Positions 1-47,021 of a stretch of 47,021 nt of DNA are shown one piece after another. Under the pieces are notes generated by a model, which was not told the origin of the DNA, did no database searches, and worked only from the letters and a program-made list of their open reading frames with translations. Source of the stretch: a virus; IMG/VR virus record IMGVR_UViG_3300005253_000302, positions 1 to 47,021 of that record, one strand, 5' to 3'. Position numbers and translations under genes: made by a program. Each line of letters begins with the position of its first letter. Within the stretch, counting starts at the first letter, position 1.

Positions 1-201
1 GGGCCGGGGGGGGCCGCCGGCAAAGGCGGCTAGCGCGGGGGCGGGGGGGGCGGTGGGGGGGGGGCCGCCGGGGCTTGTGGGGGTGTTGGTGGGGGGGGCG
101 CAGCTCCCGGGGGCGCTGGTGGCGGGGGTGGCGGTGGAGATGCCACGGGCGGTGCCGGCGGCGCAGGGGCCATCGGCGAGATTCGCGTGTGGGAGTGGTA
201 G
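1..201 (+). CDS. Glycine-rich tail protein, C-terminal part (partial at window start)
   Basis: The frame reads almost only Gly and Ala, then ends with AIGEIRVWEW and a TAG. A short 'GEIRVW' tail is what I expect at the end of glycine-rich phage tail-fibre proteins. Codons start at base 1, so the frame joins the open ORF at the other end of the window (45987-47021) without a shift. An in-frame TAG at 31-33 interrupts it, but it lies in poly-G sequence at a contig edge and is probably an assembly error. The likely role is an exposed part of the tail or fibre. Partial; no start is visible here. Confidence 0.7.
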
Positions 202-231
202 AAGCCATGCGCAGAAGAGGAGCGCGTAGCG

Positions 232-546
232 ATGCCTGAGTTCATCAACCCCGACGGCGACACCGAGAGCAGGACGAACGACTACGACCTGCGCTGGAAG
301 CGCATCGACGGCATCGTGCAGTACGGCGCGGTGCCTGAGAACACGCCGCGGGCGATCGCTGTTGGCGTGGACGGTGACGCCCTCGAGCGTGATCTGTCCG
401 TGGACGGCGATGGCGTCGCGAGCGCGTTGGAGGTCAACCCGATCCTGCGCTCGCTCGTGGAGGAGAACAACATCTTCGCGCGAGCGATGGTGCTCGGGCT
501 GACCGCGATGACAGAGGTGGATCTGCTGGCGGAGGCCAGCGACTAG
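232..546 (+). CDS. Hypothetical virion-associated protein, 104 aa
   Basis: ATG start with a GAGGAG ribosome site about 12 bases upstream. The acidic protein begins MPEFINPDGDTESRTNDYDL and has no Cys and no membrane segment. It follows the glycine-rich tail gene and precedes a run of fibre-like genes, so a structural role at the tail is likely from context only. I do not recognise the family. Confidence 0.6.
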   Translation: MPEFINPDGDTESRTNDYDLRWKRIDGIVQYGAVPENTPRAIAVGVDGDALERDLSVDGDGVASALEVNPILRSLVEENNIFARAMVLGLTAMTEVDLLAEASD

Positions 547-547
547 A

Positions 548-566
548 CTCCCCGCTCGTCGGGGAG
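548..566 (+). terminator. Short hairpin between genes
   Basis: CTCCCC (548-553) pairs with GGGGAG (561-566) around a 7-base loop, directly after the stop of the preceding gene. No T-run follows, so it is at best a weak terminator or an mRNA-processing or stability hairpin. The next gene's GGAAGGG ribosome site lies just downstream. Confidence 0.35.
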
Positions 567-583
567 AGGAAGGGCTCCAAATT

Positions 584-1234
584 ATGAGTCTCGAAGCAGT
601 CATCAAGGCCTTTCGCCGATCCGGCCCGGCGGGCGGCGACGACGGCGTGCTGCAGACCAACGAAGAGGGCGATCTGTTCGTCGCCCAGGGGAACGCTGCA
701 CCGTACACGGAGATCACCCGGCGGGGCGCGACGTTCAATGCGATGAGCGCCGCCGCCGCACCGCTCGTTGCGAAGCCGACCACGGTGTGCATTTTCGAGC
801 TGTACAACAACACCGAGGATCGGGTGATGGAGATCCAGGACTTGTTCCTGTTCCATCTGCTCTACACCGCGGCGCTGCACAACCAGAGTCTCTGGGCGTG
901 CGTCGTTGGGGAGAAGGCGGCGCCGTCGCTCGCGGCTTCGATCACCATCGGGAGCCAGAGCGGCGAACCGCCCGTCACAGCGACCGCCGCTTCTCCGGTT
1001 GTCCCCGGAGCGGCCACGACGGTCATCGCGAACGGATGGCGGCCGTGGGGCTTTGGTCAGCCGATCATCTCGGCCACGACACTGCCCGGTGAAGCGTTCA
1101 GCGTGCCCGTCGATGGCAAGCTGCTCGTTCCGCCACGGCGCTCGCTCGCCATCTCCGTTGTCGACTCCCTCGCGACAGGCAGCTCGGTGCAGGTCGGCGC
1201 GAGCTGGGCGCTGCGCAAGATGGCGATGGGCTAG
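584..1234 (+). CDS. Putative virion structural protein, 216 aa
   Basis: ATG start; an AGGAAGGG ribosome site is about 10 bases upstream. The sequence alternates short hydrophobic stretches with polar turns, as in all-beta virion proteins (for example VCIFELYNNTEDRVMEIQDL in the middle). There is no signal peptide. It lies within the tail-fibre gene run and is probably a component of the tail or host-contact apparatus. Family not identified; role inferred from position and composition. Confidence 0.6.
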   Translation: MSLEAVIKAFRRSGPAGGDDGVLQTNEEGDLFVAQGNAAPYTEITRRGATFNAMSAAAAPLVAKPTTVCIFELYNNTEDRVMEIQDLFLFHLLYTAALHNQSLWACVVGEKAAPSLAASITIGSQSGEPPVTATAASPVVPGAATTVIANGWRPWGFGQPIISATTLPGEAFSVPVDGKLLVPPRRSLAISVVDSLATGSSVQVGASWALRKMAMG

Positions 1235-1260
1235 CGCTCGCGAGCAGTGCAGGAGCGTGC

Positions 1261-1297
1261 GAGTGGAGGTCGGGGGTATCTCTTCCGACCTCCACTC
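1261..1297 (+). repeat. Perfect 13-bp inverted repeat between genes
   Basis: GAGTGGAGGTCGG (1261-1273) and CCGACCTCCACTC (1285-1297) are exact reverse complements around an 11-base spacer, in the gap after the 216-aa gene. It lacks a T-run. It may punctuate the late mRNA (rho-independent-like, or a 3'-end stabiliser). Confidence 0.5.
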
Positions 1298-1319
1298 CAT
1301 GCAGAGAGCGAGGCGCTGA

Positions 1320-1637
1320 GTGGGCGGCATGAACGTAGACGCCACGATCGTCGGCGGAGACGTCGACTGGGACGACTACGACTCGCTGACCGTCTCCACC
1401 GATGTCGTCCAGGTCCCCGCGGGCCTGCGAGACCACGAGCGCGCCCACATCGTCGTGGAGTCGGCATCGGTCCGCTTCCGCTTCGACGGGGGCGACCCAA
1501 CCGCCACCGACGGCATCCAGGCGGACGCCGGGGACACAATCGAGCTGGAGTCGCAATTCGAGGTCGCGAAGTTCCGGGTGATCCGCAAGGACGGTTCTGA
1601 CTCCACGCTGCGCATCCACGCGGGGATGCTGGTCTAA
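1320..1637 (+). CDS. Hypothetical protein, 105 aa
   Basis: The frame opens with GTG at 1320 (AGCGAGG upstream) or ATG at 1329; the choice is open. The acidic, beta-rich protein contains VESASVRFRFDGGDPTATDG, a pattern I associate with small virion proteins carrying one beta-sandwich. It sits between structural genes and ends two bases before the next gene's GTG. No specific function assigned. Confidence 0.6.
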   Translation: MGGMNVDATIVGGDVDWDDYDSLTVSTDVVQVPAGLRDHERAHIVVESASVRFRFDGGDPTATDGIQADAGDTIELESQFEVAKFRVIRKDGSDSTLRIHAGMLV

Positions 1638-1639
1638 CC

Positions 1640-3085
1640 GTGCGGATTACCCGAGGCGGCATCCTCGATGGTGGGTCGCTGCCGGCTGGCTCAGCCGAAC
1701 TTGGTAGCGTCCGCATCACCGACGGCGCCGATGTTGCGCTGGTGGACGGCTCGGGCAACCTCAATGTCGTCACAGAAGCTGCGAAGGCGATTGATGGCGC
1801 TGTTGGCTTGACCGACACGGCCATCCCTGCCCTTTTCAAGCACCAGGAAGACCTCGTTCACCTCGTCACGGACGACGGTGACTACGACGTACCTGCCCTA
1901 GACTCCCTCGGACAGGTACACGTCAACCCGGAAGGCCACCACGTCTTCGATACGCTGAACGCCACGACCGACTGGGCGGTGTTCAACGACGATGCAGCAA
2001 ACCTCACCACGACGAAGAAGCACGCGATGGGCACAGACGCCCTCACCTTCGACAAGGTGGATGGCTCGGCGGACACCGTGTTCGCGATTATCGACAAGAC
2101 CGTCACAACGGTTGATATCGGTTCCGTCAGCCCGCACGACATCATCCAGACCGTCCTCTACATTCCGAACATCGACCTCGTGTCCTACGTGCTGGTGCGG
2201 CTCGGTACGAACGTTACGAACTACAATGAATGGCGCATCCCAGACACAGCCCTGACCGCTGATGAGTTCGAGGTTCTGGCGTTCAACGTCGGTGATGTCG
2301 ATCATGGGGGTATCACTGGGAACGGGTGGGACCCGAGTGCGATTTCCTATATCGCGGTCGGCGTAGCCTTCGATGCGGCAGGCGACCTCCGTGCCGGGAT
2401 CATCTTCGACGAGCTGAGCTACCACCTCAACCAGCACACCTCGGCGGAGCTGAACGCAGAGGTCACCTCGGAAGTCTCCTCAGCGAACGTCAACCTTCAG
2501 AAGGTCGGCGGGTCACCTACGTCCAAGGGCGCTGGTGCGGTTGGCAACGGCTCCCAGCGGGTCGTGCTGGGCGATGTCACCGCGTCGAACGACGCCCTCC
2601 AGGCCACGGGCGATGAGGCGAACGACGCTCCCGACGCCGGGAACCCGACGAAGATCGGTGGTCGTGCACAGGCGTCGTTCGTGATCGCCGAGCAGGTTAG
2701 TGCCGACAACGACCGTGTGGACGCAACCTTCGACCGCGCTGGCTATCAGCGCGTGCGCGGTGAGCTGAACCCTCAGAGCGCAATCATCAGCGACGCGCTG
2801 TCAGGCGACAACGAGATCATCGGCACTCCCGGAGCGAACCTGCGTATCGCCGTGTATGGCTACACGATGATCGCTGACGGGACGGTACTGGCACGCTGGG
2901 AGTCGGCAGCCGGAGGTACAGCGCTCACCGGGCGGATGTCCTTTCAGGCGCGGGAGGGCGTCAGCGTGTCACCGGGTTCGATGCCGCTCTTCGTCTGTTC
3001 TGCCAATCAAGCACTCAACCTTGAGCTGTCGGCGGCCGTCGCCATGCAGGGCCACGTGACCTACGCGATTTGGGATGACGCTTAG
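1640..3085 (+). CDS. Tail/fibre protein with beta-sandwich (carbohydrate-binding-like) module, 481 aa
   Basis: GTG start two bases after the previous stop. The N-terminal 80 residues contain repeated 'LVTDDGDYDVPALDSLGQVHV'-type beta segments. Residues about 100-265 form a jelly-roll-like module (motifs SYVLVRLGTNVTNYNEWRI, AISYIAVGVAFDAAGDL), as seen in many environmental phage fibre or baseplate proteins. Residues 265-390 are a spacer with SAELNAEVTSEVS. The C-terminal 90 residues are again beta-rich. Probably part of the adsorption apparatus; domain assignment from remembered patterns. Confidence 0.6.
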   Translation: MRITRGGILDGGSLPAGSAELGSVRITDGADVALVDGSGNLNVVTEAAKAIDGAVGLTDTAIPALFKHQEDLVHLVTDDGDYDVPALDSLGQVHVNPEGHHVFDTLNATTDWAVFNDDAANLTTTKKHAMGTDALTFDKVDGSADTVFAIIDKTVTTVDIGSVSPHDIIQTVLYIPNIDLVSYVLVRLGTNVTNYNEWRIPDTALTADEFEVLAFNVGDVDHGGITGNGWDPSAISYIAVGVAFDAAGDLRAGIIFDELSYHLNQHTSAELNAEVTSEVSSANVNLQKVGGSPTSKGAGAVGNGSQRVVLGDVTASNDALQATGDEANDAPDAGNPTKIGGRAQASFVIAEQVSADNDRVDATFDRAGYQRVRGELNPQSAIISDALSGDNEIIGTPGANLRIAVYGYTMIADGTVLARWESAAGGTALTGRMSFQAREGVSVSPGSMPLFVCSANQALNLELSAAVAMQGHVTYAIWDDA

Positions 3086-3099
3086 ATGGAGGTGCGTCG

Positions 3100-3144
3100 A
3101 TGCCCCTGACCGGCCCTGAGCGCGCAGACGACGACCTGCGGTGA
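3100..3144 (+). CDS. Possible 14-residue leader peptide
   Basis: ATG at 3100 follows a GGAGG at 3088-3092 with good spacing. It encodes MPLTGPERADDDLR and ends with a TGA that overlaps the GTG of the next gene (GTGA at 3141-3144). The strong ribosome site belongs to this mini-ORF, while the 370-aa gene has no site of its own. Translation of the large gene may therefore be coupled to it. Too short for functional assignment. Confidence 0.4.
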   Translation: MPLTGPERADDDLR

Positions 3145-4253
3145 CTGAGTCTCGCCAGGGGTGGGAGTACGAGATCACCGAAGGTGGTGAGCGTGACGGC
3201 AGCGGCCTGGCGCTCTACGAGGTGCGGCTCTGGACCTCGACCAAACGCAAGCTAGATGGCGATGGGGCGCACGTCATCGACGGTGTGCCCACGGACCTGG
3301 TCAACAACTTCAAGATGCAGATCCGCACAGGGCACCAGCGCGTCGTCACCATGCCCGGGGACCGTGATGAACCCGATGGCTACGTTCGTCACGTTAGCGG
3401 GCTAGCGGTTCCTCAGCGGTTCGATGACGAGGAGCTGGTTGCCTTCCTCACAGCAAACGGCCTGCCGCTCTCCGGCTACACCCCATTCATGTTCGCGAAC
3501 TACGCGGGGGACCTGGAGCCGCTGAACGGCATGTGGCAGCACGAGGAGCACACCGTGCCGCTGCTCGGGCAGGCCGAGGCGAACATCGAGAACTATGTCG
3601 ATGTGGCGATCGAGAAGTCGTGGGACGCGGACCGCCGCGGCACGACGCTCAATCTTCAAGTGGGGGCGTCCGCGGACGACGCCGACGAGAGGGTCAGCGA
3701 CGGGGTGATGGATCTCACCCGTACGACCTTGCGCCACGGCGTGTTCTTGACCTCACAGCACATCGGTTACCGCTTCACCGCAGTGAGCGGTATGAGCGGC
3801 GCCACGGTTAGCGCGGCCACGCTTACCTACCTGCCCACCGCTACTGATGATGCCAGTTTCTTTGGTGACATGTTCGCCCACGATGCAGAGGCTCCGGGCA
3901 CGTTCACGACCACCGGCAGTGACATCACCGACCGTACGCGGACCACTGCCACATCGGAAGCCGACGGCGAGGATTTTGGCAACTGGACGGACAACGTAGA
4001 AGCGACCTTCGAGGGCGACGGCGTGACCACTATCGCTGACATCCTCCAAGAATTGGCCGACAGCTACGACCCCTCGGCGATTGTCCTGATGTATATCCAC
4101 ACCTCCGGCCTTGGGGAACGGATCTGCGACAGCTACGACGGGGCCACGGAGGATGCGCCCAAGCTCGACATCACCCACGACGGAGGCGGGGCAGTCCTCG
4201 CGCCGCGGTCACACATAATCCAGCAGTCAGTAGTTCGTGCGGCGTACCACTAG
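3141..4253 (+). CDS. Tail/fibre protein with DNRLRE-like beta module, 370 aa
   Basis: GTG start overlapping the stop of the mini-ORF by GTGA. Residues about 205-355 show the sequence course of a DNRLRE/carbohydrate-binding-like jelly roll: YRFTAVSGMSGATVSAATLT, then DAEAPGTF, then TRTTATSE, then a helix-like ILQELADSYDP, then APKLDITHDG. The N-terminal 200 residues are unassigned. Such modules occur in secreted surface proteins and phage fibres, so binding to host glycans is a reasonable inference. It is one of several adhesion-type genes in the 1-12 kb run. Confidence 0.6.
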   Translation: MTESRQGWEYEITEGGERDGSGLALYEVRLWTSTKRKLDGDGAHVIDGVPTDLVNNFKMQIRTGHQRVVTMPGDRDEPDGYVRHVSGLAVPQRFDDEELVAFLTANGLPLSGYTPFMFANYAGDLEPLNGMWQHEEHTVPLLGQAEANIENYVDVAIEKSWDADRRGTTLNLQVGASADDADERVSDGVMDLTRTTLRHGVFLTSQHIGYRFTAVSGMSGATVSAATLTYLPTATDDASFFGDMFAHDAEAPGTFTTTGSDITDRTRTTATSEADGEDFGNWTDNVEATFEGDGVTTIADILQELADSYDPSAIVLMYIHTSGLGERICDSYDGATEDAPKLDITHDGGGAVLAPRSHIIQQSVVRAAYH

Positions 4254-4265
4254 GAGAGATGCTTT

Positions 4266-4778
4266 ATCGCCAGGTACAAGATCTACAACGGCCCAGGACC
4301 GACTTCGGCGTCCCAGCTCGCGGTCACGACCGGCACCGCGATCGAGACGATGCTACAGATCCAGATGTCGGCGACGCTGGGCGGGCAAATCGTCGAGTAC
4401 GGCGTCAGCTTCGACGGCGCAGCCGCCGCTGCTGGTATCGAGATCGAGCTACTGGAGTGCGCCGGCGCTGCAACCGTGACGGCGCACGTCACGGCAGGCA
4501 TTCACCGGCTCGACGCGGCAGCAATGCACGGCGGCGATCCCGTCACGAACCTCATTCTTGTGGGGACCACGGCGACCGGGTTCACGGCATCCGCCGAAGG
4601 CACCCTCACGGTGGTGCGGATGTTTGACGCACAGTTCATTCAGCCGACGAATCAGTACGTGCTGCAGTTCCCGCTTGGTGAGCGCCCGTACATGCAGCCG
4701 GGCGCATTCTTTACCCGCGTCCGCGTGAAGGCGGCGGCAGCCGTGAACGCCATCTGCTATGTCGTCGTTGAGGTCTAG
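4266..4778 (+). CDS. Virion-associated protein starting at ATC, 170 aa
   Basis: In this frame the only standard start is ATG 4350, but the 28 codons before it read ARYKIYNGPGPTSASQLAV, which looks like genuine protein and resembles N-termini of small phage structural proteins I know. An AGGAGAG at 4251-4257 sits 7-8 bases before ATC GCC at 4266, ideal ribosome-site spacing. No ATG, GTG or TTG lies between the upstream stop and 4350. The protein is beta-rich, with no Cys cluster and no membrane segment. It lies between fibre-like genes and is probably structural. See the start-codon findings. Confidence 0.6.
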   Translation: MARYKIYNGPGPTSASQLAVTTGTAIETMLQIQMSATLGGQIVEYGVSFDGAAAAAGIEIELLECAGAATVTAHVTAGIHRLDAAAMHGGDPVTNLILVGTTATGFTASAEGTLTVVRMFDAQFIQPTNQYVLQFPLGERPYMQPGAFFTRVRVKAAAAVNAICYVVVEV

Positions 4779-4784
4779 CCAGCA

Positions 4785-5279
4785 ATGGCTCGCCTCGGGA
4801 GAGCCTTCCCGAGCAACCGCCTGCTCAGGCGAGTGGGTGTGCTCGCGTATGCCGTCCTCACCGGCACCACGGTCCCCGCTGACCTCGAATCCGAGATCGT
4901 CACAGGCACCCGCACGTCCATCATCACGCTCACTAACGACACGTGGGTTGCGGCGGGCGGGACGTTCAACGCCCAGCGGCAGGCGATCATCGACGGATTC
5001 GACTCCGCTCAGGCCGAGGCCGCCGGGTGGAACGCTGAGGTGCGAGACAAGGAGCTCGTCGGGGCTGTTGTCAGGACGAGCGCCACGGTCGTCACCGTCA
5101 CCTGGGCGGCAGCCGGTGCCTACGTCATCACAGCCGATGAGACGATCACCTGCACCGTCCCGGCCGCCGCTCTCACCACCTTGGCGGTCGATCTCATCGC
5201 CACCCCGACGTTCGAGATCACGAATGAAGGCGGCATCTCGATCGCTTCGCTTCGATTGCTCAGAGGGGTAGGCCACTAA
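4785..5279 (+). CDS. Conserved-type phage structural protein, 164 aa
   Basis: ATG start six bases after the previous stop. The central part (IITLTNDTWVAAGGTFNAQR, QAIIDGFDSAQAEAAGWNAE) followed by two VVRTSATVVTVTW-like strands is a pattern I recognise from environmental phage genomes, where it is annotated only as hypothetical. The C-terminal half looks like a small Ig-like or beta-sandwich domain (ETITCTVPAAAL). It belongs to the tail or fibre run. No enzymatic motif. Confidence 0.6.
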   Translation: MARLGRAFPSNRLLRRVGVLAYAVLTGTTVPADLESEIVTGTRTSIITLTNDTWVAAGGTFNAQRQAIIDGFDSAQAEAAGWNAEVRDKELVGAVVRTSATVVTVTWAAAGAYVITADETITCTVPAAALTTLAVDLIATPTFEITNEGGISIASLRLLRGVGH

Positions 5280-5785
5280 TGCCAGAACTGATCATCGCCT
5301 TCGCGTTGGGCCTTCTGCTGCCCTCCATCGCCGTCTACCTCGTGGACCGTCGCAGGCGTGGAGCGTGGGTTGCCGAGGGCGCCTCCAGGGGCCGCGAGGA
5401 AGTGCAGGGCGAGGCTGCGGTGCAACAGGCCACAGCGGTGGCCGTGGAGACTGAACGCCTCGTGAGCGAGTACACAGAGGCCATCCAGGCACTCGTGCGG
5501 GGCCACGGTGAGGCTACGGAAGCGCTGGAAGCTGAACACGAGCAGGCCCGTGAGGCGGGTCGACAGGTCGTGGAGGCCCTACAGAACACACTTCTCCTGG
5601 CACGTGGGGAGATCGAGGGCCTGAACGCCGCCCACGCCGAGGCGAAAGACTGGGCCGACAAGATCTTGCGTGATCACGAGTGGCACATCGGAGGAAAGGA
5701 AGCGGTGCACGGCCGCGATCCGCGTGTGCAGTACAGTTGCGCCCACTGCAAGGCCGTGATCTACGCAGAGGAAGGGGCGCTCTAG
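5279..5785 (+). CDS. Membrane-anchored coiled-coil protein with CxxC tail, 168 aa
   Basis: ATG overlaps the previous stop (TAATG). Residues 3-22 are one strongly hydrophobic segment (ELIIAFALGLLLPSIAVYLV) followed by RRRR, so the N-terminus should span the inner membrane with the rest in the cytoplasm. Residues 35-125 are Glu/Ala-rich with coiled-coil character. The C-terminus has CAHCKAVIY. The shape recalls an i-spanin or membrane-bound scaffold, but it lies among tail genes, not with the lysin. Function unknown. Confidence 0.55.
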   Translation: MPELIIAFALGLLLPSIAVYLVDRRRRGAWVAEGASRGREEVQGEAAVQQATAVAVETERLVSEYTEAIQALVRGHGEATEALEAEHEQAREAGRQVVEALQNTLLLARGEIEGLNAAHAEAKDWADKILRDHEWHIGGKEAVHGRDPRVQYSCAHCKAVIYAEEGAL

Positions 5786-7063
5786 GTGTCCACTCGTCTG
5801 TCCATCGAGCAGGAGGTGGCGCGGCGACTGGGCGGCCGAGTGGGCAGCATCACCTCGGGCAACGCGACGACGACAGTGTTGGCGGGCCTGATCGACCTGA
5901 CCGGCGACGACGACGCCTACAAGCACTGGCAACTGTTCATGCCCGACGCGGCGACGGCGGCCGACCAGTCGCGCGTAGTGACGGCGTGGGACGACTCCAC
6001 TGGCACGGCGACGTTCATCACGCGTTCAGATACGACCTACACCGACGAGACCTACATCCTGCTGGGGCGCGGCGACCCCTCGAAGGCGGCGATCGACGCG
6101 GCGCTGGACGAGAAGCTGGCGCGCACGCGCTTCGCCGCCATGAGCGTCTTCCCCACCGTGGAGCAGCAGCGGCCGTACTGGCTGGGCGCTCTGAGCTGGG
6201 TGCGCAGCGAGGACGACGTGCTTGCGGTGTTCGAGCGTTCCTCGCCCGACCTGGTGGACAACGGCAACTTCGAGCTGTGGGGTGACGGCTCCTCTTCGGC
6301 ACCAACGCGCTGGACCGCTACGACTGCGACGGTCGGACGCAACAACGTGCGCGACAACCCGGAGCGGATCACGCGCGGCGCTTATTCACTCTCGCTGGCC
6401 GGCAGCGGCGCGACGGGGACGCTGGACTTCGACCTGGCACCGGAACTCGTGATCCAACTGCGCGGCTCGAGCCTGACGCTCACGGCCGACGTCGTGGCGG
6501 GCGCTGTCACCGAGCTGATCGCGATCGTGGACGACGACGGCAGTACGACGGCCGCGCACACGGGCGGTGGCGGCTCCGAAACGCTATCGGTGACGCGCAC
6601 GATTGGCTCCACGACGACGCGCATCCGCTTCCGCCTCCAGGCAGCGCAGAGCGTGACGGGGCACTTCGACCACGTGAGGTCGAACGCGGGCACGAGCATC
6701 GCCAGCGAGTCGGACGCTGCCGCCTCGGCGCTCCGCTACATCCCGCACGAGGTCCGCTCGGCCGGCGGGGTGGCGTACATCGAGGTCTCGACGCCGACGG
6801 CGCGGGGCTCGCAGATCGTGGTGTTCACGGCCATGCCGTACCCGGCGCTGAGTTCCGACACTGACACGACGGACTGCCCGGACGCGGTGATCGTGCCCGG
6901 CCTGCTGGAGCAGATCGCGCAGACGATGTGGAAGCACAAGGACCGCACGCGCTGGGATCGGCTGCTCCACGACGGGCGAGTCGAGTTCATGGCTGCGGTG
7001 CCGATGCTGACGAAGATTCCGCAGCCGGAAACGGCGCAGCCAATTGTGGTGACGGGAGCCTAG
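5786..7063 (+). CDS. Virion protein with central carbohydrate-binding-like module, 425 aa
   Basis: GTG start immediately after the previous stop. The first 140 residues (STRLSIEQEVARRLGG onward) resemble small phage structural proteins. Residues about 155-300 form a jelly-roll module beginning VDNGNFELWGDG, typical of carbohydrate-binding-like repeats. The C-terminal 120 residues return to a mixed fold with GLLEQIAQTMWKHKDRTRW. A tail adaptor or host-binding role is inferred from module type and position. Confidence 0.55.
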   Translation: MSTRLSIEQEVARRLGGRVGSITSGNATTTVLAGLIDLTGDDDAYKHWQLFMPDAATAADQSRVVTAWDDSTGTATFITRSDTTYTDETYILLGRGDPSKAAIDAALDEKLARTRFAAMSVFPTVEQQRPYWLGALSWVRSEDDVLAVFERSSPDLVDNGNFELWGDGSSSAPTRWTATTATVGRNNVRDNPERITRGAYSLSLAGSGATGTLDFDLAPELVIQLRGSSLTLTADVVAGAVTELIAIVDDDGSTTAAHTGGGGSETLSVTRTIGSTTTRIRFRLQAAQSVTGHFDHVRSNAGTSIASESDAAASALRYIPHEVRSAGGVAYIEVSTPTARGSQIVVFTAMPYPALSSDTDTTDCPDAVIVPGLLEQIAQTMWKHKDRTRWDRLLHDGRVEFMAAVPMLTKIPQPETAQPIVVTGA

Positions 7064-7065
7064 CG

Positions 7066-8010
7066 ATGGCGCGACTCTTCGAGGCCGTCGACACGACCGA
7101 GCCGTTCAGCGATGTCGATCTTGAGATGGTCGCGAATATGGGGACATACCATGTGGTCTCCGGCTGCGCGCTGGACTACGACGCCGCCAACATGACGGTG
7201 GACATCGCGGCAGGCGTGATCGTGCTCGACGGCGTGCTGGTGATCGTTGCTGCGGCGGCCAATGCGGTGACGATGGTCAGCGACGGCTCGAACCCGCGCT
7301 GGGCCTGGATTCACGTCGACAGCTCGGGGACGGCTGGCATCACGCACGGCACGGCGGCGGCTACGCCGGCGAAGCCTGAGCTGGGGAACGTGGTCGCCAT
7401 CTCCGCTGAGCTGATTGCGACCTCAGCGACGATCGCCAACGACCAGACGCACATCGTGAAAAGGATCCCGCCCGTGGCAGCCACCGGCCTGTACCAGCCG
7501 ACGTTCATCACGAACAACGAGCACTATATCGCCAACGGCGGGGTCTTCGACGACGCGAACATCGTCTGGACCACGACGAACATGGGCGTTTACACGCCGG
7601 TCTCGGTGAACCGCGCCAGAACGATCAAGAAGCTCTACTACTACAACGGAGCCACGGTCGGCTCGGACAATGTAGATGTGGGCGTCTATGCTGCCGACGG
7701 GGACGGCTTGCCCGGTGCGCGCATGGTCTCAATTGGGCCAACTGCGACCGCCGGCGCTTCCGCCTGGCAGGCGTTCGACATCGCCGACACCGACCTCGCG
7801 CCCGGGTTGTACTACCTCGCAGCGGTGCAGGATGGCGTCACGGACAAGGCCACGTCGCTGGCCTCCACGCTGATCATCGCGGAGAGCCGCCGTCACAGCA
7901 TCTTCGAGCAGGCGATCGGCTCCGGGACTCTCCCGTCCACGGCGAGCCCAGCCATCATCACGGCCACGCGCATGATCCCGCAGCTCGCGTTGAGCGCTGC
8001 GACCACCTAG
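7066..8010 (+). CDS. Tail fibre-like protein, 314 aa
   Basis: ATG chosen at 7066, three bases after the previous stop; the frame is open further upstream but that part overlaps the preceding gene. The N-terminal domain has NMTVDIAAGVIVLDG and NPRWAWIHVDSSGTAGITHG, a repeat-like pattern common in phage fibre and baseplate proteins. The C-terminal half (KKLYYYNGATVGSDNVDVGV onward) looks like a receptor-binding beta domain. Probably a fibre subunit; no catalytic motif seen. Confidence 0.6.
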   Translation: MARLFEAVDTTEPFSDVDLEMVANMGTYHVVSGCALDYDAANMTVDIAAGVIVLDGVLVIVAAAANAVTMVSDGSNPRWAWIHVDSSGTAGITHGTAAATPAKPELGNVVAISAELIATSATIANDQTHIVKRIPPVAATGLYQPTFITNNEHYIANGGVFDDANIVWTTTNMGVYTPVSVNRARTIKKLYYYNGATVGSDNVDVGVYAADGDGLPGARMVSIGPTATAGASAWQAFDIADTDLAPGLYYLAAVQDGVTDKATSLASTLIIAESRRHSIFEQAIGSGTLPSTASPAIITATRMIPQLALSAATT

Positions 8011-9900
8011 ATGCCCGAGGGCGTAGCGGTCATCAACGGCGAGCAGTACACGCTGCTTGCCGAGGAGCAACTGCCGAAGGGCAGGAGAGCGCTGTCGCGC
8101 TCTCTGCGCGCGAGCGTACCGTCTGACCCCGGAAGACTTGCAACGCGGCGCTGGAGGCTCTCAGGGCCGCTGGGGGCATCCAGGGAGGGGGCGGACGGGT
8201 TCCTCGGGGTCGACTACGCCGACAACCTTGCGACGGACAACGACGAGCTGCTGACATCGGCGATGGCGCGCAACGCCGTGACGCTCACGGGCTTCGACCC
8301 GCCGACGACGAGCGGAGTGGTGCTCGGAAGCACCAAGTTCGGCGCCGGCGTGCTCGGCCCAGCGTACGCGGCCGGTGACTGCGAGTTCTTCGACGAAGAT
8401 CGCGGTCGGCTGTTCTACCACCGCAAGCGAGGGTCGACCCAGGTGCAGGCGTCGGATATGAGCGTCCAGCAGACGGTTGTGCATCCGGCGGCCGTGGCGG
8501 GGGCGGCGATCTGGAAAGACAAGGGCTACCTCGGCCTCGGCATCGAGTCAGCGATGCTGCGGCGGGTGACGGTGCGGGATGGCGGCTCGGACTACGAGAC
8601 GGTGAGCATCCGCGGTACGCCGATCGGGTCTAAGGCGCTGCGCAAGGGCTCCGACCGGCTGTGGATGGTAGTCGCCGACCCGAGCGAGGAGTTCACCAAC
8701 CACCTGCGCTACACGCTCGACGACTTCATCAGCGCGAGCTGCTCGTTCGCTGTGCGTGACGACAAGATCCCGGCGACGGGCATCGGCACGCTGGGGGCGC
8801 TGACGATCGTCGGTAACGAGCTGGGCGCGGGATCGTTCACGGACCAGGGCGTGCCGGTGGCGGTGGCGGAACCGCTCGAGGGCCACCGCTCGGCGAACAA
8901 CGGCAAGCACTTCGCCACGATGTGGGGCTGGGAATACTTCACCACCGACGTCGGCCTGTTCGCCTGGAATGGCGGCTTAGTGACGAACCCGGTGGGGCCG
9001 GAAGCGAATCAGCGCTTCGAGGGACCGATCGACGGCCGTCCGACAGCGCTGTGGCCGTACAAGGACTCGGTGTGGGTGGCCTACCTGACGCCGGCCGGCG
9101 ACACGTACATCCTGCGCGGTCGGTTCGGGCCGCAGACGTTCGCGCTTGGCATCCCGGACTGGTATCCGTGGCTGAAGCTGTCGTCGACCGAAGTGCACAT
9201 GATCGGCTCCACGGGCCAGCGCACGAACCCGACGCTGACGTGGGGCGAGGGCACCAACATGGCGCACGGGACGCTGGGGCGCCGCGGGCGCGACATCGCG
9301 GACTCGAACTACCGCTTCGGCGTGACCGGCGGGACGCTGTTCCTGACGACGCTGATGGGCGACCAGCACGTACTGCGCAACCTGCGCTACGGGCAGTTTC
9401 ACTGCGAGAACATGGTCTCCGGTGACTCGTGGCAGCTCGCGATCTCCGTGGATGAGGCGACGGCGGTAAACGTCGGCAGCGCCGTGACAGCGGACGGGGT
9501 GGCTCGCGCGGTGCCGGTCTCCGCTGGCGTGCCCCTGACGACCGTCAACGGCTATTTCTTCAAGCCGCAGCTGACGCAGGTGGCGGGCGGGTCGGGGTCT
9601 GACATCTCACCGCCACAGATCCGTGGCTTCCTCGATCTGATCTTCGATGAGCGGCCGGACGTGATCGAGGAGGTCACGCTGGTGCTCCTGCTGGACGAAG
9701 TGAATCCGCGTACGCAGTACAACCGGCTGAAAACGCTGGCGGAGCCGGACACGGCCTCGCCGGTGACGGTGAAGCTGCCCGACGACTTCGGCGACACGAC
9801 CGTCTACGGCACTGTGGCCGGGGTGGACGAGTTCAAGGACGTGAAGGGCGACGCCGTTGAAGCCGTCACCGTGCGCGTCCATCTGTGGGAGCTGAGCTGA
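8011..9900 (+). CDS. Large tail protein, possibly propeller-like, 629 aa
   Basis: ATG directly after the previous TAG. The long beta-rich protein has spaced Trp/Gly segments (FFDEDRGRLFYHRKR, IWKDKGYLGLG, FATMWGWEYFTTDVGLFAWN, LWPYKDSVWVAYLTPAGDTY) that look like successive propeller blades. A non-repetitive C-terminal domain (residues about 500-629) ends VTVRVHLWELS. Phages with short tails carry propeller proteins at the tail nozzle, so a nozzle or tail-hub role is possible, but this is inference. Confidence 0.55.
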   Translation: MPEGVAVINGEQYTLLAEEQLPKGRRALSRSLRASVPSDPGRLATRRWRLSGPLGASREGADGFLGVDYADNLATDNDELLTSAMARNAVTLTGFDPPTTSGVVLGSTKFGAGVLGPAYAAGDCEFFDEDRGRLFYHRKRGSTQVQASDMSVQQTVVHPAAVAGAAIWKDKGYLGLGIESAMLRRVTVRDGGSDYETVSIRGTPIGSKALRKGSDRLWMVVADPSEEFTNHLRYTLDDFISASCSFAVRDDKIPATGIGTLGALTIVGNELGAGSFTDQGVPVAVAEPLEGHRSANNGKHFATMWGWEYFTTDVGLFAWNGGLVTNPVGPEANQRFEGPIDGRPTALWPYKDSVWVAYLTPAGDTYILRGRFGPQTFALGIPDWYPWLKLSSTEVHMIGSTGQRTNPTLTWGEGTNMAHGTLGRRGRDIADSNYRFGVTGGTLFLTTLMGDQHVLRNLRYGQFHCENMVSGDSWQLAISVDEATAVNVGSAVTADGVARAVPVSAGVPLTTVNGYFFKPQLTQVAGGSGSDISPPQIRGFLDLIFDERPDVIEEVTLVLLLDEVNPRTQYNRLKTLAEPDTASPVTVKLPDDFGDTTVYGTVAGVDEFKDVKGDAVEAVTVRVHLWELS

Positions 9901-10688
9901 TGGTGCAGCAGGCGGGGCCGGGTTCAGTCGCCGAGCCGGGCGCTCAGGGGGAACTCGGCGGCGCCGGGCCGGACGAGCTCGCAGCGATGCGCGCAACGCC
10001 TTCAGGGATGGCGATGCTGCGGCTCGGGGAGATCCGGCTGCCCGAGATTTTCTGTCGCGCCGACGCGCTCCCGCAGACCGACGAGTCGATCGTCACTGGC
10101 CTGCCCGCGATCACTGGCGAGGATGGACGGGATGGGACCGACGGGTCGCCTGGCGCGCCGGAAAACCCGGCACCGCCGGGAGCGCCAGGCGGGGACGGAG
10201 TGCCGGGGACGCCGGGTATGATCTTCTTCGAGGGCGATCAGATTTGCATGGTCCTCGCTGACGGGACGATCAAGTGCACGACGCTCTACGAGCCGGCAGA
10301 GCCCACGCCGGTCTCCATCGCCGTGTTCTTCGACGGCGGTGGGGCGAAGCTGCTGAACAACACGCAGGTGTACCAGTCGATCCCGTTCGACGCGGATGCG
10401 CAGGAGCTGAAGGTCTTTACCGATGGAACGACGGGGAACGTGATCGTCGAGGTCTATCGGCAGCCGTTCGGGGCATGGTCCCCGACGCTGGACACCGCGG
10501 AACGCATCGCCAGCACTGTTACGAGTTCGATCACACGGAAGGGCACGGAGCCAGGGACGGTCGGCGCTGGTTCGGTGGATGGAGTTGTTGCCCTCAACGC
10601 AGGTGACACGCTGATCTTCAATGCCCCGCTGGGCAGCATCGGGGATGTTACGAAGGTGCACGCATCACTCGTGGTGGTGAAGCGTTGA
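9900..10688 (+). CDS. Collagen-like tail fibre protein, 262 aa
   Basis: ATG overlaps the previous stop (TGATG). Residues about 73-106 contain Gly-X-Y runs (GEDGRDGTDGSPGAP, then GAPGGDGVPGTPG), a collagen-like trimerising shaft. It is followed by FFEGDQICMVLADGTIKCT and a beta-rich C-terminal domain ending KVHASLVVVKR. This shaft-plus-tip architecture is typical of phage fibres. The Cys pair in the neck may stabilise the trimer. Confidence 0.65.
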   Translation: MVQQAGPGSVAEPGAQGELGGAGPDELAAMRATPSGMAMLRLGEIRLPEIFCRADALPQTDESIVTGLPAITGEDGRDGTDGSPGAPENPAPPGAPGGDGVPGTPGMIFFEGDQICMVLADGTIKCTTLYEPAEPTPVSIAVFFDGGGAKLLNNTQVYQSIPFDADAQELKVFTDGTTGNVIVEVYRQPFGAWSPTLDTAERIASTVTSSITRKGTEPGTVGAGSVDGVVALNAGDTLIFNAPLGSIGDVTKVHASLVVVKR

Positions 10689-11845
10689 TGGCTGACGTAA
10701 ACGTCACCAGTACTGCCGATGTAGACAGCGTTGGGCGGCTGGCCGCCAACAACAACGCGGTTTTCGTCGATCCCAGCACCGGCTACGTGTTCTACAAAGA
10801 AGCGAGCGGTGGCCTCCGGTACAAGAAGACCACGGATCGGGGGGAGACCTGGGGCAGTTCGGTCACCGTGATGACTCCGGCCGGCACGCCGTTCGCATGG
10901 GCGATTTGGCCCGACCAGAGAACGCCCGGCGACAGCGGTACGAAGGTTCACTGCGCGATGCTGGACATCACCAATGGCAACGATCACCGCTACCGAGCGC
11001 TGGACCTGAGCGACGACAGCCTCGGCCCCGAGGTGTCGTTTCACACGAACACCGGAGCCACGAGTAGCACCTTCGCCTACGTCTCTATCACGAAGACGCG
11101 TGGTGGGAATATCAACATCCTCGGTCGCGATGGAAGCGGATCGGGGACCAGGTTCCACGCTCGTTCGACAAACGCGGGCGCGTCATTCAGCGCCCGCACG
11201 GTCACCGGACCCGGCGGTGCCCAAGCTCCCTTTGCGATGGCGTTTCCCGGCAACGAGGCGGATGAAGACGACATCTACTACATCTACAACCACAAGGTCG
11301 TCGGCGACATCGATCTCCACACCTACGACGACAGCGCGGACACTTGGTCCGATGAAGAGATCTCGGGCGACGCGAATATCGACTTTAGTATCTCCGAGAT
11401 GTCCGCTGCGGTGCAGCACAGCGACAACCACGTCTTTCTCGTCTTCATCAATGAGACGGGGAACGATTTGGAGCTGTGGGAGATCACCAACGGCACGACA
11501 TTCGAGAAGATCGCAGACATCGTTACGGACGATTCAACGATCTACTTCTCCACCATTTCCATCGACCAGGCAAGCAACGTCAAGTGGATCGCCTACATTG
11601 ACAGCGACGGTGACAACATCGTCTACCGAACCTACAACGGGACCGTGGGAAGCGAAGCGCCGGTGTCCGAGACGCTGGATTACCCCGAGCTGAGCTGGCT
11701 GTTCTCAGTGGGTTCCATCCCGGCCACGGGCGGGCTATTCATCGTTGGCTGGGGAGAAGAGAGCGGGGATGACGTGTGGGTGAATGTTGTCTTTTCCAGT
11801 AAGACCCAGACCCAGGCGCTCCCCCAAGTATTCGCGGTGGACTGA
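10688..11845 (+). CDS. BNR/sialidase-like propeller protein, 385 aa
   Basis: ATG at 10688 overlaps the previous stop (TGATG). Several Asp-box-like elements are visible: TTDRGETWGSS near residue 50, STNAGASFSA near 165 and others less clear, spaced as in sialidase or BNR six-bladed propellers. There is no obvious Arg triad, so glycan binding is more likely than cleavage. It closes the fibre gene run before the lysis genes. Confidence 0.6.
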   Translation: MADVNVTSTADVDSVGRLAANNNAVFVDPSTGYVFYKEASGGLRYKKTTDRGETWGSSVTVMTPAGTPFAWAIWPDQRTPGDSGTKVHCAMLDITNGNDHRYRALDLSDDSLGPEVSFHTNTGATSSTFAYVSITKTRGGNINILGRDGSGSGTRFHARSTNAGASFSARTVTGPGGAQAPFAMAFPGNEADEDDIYYIYNHKVVGDIDLHTYDDSADTWSDEEISGDANIDFSISEMSAAVQHSDNHVFLVFINETGNDLELWEITNGTTFEKIADIVTDDSTIYFSTISIDQASNVKWIAYIDSDGDNIVYRTYNGTVGSEAPVSETLDYPELSWLFSVGSIPATGGLFIVGWGEESGDDVWVNVVFSSKTQTQALPQVFAVD

Positions 11846-12042
11846 TGGACGACGAGACGCGCCGCCGCTTCGACAACCTCGACGCTCGCGTGGAGGGAGT
11901 CCGCATCGACATGAACGGCCGCCTAAAGGCCGTGGAGCGCTGGCAAGCGAAGTTCGAGGGCTTTGTACTGGGGGGACGGGTCTTGCCCGTTGTCGCGGCT
12001 CTGGTGGCCGCTGGGGCCGCCTGGGTGGCTGTGCTACGTTAG
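11845..12042 (+). CDS. Small membrane protein, holin-like, 65 aa
   Basis: ATG overlaps the previous stop (TGATG). Residues 1-38 are charged and helical (DDETRRRFDNLDARVEG), and residues 42-64 form one hydrophobic segment (VLPVVAALVAAGAAWVAVL) ending in Arg. A cytoplasmic coiled segment plus one membrane helix just before the endolysin fits a haemolysin-XhlA-like or holin accessory protein. Assignment by shape and position only. Confidence 0.5.
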   Translation: MDDETRRRFDNLDARVEGVRIDMNGRLKAVERWQAKFEGFVLGGRVLPVVAALVAAGAAWVAVLR

Positions 12043-12065
12043 GCTTCCCTGTAAGGAGAGGCGCG

Positions 12066-12257
12066 ATGTGGTGGAAGAAGAAGTTTCGCGGCGTGCTGAA
12101 GCAGCATCTCGACGCCCAGCACGTCCGTGGGCAGGGCAACCCCTCAGAGCGCCCAGCGCCGCGCCCCCGTTACCGCAGCAAGGGCCGTCCGAAGGAGTAC
12201 CACGATGACGCGCCGAGTGTGACGCTCGCTGAGCACTGGCCGGAGGTGAAGCCATGA
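12066..12257 (+). CDS. Small basic protein, 63 aa
   Basis: ATG with a strong AAGGAGAG ribosome site. Begins MWWKKKFRGVLKQHL and is rich in Arg, Pro and Lys, then turns acidic and ends EVKP. Its stop overlaps the amidase ATG. The last bases form the junction GAGGTGAAGCCATGA, which recurs at other gene borders in the window and supplies the next gene's ribosome site. Function unknown; lysis-operon context. Confidence 0.6.
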   Translation: MWWKKKFRGVLKQHLDAQHVRGQGNPSERPAPRPRYRSKGRPKEYHDDAPSVTLAEHWPEVKP

Positions 12258-12859
12258 ACCGATGGATGCCCGGAGCCGAGCGCCACGAGACGGCCGCGCA
12301 GGGCGGGTACGGCGTCCCCAGCAGGGGCATGGAGGCTACCGCCGTCGTGCATCACGTCATGGAGGGCTGGCTGTCCACGATGGTCCGCTGGTCAGAGGAG
12401 CGTCCCGCTCACCACGAGGCGAGCTACCACTTCGGGATCGGCATGGACGGCGGCATCGTGCAGTTCGTCCCGATCGACACTCCAGCGTGGCACGCGGGGC
12501 GGCGTGACGATAGCGTCGATCCAACGTGGTCCCTGTGGGATGGAGCCCGCAATCCCGGCGGTCACACCGTCGCGGTGGCCCGAGAGGGCTTCCACGACAA
12601 GCCATGGACCCCCGAGCAGATCGACGCAGCGGTTCGCATCACCGCGTGGGTGATGGGCGAGCACGAGATCGCGCCCTACGTGGCGACGCTGATCGGGCAC
12701 TACGAGCTGAACCCCGTGACCCGTGCCAATGACCCCGGCGGCGGGTGGGACAAGGCCGCGATGCTCGAGCTGATCTCGCCCGACGAGCCAGAGACAAGCG
12801 TTCTTGCGCCCGGCGACTACACTCTGCCTGGCGGGCATCGGCTACACGTTCAGGGCTAG
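12254..12859 (+). CDS. Endolysin: N-acetylmuramoyl-L-alanine amidase (PGRP/Amidase_2 type), 201 aa
   Basis: Hydrolyses the bond between N-acetylmuramate and L-Ala in peptidoglycan to release progeny. The Amidase_2 course is clear: VVHHVMEG (H33/H34), SYHFGIGMDGGIVQF (55-71), the WHAG motif at 79-82, IGHYELNP (H149) and RANDPGGGWD (D160). H33 or H34, H149 and D160 are the likely zinc ligands. A short C-terminal extension (SVLAPGDYTLPGGHRLHVQG) could be a wall-binding tail. No signal peptide, so release needs a holin; membrane proteins flank it. ATGA overlap with the preceding gene. Confidence 0.9.
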   Translation: MNRWMPGAERHETAAQGGYGVPSRGMEATAVVHHVMEGWLSTMVRWSEERPAHHEASYHFGIGMDGGIVQFVPIDTPAWHAGRRDDSVDPTWSLWDGARNPGGHTVAVAREGFHDKPWTPEQIDAAVRITAWVMGEHEIAPYVATLIGHYELNPVTRANDPGGGWDKAAMLELISPDEPETSVLAPGDYTLPGGHRLHVQG

Positions 12860-12868
12860 GAGGCGACG

Positions 12869-13063
12869 ATGAACCTACGAGCGACAGCGGAGAGCCCACC
12901 GACAGCGGTTGCCACAGCGGCGCCGGCGGCTGCGCTCGGCGTGGTAGCAGGCGAGGTTGCGCTTGCGGCGGGCCTCGATCCTTCACTCGCCCTCGCGATT
13001 GCCACGGCGACGGCGGCGGTCGTCGGCTGGGTGATCAGGCGCTTCGCCGTGCGGGACGCATGA
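12869..13063 (+). CDS. Putative holin, 64 aa
   Basis: ATG with an excellent AGGAGG site. The protein has two hydrophobic segments: residues 13-34, Ala/Val-rich, and residues 41-55 (LALAIATATAAVVGW), separated by GLDPS, with a basic end (IRRFAVRDA). Size, two helices and position right after the endolysin fit a class II holin that forms the inner-membrane lesion. No conserved motif, as usual for holins. Confidence 0.6.
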   Translation: MNLRATAESPPTAVATAAPAAALGVVAGEVALAAGLDPSLALAIATATAAVVGWVIRRFAVRDA

Positions 13064-13215
13064 CCGGGCGCTTCTGGCTCGCCGTGAGCTGGGTGCGCGC
13101 CCTCCTCATCGAAGGCGTCAATGACTTCGTGAGGATGCTGGTCGTGGCGGCCCTGCTGTTCCTGCTGGGCTTCGTCATCGCTGGTGCCGTCATGCGAACC
13201 GGCTGGCTGCCCTAG
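13060..13215 (+). CDS. Second small membrane protein of the lysis cassette, 51 aa
   Basis: ATGA overlap with the putative holin gene. One strong membrane segment (MLVVAALLFLLGFVIAGAVM, residues 26-45) is preceded by an amphipathic stretch with Trp and Arg. It could be a holin partner or antiholin, or a pinholin-type peptide. Assignment rests on topology and neighbours. Confidence 0.55.
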   Translation: MTGRFWLAVSWVRALLIEGVNDFVRMLVVAALLFLLGFVIAGAVMRTGWLP

Positions 13216-13219
13216 CGCG

Positions 13220-13615
13220 GTGAACGCACGCCCCCGTCGCTGGCTCCTCCTGTTCGTCACGAGTGCTACCGTGGCCGTGGTGCTCCCCGCGGTGCTGGAG
13301 GTGCGGCCATCCCCCTACTCGCCACTCCCGAGCTCGCCGGCCACGCCCACGACTGCCCCGGCGTCGGCACCTATTTCCCCCGCGAGCCCCGTCCCACCAG
13401 CGCGTACGCCTGGATCGAGGCCTACGGCCGTGGCCAGCATTACGCCAAGCTCCTCAGCCGTCCCGACGCCAACGATTACGCAATCGCCTTCGCGAACCGC
13501 GCGATGCGGGTGCACGATCGAGGGTAGTCCAAAGGTGTTCTGCGACCTCGATGATCAGGGGCGGTGCGCGTGCTTTATTACCGTGCCGCCGCTCATCGTT
13601 GAGGTGTGTCGCTAG
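13220..13615 (+). CDS. Membrane-anchored lysis-region protein, apparently frameshifted
   Basis: GTG start just after the previous stop. The first 28 codons give a basic start and a hydrophobic segment (WLLLFVTSATVAVVLPAVL). After a C run at 13311-13315 this frame becomes Pro/Ser/Thr-rich with ordinary third-position use, while the -1 frame becomes strongly GC3-biased and reads like true protein (for example TSAYAWIEAYGRGQHYAKLL) to a TAG at 13525-13527. The intended product is probably about 102 residues, with one base lost in the C run or a -1 slip. The remaining original frame to 13615 ends in a Cys-rich piece. Confidence 0.45.
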   Translation: MNARPRRWLLLFVTSATVAVVLPAVLEVRPSPYSPLPSSPATPTTAPASAPISPASPVPPARTPGSRPTAVASITPSSSAVPTPTITQSPSRTARCGCTIEGSPKVFCDLDDQGRCACFITVPPLIVEVCR

Positions 13616-13642
13616 CCCTGGCGCAAGCTTTCTGCTTACTCC

Positions 13643-13671
13643 TTGCAGTCCTGTGCGCCGTGTGTCATACT
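13643..13671 (+). promoter_or_regulatory. Candidate promoter for the rightward early module
   Basis: TTGCAG at 13643-13648 and CATACT at 13666-13671 are separated by exactly 17 bases, with an extended -10 TG at 13663-13664. The RHH gene starts 20 bases downstream. Two CATAC boxes (13666 and 13675) lie at the start point and could be an operator for the RHH protein. Sigma-70-type, by pattern only. Confidence 0.5.
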
Positions 13672-13690
13672 CCCACATACGGAGGTGAGG

Positions 13691-13858
13691 ATGGCACGGC
13701 TCACAATTTCCCTGCCCGATGAGACCGACGCACAGCTGCGCCGTCTGTCCAAACAGACCGAACTCAACATTAGTGCTCTCTGCAACGCCGCGATCAAGGA
13801 GCTTCTGCGTCAGCCAAGCCGTGTGCTCGGGGCGCTCGCGCCGGAGGACCGAGGATGA
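13691..13858 (+). CDS. Ribbon-helix-helix regulator, 55 aa
   Basis: ATG at 13691 with a GGAGGTG site. The start ARLTISLPDETDAQLRRLSK is the classic RHH pattern: a short beta strand that inserts in the major groove, then helix A. NISALCNAAIKELL forms helix B. RHH dimers of this size are usually autoregulators or control early phage genes. First gene after a good promoter, so likely a repressor or modulator of the operon. Confidence 0.75.
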   Translation: MARLTISLPDETDAQLRRLSKQTELNISALCNAAIKELLRQPSRVLGALAPEDRG

Positions 13859-14040
13859 AACAAACCGCAGCGAAGCGGGCTCGGGTCGCGGGGAGGGACC
13901 GCCAGCTCGTGCTCCCAGACGGACACGAGACGATGACGGCCCTAGAGCTTGAGACGTGGCTGAAGGAACAGGAAAGGCTCCGCGGGCGAGGTGAATCTCC
14001 CGCGGAGCCAGCAGACCCGCGAAGGAGGTCCGCGAGATGA
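13855..14040 (+). CDS. Hypothetical charged protein, 61 aa
   Basis: ATGA overlap with the RHH gene. The sequence is rich in Arg and Glu: basic N-terminus (KQTAAKRARVAGRDRQ), then TALELETWLKEQERLRGRGE, probably one amphipathic helix. No known motif. Its 3' end carries the strong GAAGGAGGT ribosome site of the next gene. Confidence 0.55.
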   Translation: MKQTAAKRARVAGRDRQLVLPDGHETMTALELETWLKEQERLRGRGESPAEPADPRRRSAR

Positions 14041-14459
14041 ACGATAACACGGCTGAGCAGAGCGTCGCCGAGGAAGGCGCCTCTGAGCGCGCTGCGATGG
14101 AGTGGCAGGCGCAGGCGTACGCGCAGGAGAAGGAAGCGCACACCGAGCAGGGGAAGGCTCTGGACAAGGCGCGCGACCGGCTCAAGGACTTCATGGCGCT
14201 CGAAGACATCGACGAGCTGGTGGACGGCGAGACCGGCTACGGCGTCGAGCTTGCCCCGCCGCGGCGCACTACGACGTGGGATGTGGAGCACATGCCCGAT
14301 CAGCTCGTCGTCGACCTTGCAAAGCGCGGCCTGCTGACGGTGAGCACTCGCCCCTTCGATGCGCTGCGGCAGGCGGCGGGCTCGCCGGTACTCGATGCCG
14401 CGGAGGAATACCGGATGACCGGCGAGGGTGCGGCTCCGCTGATGGTGAAAAAGCCGTGA
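14037..14459 (+). CDS. Hypothetical protein with coiled-coil start, 140 aa
   Basis: ATG overlaps the previous stop and has a near-perfect GAAGGAGGT site, so it is probably well expressed. Residues 1-50 are Glu/Ala/Gln-rich and helical. Residues 60-125 form a compact domain (GYGVELAPPRRTTTWDVEHM, LVVDLAKRGLLTVSTRPFDA). It neighbours the excisionase-like and recombination genes. The second half resembles small domains seen in phage recombination modules, but I cannot name a family. Confidence 0.6.
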   Translation: MNDNTAEQSVAEEGASERAAMEWQAQAYAQEKEAHTEQGKALDKARDRLKDFMALEDIDELVDGETGYGVELAPPRRTTTWDVEHMPDQLVVDLAKRGLLTVSTRPFDALRQAAGSPVLDAAEEYRMTGEGAAPLMVKKP

Positions 14460-14653
14460 CCCCCAGGAGGCTGCTCACCCCCGACGACGTGGCGACGCGC
14501 ACCGGGCTCACCCGCGTCCAGGTCGACCGCCTCATCAAGCGCCGTCAGCTGCGCGCGATCCACTACGGCGCGCGAACCCCGCGCGTGACGCTCAACGCTC
14601 TCGGCGAGTACGTGATCGCCGTCATCAGGAAGGCGAACGAAGATGACCATTGA
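14456..14653 (+). CDS. Excisionase-like/MerR-type HTH protein, 65 aa
   Basis: GTG overlapping the previous stop (GTGA). LLTPDDVATRTGLTRVQVDR is a textbook HTH_17 winged-helix start: the T/DDVA helix, the turn at GL and the recognition helix VQVDRLIK. It is followed by the wing RRQLRAIHYGARTPRVT. Such proteins bind DNA as excisionases or as small transcription factors. There is no integrase in the window, so regulation is more likely than excision. Confidence 0.7.
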   Translation: MTPRRLLTPDDVATRTGLTRVQVDRLIKRRQLRAIHYGARTPRVTLNALGEYVIAVIRKANEDDH

Positions 14654-15155
14654 AGTGACAATCGACCTAGACAAGATCTACGTGGGCGAGGACGGGCAGA
14701 CTGCCGGCGACCAGGTTCTCGCGATGGCAGCGTCGCAACTCCTTGAGCAGCTCGGCCGCGACGAGGCACTATCCAACCTCCGGGCGAAGGCTAGCAACAT
14801 TCGCGACGAGATGATTCGTGAGCGCTTCGCGCCGCTACTGGAAACCGCGCTTGATGCAGCGGTTCAGCGCACCGATGCCTTCGGGCAGACCAAGGGGGAA
14901 CCGACGACCTTCCGCGAGGTCGTAGTCGAGCAGATTCAGAAATTTCTCACTGAGAAGCGTTACGACAACCGGGTGGGCCATACCAGCCAGCGGACCGCAG
15001 TGCAGGAGTTCATTGAGGAGAGCGTCGACCGAGTCGTCAAACGCGAGTTGACCGCAGAGATCACGGAAGCCCGCGAGCAAGTCGCGGCTGCCGTTCGCGA
15101 TCAAGGCGCGGCTGTCATCCAAGAAACGATCGCCCGATTGGCAGCTAAGCCATGA
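14643..15155 (+). CDS. Hypothetical helical protein, 170 aa
   Basis: ATG overlapping the HTH gene by 11 bases. The protein opens with a strand (MTIEVTIDLDKIYVGEDG), then long charged helices (residues 30-170), including SQRTAVQEFIEESVDRVVKR. No Cys and no nuclease motif. It sits directly before the putative annealing protein (ATGA overlap), so a DNA-recombination or DNA-binding role is possible from context only. Confidence 0.6.
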   Translation: MTIEVTIDLDKIYVGEDGQTAGDQVLAMAASQLLEQLGRDEALSNLRAKASNIRDEMIRERFAPLLETALDAAVQRTDAFGQTKGEPTTFREVVVEQIQKFLTEKRYDNRVGHTSQRTAVQEFIEESVDRVVKRELTAEITEAREQVAAAVRDQGAAVIQETIARLAAKP

Positions 15156-16156
15156 CTGAGGACCGCGAGCCCCCCGAGGTGATCGACCAGCCTACGGGCG
15201 ACCAGCCTGGCACCGACGTCGTGCGCCTAGAGCCGCCGCAGCCAACCAGTCTCACTGTTCCCGGTGGCGTCGACAACGCGCTGAAGGAATGGGAGGACTA
15301 CCAGCGGCTCACGCAAGACCTGCTCAACGAGTCCGACTACCAGCAGATCGGCCGCAGCAAGTTCAAGAAGAAGAGCGCGTGGCGGAAGTACGCGCGAGCG
15401 TTCAACATCTCCGACCGCGTGACCTTCGAGCACATCGAGCGCGATGAGCGCGGCCGGCCCCTGTGGGCGAGGATCCGCGTCGTGGCGATCGCCCCCAACG
15501 GGCGCACTGCCGAGGCCGACCAAGAGGCGCACATCGATGAGAAGTGTTGCCCACAGGCCGAGGGCGAGGAATGTAACCCCCGAGGGCGCCACACCCACTG
15601 CGAGGGGGGCTGCTCAGGGCGCATCCACTGGTCACATGATGGTGACATTCCCGCAGTTGCTCTCACGAGGGCGAAGAACCGCGCCATCTCTGATCTCATC
15701 GGGGCTGGCGAGGTCAGTTCAGAGGAGATGCAGCGCAGCGAGAACGAGGAGCGGGACCAGCCACAGAACGCCACCAGCCGCCCCCCACGGCCCGAGAACA
15801 GCACCCACGCAGCGAGGCGGACCAACCCCCCACAACAGCGTACGGAGCCAGCAGCGCCGCCCTGGGCGGACGAGCTGAAGGCGAAGCTGGCCGCCGTTGA
15901 GGGGCTCGACCTCGACTACGTGGCGATGGCGATCGGCGTCGCGAAGGCGACCAGCGCCGAGATCCAGAAGTGGCTCGACGCCAACACCGACTTCGTGCAC
16001 CCCCTCGACGCGCTCGTGGCGCAGGCGGTCGAGAAGATGCCGCCTGAGCTGCGCGAGAAGGTCGCGGCAAAGACCGCCACGGGCGGTGAGCCTGACGCGG
16101 TGAAGCCGGCTGATCCCGGCCCGGCGCAGGACGACGCGCCACCGGCGGAGGAGTAG
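15152..16156 (+). CDS. Putative ssDNA-annealing/recombination protein with zinc insert, 334 aa
   Basis: ATGA overlap. Residues 70-115 (KKSAWRKYARAFNISDRVTF and a beta segment) and residues 172-192 (TRAKNRAISDLIGAGEVS) match the core of phage annealing-type proteins I know, where the TRAKNRA helix is near-invariant. Between them a Cys-rich insert (C132, C133, C141, C150, C154) may bind zinc. Residues 195-240 are a Pro/Arg/Gln linker, then a helical C-terminal domain with YVAMAIGVAKATSAEIQKWL. Probably acts with RusA in recombination-dependent replication. Family assignment is moderate. Confidence 0.5.
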   Translation: MTEDREPPEVIDQPTGDQPGTDVVRLEPPQPTSLTVPGGVDNALKEWEDYQRLTQDLLNESDYQQIGRSKFKKKSAWRKYARAFNISDRVTFEHIERDERGRPLWARIRVVAIAPNGRTAEADQEAHIDEKCCPQAEGEECNPRGRHTHCEGGCSGRIHWSHDGDIPAVALTRAKNRAISDLIGAGEVSSEEMQRSENEERDQPQNATSRPPRPENSTHAARRTNPPQQRTEPAAPPWADELKAKLAAVEGLDLDYVAMAIGVAKATSAEIQKWLDANTDFVHPLDALVAQAVEKMPPELREKVAAKTATGGEPDAVKPADPGPAQDDAPPAEE

Positions 16157-16159
16157 GCC

Positions 16160-16345
16160 ATGAGCAACGAGCAGCGCATGTGCATCTGCGGCCACCAGCG
16201 CCGAACCCACGGCTCCCTAGGTGATGGCCGCTCGGCACGCTGGGATGGCTGCTGGGGGATCGTGGATCACGGCCTGCACCCGTCGACACCATGTCCTTGC
16301 GAGGCGTTCATGTGGGTAAAGTCGAAGCGGTTGGCGACGGCATGA
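16160..16345 (+). CDS. Small zinc-binding protein, 61 aa
   Basis: ATG four bases after the previous stop; ribosome site GGAGGAG inside the previous gene's end. CICGHQRRTHG and PCPCEAF give a CxCxxH...C...CxC arrangement, likely one zinc ion. Basic end. One of a string of micro-proteins between the recombination and replication genes; function unknown. Confidence 0.55.
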   Translation: MSNEQRMCICGHQRRTHGSLGDGRSARWDGCWGIVDHGLHPSTPCPCEAFMWVKSKRLATA

Positions 16346-16363
16346 GCGCTAGCGAGTCAGGAG
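16342..16363 (+). repeat. 22-bp exact direct repeat, copy 1 (gene-start cassette)
   Basis: The 22 bases from the ATG of the 71-aa zinc-ribbon gene through codon 7 plus one base are identical to 17477-17498. Both copies encode MSASESG and both overlap the stop of the preceding gene, so the repeat carries a whole translational start. Confidence 0.85.
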
Positions 16364-16557
16364 GTGTTGAGTTTCGCGAGCACGCCGGGCTTGGGCACCG
16401 CCGGCGGCAGTTCGGTCGCACGACCGCGTGGGTCGAGTGCCCATTCTGTGGCGAGGAAACCGAAGCCTACGTCTGGTCACTTGCCGGGTCAGGGAAACGG
16501 TGTCGGTGCAGCGCCCTGCTTGGCCCGTTTGGTGCGTCTAGGGAGGTTACCGAGTGA
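16342..16557 (+). CDS. Small zinc-ribbon protein, 71 aa
   Basis: ATGA overlap. The start MSASESGGVEFREHAG is followed by VECPFCGEETEAYVW and KRCRCSALLG, a CxxC-CxC zinc ribbon. The first 22 bases of the gene are repeated exactly at 17477, where they open a chimeric mini-gene. No function assigned. Confidence 0.6.
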   Translation: MSASESGGVEFREHAGLGHRRRQFGRTTAWVECPFCGEETEAYVWSLAGSGKRCRCSALLGPFGASREVTE

Positions 16558-16790
16558 CCGCTGACAGCCACGGGCAGTCATGGCGCAAGGTGAAGGAAGC
16601 CACAACCCCCAGCCCTGAGCGCTTCGTCTGCTCGCCTGAACGGCCGTGGAAGGAAGGTGACGGTCGAGCGCTCCACCCCAACGTTCGCACGCTGTTCACC
16701 GAGGAAGGCAGCACCCGCGACGGTGGCGACTATGACCGGATGGAGTGCCCCGATTGCGGCGTCGGGTGGTGGAGGAACATACCCCAATGA
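16554..16790 (+). CDS. Small zinc-binding protein, 78 aa
   Basis: GTGA overlap. Starts MTADSHGQSWRKVKEAT; two CxxC-like sites (FVCSPERPW and MECPDCGVGWWRN). The first residues match the next gene's start (MTADS), and the bases 16555-16570 recur at 16788-16803. The peptide HGQSWRK also occurs near the end of a leftward gene at 25194-25559. Unknown function. Confidence 0.6.
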   Translation: MTADSHGQSWRKVKEATTPSPERFVCSPERPWKEGDGRALHPNVRTLFTEEGSTRDGGDYDRMECPDCGVGWWRNIPQ

Positions 16791-17233
16791 CCGCTGACAG
16801 CCAGGCCGAGCGAGAGACGACAGCGACCCTCCGTGCCGATCTCATCCACGAAAGCCTGCACACTCCTGCCTGTGCAGTGGGGGTGGCTGAGCAGGACGAG
16901 ATCCCATATGAATCGGATGGTGATCCTCCGTGCACCTGTTACGTGATCGAGCGGCTTGAGCGCATCGAGGTCGCCGCCCGTGCCGCTGGTCGCGCAGAAG
17001 CCGCAGAACGCATTGAGGCGCTAGAGGGGGCGCTGGACGCGAAGAGGGGTGAGGTTTTGTGGCTAGTATCCGAGTTGGAACTTGACGCCTCTGAGCACTA
17101 CAAGCGCGGAACCCCGAGCAACAACTTTGTCGCTGAGTGGATCACGCAGACATTCTTGCCAAAGTACCGCGCCCTCATCCCCCAGCCAGCAGAAGGGTCA
17201 GAGGCCAGCGAAGGAGACGAGGTGAAGCCATGA
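16787..17233 (+). CDS. Hypothetical coiled-coil protein, 148 aa
   Basis: ATGA overlap. MTADSQAERETTATLR, then ESLHTPACAVGVA and DPPCTCYVIERLERI, followed by a long Ala/Glu helix (EVAARAAGRAEAAERIEALE) likely to coil. Ends GSEASEGDEVKP. Its last 30 coding bases are repeated at 17527-17557, and its final bases make the GAGGTGAAGCCATGA junction. The combination of 'CTCYVIERLERIE' with an Ala-rich helix is common in small phage proteins without known role. Confidence 0.6.
   Translation: MTADSQAERETTATLRADLIHESLHTPACAVGVAEQDEIPYESDGDPPCTCYVIERLERIEVAARAAGRAEAAERIEALEGALDAKRGEVLWLVSELELDASEHYKRGTPSNNFVAEWITQTFLPKYRALIPQPAEGSEASEGDEVKP
17191..17221 (+). repeat. 31-bp direct repeat, copy 1 (gene-end cassette)
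   Basis: Bases 17191-17221 and 17527-17557 agree at 30 of 31 positions (T at 17198, C at 17534). Both encode EG(S/P)EASEGDE at a gene's C-terminus and include a GAAGGAGA ribosome-site-like core. Confidence 0.85.
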
Positions 17234-17487
17234 GTGACAGTGTTTACGCGAACCGTGCCCTGAACATGGTGCTAACCAAAAGGGGCCACCAGCGACGCGA
17301 CTGGAGTTTCGAGCACGATTTATTGCACACAGAAGAGGAGTGGGAAGGGCTCATCCTCAAGTTCGCGCTAGAGCATCGGTGGACCGATGTCGGGGCGCTG
17401 GCCCTTGCCGCTCAGGAGATGCGGATTGCGGCCCCCGTTGAAGCGATGGCCCGTGCGCTCGCCGAAGAGGACAGCCATGAGCGCTAG
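17230..17487 (+). CDS. Hypothetical protein, 85 aa
   Basis: ATGA overlap. All-helical look: YANRALNMVLTKRGHQRRDW, EEEWEGLILKFALEHRWTDV, LALAAQEMRIAAPVEAMAR. No metal or nucleotide motif. It sits in the micro-gene string; the 29-aa chimeric ORF begins inside its 3' end. Confidence 0.55.
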   Translation: MSDSVYANRALNMVLTKRGHQRRDWSFEHDLLHTEEEWEGLILKFALEHRWTDVGALALAAQEMRIAAPVEAMARALAEEDSHER

Positions 17488-17566
17488 CGAGTCAGGAGCC
17501 GAACAGCGAGCCCGCGCCCTCCTCCTAGAAGGGCCAGAGGCCAGCGAAGGAGACGAGCGTGGCTGA
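17477..17566 (+). CDS. Chimeric 29-aa mini-gene
   Basis: ATG at 17477 opens MSASESGAEQRARALLLEGP and the product ends EASEGDERG. Its first 22 bases copy the start of the 71-aa gene at 16342; its last third copies the end of the 148-aa gene. Only about 30 bases in the middle are unique. It may be a deletion remnant of a once larger gene flanked by these cassettes, or just a spacer that keeps translation coupled to the next GTG at 17559. Confidence 0.4.
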   Translation: MSASESGAEQRARALLLEGPEASEGDERG

Positions 17567-17729
17567 GCTCGGCCCCACCCCGCAGCTCTACACCCTCGAC
17601 GGCTGGCCGCAGACCTGGGCCGACCTGTTCACCCGGCTCGACGCGCTCCAGCGGCGGGAGGACCAGCGGCGACAGGACGGCGATGCGACCTACCGACACT
17701 GGCTCTCGCACGAAGGCCGCGTGGCGTGA
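17559..17729 (+). CDS. Hypothetical protein, 56 aa
   Basis: GTG start overlapping the mini-gene's end, with GAAGGAGA upstream (inside the repeated cassette). TPQLYTLDGWPQTWADLFTR, then a charged helix (LDALQRREDQRRQDGDA) and YRHWLSHEGRVA. No motif recognised. It is the last gene before the structured leader at 17.8 kb. Confidence 0.5.
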   Translation: MAELGPTPQLYTLDGWPQTWADLFTRLDALQRREDQRRQDGDATYRHWLSHEGRVA

Positions 17730-17784
17730 TAGGCTTCCTGCAGCCGTCCCGGCACGCCGCAGCCGGTCGGTCCATCCTGGGTGT

Positions 17785-17836
17785 GTGGGGGGTGCCTGAT
17801 TCACCCCCCGCCTCCCTCTCCGTAATCAGGACGGAG
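17785..17836 (+). promoter_or_regulatory. Leader RNA with two hairpins and complementary 7-nt loops (candidate kissing-loop control element)
   Basis: Hairpin 1: GGGGGGTG (17787-17794) pairs with CACCCCCC (17802-17809), extendable by one wobble and one G-C pair, with loop CCTGATT. Hairpin 2: CTCCGT (17818-17823) pairs with ACGGAG (17831-17836), with loop AATCAGG. The loops are exact reverse complements (7 of 7). ACGGAG is also the best ribosome site for the ATG at 17847, so hairpin 2 hides it. Loop pairing could lock or open this site, or the loops could be targets for an antisense RNA. Confidence 0.6.
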
Positions 17837-17846
17837 CGCCACGCGC

Positions 17847-18113
17847 ATGAACACGAAGGATCCGAACACCGTCTGGTCGCTGAGGGGACTCTCGTCCTCC
17901 GAGCGGCTTGTTATGCTGTGCTTAGAGCGCAGCCTCGACCAATACGGGGTGACGCAAGCCACTCTCTCAGAACTCTCTTACGAAACCGAGCTCGACCGCC
18001 GTACTGTGCAGCGCGCGATCGGCCACATGCTCGATACCTGCCGCCTCGAGCGCCTAGTCCACGCCTCACACCGAAAGCCAGCGGCTTACTTCCTGCGGTA
18101 CGACGACGAATGA
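17847..18113 (+). CDS. Winged-helix protein, candidate replication initiator or regulator, 88 aa
   Basis: ATG ten bases after ACGGAG, which is buried in a hairpin. GLSSSERLVMLCLERSL, then ATLSELSYETELDRRTVQRA is a helix-turn-helix followed by IGHMLDTCRLERLVHAS and a wing, the fold of phage and plasmid replication-initiation or DnaD-type N-domains. It is clearly related to the N-terminus of the next gene (GL..(S/T)ERLVML; RRTVQRA versus RSTVQRA). Binding to the phage origin is plausible but not shown. Only wing-type residues follow, so it is a single domain. Confidence 0.6.
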   Translation: MNTKDPNTVWSLRGLSSSERLVMLCLERSLDQYGVTQATLSELSYETELDRRTVQRAIGHMLDTCRLERLVHASHRKPAAYFLRYDDE

Positions 18114-19051
18114 GCGCGAGGGCGACGAAAGCTACACGGGCCATGCGAGGGCTCACGCCGACCGAACGCCTTGTGATGCTGAGCCTCGCCGACGCTGCTG
18201 ATGCTCACGGTGACGCGGCCCTCCCCATCTCCACCATCGCGACTGACAACGAGCTCGGGCGTAGCACGGTGCAACGCGCCCTCCGCCGGCTGGTCGCCGC
18301 TGAGCATCTCCAGCTCCAGCACCCAGCCACAAACAAAACCGCCGCCAACTACCACTTGGGGTTTCACCGTGACACCTCTGGAGGTACCACCACGGTACCC
18401 CCGGACGAGGCTAGAGGTCTCACTGGGACACCCCTAATTGCAGCCCCTTACAGTCCTTCCGGACGGTCCGGAGATCCTACTCCCGAGAGAGATCAACGAG
18501 AAAACGGATCTAGATCCTATAGAGAGAGAACGCCGAGCGCGCTCGCTGGGAAATCCCTTGAGGAAATCGACTACGTGGTTCTACAGCTCAAGCAGCGGAT
18601 GGCCCTACCGGGCACCCGGACGAATGAGCTGACCGCCTGCATCCGACGGGGTGCGACCATAGGTGATATAGACTACGCGATTGACGCCGCGCTCGAGAAC
18701 GATGGGATCTCGCCGCGGTACGTGATCCGCATCATCGATCGGCTGGTGCGAGAACGGAAAGTGCAGGATGGCAAAGCTACGGCAGCTACCGGCCGCCGAG
18801 GTGGAGCTGCTCCGCCAGGTCGTAAGCGCGCTGCGCCCCCTCAAGGTGGAACGCAGCTTGGACTGGCGGGGTCGGGAGAAGTGGGAGATCGTGCCGATCC
18901 CGCCCCCCCCTGGGCGAACCAGTACGACACGCCACCAACCGAAGGACTCAATGAGTACCGCCGGCGGGTTGCTCTCGATCGAGAAGCTGAGAGCGCGTCA
19001 GGCGCAGGAACGGTCCCACCTGCCGACGAGCGTGCTCAACAAGATGCGTGA
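18110..19051 (+). CDS. Replication protein with winged-helix N-domain (DnaD/initiator-like), 313 aa
   Basis: ATGA overlap. Residues 12-75 are a winged helix (GLTPTERLVMLSLADAADA, ISTIATDNELGRSTVQRALR). Residues 85-140 are a low-complexity linker. Residues 145-215 form a helical domain (SLEEIDYVVLQLKQRMALPG, IDYAIDAALENDGISPRYVI). It directly precedes the helicase loader, the usual place for a DnaD- or DnaT-type partner that recruits it. After about 18768 this frame looks less like coding sequence and a second frame looks better, so the C-terminus is uncertain. Confidence 0.6.
   Translation: MSARATKATRAMRGLTPTERLVMLSLADAADAHGDAALPISTIATDNELGRSTVQRALRRLVAAEHLQLQHPATNKTAANYHLGFHRDTSGGTTTVPPDEARGLTGTPLIAAPYSPSGRSGDPTPERDQRENGSRSYRERTPSALAGKSLEEIDYVVLQLKQRMALPGTRTNELTACIRRGATIGDIDYAIDAALENDGISPRYVIRIIDRLVRERKVQDGKATAATGRRGGAAPPGRKRAAPPQGGTQLGLAGSGEVGDRADPAPPWANQYDTPPTEGLNEYRRRVALDREAESASGAGTVPPADERAQQDA
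18768..18950 (+). other. Second coding frame overlapping the initiator-like gene, possible hidden small gene
   Basis: ATG 18768 opens AKLRQLPAAEVELLRQVVSA and continues to EKWEIVPIPPPPG with strong GC3 bias. It then meets a C8 run (18903-18910), after which the -1 frame (ANQYDTPPTEGLNEYRRRVA, ending at 19051) looks more genuine. One missing C would join the two halves into a gene of about 95 residues. As written, this frame runs on into the helicase loader. Confidence 0.35.
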
Positions 19052-19748
19052 GAAGATGGATGAGGCGGACGCTGCGCCGCCTCCGTGCCCGCTGTGCGCC
19101 GGTGCGCGCTTCGTCCGCATCGCTGTCCCGTTCGGGCACCCGATGTTCGGCCAGGCACTCCCCTGTGGCTGTGTCGAGCACTCCGAGGTGGCCGACCTGC
19201 TGCGCTTCGCCGGCCTGCCGCCGCAGTACGCCGAGAAGATGACCTACAGCTCGTTCGCGCCCCTCCTCAACCCCGAGGCGTTCGCAGCAATGGAGAAGTG
19301 GGACCAGCACGAGTCCGTCGTGCTCAACGGCGTCGTTGGGACGGGCAAGACGCACCTCGCCGTGGCGGCCCTCGTGCACGCCATCACAGACCGTCGGGAG
19401 CTCGGCGCCTACTGGTACGTGCCGACGCTGCTGGATGAGATCCGCCGGCGCTACAACGCCGGGGAGGGCGTCGAAGACGCACAGACGTTCATCGACCGGC
19501 TCGCGAGCACGCCCATCCTGCTGCTCGATGACCTGGGCGCGGAGCGGGCGACCGACTGGGCGGTGGAGCAGCTCACGACGCTGCTGGACCGCCGCCTGCG
19601 CGGTGACGCGACCACGCTGGTGACGACCAACTTCACCGGCATCAAAGAAGCGAGTAACAAACTCAGCGACCGCGCCGGCAGCCGACTCGGCGCGTGGCGG
19701 TGGGTGGGTTGCATCGGTCCAGATATGCGTGTTCAGAGAGGAGCCTGA
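18951..19748 (+). CDS. DnaC/IstB-type replicative helicase loader (AAA+), 265 aa
   Basis: ATG 18951 chosen (AAGGA upstream) over the in-frame ATG 18768. N-terminal zinc site C46-C49...C72-C74 (CPLCAG, PCGC), then FAGLPPQYAEKMTYSSFAP as in DnaC-like loaders. Walker A GVVGTGKT (127-134), Walker B ILLLDDLGAE (D193, D194), sensor 1 TLVTTN (about 222-227). Loads the host DnaB helicase at the phage origin using ATP. It follows the initiator-like gene, forming a replication cassette without a phage polymerase. C-terminal residues after KLSDRAGSRLG complete the AAA+ lid. Confidence 0.85.
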   Translation: MSTAGGLLSIEKLRARQAQERSHLPTSVLNKMREKMDEADAAPPPCPLCAGARFVRIAVPFGHPMFGQALPCGCVEHSEVADLLRFAGLPPQYAEKMTYSSFAPLLNPEAFAAMEKWDQHESVVLNGVVGTGKTHLAVAALVHAITDRRELGAYWYVPTLLDEIRRRYNAGEGVEDAQTFIDRLASTPILLLDDLGAERATDWAVEQLTTLLDRRLRGDATTLVTTNFTGIKEASNKLSDRAGSRLGAWRWVGCIGPDMRVQRGA

Positions 19749-19749
19749 T

Positions 19750-20046
19750 TTGGTTACGGATCAGCCGCAGATCGACTTGTGGGACGAGATTCTGGAGGAC
19801 GACGAGGCGCTGGAGCGAGCCATCGCCGCCTACGCCGAGGACAAGGACGCGCGCAGTCACACGCGCGAGCTCAAGACGAAGCGGGACAAGGCGATCTCCG
19901 ATGCCGGCCTGCTGAACCGGACTGTCGGTACGACGATTCGCATCGGGCAGTGGCAGCTCAAGATCGGCGAGAACGAGGAGAAGGACATTAGCTTCACGAG
20001 GGGAGGCAACAAGGCGATTCGCGAGGTGCAACGGATCCCGGAGTAG
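19750..20046 (+). CDS. Hypothetical protein, TTG start, 98 aa
   Basis: TTG 19750 is preferred because AGAGGAG ends six bases before it; an in-frame GTG at 19729 lies inside the helicase-loader gene. DLWDEILEDDEALERAIAAY and a Lys/Arg helix precede GTTIRIGQWQLKIGENEEKD, a small beta unit. Similar small proteins occur in actinophage replication regions, but I cannot name a family. Acidic N-terminus, basic centre. Confidence 0.55.
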   Translation: MVTDQPQIDLWDEILEDDEALERAIAAYAEDKDARSHTRELKTKRDKAISDAGLLNRTVGTTIRIGQWQLKIGENEEKDISFTRGGNKAIREVQRIPE

Positions 20047-20058
20047 GAGCGGGGTGCG

Positions 20059-20322
20059 ATGGTCAAGGATGAACTGACAGAGCGGGAGAAGCGGGCGGAG
20101 CACGTACTCCGGAGCCTCGACGCAGGGGCTCCGGCGTACGTGCAGCCACGCAAGACTCGCTTCGGCATGGTTCGCCAGCGGAGCGACATCAAGACGTTTC
20201 ACGTGGAGGAGAACTGCTCCGGCTACCCGGATATGCCGGAGGTGACGAACGTCGAGGACGCGCTGGAGCGTGGCTTGGCGCTCTGCGGATCGTGTGTAAT
20301 CAAGATCATGCGTGACCTGTGA
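20059..20322 (+). CDS. Small protein with Ada-like metal-binding pattern, 87 aa
   Basis: ATG start, GGAG upstream. TFHVEENCSGYPDMPEV, then EDALERGLALCGSC resembles the 'FH...C...A...G..(P)C..C' metal site found in Ada-like domains and at the end of some micrococcal-type nucleases. No catalytic residues are apparent, so a DNA- or RNA-binding accessory is likely. GTGA overlap with the methyltransferase gene suggests joint expression. Confidence 0.55.
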   Translation: MVKDELTEREKRAEHVLRSLDAGAPAYVQPRKTRFGMVRQRSDIKTFHVEENCSGYPDMPEVTNVEDALERGLALCGSCVIKIMRDL

Positions 20323-21230
20323 GCGGCTTCGTGCTGTCGCTGTTCCCCGGCATCGGCCTGCTCGACATGGCGTTCGAGGAGGAGGGCTTCACCGTCGTGC
20401 GCGGCCCCGACGTGCTGTGGGGCGGGGACGTGAAGCGCTTCCACCCGCCGGCGGGGAAGTTCGACGGCGTGATCGGCGGGCCACCGTGCCAGGAGTTCAG
20501 CTCGCTCGCGCCGCTGGTGCGCCACAACGGCCACGAGCCGCGCTTCGGCAACCTGATCCCCGAGTACGAGCGATGCGTGTTCGAGGCGCAGCCGCGGTGG
20601 TTCGTGATGGAGAACGTACGCGGCGCTCCGCTGCCGAACGTCGAGGGCTACGACCGCTGGGCGGAGCTGCTGAAGGACTCGGACATCGGCGGTGTGCAGC
20701 CGCGCGTGCGGCGGATCTCGCTGGGGCTGCGCGAGGGCGAGTGGACCTCGATCGCGTCACCGTTCACGCTGGTGGAGTACGCCTCCGCCGAGGAACGTTG
20801 CCCGCGATGCGGGGGGACTCGCGTCGAATGGGATGCCCGCGGGCTATGGTGCCGCGACTGCGAGCACATCTGGCTTCCTCTCGCCCCGACTGAGCGCACG
20901 ATCACGACGAACTCGGCAGGAGGGAGCTTCGGAGATACGCGCCGCGATCCCGATAGCGGCAGACCTGACCGGCGCAAGCGCTCGATCGTAGGCGACGCGA
21001 GGGTCACCCCAATAGGAGCGCGAGTCCGCAAGGACGATGGCGGGGGTGAATTACCGCACATCGGAGCATCTCTGTCCGTTGCCGACGTGCTCGAAGCCCA
21101 GGGCCTCCCCCGCGACTACCTCGACGACGCTCCGTTCACGATGGACGGGAAGCGCAAGGCCATCGGCAACGGCGTACCGCTGCCGATGGGTCGGGCGATC
21201 GCGCGTGCGGTGAAGCGGGTGCTGGCGTGA
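20319..21230 (+). CDS. DNA cytosine-5 methyltransferase with internal zinc ribbon, 303 aa
   Basis: GTG start (GTGA overlap). Transfers a methyl group from S-adenosylmethionine to cytosine C5 in a specific sequence. Motif I LSLFPGIGLLDMAF (6-19), motif IV GGPPCQEFS with catalytic C57, motif VI ENV (98-100), motif VIII QPRVRR (127-132), motif X GNGVPLPMGRAIARA near the C-terminus. Between VIII and X, CPRCGG and CRDC (C161, C164, C178, C181) form a zinc ribbon in the target-recognition region, which I do not associate with standard Dcm enzymes. No cognate endonuclease is nearby, so it is probably a solitary anti-restriction or regulatory methylase. Confidence 0.9.
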   Translation: MSGFVLSLFPGIGLLDMAFEEEGFTVVRGPDVLWGGDVKRFHPPAGKFDGVIGGPPCQEFSSLAPLVRHNGHEPRFGNLIPEYERCVFEAQPRWFVMENVRGAPLPNVEGYDRWAELLKDSDIGGVQPRVRRISLGLREGEWTSIASPFTLVEYASAEERCPRCGGTRVEWDARGLWCRDCEHIWLPLAPTERTITTNSAGGSFGDTRRDPDSGRPDRRKRSIVGDARVTPIGARVRKDDGGGELPHIGASLSVADVLEAQGLPRDYLDDAPFTMDGKRKAIGNGVPLPMGRAIARAVKRVLA

Positions 21231-21634
21231 ACGGCGATCGCGCCGGCCCGCTGTTCTTCCTCCTCGGCCTCATCACTGTGTTCACGATCTGGCTCGCTGT
21301 GGCCGTGCTCACCGAGGACGCGCCACCGACAGCTTCTCCCCAGCCGCAGGGCGCCGCACAGGGTTGGGCGCTTGAGGAGGAGCTGCCGGTAGCCCGGCCT
21401 CGTGCGGGGGGTAGCTCAGTCTGGCAGAGCACCCTTGATCAGGTGGTCGCGGGTTCAAATCCCGTCCCCCCGCATCTCACTGAGCCCGCACGACCGCCGT
21501 TCGTGTGGGACTACCAGCTCGGCCCCGGCCTCCACGGGCCGCCGATCACCCGCGCCGAGGCGCAGCGCCACCTCTACAACGCCTGCCAGGGGCCGGGCTG
21601 CGGGTGGTGGGTTGGCGTGATGGTGGAGATCTGA
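21227..21634 (+). CDS. Membrane-anchored protein reading into an interrupted lytic transglycosylase, 135 aa
   Basis: GTGA overlap with the methyltransferase. Residues 8-29 are a membrane helix (LFFLLGLITVFTIWLAVAVL). Residues 45-83 are encoded across a tRNA-like element (21405-21473) and read like translated tRNA (GGSSVWQS, VAGSNPVPPH). The end, GWWVGVMVEI, then TGA, is continuous in frame with a transglycosylase domain downstream. The true gene may be the membrane part alone or the whole of 21227-21838. Confidence 0.45.
   Translation: MNGDRAGPLFFLLGLITVFTIWLAVAVLTEDAPPTASPQPQGAAQGWALEEELPVARPRAGGSSVWQSTLDQVVAGSNPVPPHLTEPARPPFVWDYQLGPGLHGPPITRAEAQRHLYNACQGPGCGWWVGVMVEI
21405..21473 (+). tRNA. 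tRNA-like element with shortened anticodon arm
   Basis: Seven acceptor pairs (CGGGGGG 21405-21411 with CCCCCCG 21466-21472), T8/A9, D stem GCTC/GAGC with GG in the loop, T arm GCGGG-TTCAAAT-CCCGT. These are all canonical, and C1:G72 recalls tRNA-Pro. Between D and T arms only 18 bases remain (21431-21448) where 22-23 are normal, so the anticodon arm is about five bases short and no confident anticodon can be read. Either a decayed tRNA, an unusual one, or a base-loss error. No CCA encoded. Confidence 0.55.
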
Positions 21635-21838
21635 GCGTGCGAGAGCGACGGCTTACACCCGCGGGCCGTTGGCCCCACCTGGGACTACGGCCTGTGTCAG
21701 ATCAACCGGGATGCGTGGGGCGGCTGGGGAGCTCTGCCGTGGCCGTTTGCGCACGTCTACCGTGACCCAGCCATCAACGCCCGCGCTGCATGGTTCGTTT
21801 ATGAGTTACAGGGCTTCGGGGCGTGGTCCTGTGCCTAG
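21503..21838 (+). pseudogene. Lytic transglycosylase domain interrupted by TGA
   Basis: Frame GTG 21503 to TAG 21836-21838, with one TGA at 21632-21634. After it: ACESDGLHPRAVGPTWDYGL, CQINRDAWGGWG, then a helical end to FGAWSCA. This is the soluble-transglycosylase/lysozyme-like core: catalytic Glu in 'CES', the GL.QIN motif, W-rich lid. The TGA falls three codons before the catalytic Glu. The downstream part has no start codon of its own in this frame. It could be readthrough, a nonsense mutation, or a sequence error. The enzyme would cleave peptidoglycan between MurNAc and GlcNAc. Confidence 0.6.
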
Positions 21839-21971
21839 GCTGCGGTTCCTCGAGCTGAACCCGCACCCTGGGCGGCCGTACCGCCGGCCGACGTGGAGCG
21901 ACGAGGAGTACGCGGAGTACCTGCGCGGCTGGAACGAGGGCCGGCGCGGGGGGCAGGGAGTCTTGCTGTGA
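21831..21971 (+). CDS. Small basic protein, 46 aa
   Basis: GTG start overlapping the transglycosylase end. MPRLRFLELNPHPGRPYRRP, then WSDEEYAEYLRGWNEGRRGG, an amphipathic helix with Trp and Arg. Followed by a GTGA overlap. Similar 'EYLRGWxxGR' helices occur in short phage proteins. Unknown role. Confidence 0.5.
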   Translation: MPRLRFLELNPHPGRPYRRPTWSDEEYAEYLRGWNEGRRGGQGVLL

Positions 21972-22339
21972 GCGCTGGCGACCCGATGTACGCCCTCGAG
22001 AAGTTCGGCCTGCAGAACCCGTGGATCCTATGGCGGCTCCAGCGAGGCGAGATGGACCAGCTCTGCCCCCGCTGCCGCGGGAAGGGCGTGGTCATCGCCT
22101 CGCCGTGCGTGAGGCGGGAGCTGGTCATGGGAGAGTTTACGACCTGCAAGCCAGCCACCGGCTGCGACGACTGCCGGTCGACCTGTCCGGAGTGCCGCGG
22201 AAGCCGTCTGCTGCCACCTGAGCCCCTCCACGCCGAGGACTTCGGCGACGAGGTGTCGCGCGAGACAGCACGACGCCTGCTAGGTGGCCTCGACGTGTCC
22301 GACCAGCCGCGCATCGACCGCAACCCGAGGGCGCTGTGA
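21968..22339 (+). CDS. Multi-CxxC zinc protein, 123 aa
   Basis: GTGA overlap; GTG 21968 chosen. Four Cys pairs in order: CPRCRGKG, C(48)...C(59), CDDC, CPECRGSR. The CxxCxGxG type recalls the DnaJ zinc centre, usually a protein- or RNA-binding module. Acidic tail with ETARRLLGGLDVSDQ. Part of the GTGA-coupled run up to RusA. Function unknown. Confidence 0.6.
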   Translation: MSAGDPMYALEKFGLQNPWILWRLQRGEMDQLCPRCRGKGVVIASPCVRRELVMGEFTTCKPATGCDDCRSTCPECRGSRLLPPEPLHAEDFGDEVSRETARRLLGGLDVSDQPRIDRNPRAL

Positions 22340-22497
22340 AGCCCGTCACGCACTACGCTGTCCGCCTCGCGGGCGCGCTCGAGCCGCTGTGCCTCCGCAG
22401 GCGTGGCGCCATCACGTTCACCCAAGACGCGCGGCTGGTGACGTGTCGAGGCTGTCGGCGGGCGCTCGTGTCCGCCTGGGGAGAGGAGCTCGCGTGA
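22336..22497 (+). CDS. Small protein with one CxxC, 53 aa
   Basis: GTGA overlaps at both ends. MKPVTHYAVRLAGALEPLCL then DARLVTCRGCRRALVSAWGE. Only three Cys, so metal binding would need a partner. This matches a frequent actinophage type of mini zinc protein that begins 'THYA.R..G'. No function known. Confidence 0.5.
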   Translation: MKPVTHYAVRLAGALEPLCLRRRGAITFTQDARLVTCRGCRRALVSAWGEELA

Positions 22498-22832
22498 CGA
22501 AGAAGCAGCGCACGCCCCAGCAGGTGCGACGTCGGGAAGCCGTCGCCGAGTGGGCCGCGATCAGCCGCGCCATTCGCGAGGAGCAGCCTGACTGCGCGGC
22601 GCTCATGACCGACGCCTTCATGGACGAGGAGCAGGCGAAGCGCTGGATGAACTGCACGTGGCGCACCACCGAGGCGCACCACGTCCTACCGCGAGCGAGG
22701 GGCGGACCGCACGAGCGATGGAACGCGCTCGGACTCTGCCACAACTGCCACCAATTCATTCATAGCCACCCGCTCCTCGCGCAGGGCGCGGGCTGGCTCG
22801 CGAAAGTGGGTGCTTCGTGTCCCTTGCCGTGA
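22494..22832 (+). CDS. HNH endonuclease, 112 aa
   Basis: GTGA overlap. N-terminal 50 residues are helical (RRREAVAEWAAISRAIREEQ). The core AHHVLPRARGGPHERWNALG and LCHNCHQFIHSHP gives the HNH metal finger (H62/H63, N78, H83/H86). The family cuts DNA; near terminase it aids packaging, but here it sits beside RusA and a second HNH gene. Its C-terminus (LLAQGAGWLAKVGASCPLP) is repeated in a 28-aa ORF after the second HNH gene. Confidence 0.8.
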   Translation: MTKKQRTPQQVRRREAVAEWAAISRAIREEQPDCAALMTDAFMDEEQAKRWMNCTWRTTEAHHVLPRARGGPHERWNALGLCHNCHQFIHSHPLLAQGAGWLAKVGASCPLP

Positions 22833-23311
22833 TCGGAACGGACAGCATGGGTCGGCCGATCAGGGCGGTACCGGCGTACGAGCGAATGTTCGCGAAGGTG
22901 GAGGCGGTCGGCGGCTGTCTCATCTATCGGGGCTCCGTCAACGCAAAGGGTTACGGGCGGGTAAGAAACCGCAGCGGCACGGAATTGGCCCACCGGATCG
23001 CATGGGAGTACGGACACGGCCGTCGCGTCCCGGACGGCATGGTGATCATGCACACCTGCGATACCCCTCCCTGCGTTCGGTTCGCTCACCTGCGACTCGG
23101 TACGGCAGCCGAGAACAGCGCGGACATGGTTGCGAAGGGCCGTGCTGGCGAGCGGCGCGGGGAGCGCTCCGGTAAGGCGAAGCTGACGGCTGGTCAAGTA
23201 GCCGAAATCCGCCGCCGGCGAGACGAAGGCGAACGCCTAATCGACATCGCTCCCGACTTCGGAGTGCACCCGGCCCATCTGAGCAGGATCACGAGGGGAC
23301 TGCGGTGGTGA
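22829..23311 (+). CDS. HNH homing-type endonuclease with C-terminal DNA-binding helices, 160 aa
   Basis: GTG 22829 (GTGA overlap) chosen; GTG 22817 is also in frame. The homing-type HNH core reads CLIYRGSVNAKGYGRV, AHRIAWEYGHGRRVPDGMVI, MHTCDTPPCVRFAHLRLGTA, ENSADMVAKGRAG. The C-terminal LTAGQVAEIRRRRDEGERLI plus GVHPAHLSRITRG is a helix-turn-helix that would give site specificity. This layout is that of free-standing phage homing endonucleases. The flanking sequence suggests it entered the end of the neighbouring HNH gene. Confidence 0.8.
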   Translation: MIGTDSMGRPIRAVPAYERMFAKVEAVGGCLIYRGSVNAKGYGRVRNRSGTELAHRIAWEYGHGRRVPDGMVIMHTCDTPPCVRFAHLRLGTAAENSADMVAKGRAGERRGERSGKAKLTAGQVAEIRRRRDEGERLIDIAPDFGVHPAHLSRITRGLRW

Positions 23312-23394
23312 CGCACCAACACGCGCTGCTCGCTGGGGAGGCCGGGTGGCTGGCGAAGGTCGGGGCGAGCTGCGACCTGCCGAGGGTGGCATGA
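23308..23394 (+). pseudogene. 28-aa remnant of the HNH gene's C-terminus
   Basis: GTGA overlap upstream, ATGA overlap to RusA downstream. It encodes HALLAGEAGWLAKVGASCDL before PRVA. This matches the end of the first HNH protein (HPLLAQGAGWLAKVGASCPL) at 16 of 20 positions, while the bases have diverged. It is best read as the displaced original tail of that gene after insertion of the homing gene. Confidence 0.65.
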
Positions 23395-23810
23395 CCGGGC
23401 GAGCCGTGCAGTTTCAGGTGGACGGCAAGCCTGTCCCGCAAGGCTCGATGCGCGCCTTTCTGGTGAAGGGTCGCCCGGTGATAACGAGCAGCAACCCGAA
23501 CCTCAAGGAGTGGCGCAACATCGTGGCCTTCCAAGCGCAGGGGGCGAGCGATGGCCGGCCGCTTGAGGGGCCAGTAGGTGTTACTGCCGCTTTCCGCTTG
23601 CCGCGCCCGAAGTCACGGCCGAAGAAAGACCGCTACCCTGACCGGCGCCCAGATCTCGACAAATTGGTGAGGGCGCTTCTGGATGGCATGACCGGGCCTG
23701 TGTTCGCTGACGACTCGCAGGTCTGCATGATCGAGGTGAGAAAGAGCTACGCCCTGGACGAATCGGCGGGGGTGGTAGTTCGTGTGTGGGAACTCGCTGA
23801 TTCGGAGTGA
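23391..23810 (+). CDS. rusA: RusA-type Holliday-junction resolvase, 139 aa
   Basis: ATGA overlap. Cuts four-way DNA junctions formed during recombination, as a dimer with Mg2+. Full-length for the family. N-terminal VDGKPVPQGSMRAFLVKGRP, then RRPDLDKLVRALLDGMTG and VFADDSQVCMIEVRKSY carry the acidic site (D88, D90, D107/D108) and K91. Works with the putative annealing protein at 15152 to resolve replicating DNA before packaging. Confidence 0.9.
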   Translation: MTGRAVQFQVDGKPVPQGSMRAFLVKGRPVITSSNPNLKEWRNIVAFQAQGASDGRPLEGPVGVTAAFRLPRPKSRPKKDRYPDRRPDLDKLVRALLDGMTGPVFADDSQVCMIEVRKSYALDESAGVVVRVWELADSE

Positions 23811-23822
23811 AGGGATGGACCG

Positions 23823-24002
23823 ATGCCCGAGATTGTGACGTCGCAGCGAGAACGCTGCTCCTGTGGCGCTGAATATGAGGCCAGCGGCGATCAATATTCG
23901 GCGGACGTCAGGAACACTCAGATTGACGATTGGCGCAGAAGGCATGCCGACGTGTGTGCCTTGATCGAGCCGCGGAGCGATGTGGCACGGAGGCTACCAT
24001 GA
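23823..24002 (+). CDS. Hypothetical protein, 59 aa
   Basis: ATG 12 bases after RusA; GGATGG upstream is a weak site. SQRERCSCGAEYEASGDQYS with CxC, then DDWRRRHADVCALIEPRS, so three Cys and one His could bind one zinc. ATGA overlap with the next gene. Unknown function. Confidence 0.5.
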   Translation: MPEIVTSQRERCSCGAEYEASGDQYSADVRNTQIDDWRRRHADVCALIEPRSDVARRLP

Positions 24003-24190
24003 CCCTGAAGATGACCGTAGAGGTGACGACGCTGGCCGACCTGGGCCGGGCCGTGGAGCTGATGAAGGGCGCCGGCGTGGACGTCGAGTCCACCGGGTTC
24101 ACGTTCAGCCGCCGGCACGGAGGGAGCCTGATCATCATCGAGCCGAAGGGCGAGGAGGACGGCGAGAGCGAGCCCAGCGGCGATCTGTAG
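23999..24190 (+). CDS. Hypothetical protein, 63 aa
   Basis: ATGA overlap. Strand-helix-strand look: LKMTVEVTTLADLGRAVELM, KGAGVDVESTGFTFSRRHGG, SLIIIEPKG, then an acidic tail. A small ferredoxin-like fold is possible. Last gene of the rightward early module; strong hairpins follow. Confidence 0.55.
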   Translation: MTLKMTVEVTTLADLGRAVELMKGAGVDVESTGFTFSRRHGGSLIIIEPKGEEDGESEPSGDL

Positions 24191-24263
24191 GTGCTACTCT
24201 TTCGGTGGGCGAGAGGAGCGCGTGCGTGTAGAATCTGACCCCACAACACAATCTGCTAAGCGG

Positions 24264-24306
24264 ACCCCCGATCTCAGCACCGGCCCTGACGGTGACTCGG
24301 GGGTTT
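24264..24306 (+). terminator. Hairpin 1 after the early module, terminator-like
   Basis: ACCCCCGA (24264-24271) pairs exactly with TCGGGGGT (24297-24304), followed by TT. Inside, CACCG and CGGTG pair again. The T-run is short, so efficiency is uncertain, but it is the first strong stem after the last rightward gene. Confidence 0.6.
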
Positions 24307-24307
24307 C

Positions 24308-24316
24308 GTGTATGAT
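24308..24316 (+). promoter_or_regulatory. Weak extended -10-like site inside the hairpin region
   Basis: GTGTATGATG with TATGAT at 24311-24316; CTGACG at 24286-24291 is a poor -35 at an acceptable distance. It resembles the TATGCT boxes at 28356 and 41259. No gene follows on this strand, so if active it would make a short RNA ending at the next hairpins. Confidence 0.25.
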
Positions 24317-24334
24317 GCGGGCGTTCGAAGCGTA

Positions 24335-24371
24335 GAGGACGGGGCGGCCTGCCGGGGAGCGCCCCGTCCTC
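24335..24371 (+). terminator. Hairpin 2, 12-bp perfect stem
   Basis: GAGGACGGGGCG (24335-24346) pairs with CGCCCCGTCCTC (24360-24371) around 13 bases. No T-run. Very stable and symmetrical, so usable on both strands. Confidence 0.55.
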
Positions 24372-24387
24372 GCGTTCGCCTACGGCA

Positions 24388-24435
24388 GCGGTTCCGATTT
24401 CTCGCTCACATCGGTGAGGCAGAAATCGGAACCGC
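24388..24435. terminator. Hairpin 3, 15-bp perfect stem (bidirectional)
   Basis: Bases 24388-24402 and 24421-24435 are exact reverse complements (GCGGTTCCGATTTCT), and the loop holds a second stem, CTCAC/GTGAG. AT-rich blocks inside the stem give T-rich flanks on neither strand. It lies between converging operons and 34 bases after the stop of the leftward Xre gene, so it probably terminates both. An 11-bp repeat, CTACGGCAGCG, precedes it (24380) and recurs at the Xre gene's end (24470). Confidence 0.6.
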
Positions 24436-24469
24436 ACGATCGTCATAGTAAACTCGTTCAACGGTTTCG

Positions 24470-24679
24470 CTACGGCAGCGCCCCCGTCTCGTAGAGCAGG
24501 CCGTCCAGCGCGAGCTCAAGGATGCGTCCCTGGGGAACTGGTCCGCGGCGCCAGCGCGTGACTGTGCTCGGTGCGACCCCGAGCTGCCTCGCCAGCACCC
24601 GCTGTGAGAATTGGTAGCGGTCCATCCACTCGCGCAGCCGCTCCCCCGTCATTGGCTCCTTGCCGGCGCTCGGGGTCAC
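24470..24679 (-). CDS. Xre/Cro-type HTH regulator, 69 aa
   Basis: GTG start overlapping the upstream gene's stop (GTGA). MTGERLREWMDRYQFSQRVL and ARQLGVAPSTVTRWRRG form helices 1-4 of a lambda-repressor-like HTH (Q/S in the second helix, STVTRW as recognition helix). The end, LALDGLLYETGALP, is a dimer-type helix. Last gene of the leftward operon, so a late-acting Cro-like control of the divergent promoters is plausible. Confidence 0.8.
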   Translation of the reverse strand: MTPSAGKEPMTGERLREWMDRYQFSQRVLARQLGVAPSTVTRWRRGPVPQGRILELALDGLLYETGALP

Positions 24680-24993
24680 GGCGTACGCTCGTTAGCACGG
24701 GCCGACTGGATGGCGGCGAGGAGAGCGGGCGCAGGGCAGCTACCGACGTGGTCGTCCTGCAAGGTATTGCAGAACGCGCAGCTTGGCCCATGGCTGTTCA
24801 CCGCAGCCTCCGCCGCTGCAAGGAGGTCCGGGGCTGCTGCGATCAAGTGGGCGTCTGCCTCCTCGTAGACGTAGGCCACGGCGAAGGCATTGAGATCGGC
24901 TGCTGGCGTCACCCCCCATTCGCCCGGCATTTCCTCGTACTCAGTAGCGACCCACGGTCCCGGCGTCGGCCCCGTCGTCGTTACATTTGCCAT
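24676..24993 (-). CDS. Hypothetical 'TPGPW' phage protein, 105 aa
   Basis: ATG 24993 with GGAGG eight bases upstream. Typical small-phage protein pattern: TGPTPGPWVATEYEE, then DAHLIAAAPDLLAAAEAAVN, then CAFCNTLQDDHVGSCPAPAL, a possible zinc site. The gene at 27693-27977 is a paralogue (TPGPW, DANLIVALPLLLAVVEQV). This widespread family has no known function. Confidence 0.65.
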   Translation of the reverse strand: MANVTTTGPTPGPWVATEYEEMPGEWGVTPAADLNAFAVAYVYEEADAHLIAAAPDLLAAAEAAVNSHGPSCAFCNTLQDDHVGSCPAPALLAAIQSARANERTP

Positions 24994-25029
24994 CGTCTGC
25001 ACCTCCTGTGCTGCCTCTGAGCGCCGCGA

Positions 25030-25064
25030 GGGGCGGAAGTGGCATCGCCGCCCACCTCCGCCCC
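25030..25064 (-). repeat. Hairpin in a gap of the leftward operon
   Basis: GGGGCGGAAGTGG (25030-25042) pairs with CCACCTCCGCCCC (25052-25064) at 12 of 13 positions over a 9-base loop. It fills the 114-base gap between the 29-aa membrane peptide and the next gene. No T-run; it may set mRNA stability between the two genes. Confidence 0.45.
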
Positions 25065-25107
25065 GCGACCCTCATCCTGCGCCTGCGGGGAACGTGCTGC
25101 AGGACGC

Positions 25108-25197
25108 CTAGCGCGCCGCCACCAGCAGCCCAGCCGCGAGCACCACGCCGTAGGTCGCCACGAACACGAGCACGGCCACGGCCATTTGCCTGGTCAT
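25108..25197 (-). CDS. Single-span membrane peptide, 29 aa
   Basis: ATGA overlap with the upstream gene. MTRQMAVAVLVFVATYGVVL then AAGLLVAAR: one membrane helix with basic ends. Too short for the usual gene finders but well coupled. Could be an inner-membrane toxin-like or superinfection-exclusion peptide; speculative. Confidence 0.5.
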   Translation of the reverse strand: MTRQMAVAVLVFVATYGVVLAAGLLVAAR

Positions 25198-25559
25198 CGG
25201 CCCACCTCGGTAGCCTTCCTCCAGCTCTGCCCGTGCGCCTGTGGCTCGGGTGGCCGTGGCTGGGGCTCGGGGAAGCGTCCTTCCCGCCTTGCGGCCACCC
25301 AGCGCTCCTCACGTTCGTCAATCTCTCGCTGCCCCGGTCGCATCCCGGGGTGTAGCGGCACTCGGGGCTCAGGCGGCCGTGGCTCGTGCTTCTCGGGGTG
25401 CGTGAGTTCGTCAATGTCGACGGCCACCCAGGCGGCGACGTAGGCCACGGTGTCGGTCGAGACCGCCACCTCTGCATCGCCGTCGAACTCGATATCGACG
25501 TGGCTGCTGTACTGCTCGCGCGCGAGTGCGCGCACACTGTCGTTGCTGATCCGGGTCAT
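25194..25559 (-). CDS. Hypothetical protein, 121 aa
   Basis: ATG 25559 (ATGA overlap) chosen; the frame is open further upstream but overlaps another gene. First half MTRISNDSVRALAREQYSSH and VSTDTVAYVAAWVAVDIDEL is a compact domain. Second half is Pro/Arg/Glu-rich and ends HGQSWRKATEVGR. The HGQSWRK peptide also begins the 16554 protein. Unknown. Confidence 0.6.
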   Translation of the reverse strand: MTRISNDSVRALAREQYSSHVDIEFDGDAEVAVSTDTVAYVAAWVAVDIDELTHPEKHEPRPPEPRVPLHPGMRPGQREIDEREERWVAARREGRFPEPQPRPPEPQAHGQSWRKATEVGR

Positions 25560-25921
25560 GGCTTCACCTCCTCTGTGCGTTCCGTCACGTAATCTGGGTG
25601 GTACGGCAGCGGCATCACCCACGACACGCGAGGCTTGTCCTCCCCTTCGAGCGTGATGTAGTGATTGGCGCGAGCGGGGTGCTTGCAGGCCGAACACCAC
25701 CCTTCCCCGTGCACGATGCCATACGTGAACATGCCGAGCAGGCCGCCCAGCGGCATCCCGCAGACGCATTGGCCGTCCTCGGTCACCGCAAAGCGCTCCA
25801 CGTAGCGGTTGATCGCCTTGTACAGCGACGCCTTGTGCCCTTGCGCATCTTCTGTCGATGCTGATAGGTGCACCCCGAGCGTGCGCACCGAGTGGTGGGC
25901 GATCGTGTCCGTGGCGGTCAC
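25556..25921 (-). CDS. Zinc-binding hypothetical protein, 121 aa
   Basis: GTG 25921 (GTGA overlap). RYVERFAVTEDGQCVCGMPL and EGWCSACKHPARANHYITLE give CxC...CxxC...H. The N-terminal 45 residues are helical (EDAQGHKASLYKAIN). Ends TEEVKP, from the GAGGTGAAGCCATGA junction. A metal-binding accessory; role unknown. Confidence 0.6.
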   Translation of the reverse strand: MTATDTIAHHSVRTLGVHLSASTEDAQGHKASLYKAINRYVERFAVTEDGQCVCGMPLGGLLGMFTYGIVHGEGWCSACKHPARANHYITLEGEDKPRVSWVMPLPYHPDYVTERTEEVKP

Positions 25922-26139
25922 GGTACATCCTCCTCTATCGGATCTTCCTCGCGGTAGTAGTTGCAGCCTTGGCCGCAAACCACCTCGACCTTGCCACCGC
26001 GCCATGTGACACGAACGAGCCGAGCGCGGTGGCACTCTGAGCACATTTCGTCCTCGATCTCCTCCTCTGCGATGGGCTCCTCCGGCTCCTGCGCGTCATA
26101 CTGCGCCTGGGCGAGCGCGAACCCGCGAGGCGAGGTCAT
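25918..26139 (-). CDS. Acidic zinc-finger protein, 73 aa
   Basis: ATGA overlap upstream, GTGA downstream. Glu-rich stretch (EPEEPIAEEEIEDE), then MCSECHRARLVRVTW and EVVCGQGCNYY: CxxC-CxxxC. The acidic run could imitate DNA or bind a basic partner. Unknown. Confidence 0.6.
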   Translation of the reverse strand: MTSPRGFALAQAQYDAQEPEEPIAEEEIEDEMCSECHRARLVRVTWRGGKVEVVCGQGCNYYREEDPIEEDVP

Positions 26140-26348
26140 GGTTGCCCCCCAGTCGCTCGGAGCATTTCAGCCATGGTCGGTGGCCCTGACGCGAACTCCC
26201 GCACGTGCTCGACGCTGACGAGACTGCCGTTGTCGTTGAACGTGTCCCACAGGTGATCCTCAAGGGCGTCGGCCCAGTCTTTCGCGTCACGCGGGTCGTT
26301 CTCTGGCACCGTGATCCGAACGCGGATCGTGGTCGTGACTTCGGTCAT
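26136..26348 (-). CDS. Hypothetical protein, 70 aa
   Basis: ATG 26348 (ATGA overlap), the ribosome site being the GAGGCGAAGCC of the recurring junction. TEVTTTIRVRITVPENDPRD, then AKDWADALEDHLWDTFNDNG, then SLVSVEHVREF: beta-alpha-beta. Probably a small phage fold; no known family. Confidence 0.6.
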   Translation of the reverse strand: MTEVTTTIRVRITVPENDPRDAKDWADALEDHLWDTFNDNGSLVSVEHVREFASGPPTMAEMLRATGGQP

Positions 26349-26533
26349 GGCTTCGCCTCTCTTGCCAGACAAGCGGCGCACCTGAGCCCCCAGTGCGGGT
26401 GTTGTAGCTCCCACCCGGAGCGAACCTTGCTCTGCATCTGGTCTTTCGCCTCGTCCTCGTATTCCGATTCCCCCGCTACTTTGCCGCAGGAATCGCACGT
26501 GAATCTATACAGCGTCAGTCGTTGCAGGCTCAC
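26345..26533 (-). CDS. Small zinc-ribbon protein, 62 aa
   Basis: GTG 26533 chosen (GTGA overlap). LYRFTCDSCGKVAGESEYED, then HWGLRCAACLAREAKP: two CxxC knuckles separated by about 30 residues, a classical zinc ribbon. Ends EAKP through the junction cassette. Possibly a transcription or host-takeover factor; not shown. Confidence 0.6.
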   Translation of the reverse strand: MSLQRLTLYRFTCDSCGKVAGESEYEDEAKDQMQSKVRSGWELQHPHWGLRCAACLAREAKP

Positions 26534-26760
26534 CCGCGGCCCCTCACGGGTTCGCCTGGGCGCTTCGCGCACTCGGGACAGTCGATCTCACCACTACCAG
26601 TGACGCAATAACCAAGCCCGCGGCACATGTCGTCCGGACAAGTGACAAGCCGGCCCGTTCCGCCGCAGTTCAGACAACTATCACTTGAGTGGAGCTCGCA
26701 GTCGCATTCTCCATAGAGGTTGTGGATGCTGCATGTAACAGGGTGTTCGCGTTCGATCAT
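26530..26760 (-). CDS. Cys-rich protein, DnaJ-like zinc centre, 76 aa
   Basis: ATG 26760 with GGAGAG upstream. CSIHNLYGECDCELHSSDSC, then LNCGGTGRLVTCP, CRGLGYC and IDCPECAKRPGEP: about ten Cys, several in CxxCxGxG spacing as in DnaJ/HSP40 zinc centres. Its end (CPECAKRPGEPV) is almost the same as the end of the next gene upstream, suggesting tandem duplication. Confidence 0.6.
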   Translation of the reverse strand: MIEREHPVTCSIHNLYGECDCELHSSDSCLNCGGTGRLVTCPDDMCRGLGYCVTGSGEIDCPECAKRPGEPVRGRG

Positions 26761-26870
26761 AATCGTCTCTCCACAGGTTCGCCCGGGCGCTTGTGGCACT
26801 CAGGACAGCGGGTCAGGCGCAGCCGATGCCACACCCGCCCGCACGCGGGACACGGGCGCTCAGCTCGCAT
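26757..26870 (-). CDS. 37-aa zinc-knuckle protein
   Basis: ATG 26870 lies inside the end of the upstream gene; the stop makes an ATGA with the next gene. MRAERPCPACGRVWHRLRLT, then RCPECHKRPGEPVERRL: two CxxC units 15 residues apart, a minimal zinc ribbon. The tail matches CPECAKRPGEPV of the next protein. Confidence 0.55.
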   Translation of the reverse strand: MRAERPCPACGRVWHRLRLTRCPECHKRPGEPVERRL

Positions 26871-27174
26871 CGGGGGTCGCCTCTCTCCTCTCAGCGTGGT
26901 ACTCGCGCCAGCGGGCCATCGCTTCTAGCGAGCCCCAGCATTCGCTCGGTACGTAGTTGTAGAGGAACTTGACCCACCCGGCGAGCGCCAATGTGTTCTC
27001 GTCGTCCGCGCGGGCCGCCGCTTCGCGTAGGTCGTTCGAGAGCACGGCCGTGAGGAAGTGCCCCATGGGGCGCCCTGTCTCCACGTAGGCGGTGATCCCC
27101 TCATGCATGTGGGCGGGGATCAGATCCCAATCGGCGCCGCCGTGAATCCGTGGCCCCTCGTCCTCGCTCGACAT
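26860..27174 (-). CDS. Hypothetical helical protein, 104 aa
   Basis: ATG preceded by the AAAGGATGGACTG leader shared with two other leftward genes. PRIHGGADWDLIPAHMHEGI, TAYVETGRPMGHFLTAVLSN, DLREAAARADDENTLALAGW, FLYNYVPSECWGSLEAM: this matches a small phage family I have seen many times without function ('PxHxxxGxxxYxExGxPxGxFLxAVLSNDL'). Cytoplasmic. Confidence 0.7.
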   Translation of the reverse strand: MSSEDEGPRIHGGADWDLIPAHMHEGITAYVETGRPMGHFLTAVLSNDLREAAARADDENTLALAGWVKFLYNYVPSECWGSLEAMARWREYHAERREATPDAS

Positions 27175-27209
27175 CAGTCCATCCTTTCAGCGCGCGCGGT
27201 AGAGTCGGC

Positions 27210-27263
27210 GCGGTAGGCGCTCGAACCCGCAGGCTCGAACGCCACTCGCGGCGGTCCTACCGC
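27210..27263 (-). repeat. Inverted repeat after the DUF2958 gene
   Basis: GCGGTAGG (27210-27217) and CCTACCGC (27256-27263) are exact complements; the spacer holds two copies of GCTCGAAC. It directly follows the stop of the leftward DUF2958 gene and precedes the next leader, so it may be a partial terminator. Confidence 0.4.
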
Positions 27264-27595
27264 TAGGCGGCGAGCTCCGACAATGGCCGTGGCCGCCAGT
27301 GCAGATCGCGCTCTAGCGGTAGGCCGAAGCCGACACGCAGCTCGACCAGCTCTGCCATGCTGAAATCGCCGGTCTCTTTCTCGAAGCCGTCCACGAGCCC
27401 CCACGCGATGCGCGTGTCAGGGTCGTAGCCGCTTACGTACCAGGTCCAGGAGCCAGTCGGGTCAAACAGCTTCACGCGCGCGACGGGCTCCTCCTCCGCG
27501 CGTGCCTCCTCGGTCGTCGGCAGCTTGTCGGTGCCGCGGATGTAGCGGTACGCGGGCCGCTTCTGAAACGTGCTCTGCTCTAATGTCGTAGCCAT
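27263..27595 (-). CDS. DUF2958 family protein, 110 aa
   Basis: ATG with the GGATGGACTG leader. The family signature is clear: ARVKLFDPTGSWTWYVSGYD, RIAWGLVDGFEKETGDFSMA and ELVELRVGFGLPLERDLHW. Full length for the family. DUF2958 proteins are common in plasmids and phages and have no established function. The final RPRPLSELAA is typical. Confidence 0.85.
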   Translation of the reverse strand: MATTLEQSTFQKRPAYRYIRGTDKLPTTEEARAEEEPVARVKLFDPTGSWTWYVSGYDPDTRIAWGLVDGFEKETGDFSMAELVELRVGFGLPLERDLHWRPRPLSELAA

Positions 27596-27624
27596 CAGTC
27601 CATCCCTTCGATCTGCCCCTGCTC

Positions 27625-27692
27625 GGCCAGCACCTAGCAGCCAGGCGGCTCGCCCTCGACCGCGTGAGTCGAGAGCGTGCCGCGTGCTGGCC
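27625..27692 (-). repeat. Structured gap with 9-bp inverted repeat
   Basis: GGCCAGCAC (27625-27633) pairs with GTGCTGGCC (27684-27692); inside, CTCGAC (27655-27660) pairs with GTCGAG (27668-27673). A CTAG follows each outer arm. It fills the 97-base gap between the 94-aa gene and the next leader and may be a terminator or small structured RNA. Confidence 0.4.
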
Positions 27693-27977
27693 CTAGCCGC
27701 TGTTTCTGAGGGAGGGGCTAGTCAGGTCGTTTATTCGCGCAAGGGCTGCGCGCGCCGCTACGCCGAGCGGTGCGTCTGTGTAGGCGAAGTGCGCCGCTAC
27801 CTGCTCGACAACAGCGAGCAGCAACGGCAGAGCTACGATCAGGTTGGCGTCTTCAAGCTCGTAGACGGTGGCCACCTGCTCTGTACTGTACTCAGCTCCG
27901 TTCGCGCGGCTGATCGTGAAGTAGCCATAGGCGTCCTCAGCGTCCTCAATCCGCCATGGTCCCGGTGTGCGTGCCAT
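27693..27977 (-). CDS. 'TPGPW' phage protein, paralogue of 24676 gene, 94 aa
   Basis: ATG 27977 overlapping the upstream stop (TGATG). MARTPGPWRIEDAEDAYGYF, then ATVYELEDANLIVALPLLLA and a helical end. Same plan as the 105-aa protein at 24676 but without the Cys pairs. Family widespread, function unknown. Confidence 0.65.
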   Translation of the reverse strand: MARTPGPWRIEDAEDAYGYFTISRANGAEYSTEQVATVYELEDANLIVALPLLLAVVEQVAAHFAYTDAPLGVAARAALARINDLTSPSLRNSG

Positions 27978-28123
27978 CAGACGACGGCTTTTCGGGCGGC
28001 ATCGATCACTCTGTTTAGTCCTTGCCAGTCGATGTCGTCGCCGTATGCTCGGTCCGAGTCCTCCCACTCAACAAGCGCGATGGCAACTGCGCGCGCCTCT
28101 CGGTTGAATATGCGACCCCACAT
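27977..28123 (-). CDS. Hypothetical protein, 48 aa
   Basis: ATG with the conserved leader GAGAGGATGGACTG. MWGRIFNREARAVAIALVEW, EDSDRAYGDDIDWQGLN, then a basic helix. Second gene of the leftward operon. Unknown. Confidence 0.5.
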   Translation of the reverse strand: MWGRIFNREARAVAIALVEWEDSDRAYGDDIDWQGLNRVIDAARKAVV

Positions 28124-28149
28124 CAGTCCATCCTCTCCCCGGCTCAGGT

Positions 28150-28302
28150 TCAGCCCTTGACTACCCCCGCTACGATGGTCCGTAGCGCGCGGCAGACACG
28201 ACAGATCCCTCGCCTACCAACCTCTCCGCGCCCTCCGGTCAGGGGACCAGCTCGCGCCTCAAAGTGATTAGAGCACACCCCGCACATGGATGCAACCCGC
28301 AT
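28150..28302 (-). CDS. Small zinc protein, first gene of leftward operon, 50 aa
   Basis: ATG 28302 follows AGGAG at only three bases, and lies in an inverted repeat (TGGATGC/GCATCCA). MRVASMCGVCSNHFEARAGP, then GICRVCRALRTIVAGVV: two CxxC pairs 30 residues apart, a zinc ribbon. Being promoter-proximal, it is likely made first after infection; perhaps an early takeover protein. Function not known. Confidence 0.5.
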   Translation of the reverse strand: MRVASMCGVCSNHFEARAGPLTGGRGEVGRRGICRVCRALRTIVAGVVKG

Positions 28303-28305
28303 CCA
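28287..28305. promoter_or_regulatory. Inverted repeat over the leftward start codon (operator-like)
   Basis: TGGATGC (28287-28293) and GCATCCA (28299-28305) flank AACCC; the ATG of the leftward zinc gene is within the second arm. It could be a repressor site or an mRNA hairpin limiting initiation. Confidence 0.35.
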
Positions 28306-28318
28306 CTCCTGGAGCCTC

Positions 28319-28361
28319 ACGACTTATCAACGACTTTCGGGTGTCGCGGCGGTGGTATGCT
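28319..28361 (+). promoter_or_regulatory. Divergent control region with rightward extended -10 promoter
   Basis: TGGTATGCT at 28353-28361 is an extended -10 (TGnTATGCT) 23 bases before the 36-aa gene that opens the packaging module. Upstream, ACGACTT occurs at 28319-28325 and 28330-28336, exactly 11 bases apart, so on the same face of the helix: a likely activator or repressor site replacing a good -35. Confidence 0.45.
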
Positions 28362-28383
28362 CCCGGGGTTGAGGGGGCACCAC

Positions 28384-28494
28384 ATGAGCACCGACAGCGC
28401 ACGGCTCCGCCGAGGCCGCATCCATCGCAGGCTCCGCAAGATGCGCCGACGCGCACAGCGCCTCCGCTTGCGGCTCCTGGGTCTGCGCAAGTGA
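28384..28494 (+). CDS. Arg-rich small protein, 36 aa
   Basis: ATG with GGGGG nearby. MSTDSARLRRGRIHRRLRKM then RRRAQRLRLRLLGLRK: about 40 percent Arg/Lys, likely to bind nucleic acid. First gene of the rightward packaging operon; GTGA overlap to the next. Unknown. Confidence 0.5.
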   Translation: MSTDSARLRRGRIHRRLRKMRRRAQRLRLRLLGLRK

Positions 28495-28676
28495 CCGCTA
28501 GGCAGCGATTGCCCCTGCAGACGTACCAGCCGCCGCCATCGATCATGTCGGCGTGGGCGTACCCGCAGGAGGAGACCCCGACGCGCGCTCCGTCTCCCCC
28601 AGCGCTGCGAAAGCGCCTCGACCACGCCTACCGCGAGATGCTGGCCGTGTTCCTCGGCGACGAGGAGCTGCGGTGA
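28491..28676 (+). CDS. Hypothetical protein, 61 aa
   Basis: GTGA overlaps on both sides. Pro-rich start (LPLQTYQPPPSIMSAWAYPQ), then ALRKRLDHAYREMLAVFLGD, one amphipathic helix. Directly upstream of the small terminase subunit; could be an accessory to packaging. No family recognised. Confidence 0.5.
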   Translation: MTARQRLPLQTYQPPPSIMSAWAYPQEETPTRAPSPPALRKRLDHAYREMLAVFLGDEELR

Positions 28677-29125
28677 CCAGCGCGGCTGTCGTGACTGACG
28701 CCACACTCTCCCCTCGGCATCAACGCTTTGTGGAGGAGTATCCGAAGGATCTCAACGCCACACAGGCGTACATACGCGCCGGGTATAGTCCACGGGGCGC
28801 AGGACCGTCAGCCCTCGCACTCCTACGAAATCCGAACATCGCCGCCGCAATCAACACAGCCCTCAGCGAGCGCGCCGAGCGCACCGGCGTCAGCGTTGAC
28901 CGGGTGGTCGCCGAGCTCGCCGCGATGGCCTTCGTGCACGTGGGCGTGATCCCCCGCGACAAGCTGCGCGCGCTCGAGCTGCTGGGGCGGCACCTCGGCA
29001 TGTTCCGCCCCGAGGTGATGATCGACAACTCGGTGACGGTGGAGGGTGACGTCTACTGGCGCCGCGACCCTGCCTCGGACCTGAGCATCATCGACCACGA
29101 GCCAGCGCCCGAGGGGTCAGCGTGA
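28673..29125 (+). CDS. terS: Terminase small subunit, 150 aa
   Basis: GTGA overlap. LSPRHQRFVEEYPKDLNATQ and AYIRAGYSPRGAGPSALALL form the XtmA/Terminase_2 N-domain (helix-turn-helix with NATQAYIRAGYS). Then NPNIAAAINTALSERAERTG and DKLRALELLGRHLGMFRPEV. Binds the packaging site and recruits the large subunit. Normal length; followed by the large subunit after one mini-ORF. Confidence 0.9.
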   Translation: MTSAAVVTDATLSPRHQRFVEEYPKDLNATQAYIRAGYSPRGAGPSALALLRNPNIAAAINTALSERAERTGVSVDRVVAELAAMAFVHVGVIPRDKLRALELLGRHLGMFRPEVMIDNSVTVEGDVYWRRDPASDLSIIDHEPAPEGSA

Positions 29126-29229
29126 CCATCCTTGTGATTGTTAGCCCGTCGACCGGCACGCTCGGGTACGTGTCCACAACACCCTCGACCGGCTGGCCGC
29201 TACGGCAACGCTGGGAGCGGTCGTGGTGA
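29122..29229 (+). CDS. 35-aa linker ORF between terminase genes
   Basis: GTGA at both ends couples it to both terminase genes. MTILVIVSPSTGTLGYVSTT then PSTGWPLRQRWERSW. Two PSTG repeats. No motif; it may exist to keep translation continuous between the two subunits. Confidence 0.4.
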   Translation: MTILVIVSPSTGTLGYVSTTPSTGWPLRQRWERSW

Positions 29230-30629
29230 CGACCACCCCCCCTGGCCGCACCGAACAGCGCGTCGTCCTCACCGCTCGGCAGCGCGAGGTCTTCGACGCC
29301 ATCCGTGCCGTCCCCCGCGGCGGCATGGCGCTCATCGGCTACGGGGGGGCCATGGGGGGAGGCAAGACGGCCTGCGCAGCCGAGGTGGCGCTCTCAGCGG
29401 CTCTGGCTGACCCTGGGGTGTCGGTGATGATCGGTCGCAAGCACTTCGAGCACCTGAAGACGACGACTATGGCCGAGTTCGACCAGCGCGCCCGACCGTG
29501 GATCATCAACTCGAGCCGTACCGAGCACTGGCGTGCCATCCGCGACCCTCGCTGGCCGGAGGGCGTCGAGTCCCGCGTCTACATGCGGGGCGTCGATGAC
29601 TTCCTCGGCCTGGGCTCCGAGCAGCTGGGGACGGCTGTCTTGGACGAGGCTGGTGAGATCGGCCGGCGGTCGGCGCTCATGCTCCTCGGCCGCCTGCGAC
29701 ACCCGGCAGCGTCGCGGTACATCTTCTACGCAGCGTCGAACCCGTGGCCGGGGTGGTTCGAGGACTGGTTCGTCAAGGACGAGCTACCTACGGAGGCGCT
29801 GACGGAGTTCGACGCGAAGGTGACGTTCGTCCCCGCGTTCATTCGTGACAATCCTCACTTGCGGCCGTCCCCGGAGGCGTACGAGGCCCGGATGCGTGCG
29901 CTGTACCCGCAGGACTGGGTTAGGCGGATGGTCGAGGGGTCGTTCCTGACGTTCGAGGGGCAGGTACACGGGGGACTCGGGATGCACCTCCAGTGGGTGG
30001 GTGAGCTGCCGCAGTTCTCGCGCCTCGTGGGCGGGCTCGACTTCGGGGGCGCTAACCCCGCAGCGCACAAGACCGCCGGCGTCGTTGCGGGGCTCGCGAA
30101 GCGTGACCAGCCAGCGATAGGCGAGGGGGAGATGGTCCGCTTCGCACATTTCGAGGACGCTTCGCCGTCGGTGCATGCCGACCTGTGGACGTGGATGCGT
30201 GGTGTAGAATCGCGCATGAAGCGTCGGGTCGAGTGGTGCGCCGACAAGTCGCAGATGTGGGGGATCTCATTGGCTAAGGACGCCGGGTTCCTCATCGAGC
30301 CGAGCCACGGGGGAGCTGACTCCGTGGCGGGCGGCATCAACCTGCAGAACAAGCGCATCGAGGACGGTGCGTCGTACTTCACGGAGGCGCTGACCGAGCC
30401 GCCATCGCCGAATGCGCGTAGCTGGTACGACTCGATGCTCCGCTACCGCTGGAAGGACCAGCCGGACGAGGACAAGCAGGTGCCTGGGGAGCCGATCAAG
30501 CGAGACGACGACACACCGAACGCTGATCGGTACATGCACGAGTCCGCAGACGGCTTCCCCGTGCCGACGGGGCCGGCGGTGAGGCTGGTCGGCGGTACGG
30601 GGCACAAGAGAGCGACGAGGGTGGCATAG
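29226..30629 (+). CDS. terL: Terminase large subunit, 467 aa
   Basis: GTG 29226 (GTGA) chosen over GTG 29223. Pumps DNA into the procapsid using ATP and cuts it. ATPase: GGAMGGGKT (Walker A, K47), TAVLDEAGEI (Walker B D140, E141), FYAASNP (motif III, about 168-173). RNase H-like nuclease: GGLDFGGANP (D272), EWCADKSQMWG (D340), plus an acidic C-terminal site near DDDTPNADRYMHESADG. Complete domain order and length. Neighbours (small subunit, portal) agree. Confidence 0.93.
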   Translation: MTTTPPGRTEQRVVLTARQREVFDAIRAVPRGGMALIGYGGAMGGGKTACAAEVALSAALADPGVSVMIGRKHFEHLKTTTMAEFDQRARPWIINSSRTEHWRAIRDPRWPEGVESRVYMRGVDDFLGLGSEQLGTAVLDEAGEIGRRSALMLLGRLRHPAASRYIFYAASNPWPGWFEDWFVKDELPTEALTEFDAKVTFVPAFIRDNPHLRPSPEAYEARMRALYPQDWVRRMVEGSFLTFEGQVHGGLGMHLQWVGELPQFSRLVGGLDFGGANPAAHKTAGVVAGLAKRDQPAIGEGEMVRFAHFEDASPSVHADLWTWMRGVESRMKRRVEWCADKSQMWGISLAKDAGFLIEPSHGGADSVAGGINLQNKRIEDGASYFTEALTEPPSPNARSWYDSMLRYRWKDQPDEDKQVPGEPIKRDDDTPNADRYMHESADGFPVPTGPAVRLVGGTGHKRATRVA

Positions 30630-30638
30630 GAGGAAATG

Positions 30639-30902
30639 ATGCGAAGAGAACGTACTCTGTTGAGCAACCCCCACGAGTGGGCGCGCTTGACCGTGGAAAC
30701 CCTCGCCTCACTAGAGCGGGACGACGTGGTAGCAGCGCGTCGAGGCCGGCTCCATCCACCAGACGGGGGCCGGAGTGAACGTGTCGTCTTCGATGTGCAG
30801 GGCGGGTCGCTGAAGGTGGACGGCGTGCGGGCGCGTGGCCAAGACCGTGTATTCGATGTGCGCGGTGCTGATCTGACCGCGACGGATGTGGACATCGACT
30901 GA
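30639..30902 (+). CDS. Hypothetical protein, 87 aa
   Basis: GGAGG site; ATG 30639 preferred over 30636 by spacing. HEWARLTVETLASLERDDVV, then two repeats: VFDVQGGSLKVDGVRARGQD and VFDVRGADLTATDVDID. The repeats look like short beta units. It lies between terminase and portal genes. Unknown, perhaps a packaging or connector accessory. Confidence 0.55.
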   Translation: MRRERTLLSNPHEWARLTVETLASLERDDVVAARRGRLHPPDGGRSERVVFDVQGGSLKVDGVRARGQDRVFDVRGADLTATDVDID

Positions 30903-30925
30903 GCGCGGCGTAAGGGGCGACGTTC

Positions 30926-31165
30926 ATGCAGCCGGGCCGCGTGCTTGAGAACCTCTACGTGTTGATGGGTCCGTGGCTCGATGTCGTGCCGTCTTACGCC
31001 TTCCGCTACCAACTGTCGGATGGCGTCGATGGCTATTGGCCGGCGACCGACTGGCCTGAGCGCTGGGGCCACCACGAACCGCTTGAGCGCTGCGATCAGG
31101 ACCTGGCGAGGGCGCACGACGTAATCCCGGGAACCTCGATAGTGCTCGGAGACGAGACGATCTGA
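30926..31165 (+). CDS. Hypothetical protein, 79 aa
   Basis: ATG with a weak GGGGCG site. VLENLYVLMGPWLDVVPSYA, FRYQLSDGVDGYWPATDWPE, RWGHHEPLERCDQDLARAHD. Trp- and Tyr-rich, probably globular. TGATG overlap with the next gene. No family known. Confidence 0.55.
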   Translation: MQPGRVLENLYVLMGPWLDVVPSYAFRYQLSDGVDGYWPATDWPERWGHHEPLERCDQDLARAHDVIPGTSIVLGDETI

Positions 31166-31320
31166 TGGGTAGCGCTCCGAGCGTACGGCGGACGATGCCT
31201 GAGCTACTCATCGGCGACTGGCGGGTGGCTGAGGCCATGTTGCGCTTCTGGGCGAATGAGGCGGCCGTCGCGAGGCTGAAGGCTGCTCTGGCACGGCAGA
31301 GCGAGGCTGTCGATGGCTGA
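31165..31320 (+). CDS. Hypothetical helical protein, 51 aa
   Basis: TGATG overlap. MPELLIGDWRVAEAMLRFWA, then NEAAVARLKAALARQSEAVD, two helices. The next ORF starts inside its end. Unknown. Confidence 0.5.
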   Translation: MGSAPSVRRTMPELLIGDWRVAEAMLRFWANEAAVARLKAALARQSEAVDG

Positions 31321-31636
31321 CTTGGACGAGCTACGAGCGGCTGAGGAAGAGGCGCGGCTGGTGCTGGTGGGAGCTGCCTTTGACTACGTCGGCCCTCTAC
31401 CACGAGCTGTTCACGAGAGCGCCCTTGACGCCTACCGCGAGGCCATCGAGCGGCGGGTGAAGGTAGAGGAGGAGGCGAAGCGCGCTGGCTTGATAGCGGC
31501 TCATCCGTGGATGGGAGGCGCGATGCCGCTCAGCAACGCGGATGTGAAGCTCGGGCCAGCACCGCCGGGCGTTGACGCTACCGCCTCGGTCGACTGGCCG
31601 AGCATGGGTACCATCGGCGGGCCTGTCGGTGCCTAA
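31313..31636 (+). CDS. Hypothetical protein upstream of portal, 107 aa
   Basis: ATG 31313 overlaps the previous gene by 8 bases. ADLDELRAAEEEARLVLVGA, then DAYREAIERRVKVEEEAKRA, a helical hairpin, then a Gly/Pro-rich end. The portal GTG begins inside its 3' end. No function assigned. Confidence 0.55.
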   Translation: MADLDELRAAEEEARLVLVGAAFDYVGPLPRAVHESALDAYREAIERRVKVEEEAKRAGLIAAHPWMGGAMPLSNADVKLGPAPPGVDATASVDWPSMGTIGGPVGA

Positions 31637-33779
31637 GCCGCAGTTCGACTCGTCGCAGATCGGCTCCATCATCCGCGAGCTGCAGCAGGAGTATTCCGAG
31701 CACAACGCGCAACTCCGTGTGCGTCGGATGCTGCTCGAGATGGACACCAACGCGAAGGCGCCGGGCAACGCCAACAGGACCGGTCTCGCCATCGTGCCGC
31801 CCTTCGACAAGTCGAAGCTGATCGTGAAGACGATGGTCGGTGACGTCGTCGACGCCAATCAGCACTACACGGCGCGCATCGCCGCCAACGACCCGCAGGT
31901 CGCGGTCCTGTCCACGACGCTGGGTAACGAGAAGGTGAGCAAGACGGCCGAGGCGAAGGGCGCGGAGCAGGAACGGCTGCTCACGTCCATGTGGTTCGCT
32001 GCAGGTGGCCGCGACGCACAGTACCAGGTGGCGTGGTCACAGAGTTGGGGCCGCGTGGGCTACTACCTCACATTGCCGCAGGACGTGGCCTTCGGCCTGC
32101 CTGAGCGCACCTACCACGGCGACATCACCGACGAGGAGATCGAGACCCTGAAGCGGTCGGGCAGCGTGACACCCTCGCGTATTGCGGACCCAAGCGACGG
32201 CGAGTTCCGCTACGCCGAGTCGGGCACGTCGTGGCTCGACCGCCGGCGCGACGCCGCGAAGGGCCACGCTATCGCTGGTCGCAGCCTGAACACGCTCGAG
32301 GCGCTACCCCCCGACATGGTGTGGCCGCGCTACGACCCTGAGGGGCTGAAGTACGTGGCCGTGATCGAAGAGGTCCCGGCCTCCGAGTTCGCGGCGGGCA
32401 GCGACCTGGCGAAGGCCGCAGCGCGCTACACGCGCCAGCCCGAGACCGAGATCGACCGCTACGGCTTCTACCTCGACAAGAAGGGCCGCATCCAGGGTGG
32501 GATCACCACGGGGGTCGAGCCCGGGGCGCCGCAGCAGTCGACGCGGCCGTGGACGTTCATTCGGTTCATCACGCGGAGTGAGGTGTACTACCTGGTCGGC
32601 GGTCCGGGCCGGACTGACGACCTGCAACTGATCTGGTGGCAGGAGCACGGCGACGGCGTCGTGCCGGTCATCCCGGTGCCTTCCATCCTCACCGACTCGC
32701 GCACCCCAGGCGGCCGGCACTCGTCGCCGATGGAGAGTGTGTTCACGCTCGCGCCTCCGCTCGCGCAGCTGCTGACGCTGATGTCGTCGGTCTCCGTCTG
32801 GAACGCGCTGCCGCGTTTCGTGGTGGAGGACGCGCAGGGGCGGCTGGTGCTGAACAAGGAGACGGGAGAGCCGCAGGAGATCAGCTCTGAGCCTGGCATC
32901 GGGTTCGACCCGAAGGACATCGTCGTTGCTGGCGGGAAGGTGAAGCAGCTCACGATCGACGCCGGCACGCTGATCCAATTGCTGGAGTTCTACGTCGCCG
33001 ACATGGAGCGGAAGGCGCCGCAGGGCATCACGCCTGGCGCTGTGGGGGCGTCCACACCCGCCTGGAGCGTGCGGCAGTTCATCGCGGAAGAGCAGGCTGC
33101 GTTGCAGCAACCGGTGTCGCACAACGCCAGCGCAGTGGCCCAGGTGATGAAGATCTGGAACGGGCGGATGCGCCGGCTGGACTCGCCGATCTTCTTCCTT
33201 TCCGCACCGGGGCACCGTGTGAACGAAGAGAAGCGGCGGGGACTGATCGAGTTCGTCCCGTCCGACCTCGTCGACTCCATCGAAGTGACGCAGAACTCCA
33301 ACACCGCGAGTGACCGCATCGTGCTCGCGCAGGCGGGACTGGACCTGCGGCAGTCAGGCACCATCGACGACCACGAGCTCTACGCGGACTACTTCCTGAA
33401 GCCCGACCCCGAGGACTCGATCCTGCGCAAGTACGTGCAGCTCGTGATGGATCACGTGATGGGGGGCATCCCCGCCCCACCCGACTCGCTCATCGCCGCC
33501 GTCGTCGATGCGGTGCGAGGCCAGGTCTTCTTCGAGCAGATGGAGAACAACCCGAACCTCGCGATCGCCACGGCTGAGCGCATGGCCCAGCTGGCTCAGG
33601 AGGAGATGGCGAAGGCGCAGCAGGCGGAGGTGCCCGCCGGCGGTGTGCCCGGAGGTGGCGGTCCTGCGGACGCAGCAGGCATCGTGCAGCCGGGCATGGG
33701 GATGCCGATCACGCAGGGCGGTAGCCCGCAGGCTGGAGCGCCTGCCGCGCCGCTGGCGCCCCCGGTGGCGGTGCAATGA
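31629..33779 (+). CDS. Portal protein, 716 aa
   Basis: GTG 31629 chosen (MPKPQFDSSQIGSI...); the open frame extends upstream but lies in the previous gene. Forms the 12-fold ring through which DNA passes. Features of portals of large podovirus type: LIVKTMVGDVVDANQHYTAR near the start, DMVWPRYDPEGLKY, a wing region, SSPMESVFTLAPPLAQLLTL, and the long stem helix region AWSVRQFIAEEQAALQQPVS. The C-terminal 60 residues are Ala/Gly/Pro-rich. Position after TerL supports the call; no other gene here fits. Confidence 0.8.
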   Translation: MPKPQFDSSQIGSIIRELQQEYSEHNAQLRVRRMLLEMDTNAKAPGNANRTGLAIVPPFDKSKLIVKTMVGDVVDANQHYTARIAANDPQVAVLSTTLGNEKVSKTAEAKGAEQERLLTSMWFAAGGRDAQYQVAWSQSWGRVGYYLTLPQDVAFGLPERTYHGDITDEEIETLKRSGSVTPSRIADPSDGEFRYAESGTSWLDRRRDAAKGHAIAGRSLNTLEALPPDMVWPRYDPEGLKYVAVIEEVPASEFAAGSDLAKAAARYTRQPETEIDRYGFYLDKKGRIQGGITTGVEPGAPQQSTRPWTFIRFITRSEVYYLVGGPGRTDDLQLIWWQEHGDGVVPVIPVPSILTDSRTPGGRHSSPMESVFTLAPPLAQLLTLMSSVSVWNALPRFVVEDAQGRLVLNKETGEPQEISSEPGIGFDPKDIVVAGGKVKQLTIDAGTLIQLLEFYVADMERKAPQGITPGAVGASTPAWSVRQFIAEEQAALQQPVSHNASAVAQVMKIWNGRMRRLDSPIFFLSAPGHRVNEEKRRGLIEFVPSDLVDSIEVTQNSNTASDRIVLAQAGLDLRQSGTIDDHELYADYFLKPDPEDSILRKYVQLVMDHVMGGIPAPPDSLIAAVVDAVRGQVFFEQMENNPNLAIATAERMAQLAQEEMAKAQQAEVPAGGVPGGGGPADAAGIVQPGMGMPITQGGSPQAGAPAAPLAPPVAVQ

Positions 33780-34057
33780 GCAGCCTCGACCGCGAGTTCC
33801 TAGAGCGCATCGCAGAGGTGGCGACCGAGCGGCTCACCATGCTCTTCGGCGACCTCACCGATGCCATGCTGGGTGACGACAAACTCGCGTATGGAGACGA
33901 AGCGCTGACGAGCCCGGCGGAGTTCGTGCTGTTCTACCTCGACTTGCAGAACCGTCACGTGCTGGAGCATCTGGTGGTGATTGCACCGAAGTTCGCTGAG
34001 CGGCTGAGGACGCGCTTCGAGCGCGACAGCGCACAGGTAGCGATGGAGGCGAGCTGA
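33776..34057 (+). CDS. Hypothetical helical protein, 93 aa
   Basis: ATGA overlap with portal. SLDREFLERIAEVATERLTM, LFGDLTDAMLGDDKLAYGDE, YLDLQNRHVLEHLVVIAPKF, all helix. Likely a small virion or assembly factor by position. Overlaps the next start by one base. Confidence 0.55.
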   Translation: MSSLDREFLERIAEVATERLTMLFGDLTDAMLGDDKLAYGDEALTSPAEFVLFYLDLQNRHVLEHLVVIAPKFAERLRTRFERDSAQVAMEAS

Positions 34058-36153
34058 TGACGGAACATCTCAGCGCAACGGGCACGTTCAAGGTGGACTG
34101 GGACTGGGGCACGGACGCGCAGGGCAACGTGATCCAGGTGCCTATCGGTGGTTCGGGCGACGACAAGCTGAGCACGATGGTGGAAGCGGCGGACGGCGGC
34201 TTGCCGCTATGGGTTGAGTACGACGCCGAAGGGCCGCCCTCGGAACAGCAACGCATCGCGGAGGGACGTGTCATCCGGCGCGCTACAGAGCGCGAGGCCG
34301 CTGATTTCTTCGCCTCAAGTGGCGGTGGCGGGGCCACGTCTTCGCCCGCAGCGCTGCGGAACGCCCAGACGGCGGCAGAGCGGCTCCAGTTCGACATCCA
34401 GCAGGCGGGCCAGCTGTCGCCGGCGCAGATCGCACAGATCGAACTCAGTCAGGATCAGCTCCAGCAGCGCATCGCTGAGAGCGACCAGGACGCGGCTACC
34501 GCCGCGCAGAACCTCACTTTTCTGCGCGACAAGTTGGCGGCGGAGACGCGCGACAACGACCGCAGCGCCATGCTGGCGACGCGCAGCCTCATGGAGTCCA
34601 TCACCGCGCGCATGGAGCGGACACAGCTCGAGCGTGCGGGGCTGGTGCAGCAGGCGCAGGGCCTCCAGGCGCAGCTCACGCAGCAGGCGAACATCGCCAA
34701 TCAGGCGGCGACGGCGCAGGCCGAGCAGATCAACGAGCAGCGGCGTCAGTTCAACCTCTCACAGCAGCGGGGGGTGGCGACGGACATCGCCGAGGCAGCT
34801 GTCTCACCGGGCGACGTAGGCCGCCAAGCCGCCTTGCTGCTGGCGGGGACTGGCGGATCGCCAATCTCCACGGCGCTGGCCGAGGGCGAGGACTTCCGCA
34901 CGCCCATGTCGGTGCAGGGCCTCGACCTGCTGCTCAGAACGCGTGCTGAGCTGGCGCACGGCCCGGAGCAGTTCGACCCGACGCTGATCAATGCGCCGAA
35001 CGTGCCGATCCCGCGGTTCGGGCAGGTGCAGAGCCCCGACTTCGCGTCGCTGCTTGCCAGCATGGGGCTGGGGGGCACGCCCACAGCGTTGGGGACGGCT
35101 CCACCAGCAGCGGCCGCGCCACCGCCTATGCAGGCTCCATCGACTACCGACCAGCTGCGCCAGGCGGCCCTCGGCACCGAGCGGAACTCTGCGGAAGCCC
35201 TCGCGTTTCTTGATCGCCTGAAGTCGCTATCGGGTCAGGAGTTGCTCGACGCCATCAGCATCCCGCAGGCCGCACACGGCGGGACATATCGCAACAAGCG
35301 GACGGCCGCGGCCGCTCACGGTGGCGCGTTCCGCAACAGGCCGAGTGGGTCGCGCCCGCCGCCGACGTCACTGGGTAGGCGCGAGTTGCCGGTGATCGAG
35401 GGGCAGTCACGGCCCGTGGACACGGACAGCGTGGTCGTGGGTGAGCCCGCGCCTAACGGCCGTGCGCGGCCTGAGCTGCTGCGGCTGGCACCGGGGGCCG
35501 AGGTGGACGTACAGCCGCTCACAGACGACGCAGGCCGCCCCCTCAACACCGGGGTAGCGGGTGGCGGGCTCCCCCTTGCCCGTGATCCGCTACCCATCCG
35601 CCCCGGCGTGACGTTGCCGGCGCAGGCTGCCGACCGTGCACGCGAGGCCGTCACCGCGGCAGGCGTCACCGGCGAGCTGCGTCAGCGCGCAGCCAACCGT
35701 CCGCTGCTCCCGGGACCAGAGCAGTTGGAGCCGGTCGGGCAACCGGCGTTGGCCGTCGAGCGCACCGGATTCGTCCAGCAACCCATCGACCCGATCGAAG
35801 CGGAGCGCCGGCGCTCCGCGTTCAGCAACCCCGCGCTTCTCGGCCAGCCAGCCCGTGCGGCGCACGGCGGGACGTTTACCAACGAGCTGCTCGCGGGACC
35901 CGGGAGCACGCAGGTGGAGCCGGGCATCGACTTCCTCAACCGCGCCTTCCGCCTGGCGATGTCGCGGCTGCCGTTCGGCCGCCTTCCGCTGCCGGTGGAG
36001 CTGTCGACGCCAGGGACGTCGCGCTTCGTGCAGGAGGCGGGGGCATCGGTGGCGGCGCTGGGGCGAGGGGTGAACCCGGAGCAGTTCTTGGAGGAGGCAA
36101 GGCGCATCACACCGCGGGGCATCCCGCTGGCGGCGCAGCGGCGAACAGGGTAG
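34057..36153 (+). CDS. Coiled-coil internal virion protein with AHGG repeats, 698 aa
   Basis: ATG overlaps the previous stop (TGATGA). Residues 1-95 are mixed. Residues 100-240 are Gln/Ala/Arg-rich coiled coil (LRNAQTAAERLQFDIQQAGQ onward). Residues 300-400 are Pro/Gly-rich. Three short repeats follow: AAHGGTYRNK, AAHGGAFRNR and, about 170 residues later, AAHGGTFTNE. No enzymatic motif. By size and position (portal to giant protein) it is probably an ejected core protein or a spacer in the head. Role inferred. Confidence 0.6.
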   Translation: MTEHLSATGTFKVDWDWGTDAQGNVIQVPIGGSGDDKLSTMVEAADGGLPLWVEYDAEGPPSEQQRIAEGRVIRRATEREAADFFASSGGGGATSSPAALRNAQTAAERLQFDIQQAGQLSPAQIAQIELSQDQLQQRIAESDQDAATAAQNLTFLRDKLAAETRDNDRSAMLATRSLMESITARMERTQLERAGLVQQAQGLQAQLTQQANIANQAATAQAEQINEQRRQFNLSQQRGVATDIAEAAVSPGDVGRQAALLLAGTGGSPISTALAEGEDFRTPMSVQGLDLLLRTRAELAHGPEQFDPTLINAPNVPIPRFGQVQSPDFASLLASMGLGGTPTALGTAPPAAAAPPPMQAPSTTDQLRQAALGTERNSAEALAFLDRLKSLSGQELLDAISIPQAAHGGTYRNKRTAAAAHGGAFRNRPSGSRPPPTSLGRRELPVIEGQSRPVDTDSVVVGEPAPNGRARPELLRLAPGAEVDVQPLTDDAGRPLNTGVAGGGLPLARDPLPIRPGVTLPAQAADRAREAVTAAGVTGELRQRAANRPLLPGPEQLEPVGQPALAVERTGFVQQPIDPIEAERRRSAFSNPALLGQPARAAHGGTFTNELLAGPGSTQVEPGIDFLNRAFRLAMSRLPFGRLPLPVELSTPGTSRFVQEAGASVAALGRGVNPEQFLEEARRITPRGIPLAAQRRTG

Positions 36154-36161
36154 GGGTGGCG

Positions 36162-36416
36162 ATGCAGCCACGGGACACCGACCAGCGCACCGTTCTGAGC
36201 GCCGAGGACTTGGGCCGTTGGCGGATGCACCACGCGACGATGCAGGCGATGAGCTTGCTCGAACACCACGGGTACTCGGCGCGGGAGGCGGAGCAACTGT
36301 TCCTGAAGGACTCGATGCTCATCGGCGAGCTGACCGAGCGCTACCACCTCGACGATTCCCGCCCGCTGCGCATCAGCGTCTACACGGGCGAAGTGTTCTA
36401 CATGGACGGCGGCTGA
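36162..36416 (+). CDS. Hypothetical protein, 84 aa
   Basis: ATG 36162 chosen (GGGG five bases before) over GTG 36156. GRWRMHHATMQAMSLLEHHG, YSAREAEQLFLKDSMLIGEL, then RPLRISVYTGEVFYMDGG. Helix pair and beta hairpin. TGATG overlap to the next gene. Unknown. Confidence 0.6.
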   Translation: MQPRDTDQRTVLSAEDLGRWRMHHATMQAMSLLEHHGYSAREAEQLFLKDSMLIGELTERYHLDDSRPLRISVYTGEVFYMDGG

Positions 36417-36634
36417 TGGCGGACGAAAGGAACCAGATCGCGATCCGTTTCGATGCAGACTTCCTCCCGAAGTTCATTGACATGCTGAACCGCGCGAAGA
36501 TTCCAGGGACGGCTCGCTACCTCTCAGGCGGGGATGGGGACACCTACCTACGATTCAGTGTGTCCGAGTCGGAACCGGGTGAAGCTACTTTGGTGGTCCA
36601 TGAGCTCACCGACGAAGAACAGGTGTCGGTGTAA
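36416..36634 (+). CDS. Hypothetical protein, 72 aa
   Basis: TGATG overlap. MADERNQIAIRFDADFLPKF, IDMLNRAKIPGTARYLSGGD, TYLRFSVSESEPGEATLVVH: strand-helix-strand-strand. Small alpha/beta fold, no family. Its TAA is directly followed by the giant gene's ATG. Confidence 0.6.
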   Translation: MADERNQIAIRFDADFLPKFIDMLNRAKIPGTARYLSGGDGDTYLRFSVSESEPGEATLVVHELTDEEQVSV

Positions 36635-39600
36635 ATGGCGTTCGGCGAGACACGGCGGCATCGTGAGGAGCGGGAGGCGCGACAGAGCGACCTCTACCCC
36701 GAGCTCGAGCTGTCCGGCATCGACGGTGTGTTCGCCGTCGACCGCCTGCGCCGCGAGGAGAGCCGCCCGCTGACGAGCGTCGGCATGGCGGTCGAGGACG
36801 CGATGGTGCGATCCCGCCCGCCGGTGGACCCGGAGGAGGAGCTGGGAGCCCAGCGCGGGTTCTTCCAGCCGCCACCCGACCCGCTGCCCCAGCCACGGGA
36901 GCCGTCTCTGGCGCCGGTTGAGCGGCTGCCGACCCCGCAGCAGCCCCGACCGGCCTTCGAGATTGGCCCCAATCTCGAGCCGCTGAGCATCGAGCGGACG
37001 CGCGAGGAGCTGGCGACGACGCGACCGGGCCTACCGCGTGAAGCTGCACTGGATCTTGATGAACGCATACGTCTTGCTTTCGGTGAGGACGAAGACGTAT
37101 CCCGCTTCGACTTCGGCGACCTGTTCAGCGAACTCGGGATGGCCGAGGCGCGGCTGGAGGAGCTGACTTCTCGCAAGGGTGCGCCACTGAGTCTGTTAGA
37201 GGAGCGTGACACACGGCAGCGCGTGCAGCAGCTTCGTGAAGCTACATCGCTCGCCGGTCCGCTCACCGAGTCTGATCGCGGCGGGCTGGCTCAACTGGTC
37301 GGCATCACGCTCCAGCAGCTCGCCGCGATTCCCGGCGGCGAGCAGGTCTTGCGTCGTCTCACAGTCGAAACCATGGTCGCGACCAGCGATGTGACGAAGG
37401 CGGAGGCGGGGAAGCGTTTCGATGTGATGTGGGAGTCGTGGCCGCGGTGGCTGCAACTCGTGGCGGAAGAGACGTTCGATCCCACCAATGCTCTGCTCGT
37501 GGCCGGCGGGGCCGTGCTGGCACCGCGACTGCTTGCATCATCGAGCCGCACGGCGCGTGTGCTCGGCGAGGTGCTGAAACCCATCAGCAAGGGGCCACTG
37601 GCCTTTCCCAGTGAGGTGGGAGCCGCTGTGGGCTTGCGGGGGGCGTTCGAGGCGTCAGAGGGCGCGCCCCTACCAGTACGCCTTGCCCTCGGTGCCGTAG
37701 GTGCTGTGGCTGGCGTAGGCGCTGTGCGTGGCGCGCCACGGGCTCTGGCGCCAATCCCTGATCTGGCGCAAGGCGTCAGAAGGTACGGCGACGAAGTGCT
37801 TACGACGCTTCGTGGCTCTGGACCGTTGCAGGCAGGTGAGGCTGGGCTTCGGGCTGAGATTGTCCCTGGTGTTCCAGACGCCTTCGCACGCGCGAAGGCT
37901 GCACTCAGGGGGGCACTAGCGGAAGAGAACGCCCTTCGCGAGTCCGGGCAAACGGCGGCGGAGATTACCAGAGAACGCGCCCGTCGTTTTGGCAACTACA
38001 TACCTACATTGCGCAGGATGCGGGCCGCCGGCCTTTCAGAAGAGGACGCCGCCCTAGCTACGACGTTCGAGCGAGGCGTGATGCGTTCGACGTTTGCGGA
38101 TCCGATTCAGATCGACTCTGCCGCCCGTGAGGCAATGTTCGCGGAGCTGGGGAGGCTTCTGGACACTGGGGTCATCGATGTCCCGCGACACCGGACGCTT
38201 CGGGATATTCTCACTCGTGCCTTGGCGGGTACAGGCTTCAACCAGCCAGCGCAAATGAGGATGTTGAGGGAGTTCCTTGGCGACGACATCGCGGAGGCGG
38301 TGCTGGTCCGGTCCTCGGCTAACCAGATGCTCTCCGTTGCTGCGCGCATCGGGCGTGGCGGGCGGAGGGGGCCGGGCGGCGCCACCCTACCGTCTTCGGG
38401 CGGTCCGGGTATCCCCACTGGACCGCGCGGCGTCACCTCAACTGGTCGAGGGCGTGGCGCTACACCCCGTCCCATCGGAGGCGTCCCGACTCCTGTGCCG
38501 CCTGAGCCCGCCCTCGGTGGCGTCGGCGTTCTTGAGCGTGGGCCGATCAGGCGTAGCGGGGGACGCTTGCTGCCGTCCGGTGAAGCGACTGTTCCCGGTG
38601 GCATCACTGATCTACCAGAGGGGCGTGGCGTGCGTGCCCAACCCCGCCCTCTGAGAGTTGATCCAGAACCTGTTGTGGAGCCGGCCCTTACAGGGCTTGG
38701 CGTTTTGGAGCGTGATTTCATCAGGCGCGGCGGCGCGACGCTACCGGGTGGCGGGGGTGTCGATCTGCCGAGTGGGCCGCGTGGTGTTACGTCGACAGGC
38801 ATACGGCGAGGGGCGCAGACCGTTGCGACTAAGCCGTTGCAGCAGGCCGTGGAGGTGGCCGAGAGCCACAACCGCCTGCTGGAGAACATCCTCGACGTCT
38901 GGAACATCCCTCGCAGCCTCAAGTCCTCGTTCGACGTGTCCGCGTGGCTCCGCCAGGGTGGCCTGCTGGGCGCGAAGAACATTGACGCCTGGACGGCGGC
39001 GCTCGGTCCATCGCTGCGAGCGCTGCGTAATCCTGAAGAGGCGCGAATCATCCTCGACCAGATCCAGAACGGTCCCAAGGCACTAATCAGAAACCGTGCA
39101 GGGGTGTTTTTCGCCGAGATCACAGACCCGAACCTACAGGTGCGGCGCCTCGGCGACCGATGGGCAGTCGTCAATCGCGAGACCGACCAGCAAATCGGCC
39201 TGTTCAGGACGAAGGCCGAGGCAGAGGCCCGCCTGCTGCCGAAACTGACTCAGCGCGAGGAACAATTCATCTCGCGCATCGCCTCGAAGATCCCCGGCGT
39301 TGGCGCTTCGGAGCGTTCGTTCGTCGTCTTTCTGAACAAGCTTCGCGCGGACGTGTTCGACAAGTTCGCCGCCGAGCTCTCCGCGCGCAACGCCGAGTGG
39401 TTCGAGTACGAAGAGTTGGCTCGTATGGTCAACGTCTTCACCGGGCGTGGATCGTTGCCGAAGGGGCACGGGGACATCATCAGCCTATTGGGCAACACGT
39501 TCTGGTCTATGCGCCTCATAGTCGCGCGCTTCGAGGCCCCGTTGATGCTGTTCTCCAAGAGCCCACTCGTGCGGCGCGAGGCTGCCTATTCCCTCGGCGC

Positions 39601-41014
39601 CTTCGTCGCCGAACGAATGGCGGTGCTTGGCCTCGGCGCTGCGTTCGGTCTCTGGACCGTCGAGCTCAACCCACGCAGTTCGGACTTAGGCAAGATCAAG
39701 CTTCCAGGCGGCGTACGCATCGACCCCTGGGGCGGCTTCCAGCAAATGGTTGTGTTCGCCAACCGCCTCGCTTCCGGCCAGATCGCGACGACGGGCTCGG
39801 GGAACCTGCGTGACGTGGACCGCTGGGAGTTGGCGTGGAACTTCATTCGCGGCAAGCTCTCACCGTCCGCCGCCACGGCCGTCAACATCAAGGAGGGTGA
39901 GAACATCATCGGCGAGCCGATGACGCCCGCCTCGGTGGTGGGCGACCTCACCATCCCGCTCACCCCGCAGGACTTCTGGGATGGCTACAGGTTCGGAGGC
40001 ATCCCGGGTTCCGCGATCGCAGGCACGGCCGGCGTCATCGGCTTCGGCGCTCAGTCCTTCCAATCGTTCGGCGACCTGCAGGCGGCCGTGGCTGCTGACC
40101 TCTTCCCCGACAAGTCGCCCGATGAGCCACTGAACCGTGAGGAGCGTCGACAGGTCAACGCCGATCCACGGATGCAGGAACGCATCGGCGGCTTCGAGGA
40201 CGACTCCGGCACCCCCGAGCAGCAGCTCTCGTTCGCCTTCGACAACCTCGACCGCGTGAAGACGGATGCCGAGGCGGAGTTGCGCGCGGCGATCGACGCC
40301 GGCGCGACGGCGCTCGTGCTCAAGGATGCCATCAAGCAGCTCAAGGAGACGCGATTCATTGCCGCTGACGCCCTGCTGGGGAGCGACACGCTGCAGGCGG
40401 CGCTGGAGCGAACGGACCAGCCGGTGGAGGACGTGCTGGCGGAGGCGTACTGGAGCATCGACCTCCAGATTCATCCCGAGACGGGCAGCAAGGACTTCGA
40501 GGCACGAGACGAAGAGCGGGTCGCGATCCTGCAGGAGGCGGCAGAGCGCGGCGTCGATCTCAACTACATCGCGGGTTTCGGCGAGGGCACCTATCGCGGC
40601 ACACGCTTCGCTGACGAGCGCGTGCGCGAGATGGTGGAGCAGTACGACACAGATGTGCAGGCAGCGGTCGAGAGCGGGCTCTTCGAGCTGCGCGATCTGG
40701 CGTGGGAGGACATGCAGCGGTCGTTCCCCGCCACGGTCGAGTTCGACTCGATGTTTGACTGGCGCGATGCGGAAATTGCGAAGCTCGTCGCGCAGGAGAT
40801 GCCGCCGACCCGCGCCGAGCGGGCGGTCCAGCAGCATCCCTTCAAAGAGGCGTTTGACGCGAACAAGAACATGCGTGAGCAGCAGTGGGTGATCGCGAAC
40901 ACTCCATCTGGTCTCGCTGCCAAGGCGGATCTCTGGGACTTCTTCACGCCCACGAACGAGGAGCTGGACATCATCGAGAGCTTCCCGCGTCAGCCGGTGG
41001 CGGCTACCCCATGA
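36635..41014 (+). CDS. Giant virion protein, 1459 aa
   Basis: ATG directly after the previous stop. Residues 1-110 are Pro/Glu-rich. Residues about 240-380 contain hydrophobic Gly/Ala stretches (GAVGAVAGVGAVRGAPRAL). Residues 565-735 are Gly/Pro/Thr repeats (GPRGVTSTG twice, GVLER(G/D)(P/F)IRR twice). Residues 740-1120 are a conserved-looking domain with HGDIISLLGNTFWSMRLIVA, then NPRSSDLGKIKLPGGVRIDP and WGGFQQMVVFANRLASGQI, known to me from the large polyvalent proteins of phages. The rest is helical. Probably carried in the virion and ejected with DNA; not a tape measure because of its place before the capsid genes. Inference. Confidence 0.65.
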   Translation: MAFGETRRHREEREARQSDLYPELELSGIDGVFAVDRLRREESRPLTSVGMAVEDAMVRSRPPVDPEEELGAQRGFFQPPPDPLPQPREPSLAPVERLPTPQQPRPAFEIGPNLEPLSIERTREELATTRPGLPREAALDLDERIRLAFGEDEDVSRFDFGDLFSELGMAEARLEELTSRKGAPLSLLEERDTRQRVQQLREATSLAGPLTESDRGGLAQLVGITLQQLAAIPGGEQVLRRLTVETMVATSDVTKAEAGKRFDVMWESWPRWLQLVAEETFDPTNALLVAGGAVLAPRLLASSSRTARVLGEVLKPISKGPLAFPSEVGAAVGLRGAFEASEGAPLPVRLALGAVGAVAGVGAVRGAPRALAPIPDLAQGVRRYGDEVLTTLRGSGPLQAGEAGLRAEIVPGVPDAFARAKAALRGALAEENALRESGQTAAEITRERARRFGNYIPTLRRMRAAGLSEEDAALATTFERGVMRSTFADPIQIDSAAREAMFAELGRLLDTGVIDVPRHRTLRDILTRALAGTGFNQPAQMRMLREFLGDDIAEAVLVRSSANQMLSVAARIGRGGRRGPGGATLPSSGGPGIPTGPRGVTSTGRGRGATPRPIGGVPTPVPPEPALGGVGVLERGPIRRSGGRLLPSGEATVPGGITDLPEGRGVRAQPRPLRVDPEPVVEPALTGLGVLERDFIRRGGATLPGGGGVDLPSGPRGVTSTGIRRGAQTVATKPLQQAVEVAESHNRLLENILDVWNIPRSLKSSFDVSAWLRQGGLLGAKNIDAWTAALGPSLRALRNPEEARIILDQIQNGPKALIRNRAGVFFAEITDPNLQVRRLGDRWAVVNRETDQQIGLFRTKAEAEARLLPKLTQREEQFISRIASKIPGVGASERSFVVFLNKLRADVFDKFAAELSARNAEWFEYEELARMVNVFTGRGSLPKGHGDIISLLGNTFWSMRLIVARFEAPLMLFSKSPLVRREAAYSLGAFVAERMAVLGLGAAFGLWTVELNPRSSDLGKIKLPGGVRIDPWGGFQQMVVFANRLASGQIATTGSGNLRDVDRWELAWNFIRGKLSPSAATAVNIKEGENIIGEPMTPASVVGDLTIPLTPQDFWDGYRFGGIPGSAIAGTAGVIGFGAQSFQSFGDLQAAVAADLFPDKSPDEPLNREERRQVNADPRMQERIGGFEDDSGTPEQQLSFAFDNLDRVKTDAEAELRAAIDAGATALVLKDAIKQLKETRFIAADALLGSDTLQAALERTDQPVEDVLAEAYWSIDLQIHPETGSKDFEARDEERVAILQEAAERGVDLNYIAGFGEGTYRGTRFADERVREMVEQYDTDVQAAVESGLFELRDLAWEDMQRSFPATVEFDSMFDWRDAEIAKLVAQEMPPTRAERAVQQHPFKEAFDANKNMREQQWVIANTPSGLAAKADLWDFFTPTNEELDIIESFPRQPVAATP

Positions 41015-41247
41015 GCGCCAACTGGCATCTGAAGGGGTCGCTCGGCGACCCCCGTCAGCGGCCGCAGCGGGCCGTAGAGGTGCGCTGCCAGAACCCGCTG
41101 TGCCACGCGGCCGTGCGTTCAGGTGGCCGTAGGCGACGCTGGCTGGTGGAGGTTGTGGCGGACGAGGGCTCGAAACTGACGGTCAAGGCGCGGTGCCCTT
41201 CTTGCCGTTCGGAGCAACGCATCCCGGTGACCGTGCCGGTGTCCTAG
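41011..41247 (+). CDS. Zinc-ribbon protein, 78 aa
   Basis: ATGA overlap. VEVRCQNPLCHAAVRSGGRR, then VKARCPSCRSEQRIPVTVPV: CxxxxC and CxxC, a zinc ribbon on a beta-hairpin frame. The end of the operon before the promoter/terminator gap. Unknown; possibly a late regulator. Confidence 0.6.
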   Translation: MSANWHLKGSLGDPRQRPQRAVEVRCQNPLCHAAVRSGGRRRRWLVEVVADEGSKLTVKARCPSCRSEQRIPVTVPVS

Positions 41248-41255
41248 GGGCTCTG

Positions 41256-41264
41256 TGCTATGCT
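41256..41264 (+). promoter_or_regulatory. Extended -10 promoter candidate before the capsid genes
   Basis: TGCTATGCT is the same box as at 28353 (TGGTATGCT), and is followed by GCCC as that one is by CCCG. No -35 is recognisable. Transcription would start near 41271 and meet the intrinsic terminator at 41303-41335 after about 60 bases. Confidence 0.4.
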
Positions 41265-41302
41265 GCCCGCGTAGTCGCCCCCGGCCTGCTGTGCGCAGTT
41301 AG

Positions 41303-41335
41303 CGCCACGAGGACTTCGGTCCCGTGGCGTTTTTT
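41303..41335 (+). terminator. Intrinsic terminator
   Basis: CGCCACG (41303-41309) pairs with CGTGGCG (41323-41329), A bulge, then GGAC/GTCC closed by a TTCG tetraloop and followed by six T (41330-41335). A textbook rho-independent terminator between the giant-protein operon and the scaffold/capsid genes. Confidence 0.9.
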
Positions 41336-41372
41336 GCGTTCACCACGAGGCGGGGCGAATGGAGGGTACGCG

Positions 41373-42242
41373 GTGCCAGACGACCCGACGACTCCGACCG
41401 AGGCATCCGCCCCGGCGGCCGAGCAGACCCAGGCGACAGCGCCAGAGCCGGAGGCGTCCACAGCGTCGCCGCCGGCTGATGGTGGCGGCGATGGCGAGCA
41501 GGTCTCCGCGCAGGCGCCATCTGAAGAGGCAGGCTCGACGACACCACCGGAAACGGACCCTCCTGGAGGTGAGCCGGAAACCCCGGCAGAGCCCTCCACG
41601 CTCGCTGAATTCGCTGAACGGAACGAGTGGGCGGCGGAAGCGCTGGCTACCCGTGACGCGGAGCGTGAGAACGCAGGCGCGCAACGGCGCGAGGCATCTC
41701 TACGCCGTGAGGCAGGCAGCCGCGAGCAGACGGCTCAGAACACTGCACGCCTACTGACGGCGTGGGATGAGTTGGAGCCGGATGAGCGGGCTAAGAGCGC
41801 CGGGTGGACCTACGACCTCGCCACCGCCAACGCGGCGGTCGAGGCAACGAAGACCCTCGGCGAATCGGTGCGTCAGATTTACGACGTCCCCGCTGATGTC
41901 GTGGAAAAGGCGCTGAGTTTTCGTGAGGCGGAGACCCCCGACTGGGGCGGCTACACGAAGACGCTGATCGATGGCGCGGTGGCGACTGGAATCGCTGCGG
42001 CGTCTATCTCTGACGTGCCCGAGGGCTCGAAGCTGCATGGCGAGATCAAGGCCGAGGTGCAACACCTGCTGGCCGGCGAGATCTCAGCGCGCAAGCTCGA
42101 AGCGATGCCGAAGGGCGAAGCGCCCCCGGCCACGCCAGCGAGCGGCGGTGCCCCGAACGGGCGCAAAAACATGACCGATTACAAGACCCCGGGCGACTTG
42201 CTGGACGCTGCTGTGAGCGGCGAGTTCGCGGCGTCGCCGTAA
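41373..42242 (+). CDS. Putative scaffolding protein, 289 aa
   Basis: GTG 41373 with GGAGGG six bases before. The first 95 residues are Pro/Glu/Ala/Thr-rich and disordered (MPDDPTTPTEASAPAAEQTQ). Residues 95-170 are charged helix (LATRDAERENAGAQRREASL). Residues 170-289 are helical, ending KNMTDYKTPGDLLDAAVSGE. Acidic, coiled and immediately upstream of the capsid gene, as scaffolds are. It would guide capsid assembly and leave or be digested. No sequence match claimed. Confidence 0.65.
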   Translation: MPDDPTTPTEASAPAAEQTQATAPEPEASTASPPADGGGDGEQVSAQAPSEEAGSTTPPETDPPGGEPETPAEPSTLAEFAERNEWAAEALATRDAERENAGAQRREASLRREAGSREQTAQNTARLLTAWDELEPDERAKSAGWTYDLATANAAVEATKTLGESVRQIYDVPADVVEKALSFREAETPDWGGYTKTLIDGAVATGIAAASISDVPEGSKLHGEIKAEVQHLLAGEISARKLEAMPKGEAPPATPASGGAPNGRKNMTDYKTPGDLLDAAVSGEFAASP

Positions 42243-42257
42243 CCGAGGAGCACTCCA

Positions 42258-43229
42258 ATCGCCGACACTCTGTTGACTATCGCTGAGGCGGGAAAGCAGA
42301 CCGAGCCGACCACCTCGCAGGCGATGACCACTGCACTGCAAGAGATGCTGGCGCAGGAGGAGCCCCTTCTGGACCGCCTGCACTGGCACAAGATTCCAGC
42401 CGGGTCGAACAGTTACCGCTACCTCCAGCCGTCGCAGGCGCCGACGCCGAGCTTCCGCGCGATCAATGCTGCGTGGGATGCGACGCACGGCGTGTGGATT
42501 CCGAAGCAGGAATCCGTGGCGATCCTGGGTGGTGAGCTCGAGATCGACGTTGCCATCCTCGACATGTACGGCGGGCAGCTCTCGATGGGGATGCGTGCTC
42601 GCGAGCTGAAGGCGTGGACCATCGCCATCAAGGACAAGTGGCTCCAGACCTTCTTCGAGGGTGACGTCGGTGTCGATCCTGCGGCCTTCGAGGGGCTGCG
42701 AACCCGCGTGGCCGGCTCGGGCATGGACTTCGACATGTCGAGTGGCACGGACCGCGCAGCGCTGACGCTGGCGAAGCTGGACGAGGTGATCGAGGCCGTG
42801 CTGGGTGGGGTGGAGCGCAAGTCCATCGCGACGAACCAGTGGCTGCGGCGCAAGATCAACGCCCTCATCCGCGAGTCCAGCCAGGCGCAGGAAACGGTGG
42901 ACACCGGTTTCGGTCGCATCATGCCGTCCTACGGTGGCGTTCCTCTGATCGTCATTCAGAAGGAAAGCGACATGTCCACGATCCTCGACTTCGACGAGGA
43001 TCCGGGCGACGGCGGCGACGACACCGCGTCGATGTACTGCATTCGCTTCGCCAACGGCGAGGAGCCGGGCGTGTTCGGCCTGATGGGGAACAACGGCGGC
43101 TGGGAGGCCAAGGCGTTCGGGGAGCAGGAGAGCGTTCCGAGAAACCTCGACCGCTTCTCGGCCTACGTCGGGCTGGCTGCGCCACACCCCCGCGCGTTCG
43201 CGCGGCTGCATTCGGTCGGGAAGATATGA
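42258..43229 (+). CDS. Major capsid protein, starts at ATC, 323 aa
   Basis: Start: GAGGAG (42245-42250) sits seven bases before ATC GCC at 42258. Between the TAA at 42240 and TTG 42273 no ATG, GTG or TTG exists, and TTG 42273 is too far from the site. The product would begin (M)ADTLLTIAEAGKQTEPTTS. HK97-type capsid traits: PLLDRLHWHKIPAGSNSYRY, an E-loop-like PSFRAINAAWDATHGVWIPK, the spine region LKAWTIAIKDKWLQTFFEGD and a beta-rich A-domain end (GGVPLIVIQKE). Position after portal and scaffold agrees. Shell of the head. Confidence 0.75.
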   Translation: MADTLLTIAEAGKQTEPTTSQAMTTALQEMLAQEEPLLDRLHWHKIPAGSNSYRYLQPSQAPTPSFRAINAAWDATHGVWIPKQESVAILGGELEIDVAILDMYGGQLSMGMRARELKAWTIAIKDKWLQTFFEGDVGVDPAAFEGLRTRVAGSGMDFDMSSGTDRAALTLAKLDEVIEAVLGGVERKSIATNQWLRRKINALIRESSQAQETVDTGFGRIMPSYGGVPLIVIQKESDMSTILDFDEDPGDGGDDTASMYCIRFANGEEPGVFGLMGNNGGWEAKAFGEQESVPRNLDRFSAYVGLAAPHPRAFARLHSVGKI

Positions 43230-43936
43230 CCAACGAGACGCAGACCTCGGCCGCGCCCGGCCAGGAGGCCTCGAGCGGCATCCTGCCGGCGACTGAGGGC
43301 GCGGGCGGTCCGTCCACGGGCTTCGTGTTCAGTGACGAGCTCAGGGCCGCTCTGGAGGCTACGGGGGCGTTTACGTCTTCGCAGCTCAAGGCGCTGTACG
43401 AGGCTGAGGACGAGCTGCCGAACTTCTCGCGCGACCGCTACGCGGGGCTGGACGCGTTCACCAAGTCGACGGCCTACATCGCGCACGAGATCATCACCCG
43501 GTACATCGGCCAGCAGGCGCTCTCGCAGGAGCCGTCCGGTCCGATGCCGGTGAAGCCGCCGTACCTCGACAAGCCCGACGAGTACGACCCGCACAACCCG
43601 TCGCAGGTGTACACCCACGTCGACGGCAAGCTCTACCGCTGGGACGGGAAGCGCGGCGAGCAGGACAACGTGAGCTACGAGTGGGGCAAGCTGCGGCCCG
43701 TGGTCGTGGTGTCGCACACCGACGTGGGCGGCGTGATGGTGCCGGACGCGGCTCCGGCCAGTCAGGCGATCCGCGACGGGGTCGACTGGTTCCACTGGGG
43801 CTACGACTGCTGGATCGGCAACGGCGGGAAGCCGCTGGGGGTCGTCACGCAGGACGTGCGGGATCAGGTGCGACTCGCGCAGGAGCGCTCGGCCGGGGCG
43901 CTGATTTCGCAACGCTCGCTGGCGGCGCTGAGCTAG
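43226..43936 (+). CDS. Head-region structural protein, 236 aa
   Basis: ATGA overlap with the capsid gene. N-terminal 40 residues are Ser/Gly/Ala-rich; residues 45-110 helical (AALEATGAFTSSQLKALYEA, FTKSTAYIAHEIITRYIG); then a beta part with VYTHVDGKLYRWDGKRGEQD and KLRPVVVVSHTDVGGVMV. Position suggests a connector or head-completion protein. Family not recognised. Confidence 0.55.
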   Translation: MTNETQTSAAPGQEASSGILPATEGAGGPSTGFVFSDELRAALEATGAFTSSQLKALYEAEDELPNFSRDRYAGLDAFTKSTAYIAHEIITRYIGQQALSQEPSGPMPVKPPYLDKPDEYDPHNPSQVYTHVDGKLYRWDGKRGEQDNVSYEWGKLRPVVVVSHTDVGGVMVPDAAPASQAIRDGVDWFHWGYDCWIGNGGKPLGVVTQDVRDQVRLAQERSAGALISQRSLAALS

Positions 43937-43962
43937 CGCTGAACTGACAAGAGGAGCAACGA

Positions 43963-44454
43963 ATGTACGACGCAAACCTGCTGCTGCTGAACCGGACCGA
44001 CTACGACAGCGGCAACGATGGCGCGGGCTCGGGAACCGACGAGACAAGCGGCGGCGGTCGCATCGTGGACGTGGCCGAGGGCGCTGATGTCGCGGTGTTG
44101 ATGGCGCTCGGTGAGGCCGATGCCACCATCGCGGACACGACCGAGACGCTGGACATGCTGGTGCAGATCAGCCGCGACGGCGGCTCGACGTGGGGGACGG
44201 CGCAGACGTTCCGTCAGATCACCGCGTCTGAGCTGAACGGAAGCGGTACGCCTATCGACGAGAGCGCGGGCGATGTGACGTTCAAGCGAGCGGTGATCAC
44301 CAATGTCGGCATCGCGGAGGCGGGCAACAGCGGCATCGTGAAGATGCGGCTCAACGGTACGGCCTCGGACACGAACCACTGGGCGCCGATCGTCACGGTG
44401 GTGACCCGCCAGGACGTGCGCGAAGAGTGGCTGGACAACGCGTTCGTCTCCTAG
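43963..44454 (+). CDS. Putative head decoration/virion protein, 163 aa
   Basis: ATG with a strong GAGGAG site seven bases upstream. LLLNRTDYDSGNDGAGSGTD, then LDMLVQISRDGGSTWGTAQT and VTFKRAVITNVGIAEAGNSG. The 'VQIS.DGG.TW' beta sandwich is frequent in small virion proteins encoded after the capsid gene. Likely abundant given the ribosome site. Function from context. Confidence 0.6.
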   Translation: MYDANLLLLNRTDYDSGNDGAGSGTDETSGGGRIVDVAEGADVAVLMALGEADATIADTTETLDMLVQISRDGGSTWGTAQTFRQITASELNGSGTPIDESAGDVTFKRAVITNVGIAEAGNSGIVKMRLNGTASDTNHWAPIVTVVTRQDVREEWLDNAFVS

Positions 44455-44483
44455 CCGGGGCGATGTAGCGACGGAGCAGAAGC

Positions 44484-44753
44484 ATGGCGACGAAACGCAA
44501 AGCGGCTGCCGAGGCCGAGGGGCCGGATACGCAGCCCGATGATCAGGTTGCTTCTGAGCCGCCGCCTGAGCCGGAGAACGAACCCGGTCTCTGTGAGGCG
44601 CGCATCAACTACTACCGCGGTGAAGGTGACGGTGAGAAGCACATCGGCACCGGCCCGGGCTGCGGGCTGAACGCGGGCCACAAGGCAGGGGTGAGCCACC
44701 AGACGGACGGCTCGAGCGAGATCCACCCGACGAAGGTCGGACGCTGGGAGTAG
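44484..44753 (+). CDS. Hypothetical protein, 89 aa
   Basis: ATG with GGAG upstream. Acidic, Pro-rich start (EAEGPDTQPDDQVASEPPPE), then LCEARINYYRGEGDGEKHIG and GCGLNAGHKAGVSHQTDGS. Two Cys and two His could bind a metal. Between head genes. Unknown. Confidence 0.55.
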   Translation: MATKRKAAAEAEGPDTQPDDQVASEPPPEPENEPGLCEARINYYRGEGDGEKHIGTGPGCGLNAGHKAGVSHQTDGSSEIHPTKVGRWE

Positions 44754-44755
44754 CG

Positions 44756-45007
44756 ATGGTCGACCTCGGACGGGTGCACCAGCGCACAGCGCGCAAGGTG
44801 CGCGGCGGGAAGCGTTTGCGCCCCGGCGTCGACGTCGACCGCTACGGCCGCGTGGTGGGCCTCAGGAACGCGCAGGGCGTGCTCTACGAGGTGTGCACGA
44901 TGTGCGGTGAGCGCTCGATGGTGCGAGCCGAGGAGCCCGGGCACGAGCGCGAGTGGTACTGCGAAAAGTGCGGCTACCGCGATAACGCCGACCGTCCGCT
45001 GAACTGA
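44756..45007 (+). CDS. Zinc-ribbon protein, 83 aa
   Basis: ATG two bases after the previous stop. Basic N-terminus (RVHQRTARKVRGGKRLRPGV), then VCTMCGERSMVRAEE and WYCEKCGYRDNADRP: two CxxC knuckles. A zinc ribbon among virion genes is unusual; it may bind packaged DNA or RNA. Unknown. Confidence 0.6.
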   Translation: MVDLGRVHQRTARKVRGGKRLRPGVDVDRYGRVVGLRNAQGVLYEVCTMCGERSMVRAEEPGHEREWYCEKCGYRDNADRPLN

Positions 45008-45023
45008 AGGAACGGAGAGAACG

Positions 45024-45974
45024 ATGGTCACTCAGGTAGGCGCGATTTCGCGCACCGTTCAGGAGCCGGACAACTCTGCGGTGGCGACACGCCACGAGCT
45101 GGCGATGCCAGGGACGGTGCGGTATGTCAGCTCCGTCACGGGCAGTTCGTCTGGCCCCGGAACGGTGGGCACTCCCTACGCCACCGTCGATCAGGCGATC
45201 AACGAATCGGCGGCCGGCGACACGATCTTCGTACTCGAAGGTCACACCGAGGACATCACGCTCGCGACTGAGTTCGTGCCCGATGTGGCGGGGTTGAAGA
45301 TCATCGGCCTCGGGCGCGGAGCGCGCAGGCCGACGATCACGTTTGACGAGACGACGGGCAACATCCCGATCAGCGGTGCTGGCACCCTGCTCGAAAACTT
45401 CCTGTTCACCATCTCGGGCACCAAGGACGTCGTGATCGGGATCACCATCACCGGCGCTGACGTGAAGCTCAAGGACATCGAACTTCGGGAAGCAGCGGCA
45501 ACGGACCAGTTCGTGGATGCCATCAGCATCAGCACGGGTGCCGCTCGCTGCGAGATCGACGGGTACAAGTTCACCGGCGTCGTTGCCGGTGACGCTACGC
45601 AGACGGCCCTCCTGATGGCCGTTGCACTCGATGGCCTCGTGCTGAAGAACCTGTGGATCGTGGGCGAGTTCGCCACGGCGGCCGTCGAGGGGACTGCGGC
45701 TTGCACCCGCATGTTCATGGAGAATCTGAATCTCCAGCAAGAAGGCACGGTCGACCCGGTGTTGACGATTCACGCCAACACCACGGGTGTCGGCGTCAAC
45801 ATCAACCTCGGCAACATCACGGCCGACGACGCGGGATTCCTCGCTGCGCTGACCGCGAGTAACAAGGTGCAGTGGTTCGGCCTGAAGATCACCAACGCTC
45901 AGGGTATGCACGCGGGCGAGGAAGCCATCCCGGCCGCGAAGGGCTGGGCGTCCGGTCCTGCGCAGATCGCGTAG
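45024..45974 (+). CDS. Parallel beta-helix virion protein, 316 aa
   Basis: ATG with GGAGAG upstream. Residues 32-60 (VRYVSSVTGSSSGPGTVGTP, YATVDQAINESAAGDTIFVL) open a pectate-lyase-like right-handed beta-helix; later rungs are seen as IIGLGRG, DVKLKDIELRE and LVLKNLWIVGEF. Ends with a non-helix tail. Such proteins coat heads or form fibres, sometimes cutting glycans; no catalytic residues identified. Between head genes and the glycine-rich tail gene. Confidence 0.7.
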   Translation: MVTQVGAISRTVQEPDNSAVATRHELAMPGTVRYVSSVTGSSSGPGTVGTPYATVDQAINESAAGDTIFVLEGHTEDITLATEFVPDVAGLKIIGLGRGARRPTITFDETTGNIPISGAGTLLENFLFTISGTKDVVIGITITGADVKLKDIELREAAATDQFVDAISISTGAARCEIDGYKFTGVVAGDATQTALLMAVALDGLVLKNLWIVGEFATAAVEGTAACTRMFMENLNLQQEGTVDPVLTIHANTTGVGVNINLGNITADDAGFLAALTASNKVQWFGLKITNAQGMHAGEEAIPAAKGWASGPAQIA

Positions 45975-45986
45975 TCGGAGGCGGGT

Positions 45987-47021
45987 ATGTCGACCACTTT
46001 CCCGACCACCGCTGAGACGCGCGACGACGCGCCCGACGTCCCGAACGTCCCGAACCTCGGCGGCGTGCGCGACCTTGAGACGTGGATCAACTGGATCACC
46101 GATGCGGTGATCGCGCTTCAGGCGAAGGTCGGCGCCGACTCGTCGGCTGTGGCTACCTCGCTCGACAATCTCGTGGCCGATATGACCCCCAAGTTCACCC
46201 GCTTCGTAGCGAGCGGGGCCTGGACGAAAAAGACTGGCTGCACGATCGTCATCGTCGAGTGCATGGGCGGAGGCGGAGGAGGAGGAGGCGGCGAGGGACG
46301 GGCCAGCGGTGTCCTCCGCATCGGGGGCGGCGCTGGCGGCGCTGGTGGCCGCGGCAAGGTCGTTTACGACGCCGCACAGCTCGGCGGGACAGAGACCATC
46401 ACTATCGCCGCCGCTTCGGCGGGTGGGGCGGGCGGCGCGACTGCTGACGGTAGCAATGGAGCGGTCGGCGGGAACGTCACGTTTGGCTCCACGCAGACCG
46501 GGTGGGGCGGTGGCGGGGGCGTCGGCGGGACAGGCACTGATGCCGGCGGGGGTGGCGGTGGCGGTACTGCCAGCGCCGGCAGCGGCATCACGGGTGGTAA
46601 CCCGGCTGGCATGACCGGCGTCAACGCTTCTGGCGGCGCGGGGCCTGACGGCAGCAACGACACAGACGGTGGGGCCGGCGAGTGGGGCGGCGGCGCCGGT
46701 GGCGCCGCCAAAGCAAGCTCCACAGCCACCTCGCTCGCAGGTGGCAGCTCAATGTTTTCGGGCGGAGGCGGCGGAGGTGGCGGAGGCGTAGCTGCTAACG
46801 ACACAGAGCGCGCAGGTGGCGCGGGTGGAGCCTCCAAGAGCTACGCGGCCGGCGGCGGCGGTGCGGGTGGTGCTGCCGGCAGCAGCAATGCTGGCACGGC
46901 TGGGACCGCCGGCACAGACGACTACGGCGGCAGCGGTGGTGGCGGTGGGGGCGGGGCCGACGGGGCTACTGGCGGGGTTGGGGGGGTGGGGGGGGCCCCC
47001 CCCGGGGCGTGGGGGGGGGGG
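45987..47021 (+). CDS. Glycine-rich tail fibre protein, N-terminal part (runs off window)
   Basis: ATG with GGAGGCGGG just upstream. Residues 1-65 form a helical anchor (DLETWINWITDAVIALQAKV), then FTRFVASGAWTKKTGCTIVI, the strand pair that opens glycine-rich phage tail domains, then more than 250 residues of Gly/Ala/Ser repeats with polyglycine II character. Open to the last base; joins in frame with 1-201, giving about 411 codons if closed directly. Homopolymer G and C runs in the last 40 bases are suspect. Likely receptor-binding tip. Confidence 0.75.
   Translation, partial: MSTTFPTTAETRDDAPDVPNVPNLGGVRDLETWINWITDAVIALQAKVGADSSAVATSLDNLVADMTPKFTRFVASGAWTKKTGCTIVIVECMGGGGGGGGGEGRASGVLRIGGGAGGAGGRGKVVYDAAQLGGTETITIAAASAGGAGGATADGSNGAVGGNVTFGSTQTGWGGGGGVGGTGTDAGGGGGGGTASAGSGITGGNPAGMTGVNASGGAGPDGSNDTDGGAGEWGGGAGGAAKASSTATSLAGGSSMFSGGGGGGGGGVAANDTERAGGAGGASKSYAAGGGGAGGAAGSSNAGTAGTAGTDDYGGSGGGGGGGADGATGGVGGVGGAPPGAWGGG

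Follow-up and report, generated by a model that had tools for sequence, protein, structure and literature searches.

The rep leaders of IncI-alpha, IncB and IncL/M plasmids, such as that of ColIb-P9 repZ, hold the ribosome site within RNA structure, and translation may depend on pairing between a loop and a distant segment. In the IncI/IncB-type leaders the resulting pseudoknot activates translation, and the system also has a leader peptide that is translated and an Inc RNA that is antisense. The RNA I and RNA II transcripts of ColE1 carry 7-nt kissing hairpin loops that are fully complementary. Loops that can contact each other are also described on a single RNA: in the guanidine-II riboswitch two tethered hairpins kiss in cis, with linkers of 7-40 nt across the family (PMC7357161, PMC9094411, PMC7544219), and the phi29 pRNA, a phage RNA, bears a pair of mutually complementary loops (PMC7357161).

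Here, we describe a computational analysis of an intergenic leader in an unclassified phage, known from an orphan contig with a GC content of 66%. The window, IMG/VR record IMGVR_UViG_3300005253_000302, is the whole 47,021-nt stretch of DNA that was analysed. The leader contains two neighbouring hairpins, HP1 and HP2, whose loops are complementary over their entire length, and it precedes a run of replication-type genes. We present evidence that this arrangement is non-random, and we weigh a cis-acting translational switch against other explanations for it.

The leader and the genes that follow it

The features of the locus are as follows.

17559..17729, plus strand: small upstream ORF of 56 aa with a GTG start, read from the sequence; a ribosome-site-like AAGGAG lies shortly 5' of the start
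17730..17846, plus strand: intergenic leader holding both hairpins, from the stop at 17729 to the ATG at 17847
17779..17816, plus strand: extended form of HP1, 14 pairs with small bulges, consuming the linker; -26.6 kcal/mol, within the predicted fold
17787..17809, plus strand: HP1 core, GGGGGGTG-CCTGATT-CACCCCCC; pair probability ~1.0
17810..17817, plus strand: linker GCCTCCCT, resembling CTCC and able to pair with the ribosome site as a minor alternative
17818..17836, plus strand: HP2, CTCCGT-AATCAGG-ACGGAG; core pair probability 0.5-0.9
17833..17836, plus strand: ribosome-binding site GGAG within the 3' arm of HP2, read from the sequence; mean unpaired probability 0.04
17847..18113, plus strand: gene for an 88-aa winged-helix protein, a paralogue of the N-terminus of the next gene's product
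18110..19051, plus strand: gene for a 313-aa winged-helix protein, likely the replication initiator (Pfam HTH_36, 8.3e-10; PHROG replication initiation, 1e-9)
18768..19748, plus strand: gene for a DnaC-like helicase loader (PHROG DnaC-like, 7.9e-27; IstB, 2.4e-9), start uncertain

An initial annotation had placed two adjacent hairpins with perfectly complementary loops at 17785-17836, and both read in the sequence as it described them. The HP1 core has an 8-bp stem (17787-17794/17802-17809) closed by the loop CCTGATT (17795-17801), HP2 has a 6-bp stem (17818-17823/17831-17836) closed by AATCAGG (17824-17830), and the loops are exact reverse complements over all 7 nt. The account of HP1 as an 8-bp stem is accurate for the core, which is only the tip of the imperfect stem spanning 17779-17816. 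The ribosome site was rightly assigned to the 3' arm of HP2, where GGAG stands 10 nt from the ATG at 17847. The stems of the two hairpins are unlike each other and the match is confined to the loops; CCTGATT occurs only four times in the window, and the two copies outside the element are far off. Inspection of the sequence 3' of the HP1 stem revealed no T-run.

The winged-helix gene begins 117 nt past the end of the small upstream ORF. An exact 22-nt direct repeat, AGAGGCCAGCGAAGGAGACGAG, is present at 17200-17221 and 17536-17557, each copy covering the ribosome site of the following gene close to the 3' end of a small ORF.

The 88-aa protein shares 34% identity (E=6e-10) with the N-terminus of the 18110-19051 product and matches a PHROG annotated as replication initiation O-like (E=1.2e-5). 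Its structural model (pLDDT 86) has helices followed by two strands, and its structural neighbours are winged-helix DNA-binding proteins, including entries titled initiator and Rep-DNA complex; with a best E of 2.5e-3 and TM of ~0.5-0.67, this likeness is at the level of the fold only. The gene at 17847 had been annotated as a winged-helix replication gene, and the fold and the O-like match bear this out, except that the product is a winged-helix-only paralogue and not the initiator itself. By its sequence matches the 18110-19051 product is likely the full replication initiator, and the leader thus precedes a small initiator paralogue in an operon-like run with the initiator. A replication-type neighbourhood is supported, winged-helix genes being followed by the DnaC-like loader, whose first ATG overlaps the preceding gene so that its exact start is uncertain. 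The two genes at 17847-18113 and 18110-19051 are tandem winged-helix paralogues, the first lacking the C-terminal part, and lie directly 5' of the loader. Within the replication cassette the lowest GC content (53%) is found at 18500-18599, inside the initiator gene and beside GAGAGAGA runs, and this segment is a candidate origin. The surroundings of the leader show no iteron array. Two GC-rich viral contigs carry purine-rich GAGAGTGAGA runs inside the gene preceding a DnaC-like loader (L008, 4350-4405; L009, 4095-4155), a place that resembles 18485-18537 of the window.

Comparison with described RNA systems

The guanidine-II (mini-ykkC) riboswitch is the closest architecture in the literature. 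The two share tandem small hairpins joined by a linker (7-40 nt in the family, 8 nt here if HP1 is taken as its core alone); cis loop-loop contact is described for the riboswitch and proposed for the leader, and translational control is proposed for each. The riboswitch has conserved ACGR tetraloops that form two pairs and bind guanidinium, whereas these are absent from the leader, whose 7-nt loops, CCTGATT and AATCAGG, offer seven possible pairs. In the riboswitch the kiss hides an anti-ribosome-site linker and is the ON state; since HP2 itself contains the ribosome site, a kiss in the leader should be OFF. The riboswitch hairpins lie upstream of the ribosome site; in the leader the 8-nt linker between the cores falls within the family range, GGAG lies inside HP2 and not after it, and extended HP1 reduces the gap between the hairpins to 1 nt. 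The Rfam covariance model is not matched at the gathering score in the window, nor at E up to 10 in 17700-17900. Given its loop sequences and the Rfam result, the leader may at most work like a guanidine-II riboswitch rather than be one.

The plasmid rep leaders resemble this locus in having a replication-type gene, a structured ribosome site and translation that may depend on pairing of a loop with a distant segment. They differ in possessing an antisense Inc RNA and a leader peptide, neither of which was found here, and in the gene that is controlled, which at this locus is a winged-helix paralogue only. Their activating layout, a pseudoknot between a loop and a single-stranded site, is absent: the segment complementary to the HP1 loop sits in the loop of HP2, and HP2 itself sequesters GGAG. 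An open frame at 17726-19051 crosses the leader, though it seems unlike a leader peptide equipped with a ribosome site, and no sigma-70-like promoter was found for an antisense RNA, a consensus that may not be the host's. By analogy, it is plausible that the leader works like the plasmid rep leaders or the guanidine-II riboswitch; membership in either group is not supported.

The feature that the locus shares with ColE1 is complementarity of 7-nt loops over their whole length, which appeared in none of the 19,327 shuffled windows described below. In ColE1 two RNAs from opposite strands act on the replication primer, whereas here both loops lie in one leader. The phi29 pRNA likewise has two complementary loops on a single phage RNA, but these form four pairs between molecules in the packaging ring, while the present loops lie in a leader beside a replication gene. 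The put element of phage HK022 also has two adjacent hairpins in a phage transcript; it acts on RNA polymerase from a site downstream of early promoters, and loop complementarity is not described for it.

Chance expectation, folding and relatives

To estimate chance occurrence, the window was shuffled 19,327 times with its dinucleotide composition preserved (909 Mb). A loose form of the pattern, defined as two hairpins within 60 nt with stems of at least 6 bp, loops of 5-9 nt and at least 7 complementary loop bases, appeared in 27 of the shuffles (p = 0.0014, a value for a single window, uncorrected for the number of windows scanned), and in 7 of the 19,327 when the stems also had to sum to at least 14. 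Two hairpins with wholly complementary 7-nt loops appeared in none (~900 Mb). The outcomes of smaller runs agree with these figures, 60 shuffles having given no pair with at least 6 complementary loop bases and 800 shuffles two parses with 7. Other real phage and genome DNA (277 kb) lacked any pair with stems of 5 bp or more and six or more complementary loop bases. Chance alone would produce the loose form in a scan of many windows, but scarcely the form with full-loop complementarity. The two-hairpin pattern is real and non-random, and is hard to explain by base composition.

Ordinary folding gives HP1 a probability of ~1.0 and the HP2 core 0.5-0.9, depending on the stretch folded, with the HP1 loop predicted to be free and the HP2 loop mostly free. 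The fold of the leader as a whole is not unusually stable when compared with shuffles (z = -0.99). Extended HP1 has a computed energy of -26.6 kcal/mol versus -16.8 kcal/mol for the 8-bp core; its outer stem, in which 17779-17786 pair with the linker, would cost ~9.8 kcal/mol to open. HP2 by itself is worth ~-7 kcal/mol and a plain loop-loop duplex -7.3 kcal/mol as computed. Kissing complexes are usually stronger than such a plain duplex. Set against the ~9.8 kcal/mol cost, the -7.3 kcal/mol gain leaves a cis kiss not clearly favoured on these energies.

The geometry of the leader imposes a further constraint. Extended HP1 leaves 1 nt between the hairpins, and by our reading the loops are then unable to meet. 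In a cis kiss with all 21 pairs formed, a straight-helix estimate has the 8-nt linker spanning ~59 A at 6.6 A per step, near full stretch; the strain would be eased by giving up one or two of the end pairs. The outer HP1 stem must therefore melt before the loops can kiss in cis, which implies two competing states instead of a static pseudoknot. The computed energies of the cis kiss and of zipped HP1 are comparable, so that a switch is possible, though a permanent kiss is not established.

The GGAG of the 17847 gene has a mean unpaired probability of 0.04, second lowest among 25 candidate starts scored in the window from a mechanical list of our own, in which 17560 and 18954 are each one base out. 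In the stretches examined its partners are mainly the 5' arm of HP2 and 17846, and at times 17771-17772 or the linker, whose bases 17813/17814 pair with it at 0.07-0.13; HP2 is predicted to occlude the site unaided. The upstream start near 17559 has an accessibility below that of the 17847 site. Low ribosome-site accessibility is common in a genome of 66% GC; both points weigh against the translational-control reading favoured below.

Homologous leaders did not turn up in IMG/VR, in phages or in plasmids, whether by DNA searches of phages and plasmids for near and distant relatives, by protein searches with both winged-helix genes, the terminase and the loader as queries, or by DNA-pattern scans of IMG/VR. 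Stretches of the contig searched against 50,697 phage records gave no match, no near relatives of the leader genes were found anywhere searched, and the terminase is only 23% identical to those of two Paenibacillus phages. The 17847 gene has two distant relatives (~37% identity), neither with a comparable leader. Distant winged-helix relatives (L002/L031 and L032) were set aside, their starts lying against or inside upstream coding sequence without kissing hairpins. The sole exact match to the tighter IMG/VR pattern was discarded as AT-rich coding DNA of an unrelated phage (L003), and 20 matches to the looser pattern were attributed to chance, since their flanking stems have only 0-3 bp.

Elsewhere in the window, the 15152-16156 protein has relatives in Methanobacteriales viruses (32-43%) and in four IMG/VR contigs, L004-L007 (41-50%); L004 and L006, the two with genes listed, carry a different replication module. 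L008 and L009 have a related loader with a different gene upstream of it. Relatives of the 14643-15155 protein (27-34%) are hypothetical proteins from Arthrobacter phages. Rfam searches returned nothing in the window at the gathering score except a tRNA-like match at 21405-21473 (Rfam tRNA, 46 bits; ARAGORN reports none), and nothing up to E=10 in 17700-17900. The contig ends (46980-47021) in a palindrome of G and C runs that looks like a sequencing or assembly artefact.

A candidate switch and competing explanations

We tentatively favour, as a quite possible reading, an RNA leader acting in cis to restrict translation of the 88-aa protein, with the ribosome site occluded by default and loop pairing serving as a switch or lock. 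It is supported by the wholly complementary 7-nt loops that none of the 19,327 shuffles reproduced, by a GGAG among the phage's most occluded candidate starts (0.04), by loops predicted to be free in HP1 and mostly free in HP2, and by a position in the 117-nt gap directly 5' of a winged-helix gene in a replication cassette. Against it count the lack of a homologous leader, with two distant gene relatives that do without one, the melting cost of ~9.8 kcal/mol, the near-stretched linker and a leader fold no more stable than shuffles. The kissing-loop or pseudoknot switch in cis that had been proposed for this site is upheld in its hairpins, complementary loops and buried ribosome site, and must be amended in that a kiss would have to compete with the outer HP1 stem.

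It is somewhat unlikely that only HP2 acts, as an ordinary ribosome-site hairpin, with HP1 an independent GC-rich hairpin that stabilises the mRNA or weakly terminates transcription, and with loops that match by coincidence. HP1 is indeed very stable alone (-26.6 kcal/mol), HP2 occludes the site unaided, the loose pattern arises in 0.14% of shuffled windows and would turn up in a scan of many, and no relatives show conservation; yet shuffling never produced the full-loop match, and the absence of a T-run after HP1, for which we rejected HP1 as a terminator, speaks against that part of the explanation. Pairing in trans, whether between two mRNA copies or with an opposite-strand RNA as in antisense copy control, would leave the outer HP1 stem unmelted and so avoid the energetic and geometric problem, and an opposite-strand RNA would bear both loops, swapped. 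We consider it unlikely: mRNA dimers require high concentration, an opposite-strand RNA would pair with itself too, and a search of both strands of 16500-19500 with a sigma-70-like model, which may not be of the host's type, gave no promoter-like site. The last result also leaves the suggested counter-transcript target unsupported.

The loop sequences might instead act in DNA, as an inverted pair of sites bound by a phage regulator or by the winged-helix proteins at an operator or origin. The downstream proteins are DNA-binding winged helices, and inverted repeats of 7 bp are not in themselves rare within short gaps. This explanation, which we judge quite unlikely, does not account for each copy having its own exact, perfect stem of different sequence; the element has only two copies, the remaining two occurrences of CCTGATT in the window being far off, and the 53% GC stretch at 18500-18599, a more likely origin, lies inside the next gene. 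With arms that differ and only the loops matching, a double-stranded operator ranks lower, whereas RNA loop-loop contact explains the pattern. An element of the HK022 put type, in which side-by-side hairpins of the nascent RNA act on RNA polymerase, seems most improbable. Extended HP1 and HP2 are one base apart, and put RNAs are two adjacent stem-loops of ~70 nt (PMC9378689). Put elements, however, sit downstream of early promoters, of which the same sigma-70-like search found none in 16500-19500; there was no Rfam match above chance, and loop complementarity is not given as a put feature in the passages cited.

For the favoured cis-acting leader, kissing of the loops in cis and the mechanism built upon it are what we infer. 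In one state, HP1 would be fully zipped (17779-17816) and HP2, standing alone at ~-7 kcal/mol, could be opened by ribosomes. In the other, the outer HP1 stem would open and free the linker, the loops would form up to seven pairs, and HP2 would be locked shut with translation off. As the two states are similar in computed energy, a ligand, a protein, a helicase, a translating ribosome or a second RNA copy could tip the balance. That the switch is self-contained, the cis kiss competing with capture of the linker by the outer HP1 stem and needing neither antisense RNA nor leader peptide, is a rather doubtful extension of the model.

The 88-aa protein may bind the origin as an accessory factor or as a competitor, and the leader would then control how much of a replication regulator is made. 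Should the loops indeed pair, the leader would provide a compact case, in a phage, of translational control by kissing loops in cis, adjoining a replication cassette, a form of control so far known mainly from plasmids and one riboswitch class.

Follow-up and report, generated by a model that had tools for sequence, protein, structure and literature searches.

Candidate AUC translation starts in the major capsid gene and a second gene of an uncultured virus

Two unrelated genes of an uncultured virus carry ATC at positions where ATG stands in their relatives, a sign that the phage may truly begin some of its proteins at ATC. We put the probability that the major capsid gene and a second gene at position 4266 (gene 4266) both begin translation at AUC at roughly two in three, and judge genuine AUC initiation of the capsid gene to be about as probable. 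ATC starts as such are already known, for example in infC of Streptomyces. The reading draws on the sequences themselves, on where each ATC falls relative to the starts of homologous genes, on the ribosome sites and on the predicted accessibility of the start regions.

The capsid gene and its start region

The window, that is, the whole stretch of DNA analysed (47,021 nt), had been described in an earlier note as encoding a major capsid protein, an identification that database and structure comparisons uphold. Residues 4-320 of the product align with PHROG 212, 'major head protein' (E=1.6e-44), Pfam PF20911 GP7 is matched at 36.5 bits (cut-off 27), and a profile search with 62 sequences (window and relatives) matches the solved capsid chains 8cjz, 3j4u and 3j40. 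A structure model from the same 62-sequence alignment (mean pLDDT 87.9) has a predicted HK97-type fold. Among the 50 Foldseek matches listed (E=9e-14 to 1e-8), family 2 encapsulins rank at the top and phage capsids, including HK97, come next. Since the window spans the complete 47021-base record of an uncultured virus, and a terminase gene lies upstream of this gene, a phage capsid is the natural reading. As an observation in its own right, the model of the 42258-43229 (+) product stands nearer to family 2 encapsulins than to any phage capsid among those 50 matches. The features of this region are as follows.

41373..42242, + strand: upstream gene with a GTG start behind GGAGG (start-site census)
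42240..42242, + strand: TAA that ends the upstream gene, in the capsid frame (sequence)
42245..42250, + strand: Shine-Dalgarno GAGGAG of the capsid gene (sequence, start-site census)
42258..42260, + strand: proposed ATC start codon of the capsid gene, 7 nt past GAGGAG, aligned with the start methionine in 20/77 distinct relatives
42270..42275, + strand: rival in-frame starts CTG 42270 and TTG 42273, neither with a ribosome site of its own
42258..43229, + strand: gene of the major capsid protein, 323 aa plus stop when read from ATC (PHROG 212, PF20911, fold)

No PHROG or Pfam family matches the gene directly before the capsid gene, and hits elsewhere were weak and at chance level; by position alone, its product is probably a scaffolding protein. 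Farther upstream, before the capsid block, lies a 1459-aa ORF (36635-41014, +) without a PHROG or Pfam match.

The interval from the TAA at 42240-42242 up to TTG 42273 contains no ATG, GTG, TTG, ATT or ATA, whichever frame is read. The near-starts in this interval are ATC 42258, CTG 42270 and TTG 42273, each in the capsid frame and lying 7, 19 and 22 nt, respectively, past GAGGAG; of the three, ATC 42258 alone is suitably spaced from the region's only Shine-Dalgarno. The bases and distances that the earlier note had given (TAA, GAGGAG, 7 nt, ATC, and TTG 42273 at 22 nt) are all exact, and its statement that no ATG, GTG or TTG precedes TTG 42273 is borne out in every frame, the in-frame CTG 42270 being a near-start that it had left unweighed. 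Read from ATC 42258, the predicted first peptide of the capsid protein is ADTLLTIAEAGK. The coding score for the capsid frame peaks with the start at 42258, under a scoring model partly trained on that same frame.

Start positions in relatives of the capsid protein

The relatives are approximately 29-35% identical to the capsid protein and vary in the length of their N-termini. None above about 35% identity appeared in IMG/VR (best 80 of 482 confirmed relatives), two scans of genome contigs gave no closer ones, and the 108 phage records that match the protein all do so at <60% identity (27-32% among the matches listed). The best 80 were kept. In all, 96 related loci were tried, 94 of which gave a start: 92 ATG, 1 GTG, 1 TTG and 0 ATC. 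At 93 loci the start was set by script (91 ATG, 1 GTG, 1 TTG); one further locus, L074, was missed by the local search and its ATG was placed by eye, at the CTG 42270 position, while L006 and L068 were left out as the 5' part of the gene is absent. A ribosome site lies 4-11 nt before the start in 90/93 relatives, a figure that arises partly by construction because the script preferred starts with such a site.

Because three contigs occur twice among the loci, distinct proteins give the better count. The 77 distinct aligned relatives start at residue 4 of the window protein (ACT) in 54 cases, at residue 1 (ATC) in 20 and at residue 5 (CTG 42270) in 3, the last with products such as MLTLHEAAK and MITLLEAAK, and none starts at residue 6 (TTG 42273). 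Alignment to homologous capsid N-termini, a check that had been proposed along with the ATC start, thus places the codon at the start position of a 'long' class of relatives. The proposed start gains support as the sole codon at ribosome-site distance and as the ATG position of one class of relatives.

A second gene beginning with ATC

Gene 4266 surfaced in the start-site census of the window as a further gene that lacks a usable canonical start. Its features are listed below.

4252..4256, + strand: Shine-Dalgarno AGGAG of gene 4266, 9 nt before ATC, overlapping TAG 4251-4253, with which the upstream gene ends in frame
4259..4261, + strand: out-of-frame ATG, 2 nt past AGGAG, opening a 122-aa frame that does not resemble coding sequence
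4266..4778, + strand: second ATC-start gene, 170 aa plus stop, with the family start MARYKIYN (four relatives with ATG there)

After the overlapping TAG and AGGAG, the 5' end reads AGATGCTTT and then ATC GCC AGG TAC AAG ATC TAC AAC. A first motif search for relatives returned chance hits only, and L088 was a chance hit too; a second pattern (5 loci, 3 relatives) and a relative search yielded four relatives in IMG/VR, with 76% (L098), 70% (L099), 56% (L101) and 52% (L100) identity, and none in 50,697 phage records. All four carry ATG GCA precisely where the window has ATC GCC, and residues 2-8 (ARYKIYN) are identical in the window gene and every one of them. The next in-frame canonical start is ATG 4350, the use of which would drop 28 residues, including the ARYKIYN block. 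Relative to its two nearest relatives, gene 4266 differs at third positions in 71% and 82% of codons and at first and second positions in 11-25%, and this concentration of differences at third codon positions indicates that the gene is under selection. The family is one of small phage proteins, and its window member matches nothing in PHROG or Pfam. Scanning for members that start with ATC gave 8 loci and 0 relatives.

ATC codons and start sites across the window

The combination of AGGAG with ATC 5-10 nt downstream occurs at 9/97 plus-strand sites, the same number as for ATG, and is no commoner than chance, so the motif alone proves nothing; the weight of the case lies in homology and in the second gene (4266-4778). 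Among 30 starts set by hand in the window, 21 are ATG, 7 GTG and 2 ATC. When 41 window proteins were compared with the collected loci, only two matched beyond the two ATC genes, at 26-29% identity and without the N-terminus. In a ranking of 31 starts by predicted RNA structure, the two ATC sites are the 4th and 7th most open. The ribosome sites of both genes consist of the AGGAG core only (-5.7 kcal/mol), and stronger Shine-Dalgarno pairing (-8.7 to -10.7) occurs at genes 12254, 14037, 34057, 41373 and 45987.

Among genes with alanine as the second residue, the two with GCC (4266 and 42258) have ATC and the six with GCA, GCG or GCT (4785, 7066, 10688, 18768, 36635 and 44484) have ATG, a pairing from which the small numbers allow nothing firm to be drawn.

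Alternative explanations

A sequence artefact, in which the consensus is wrong or reflects a minority variant at 42260 and 4268 and the population has ATG, is unlikely. Such an artefact would fit an uncultured virus record, relatives of both genes that all have canonical starts, and the ATCGCC context shared by the two sites. However, it needs two separate errors, each in a start codon and each producing ATC, although the contig's long frames (for example, the one of 1459 aa) are intact, and a single chance base error is improbable because gene 4266 has its ATC at the exact ATG position of its relatives. The contig also holds 25 intact ATGGCC (11 on the plus and 14 on the minus strand), on the plus strand also after A (27283) and T (29469), which makes a base-call fault tied to the motif unlikely. 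A related candidate, motif or restriction avoidance turning ATGGCC into ATCGCC, was rejected, with GGCC occurring 369 times and ATGGCC 25 times over both strands.

We consider it improbable that the capsid protein starts at CTG 42270 or TTG 42273, with ATC 42258 as an untranslated triplet. Elsewhere, both CTG and TTG serve as accepted starts, an ATC behind AGGAG arises by chance, and the three distinct relatives beginning at the CTG 42270 position, together with L074, would agree with such a start. Neither codon has a Shine-Dalgarno of its own, however, and their 19 and 22 nt from the sole site present compare with 4-11 nt in nearly all relatives, none of the distinct ones using the TTG position. 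A downstream start would furthermore leave gene 4266 unexplained, as no comparable start exists there.

Loss mutations in a defective or decaying phage or prophage, leaving the capsid gene and gene 4266 poorly expressed, are very improbable. Two ATG-to-ATC changes, both in genes of the structural region, would be in keeping with decay, as would the weakness of AUC where it was measured (PMC4633059). Against this, both frames are full length, both ribosome sites are kept, and gene 4266 shows strong constraint in its codon-position differences.

For gene 4266 only, ribosomes might begin at ATG 4259, out of frame, and reach the main frame by a +1 shift at CTT T, but this is hardly credible: CTT T does follow that ATG, a run resembling the prfB +1 shift site, but ATG 4259 lies just 2 nt past AGGAG, the relatives begin directly with ATG at the ATC position, and no frame of the capsid start region offers an ATG. 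Readthrough of the upstream stop, suggested by its lying in the capsid frame, has against it that the relatives carry their own ATG.

How AUC initiation might work

If both genes do begin at AUC, the ordinary initiator tRNA would most likely read the codon as formyl-methionine with the third codon base mismatched, the methionine itself being presumed. IF3 normally rejects starts with a third-base mismatch. Each putative AUC start stands behind an ordinary Shine-Dalgarno just past the stop of the preceding gene, and as this site lies directly behind the stop, ribosomes finishing the upstream gene can restart a few bases on. The relative openness of both start regions in predicted RNA structure may further aid initiation. 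We infer that AUC is used in the cell and that coupling or a permissive host (for example, one with weak IF3 proofreading) would give a sufficient yield; it is possible that enough capsid protein is obtained through a permissive host, through coupling or through timing by way of IF3. It is doubtful that the two starts form an AUC programme, in which structural genes would be held low under IF3 proofreading and raised once infection or a phage factor relaxes initiation; such a programme would mean that shell production is timed by the start codon.

Several observations weigh against AUC initiation. No relative recovered in either family has an ATC start, AUC was weak in a mycobacterial selection (PMC4633059), the Shine-Dalgarno sites are not strengthened, AGGAG precedes ATC in the window as often as it precedes ATG, the capsid relatives are distant with N-termini of varying length, and gene 4266 has the out-of-frame ATG 4259. 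In most virions the main shell protein outnumbers all others, and a start codon that performs poorly in model bacteria is least expected in its gene. If AUC initiation is real, either the host uses AUC far better than mycobacteria or Escherichia coli, or upstream coupling leaves the choice of codon with almost no effect. A gene finder that accepts only ATG, GTG and TTG would then misplace or lose phage starts, at a cost here of five capsid residues and the 28 conserved residues of gene 4266.

Comparison with known noncanonical starts

The published cases are given here as the cited reports describe them. The gene for IF3, infC, starts with ATT in E. coli and with ATC in Streptomyces (PMC5472188), the latter being likewise a natural ATC behind a ribosome site in a bacterium (PMC5472188). 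infC is a self-regulated cellular gene, whereas the candidates in the window are the shell protein gene of a phage and another of its genes. Streptomyces sigR has an IF3-repressed GTC start, established by mutation and N-terminal sequencing (PMC5472188), and shares with the window genes the third-base C in place of G. It differs in that its weak start keeps the product low, whereas capsid protein is normally needed in bulk, and in that its start is experimentally proven, whereas the ATC starts proposed here derive from comparison of sequences. A trait of the infC and sigR type is found in both window genes: neither has a canonical in-frame start suitably spaced from its ribosome site, and in each case there are relatives whose start falls on the codon concerned.

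Among phages, orf28 of Streptococcus thermophilus phage TP-J34 has a predicted AUU start for which re-sequencing excluded an error (PMC3952083). It is also a phage gene with a near-cognate ATH start, although the codon is AUU rather than AUC and the case is a single, non-capsid gene in a region amplified with terS-named primers (PMC3952083). Together, Streptomyces infC (ATC) and TP-J34 orf28 (AUU) indicate, as described in these sources, that starts of this kind exist in nature. ORF35 of Ralstonia phage RsoM1USA is likewise an annotated phage ORF with an NTC start, but this is GTC, in a single gene and given as an annotation in that report (PMC6389784). A literature search of partial coverage listed no case of a phage capsid gene that starts at ATC.

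In Staphylococcus aureus, AUU and AUA starts have been mapped that give a lower yield and have extended Shine-Dalgarno motifs (PMC13009471); that extended pattern, as the source describes it, is absent from both window ATC genes, which have plain AGGAG. In a selection in mycobacteria, ATC behind a Shine-Dalgarno persisted at just 0.2% (PMC4633059). An in vitro survey of initiator tRNA reports that codon bases 1 and 2 are read strictly and the third more tolerantly, and that more IF3 works against weak pairing at the third base (PMC10158994).

A tRNA-like element and other features of the window

The window contains a tRNA-like element at 21405-21473 (+), which matches the Rfam tRNA model at 46.1 bits and was missed by ARAGORN, a program that found no tRNA in the window. 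Its acceptor stem consists entirely of G-C pairs, its D and T arms are normal, and no CCA is encoded; its anticodon arm is about 5 nt short, with the loop CUUGAUCA containing GAU, which is able to pair with AUC. Initiator tRNAs are marked by the lack of a 1:72 pair, an anticodon stem with three G-C pairs and a complete anticodon arm. By sequence and alignments, C1 of the element pairs with G72 and C11 with G24, giving a D stem of elongator type. A role as an AUC initiator tRNA was rejected on account of the paired acceptor end, the elongator-type D stem and the short anticodon arm. An 18-mer from the anticodon arm is absent from IMG/VR.

Comparisons made with the window gave no clear clue to the host of the phage. 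Upstream of the element, 20319-21230 (+) encodes a C5-cytosine DNA methyltransferase (PF00145) whose top match in a plasmid collection, at 41%, is an unannotated stretch of Methylorubrum extorquens AM1. At the far end of the window, a glycine-rich ORF (45987-47021, +) runs past the end of the contig and has a weak match to PHROG 863, tail fibre assembly (E=3.5e-9).
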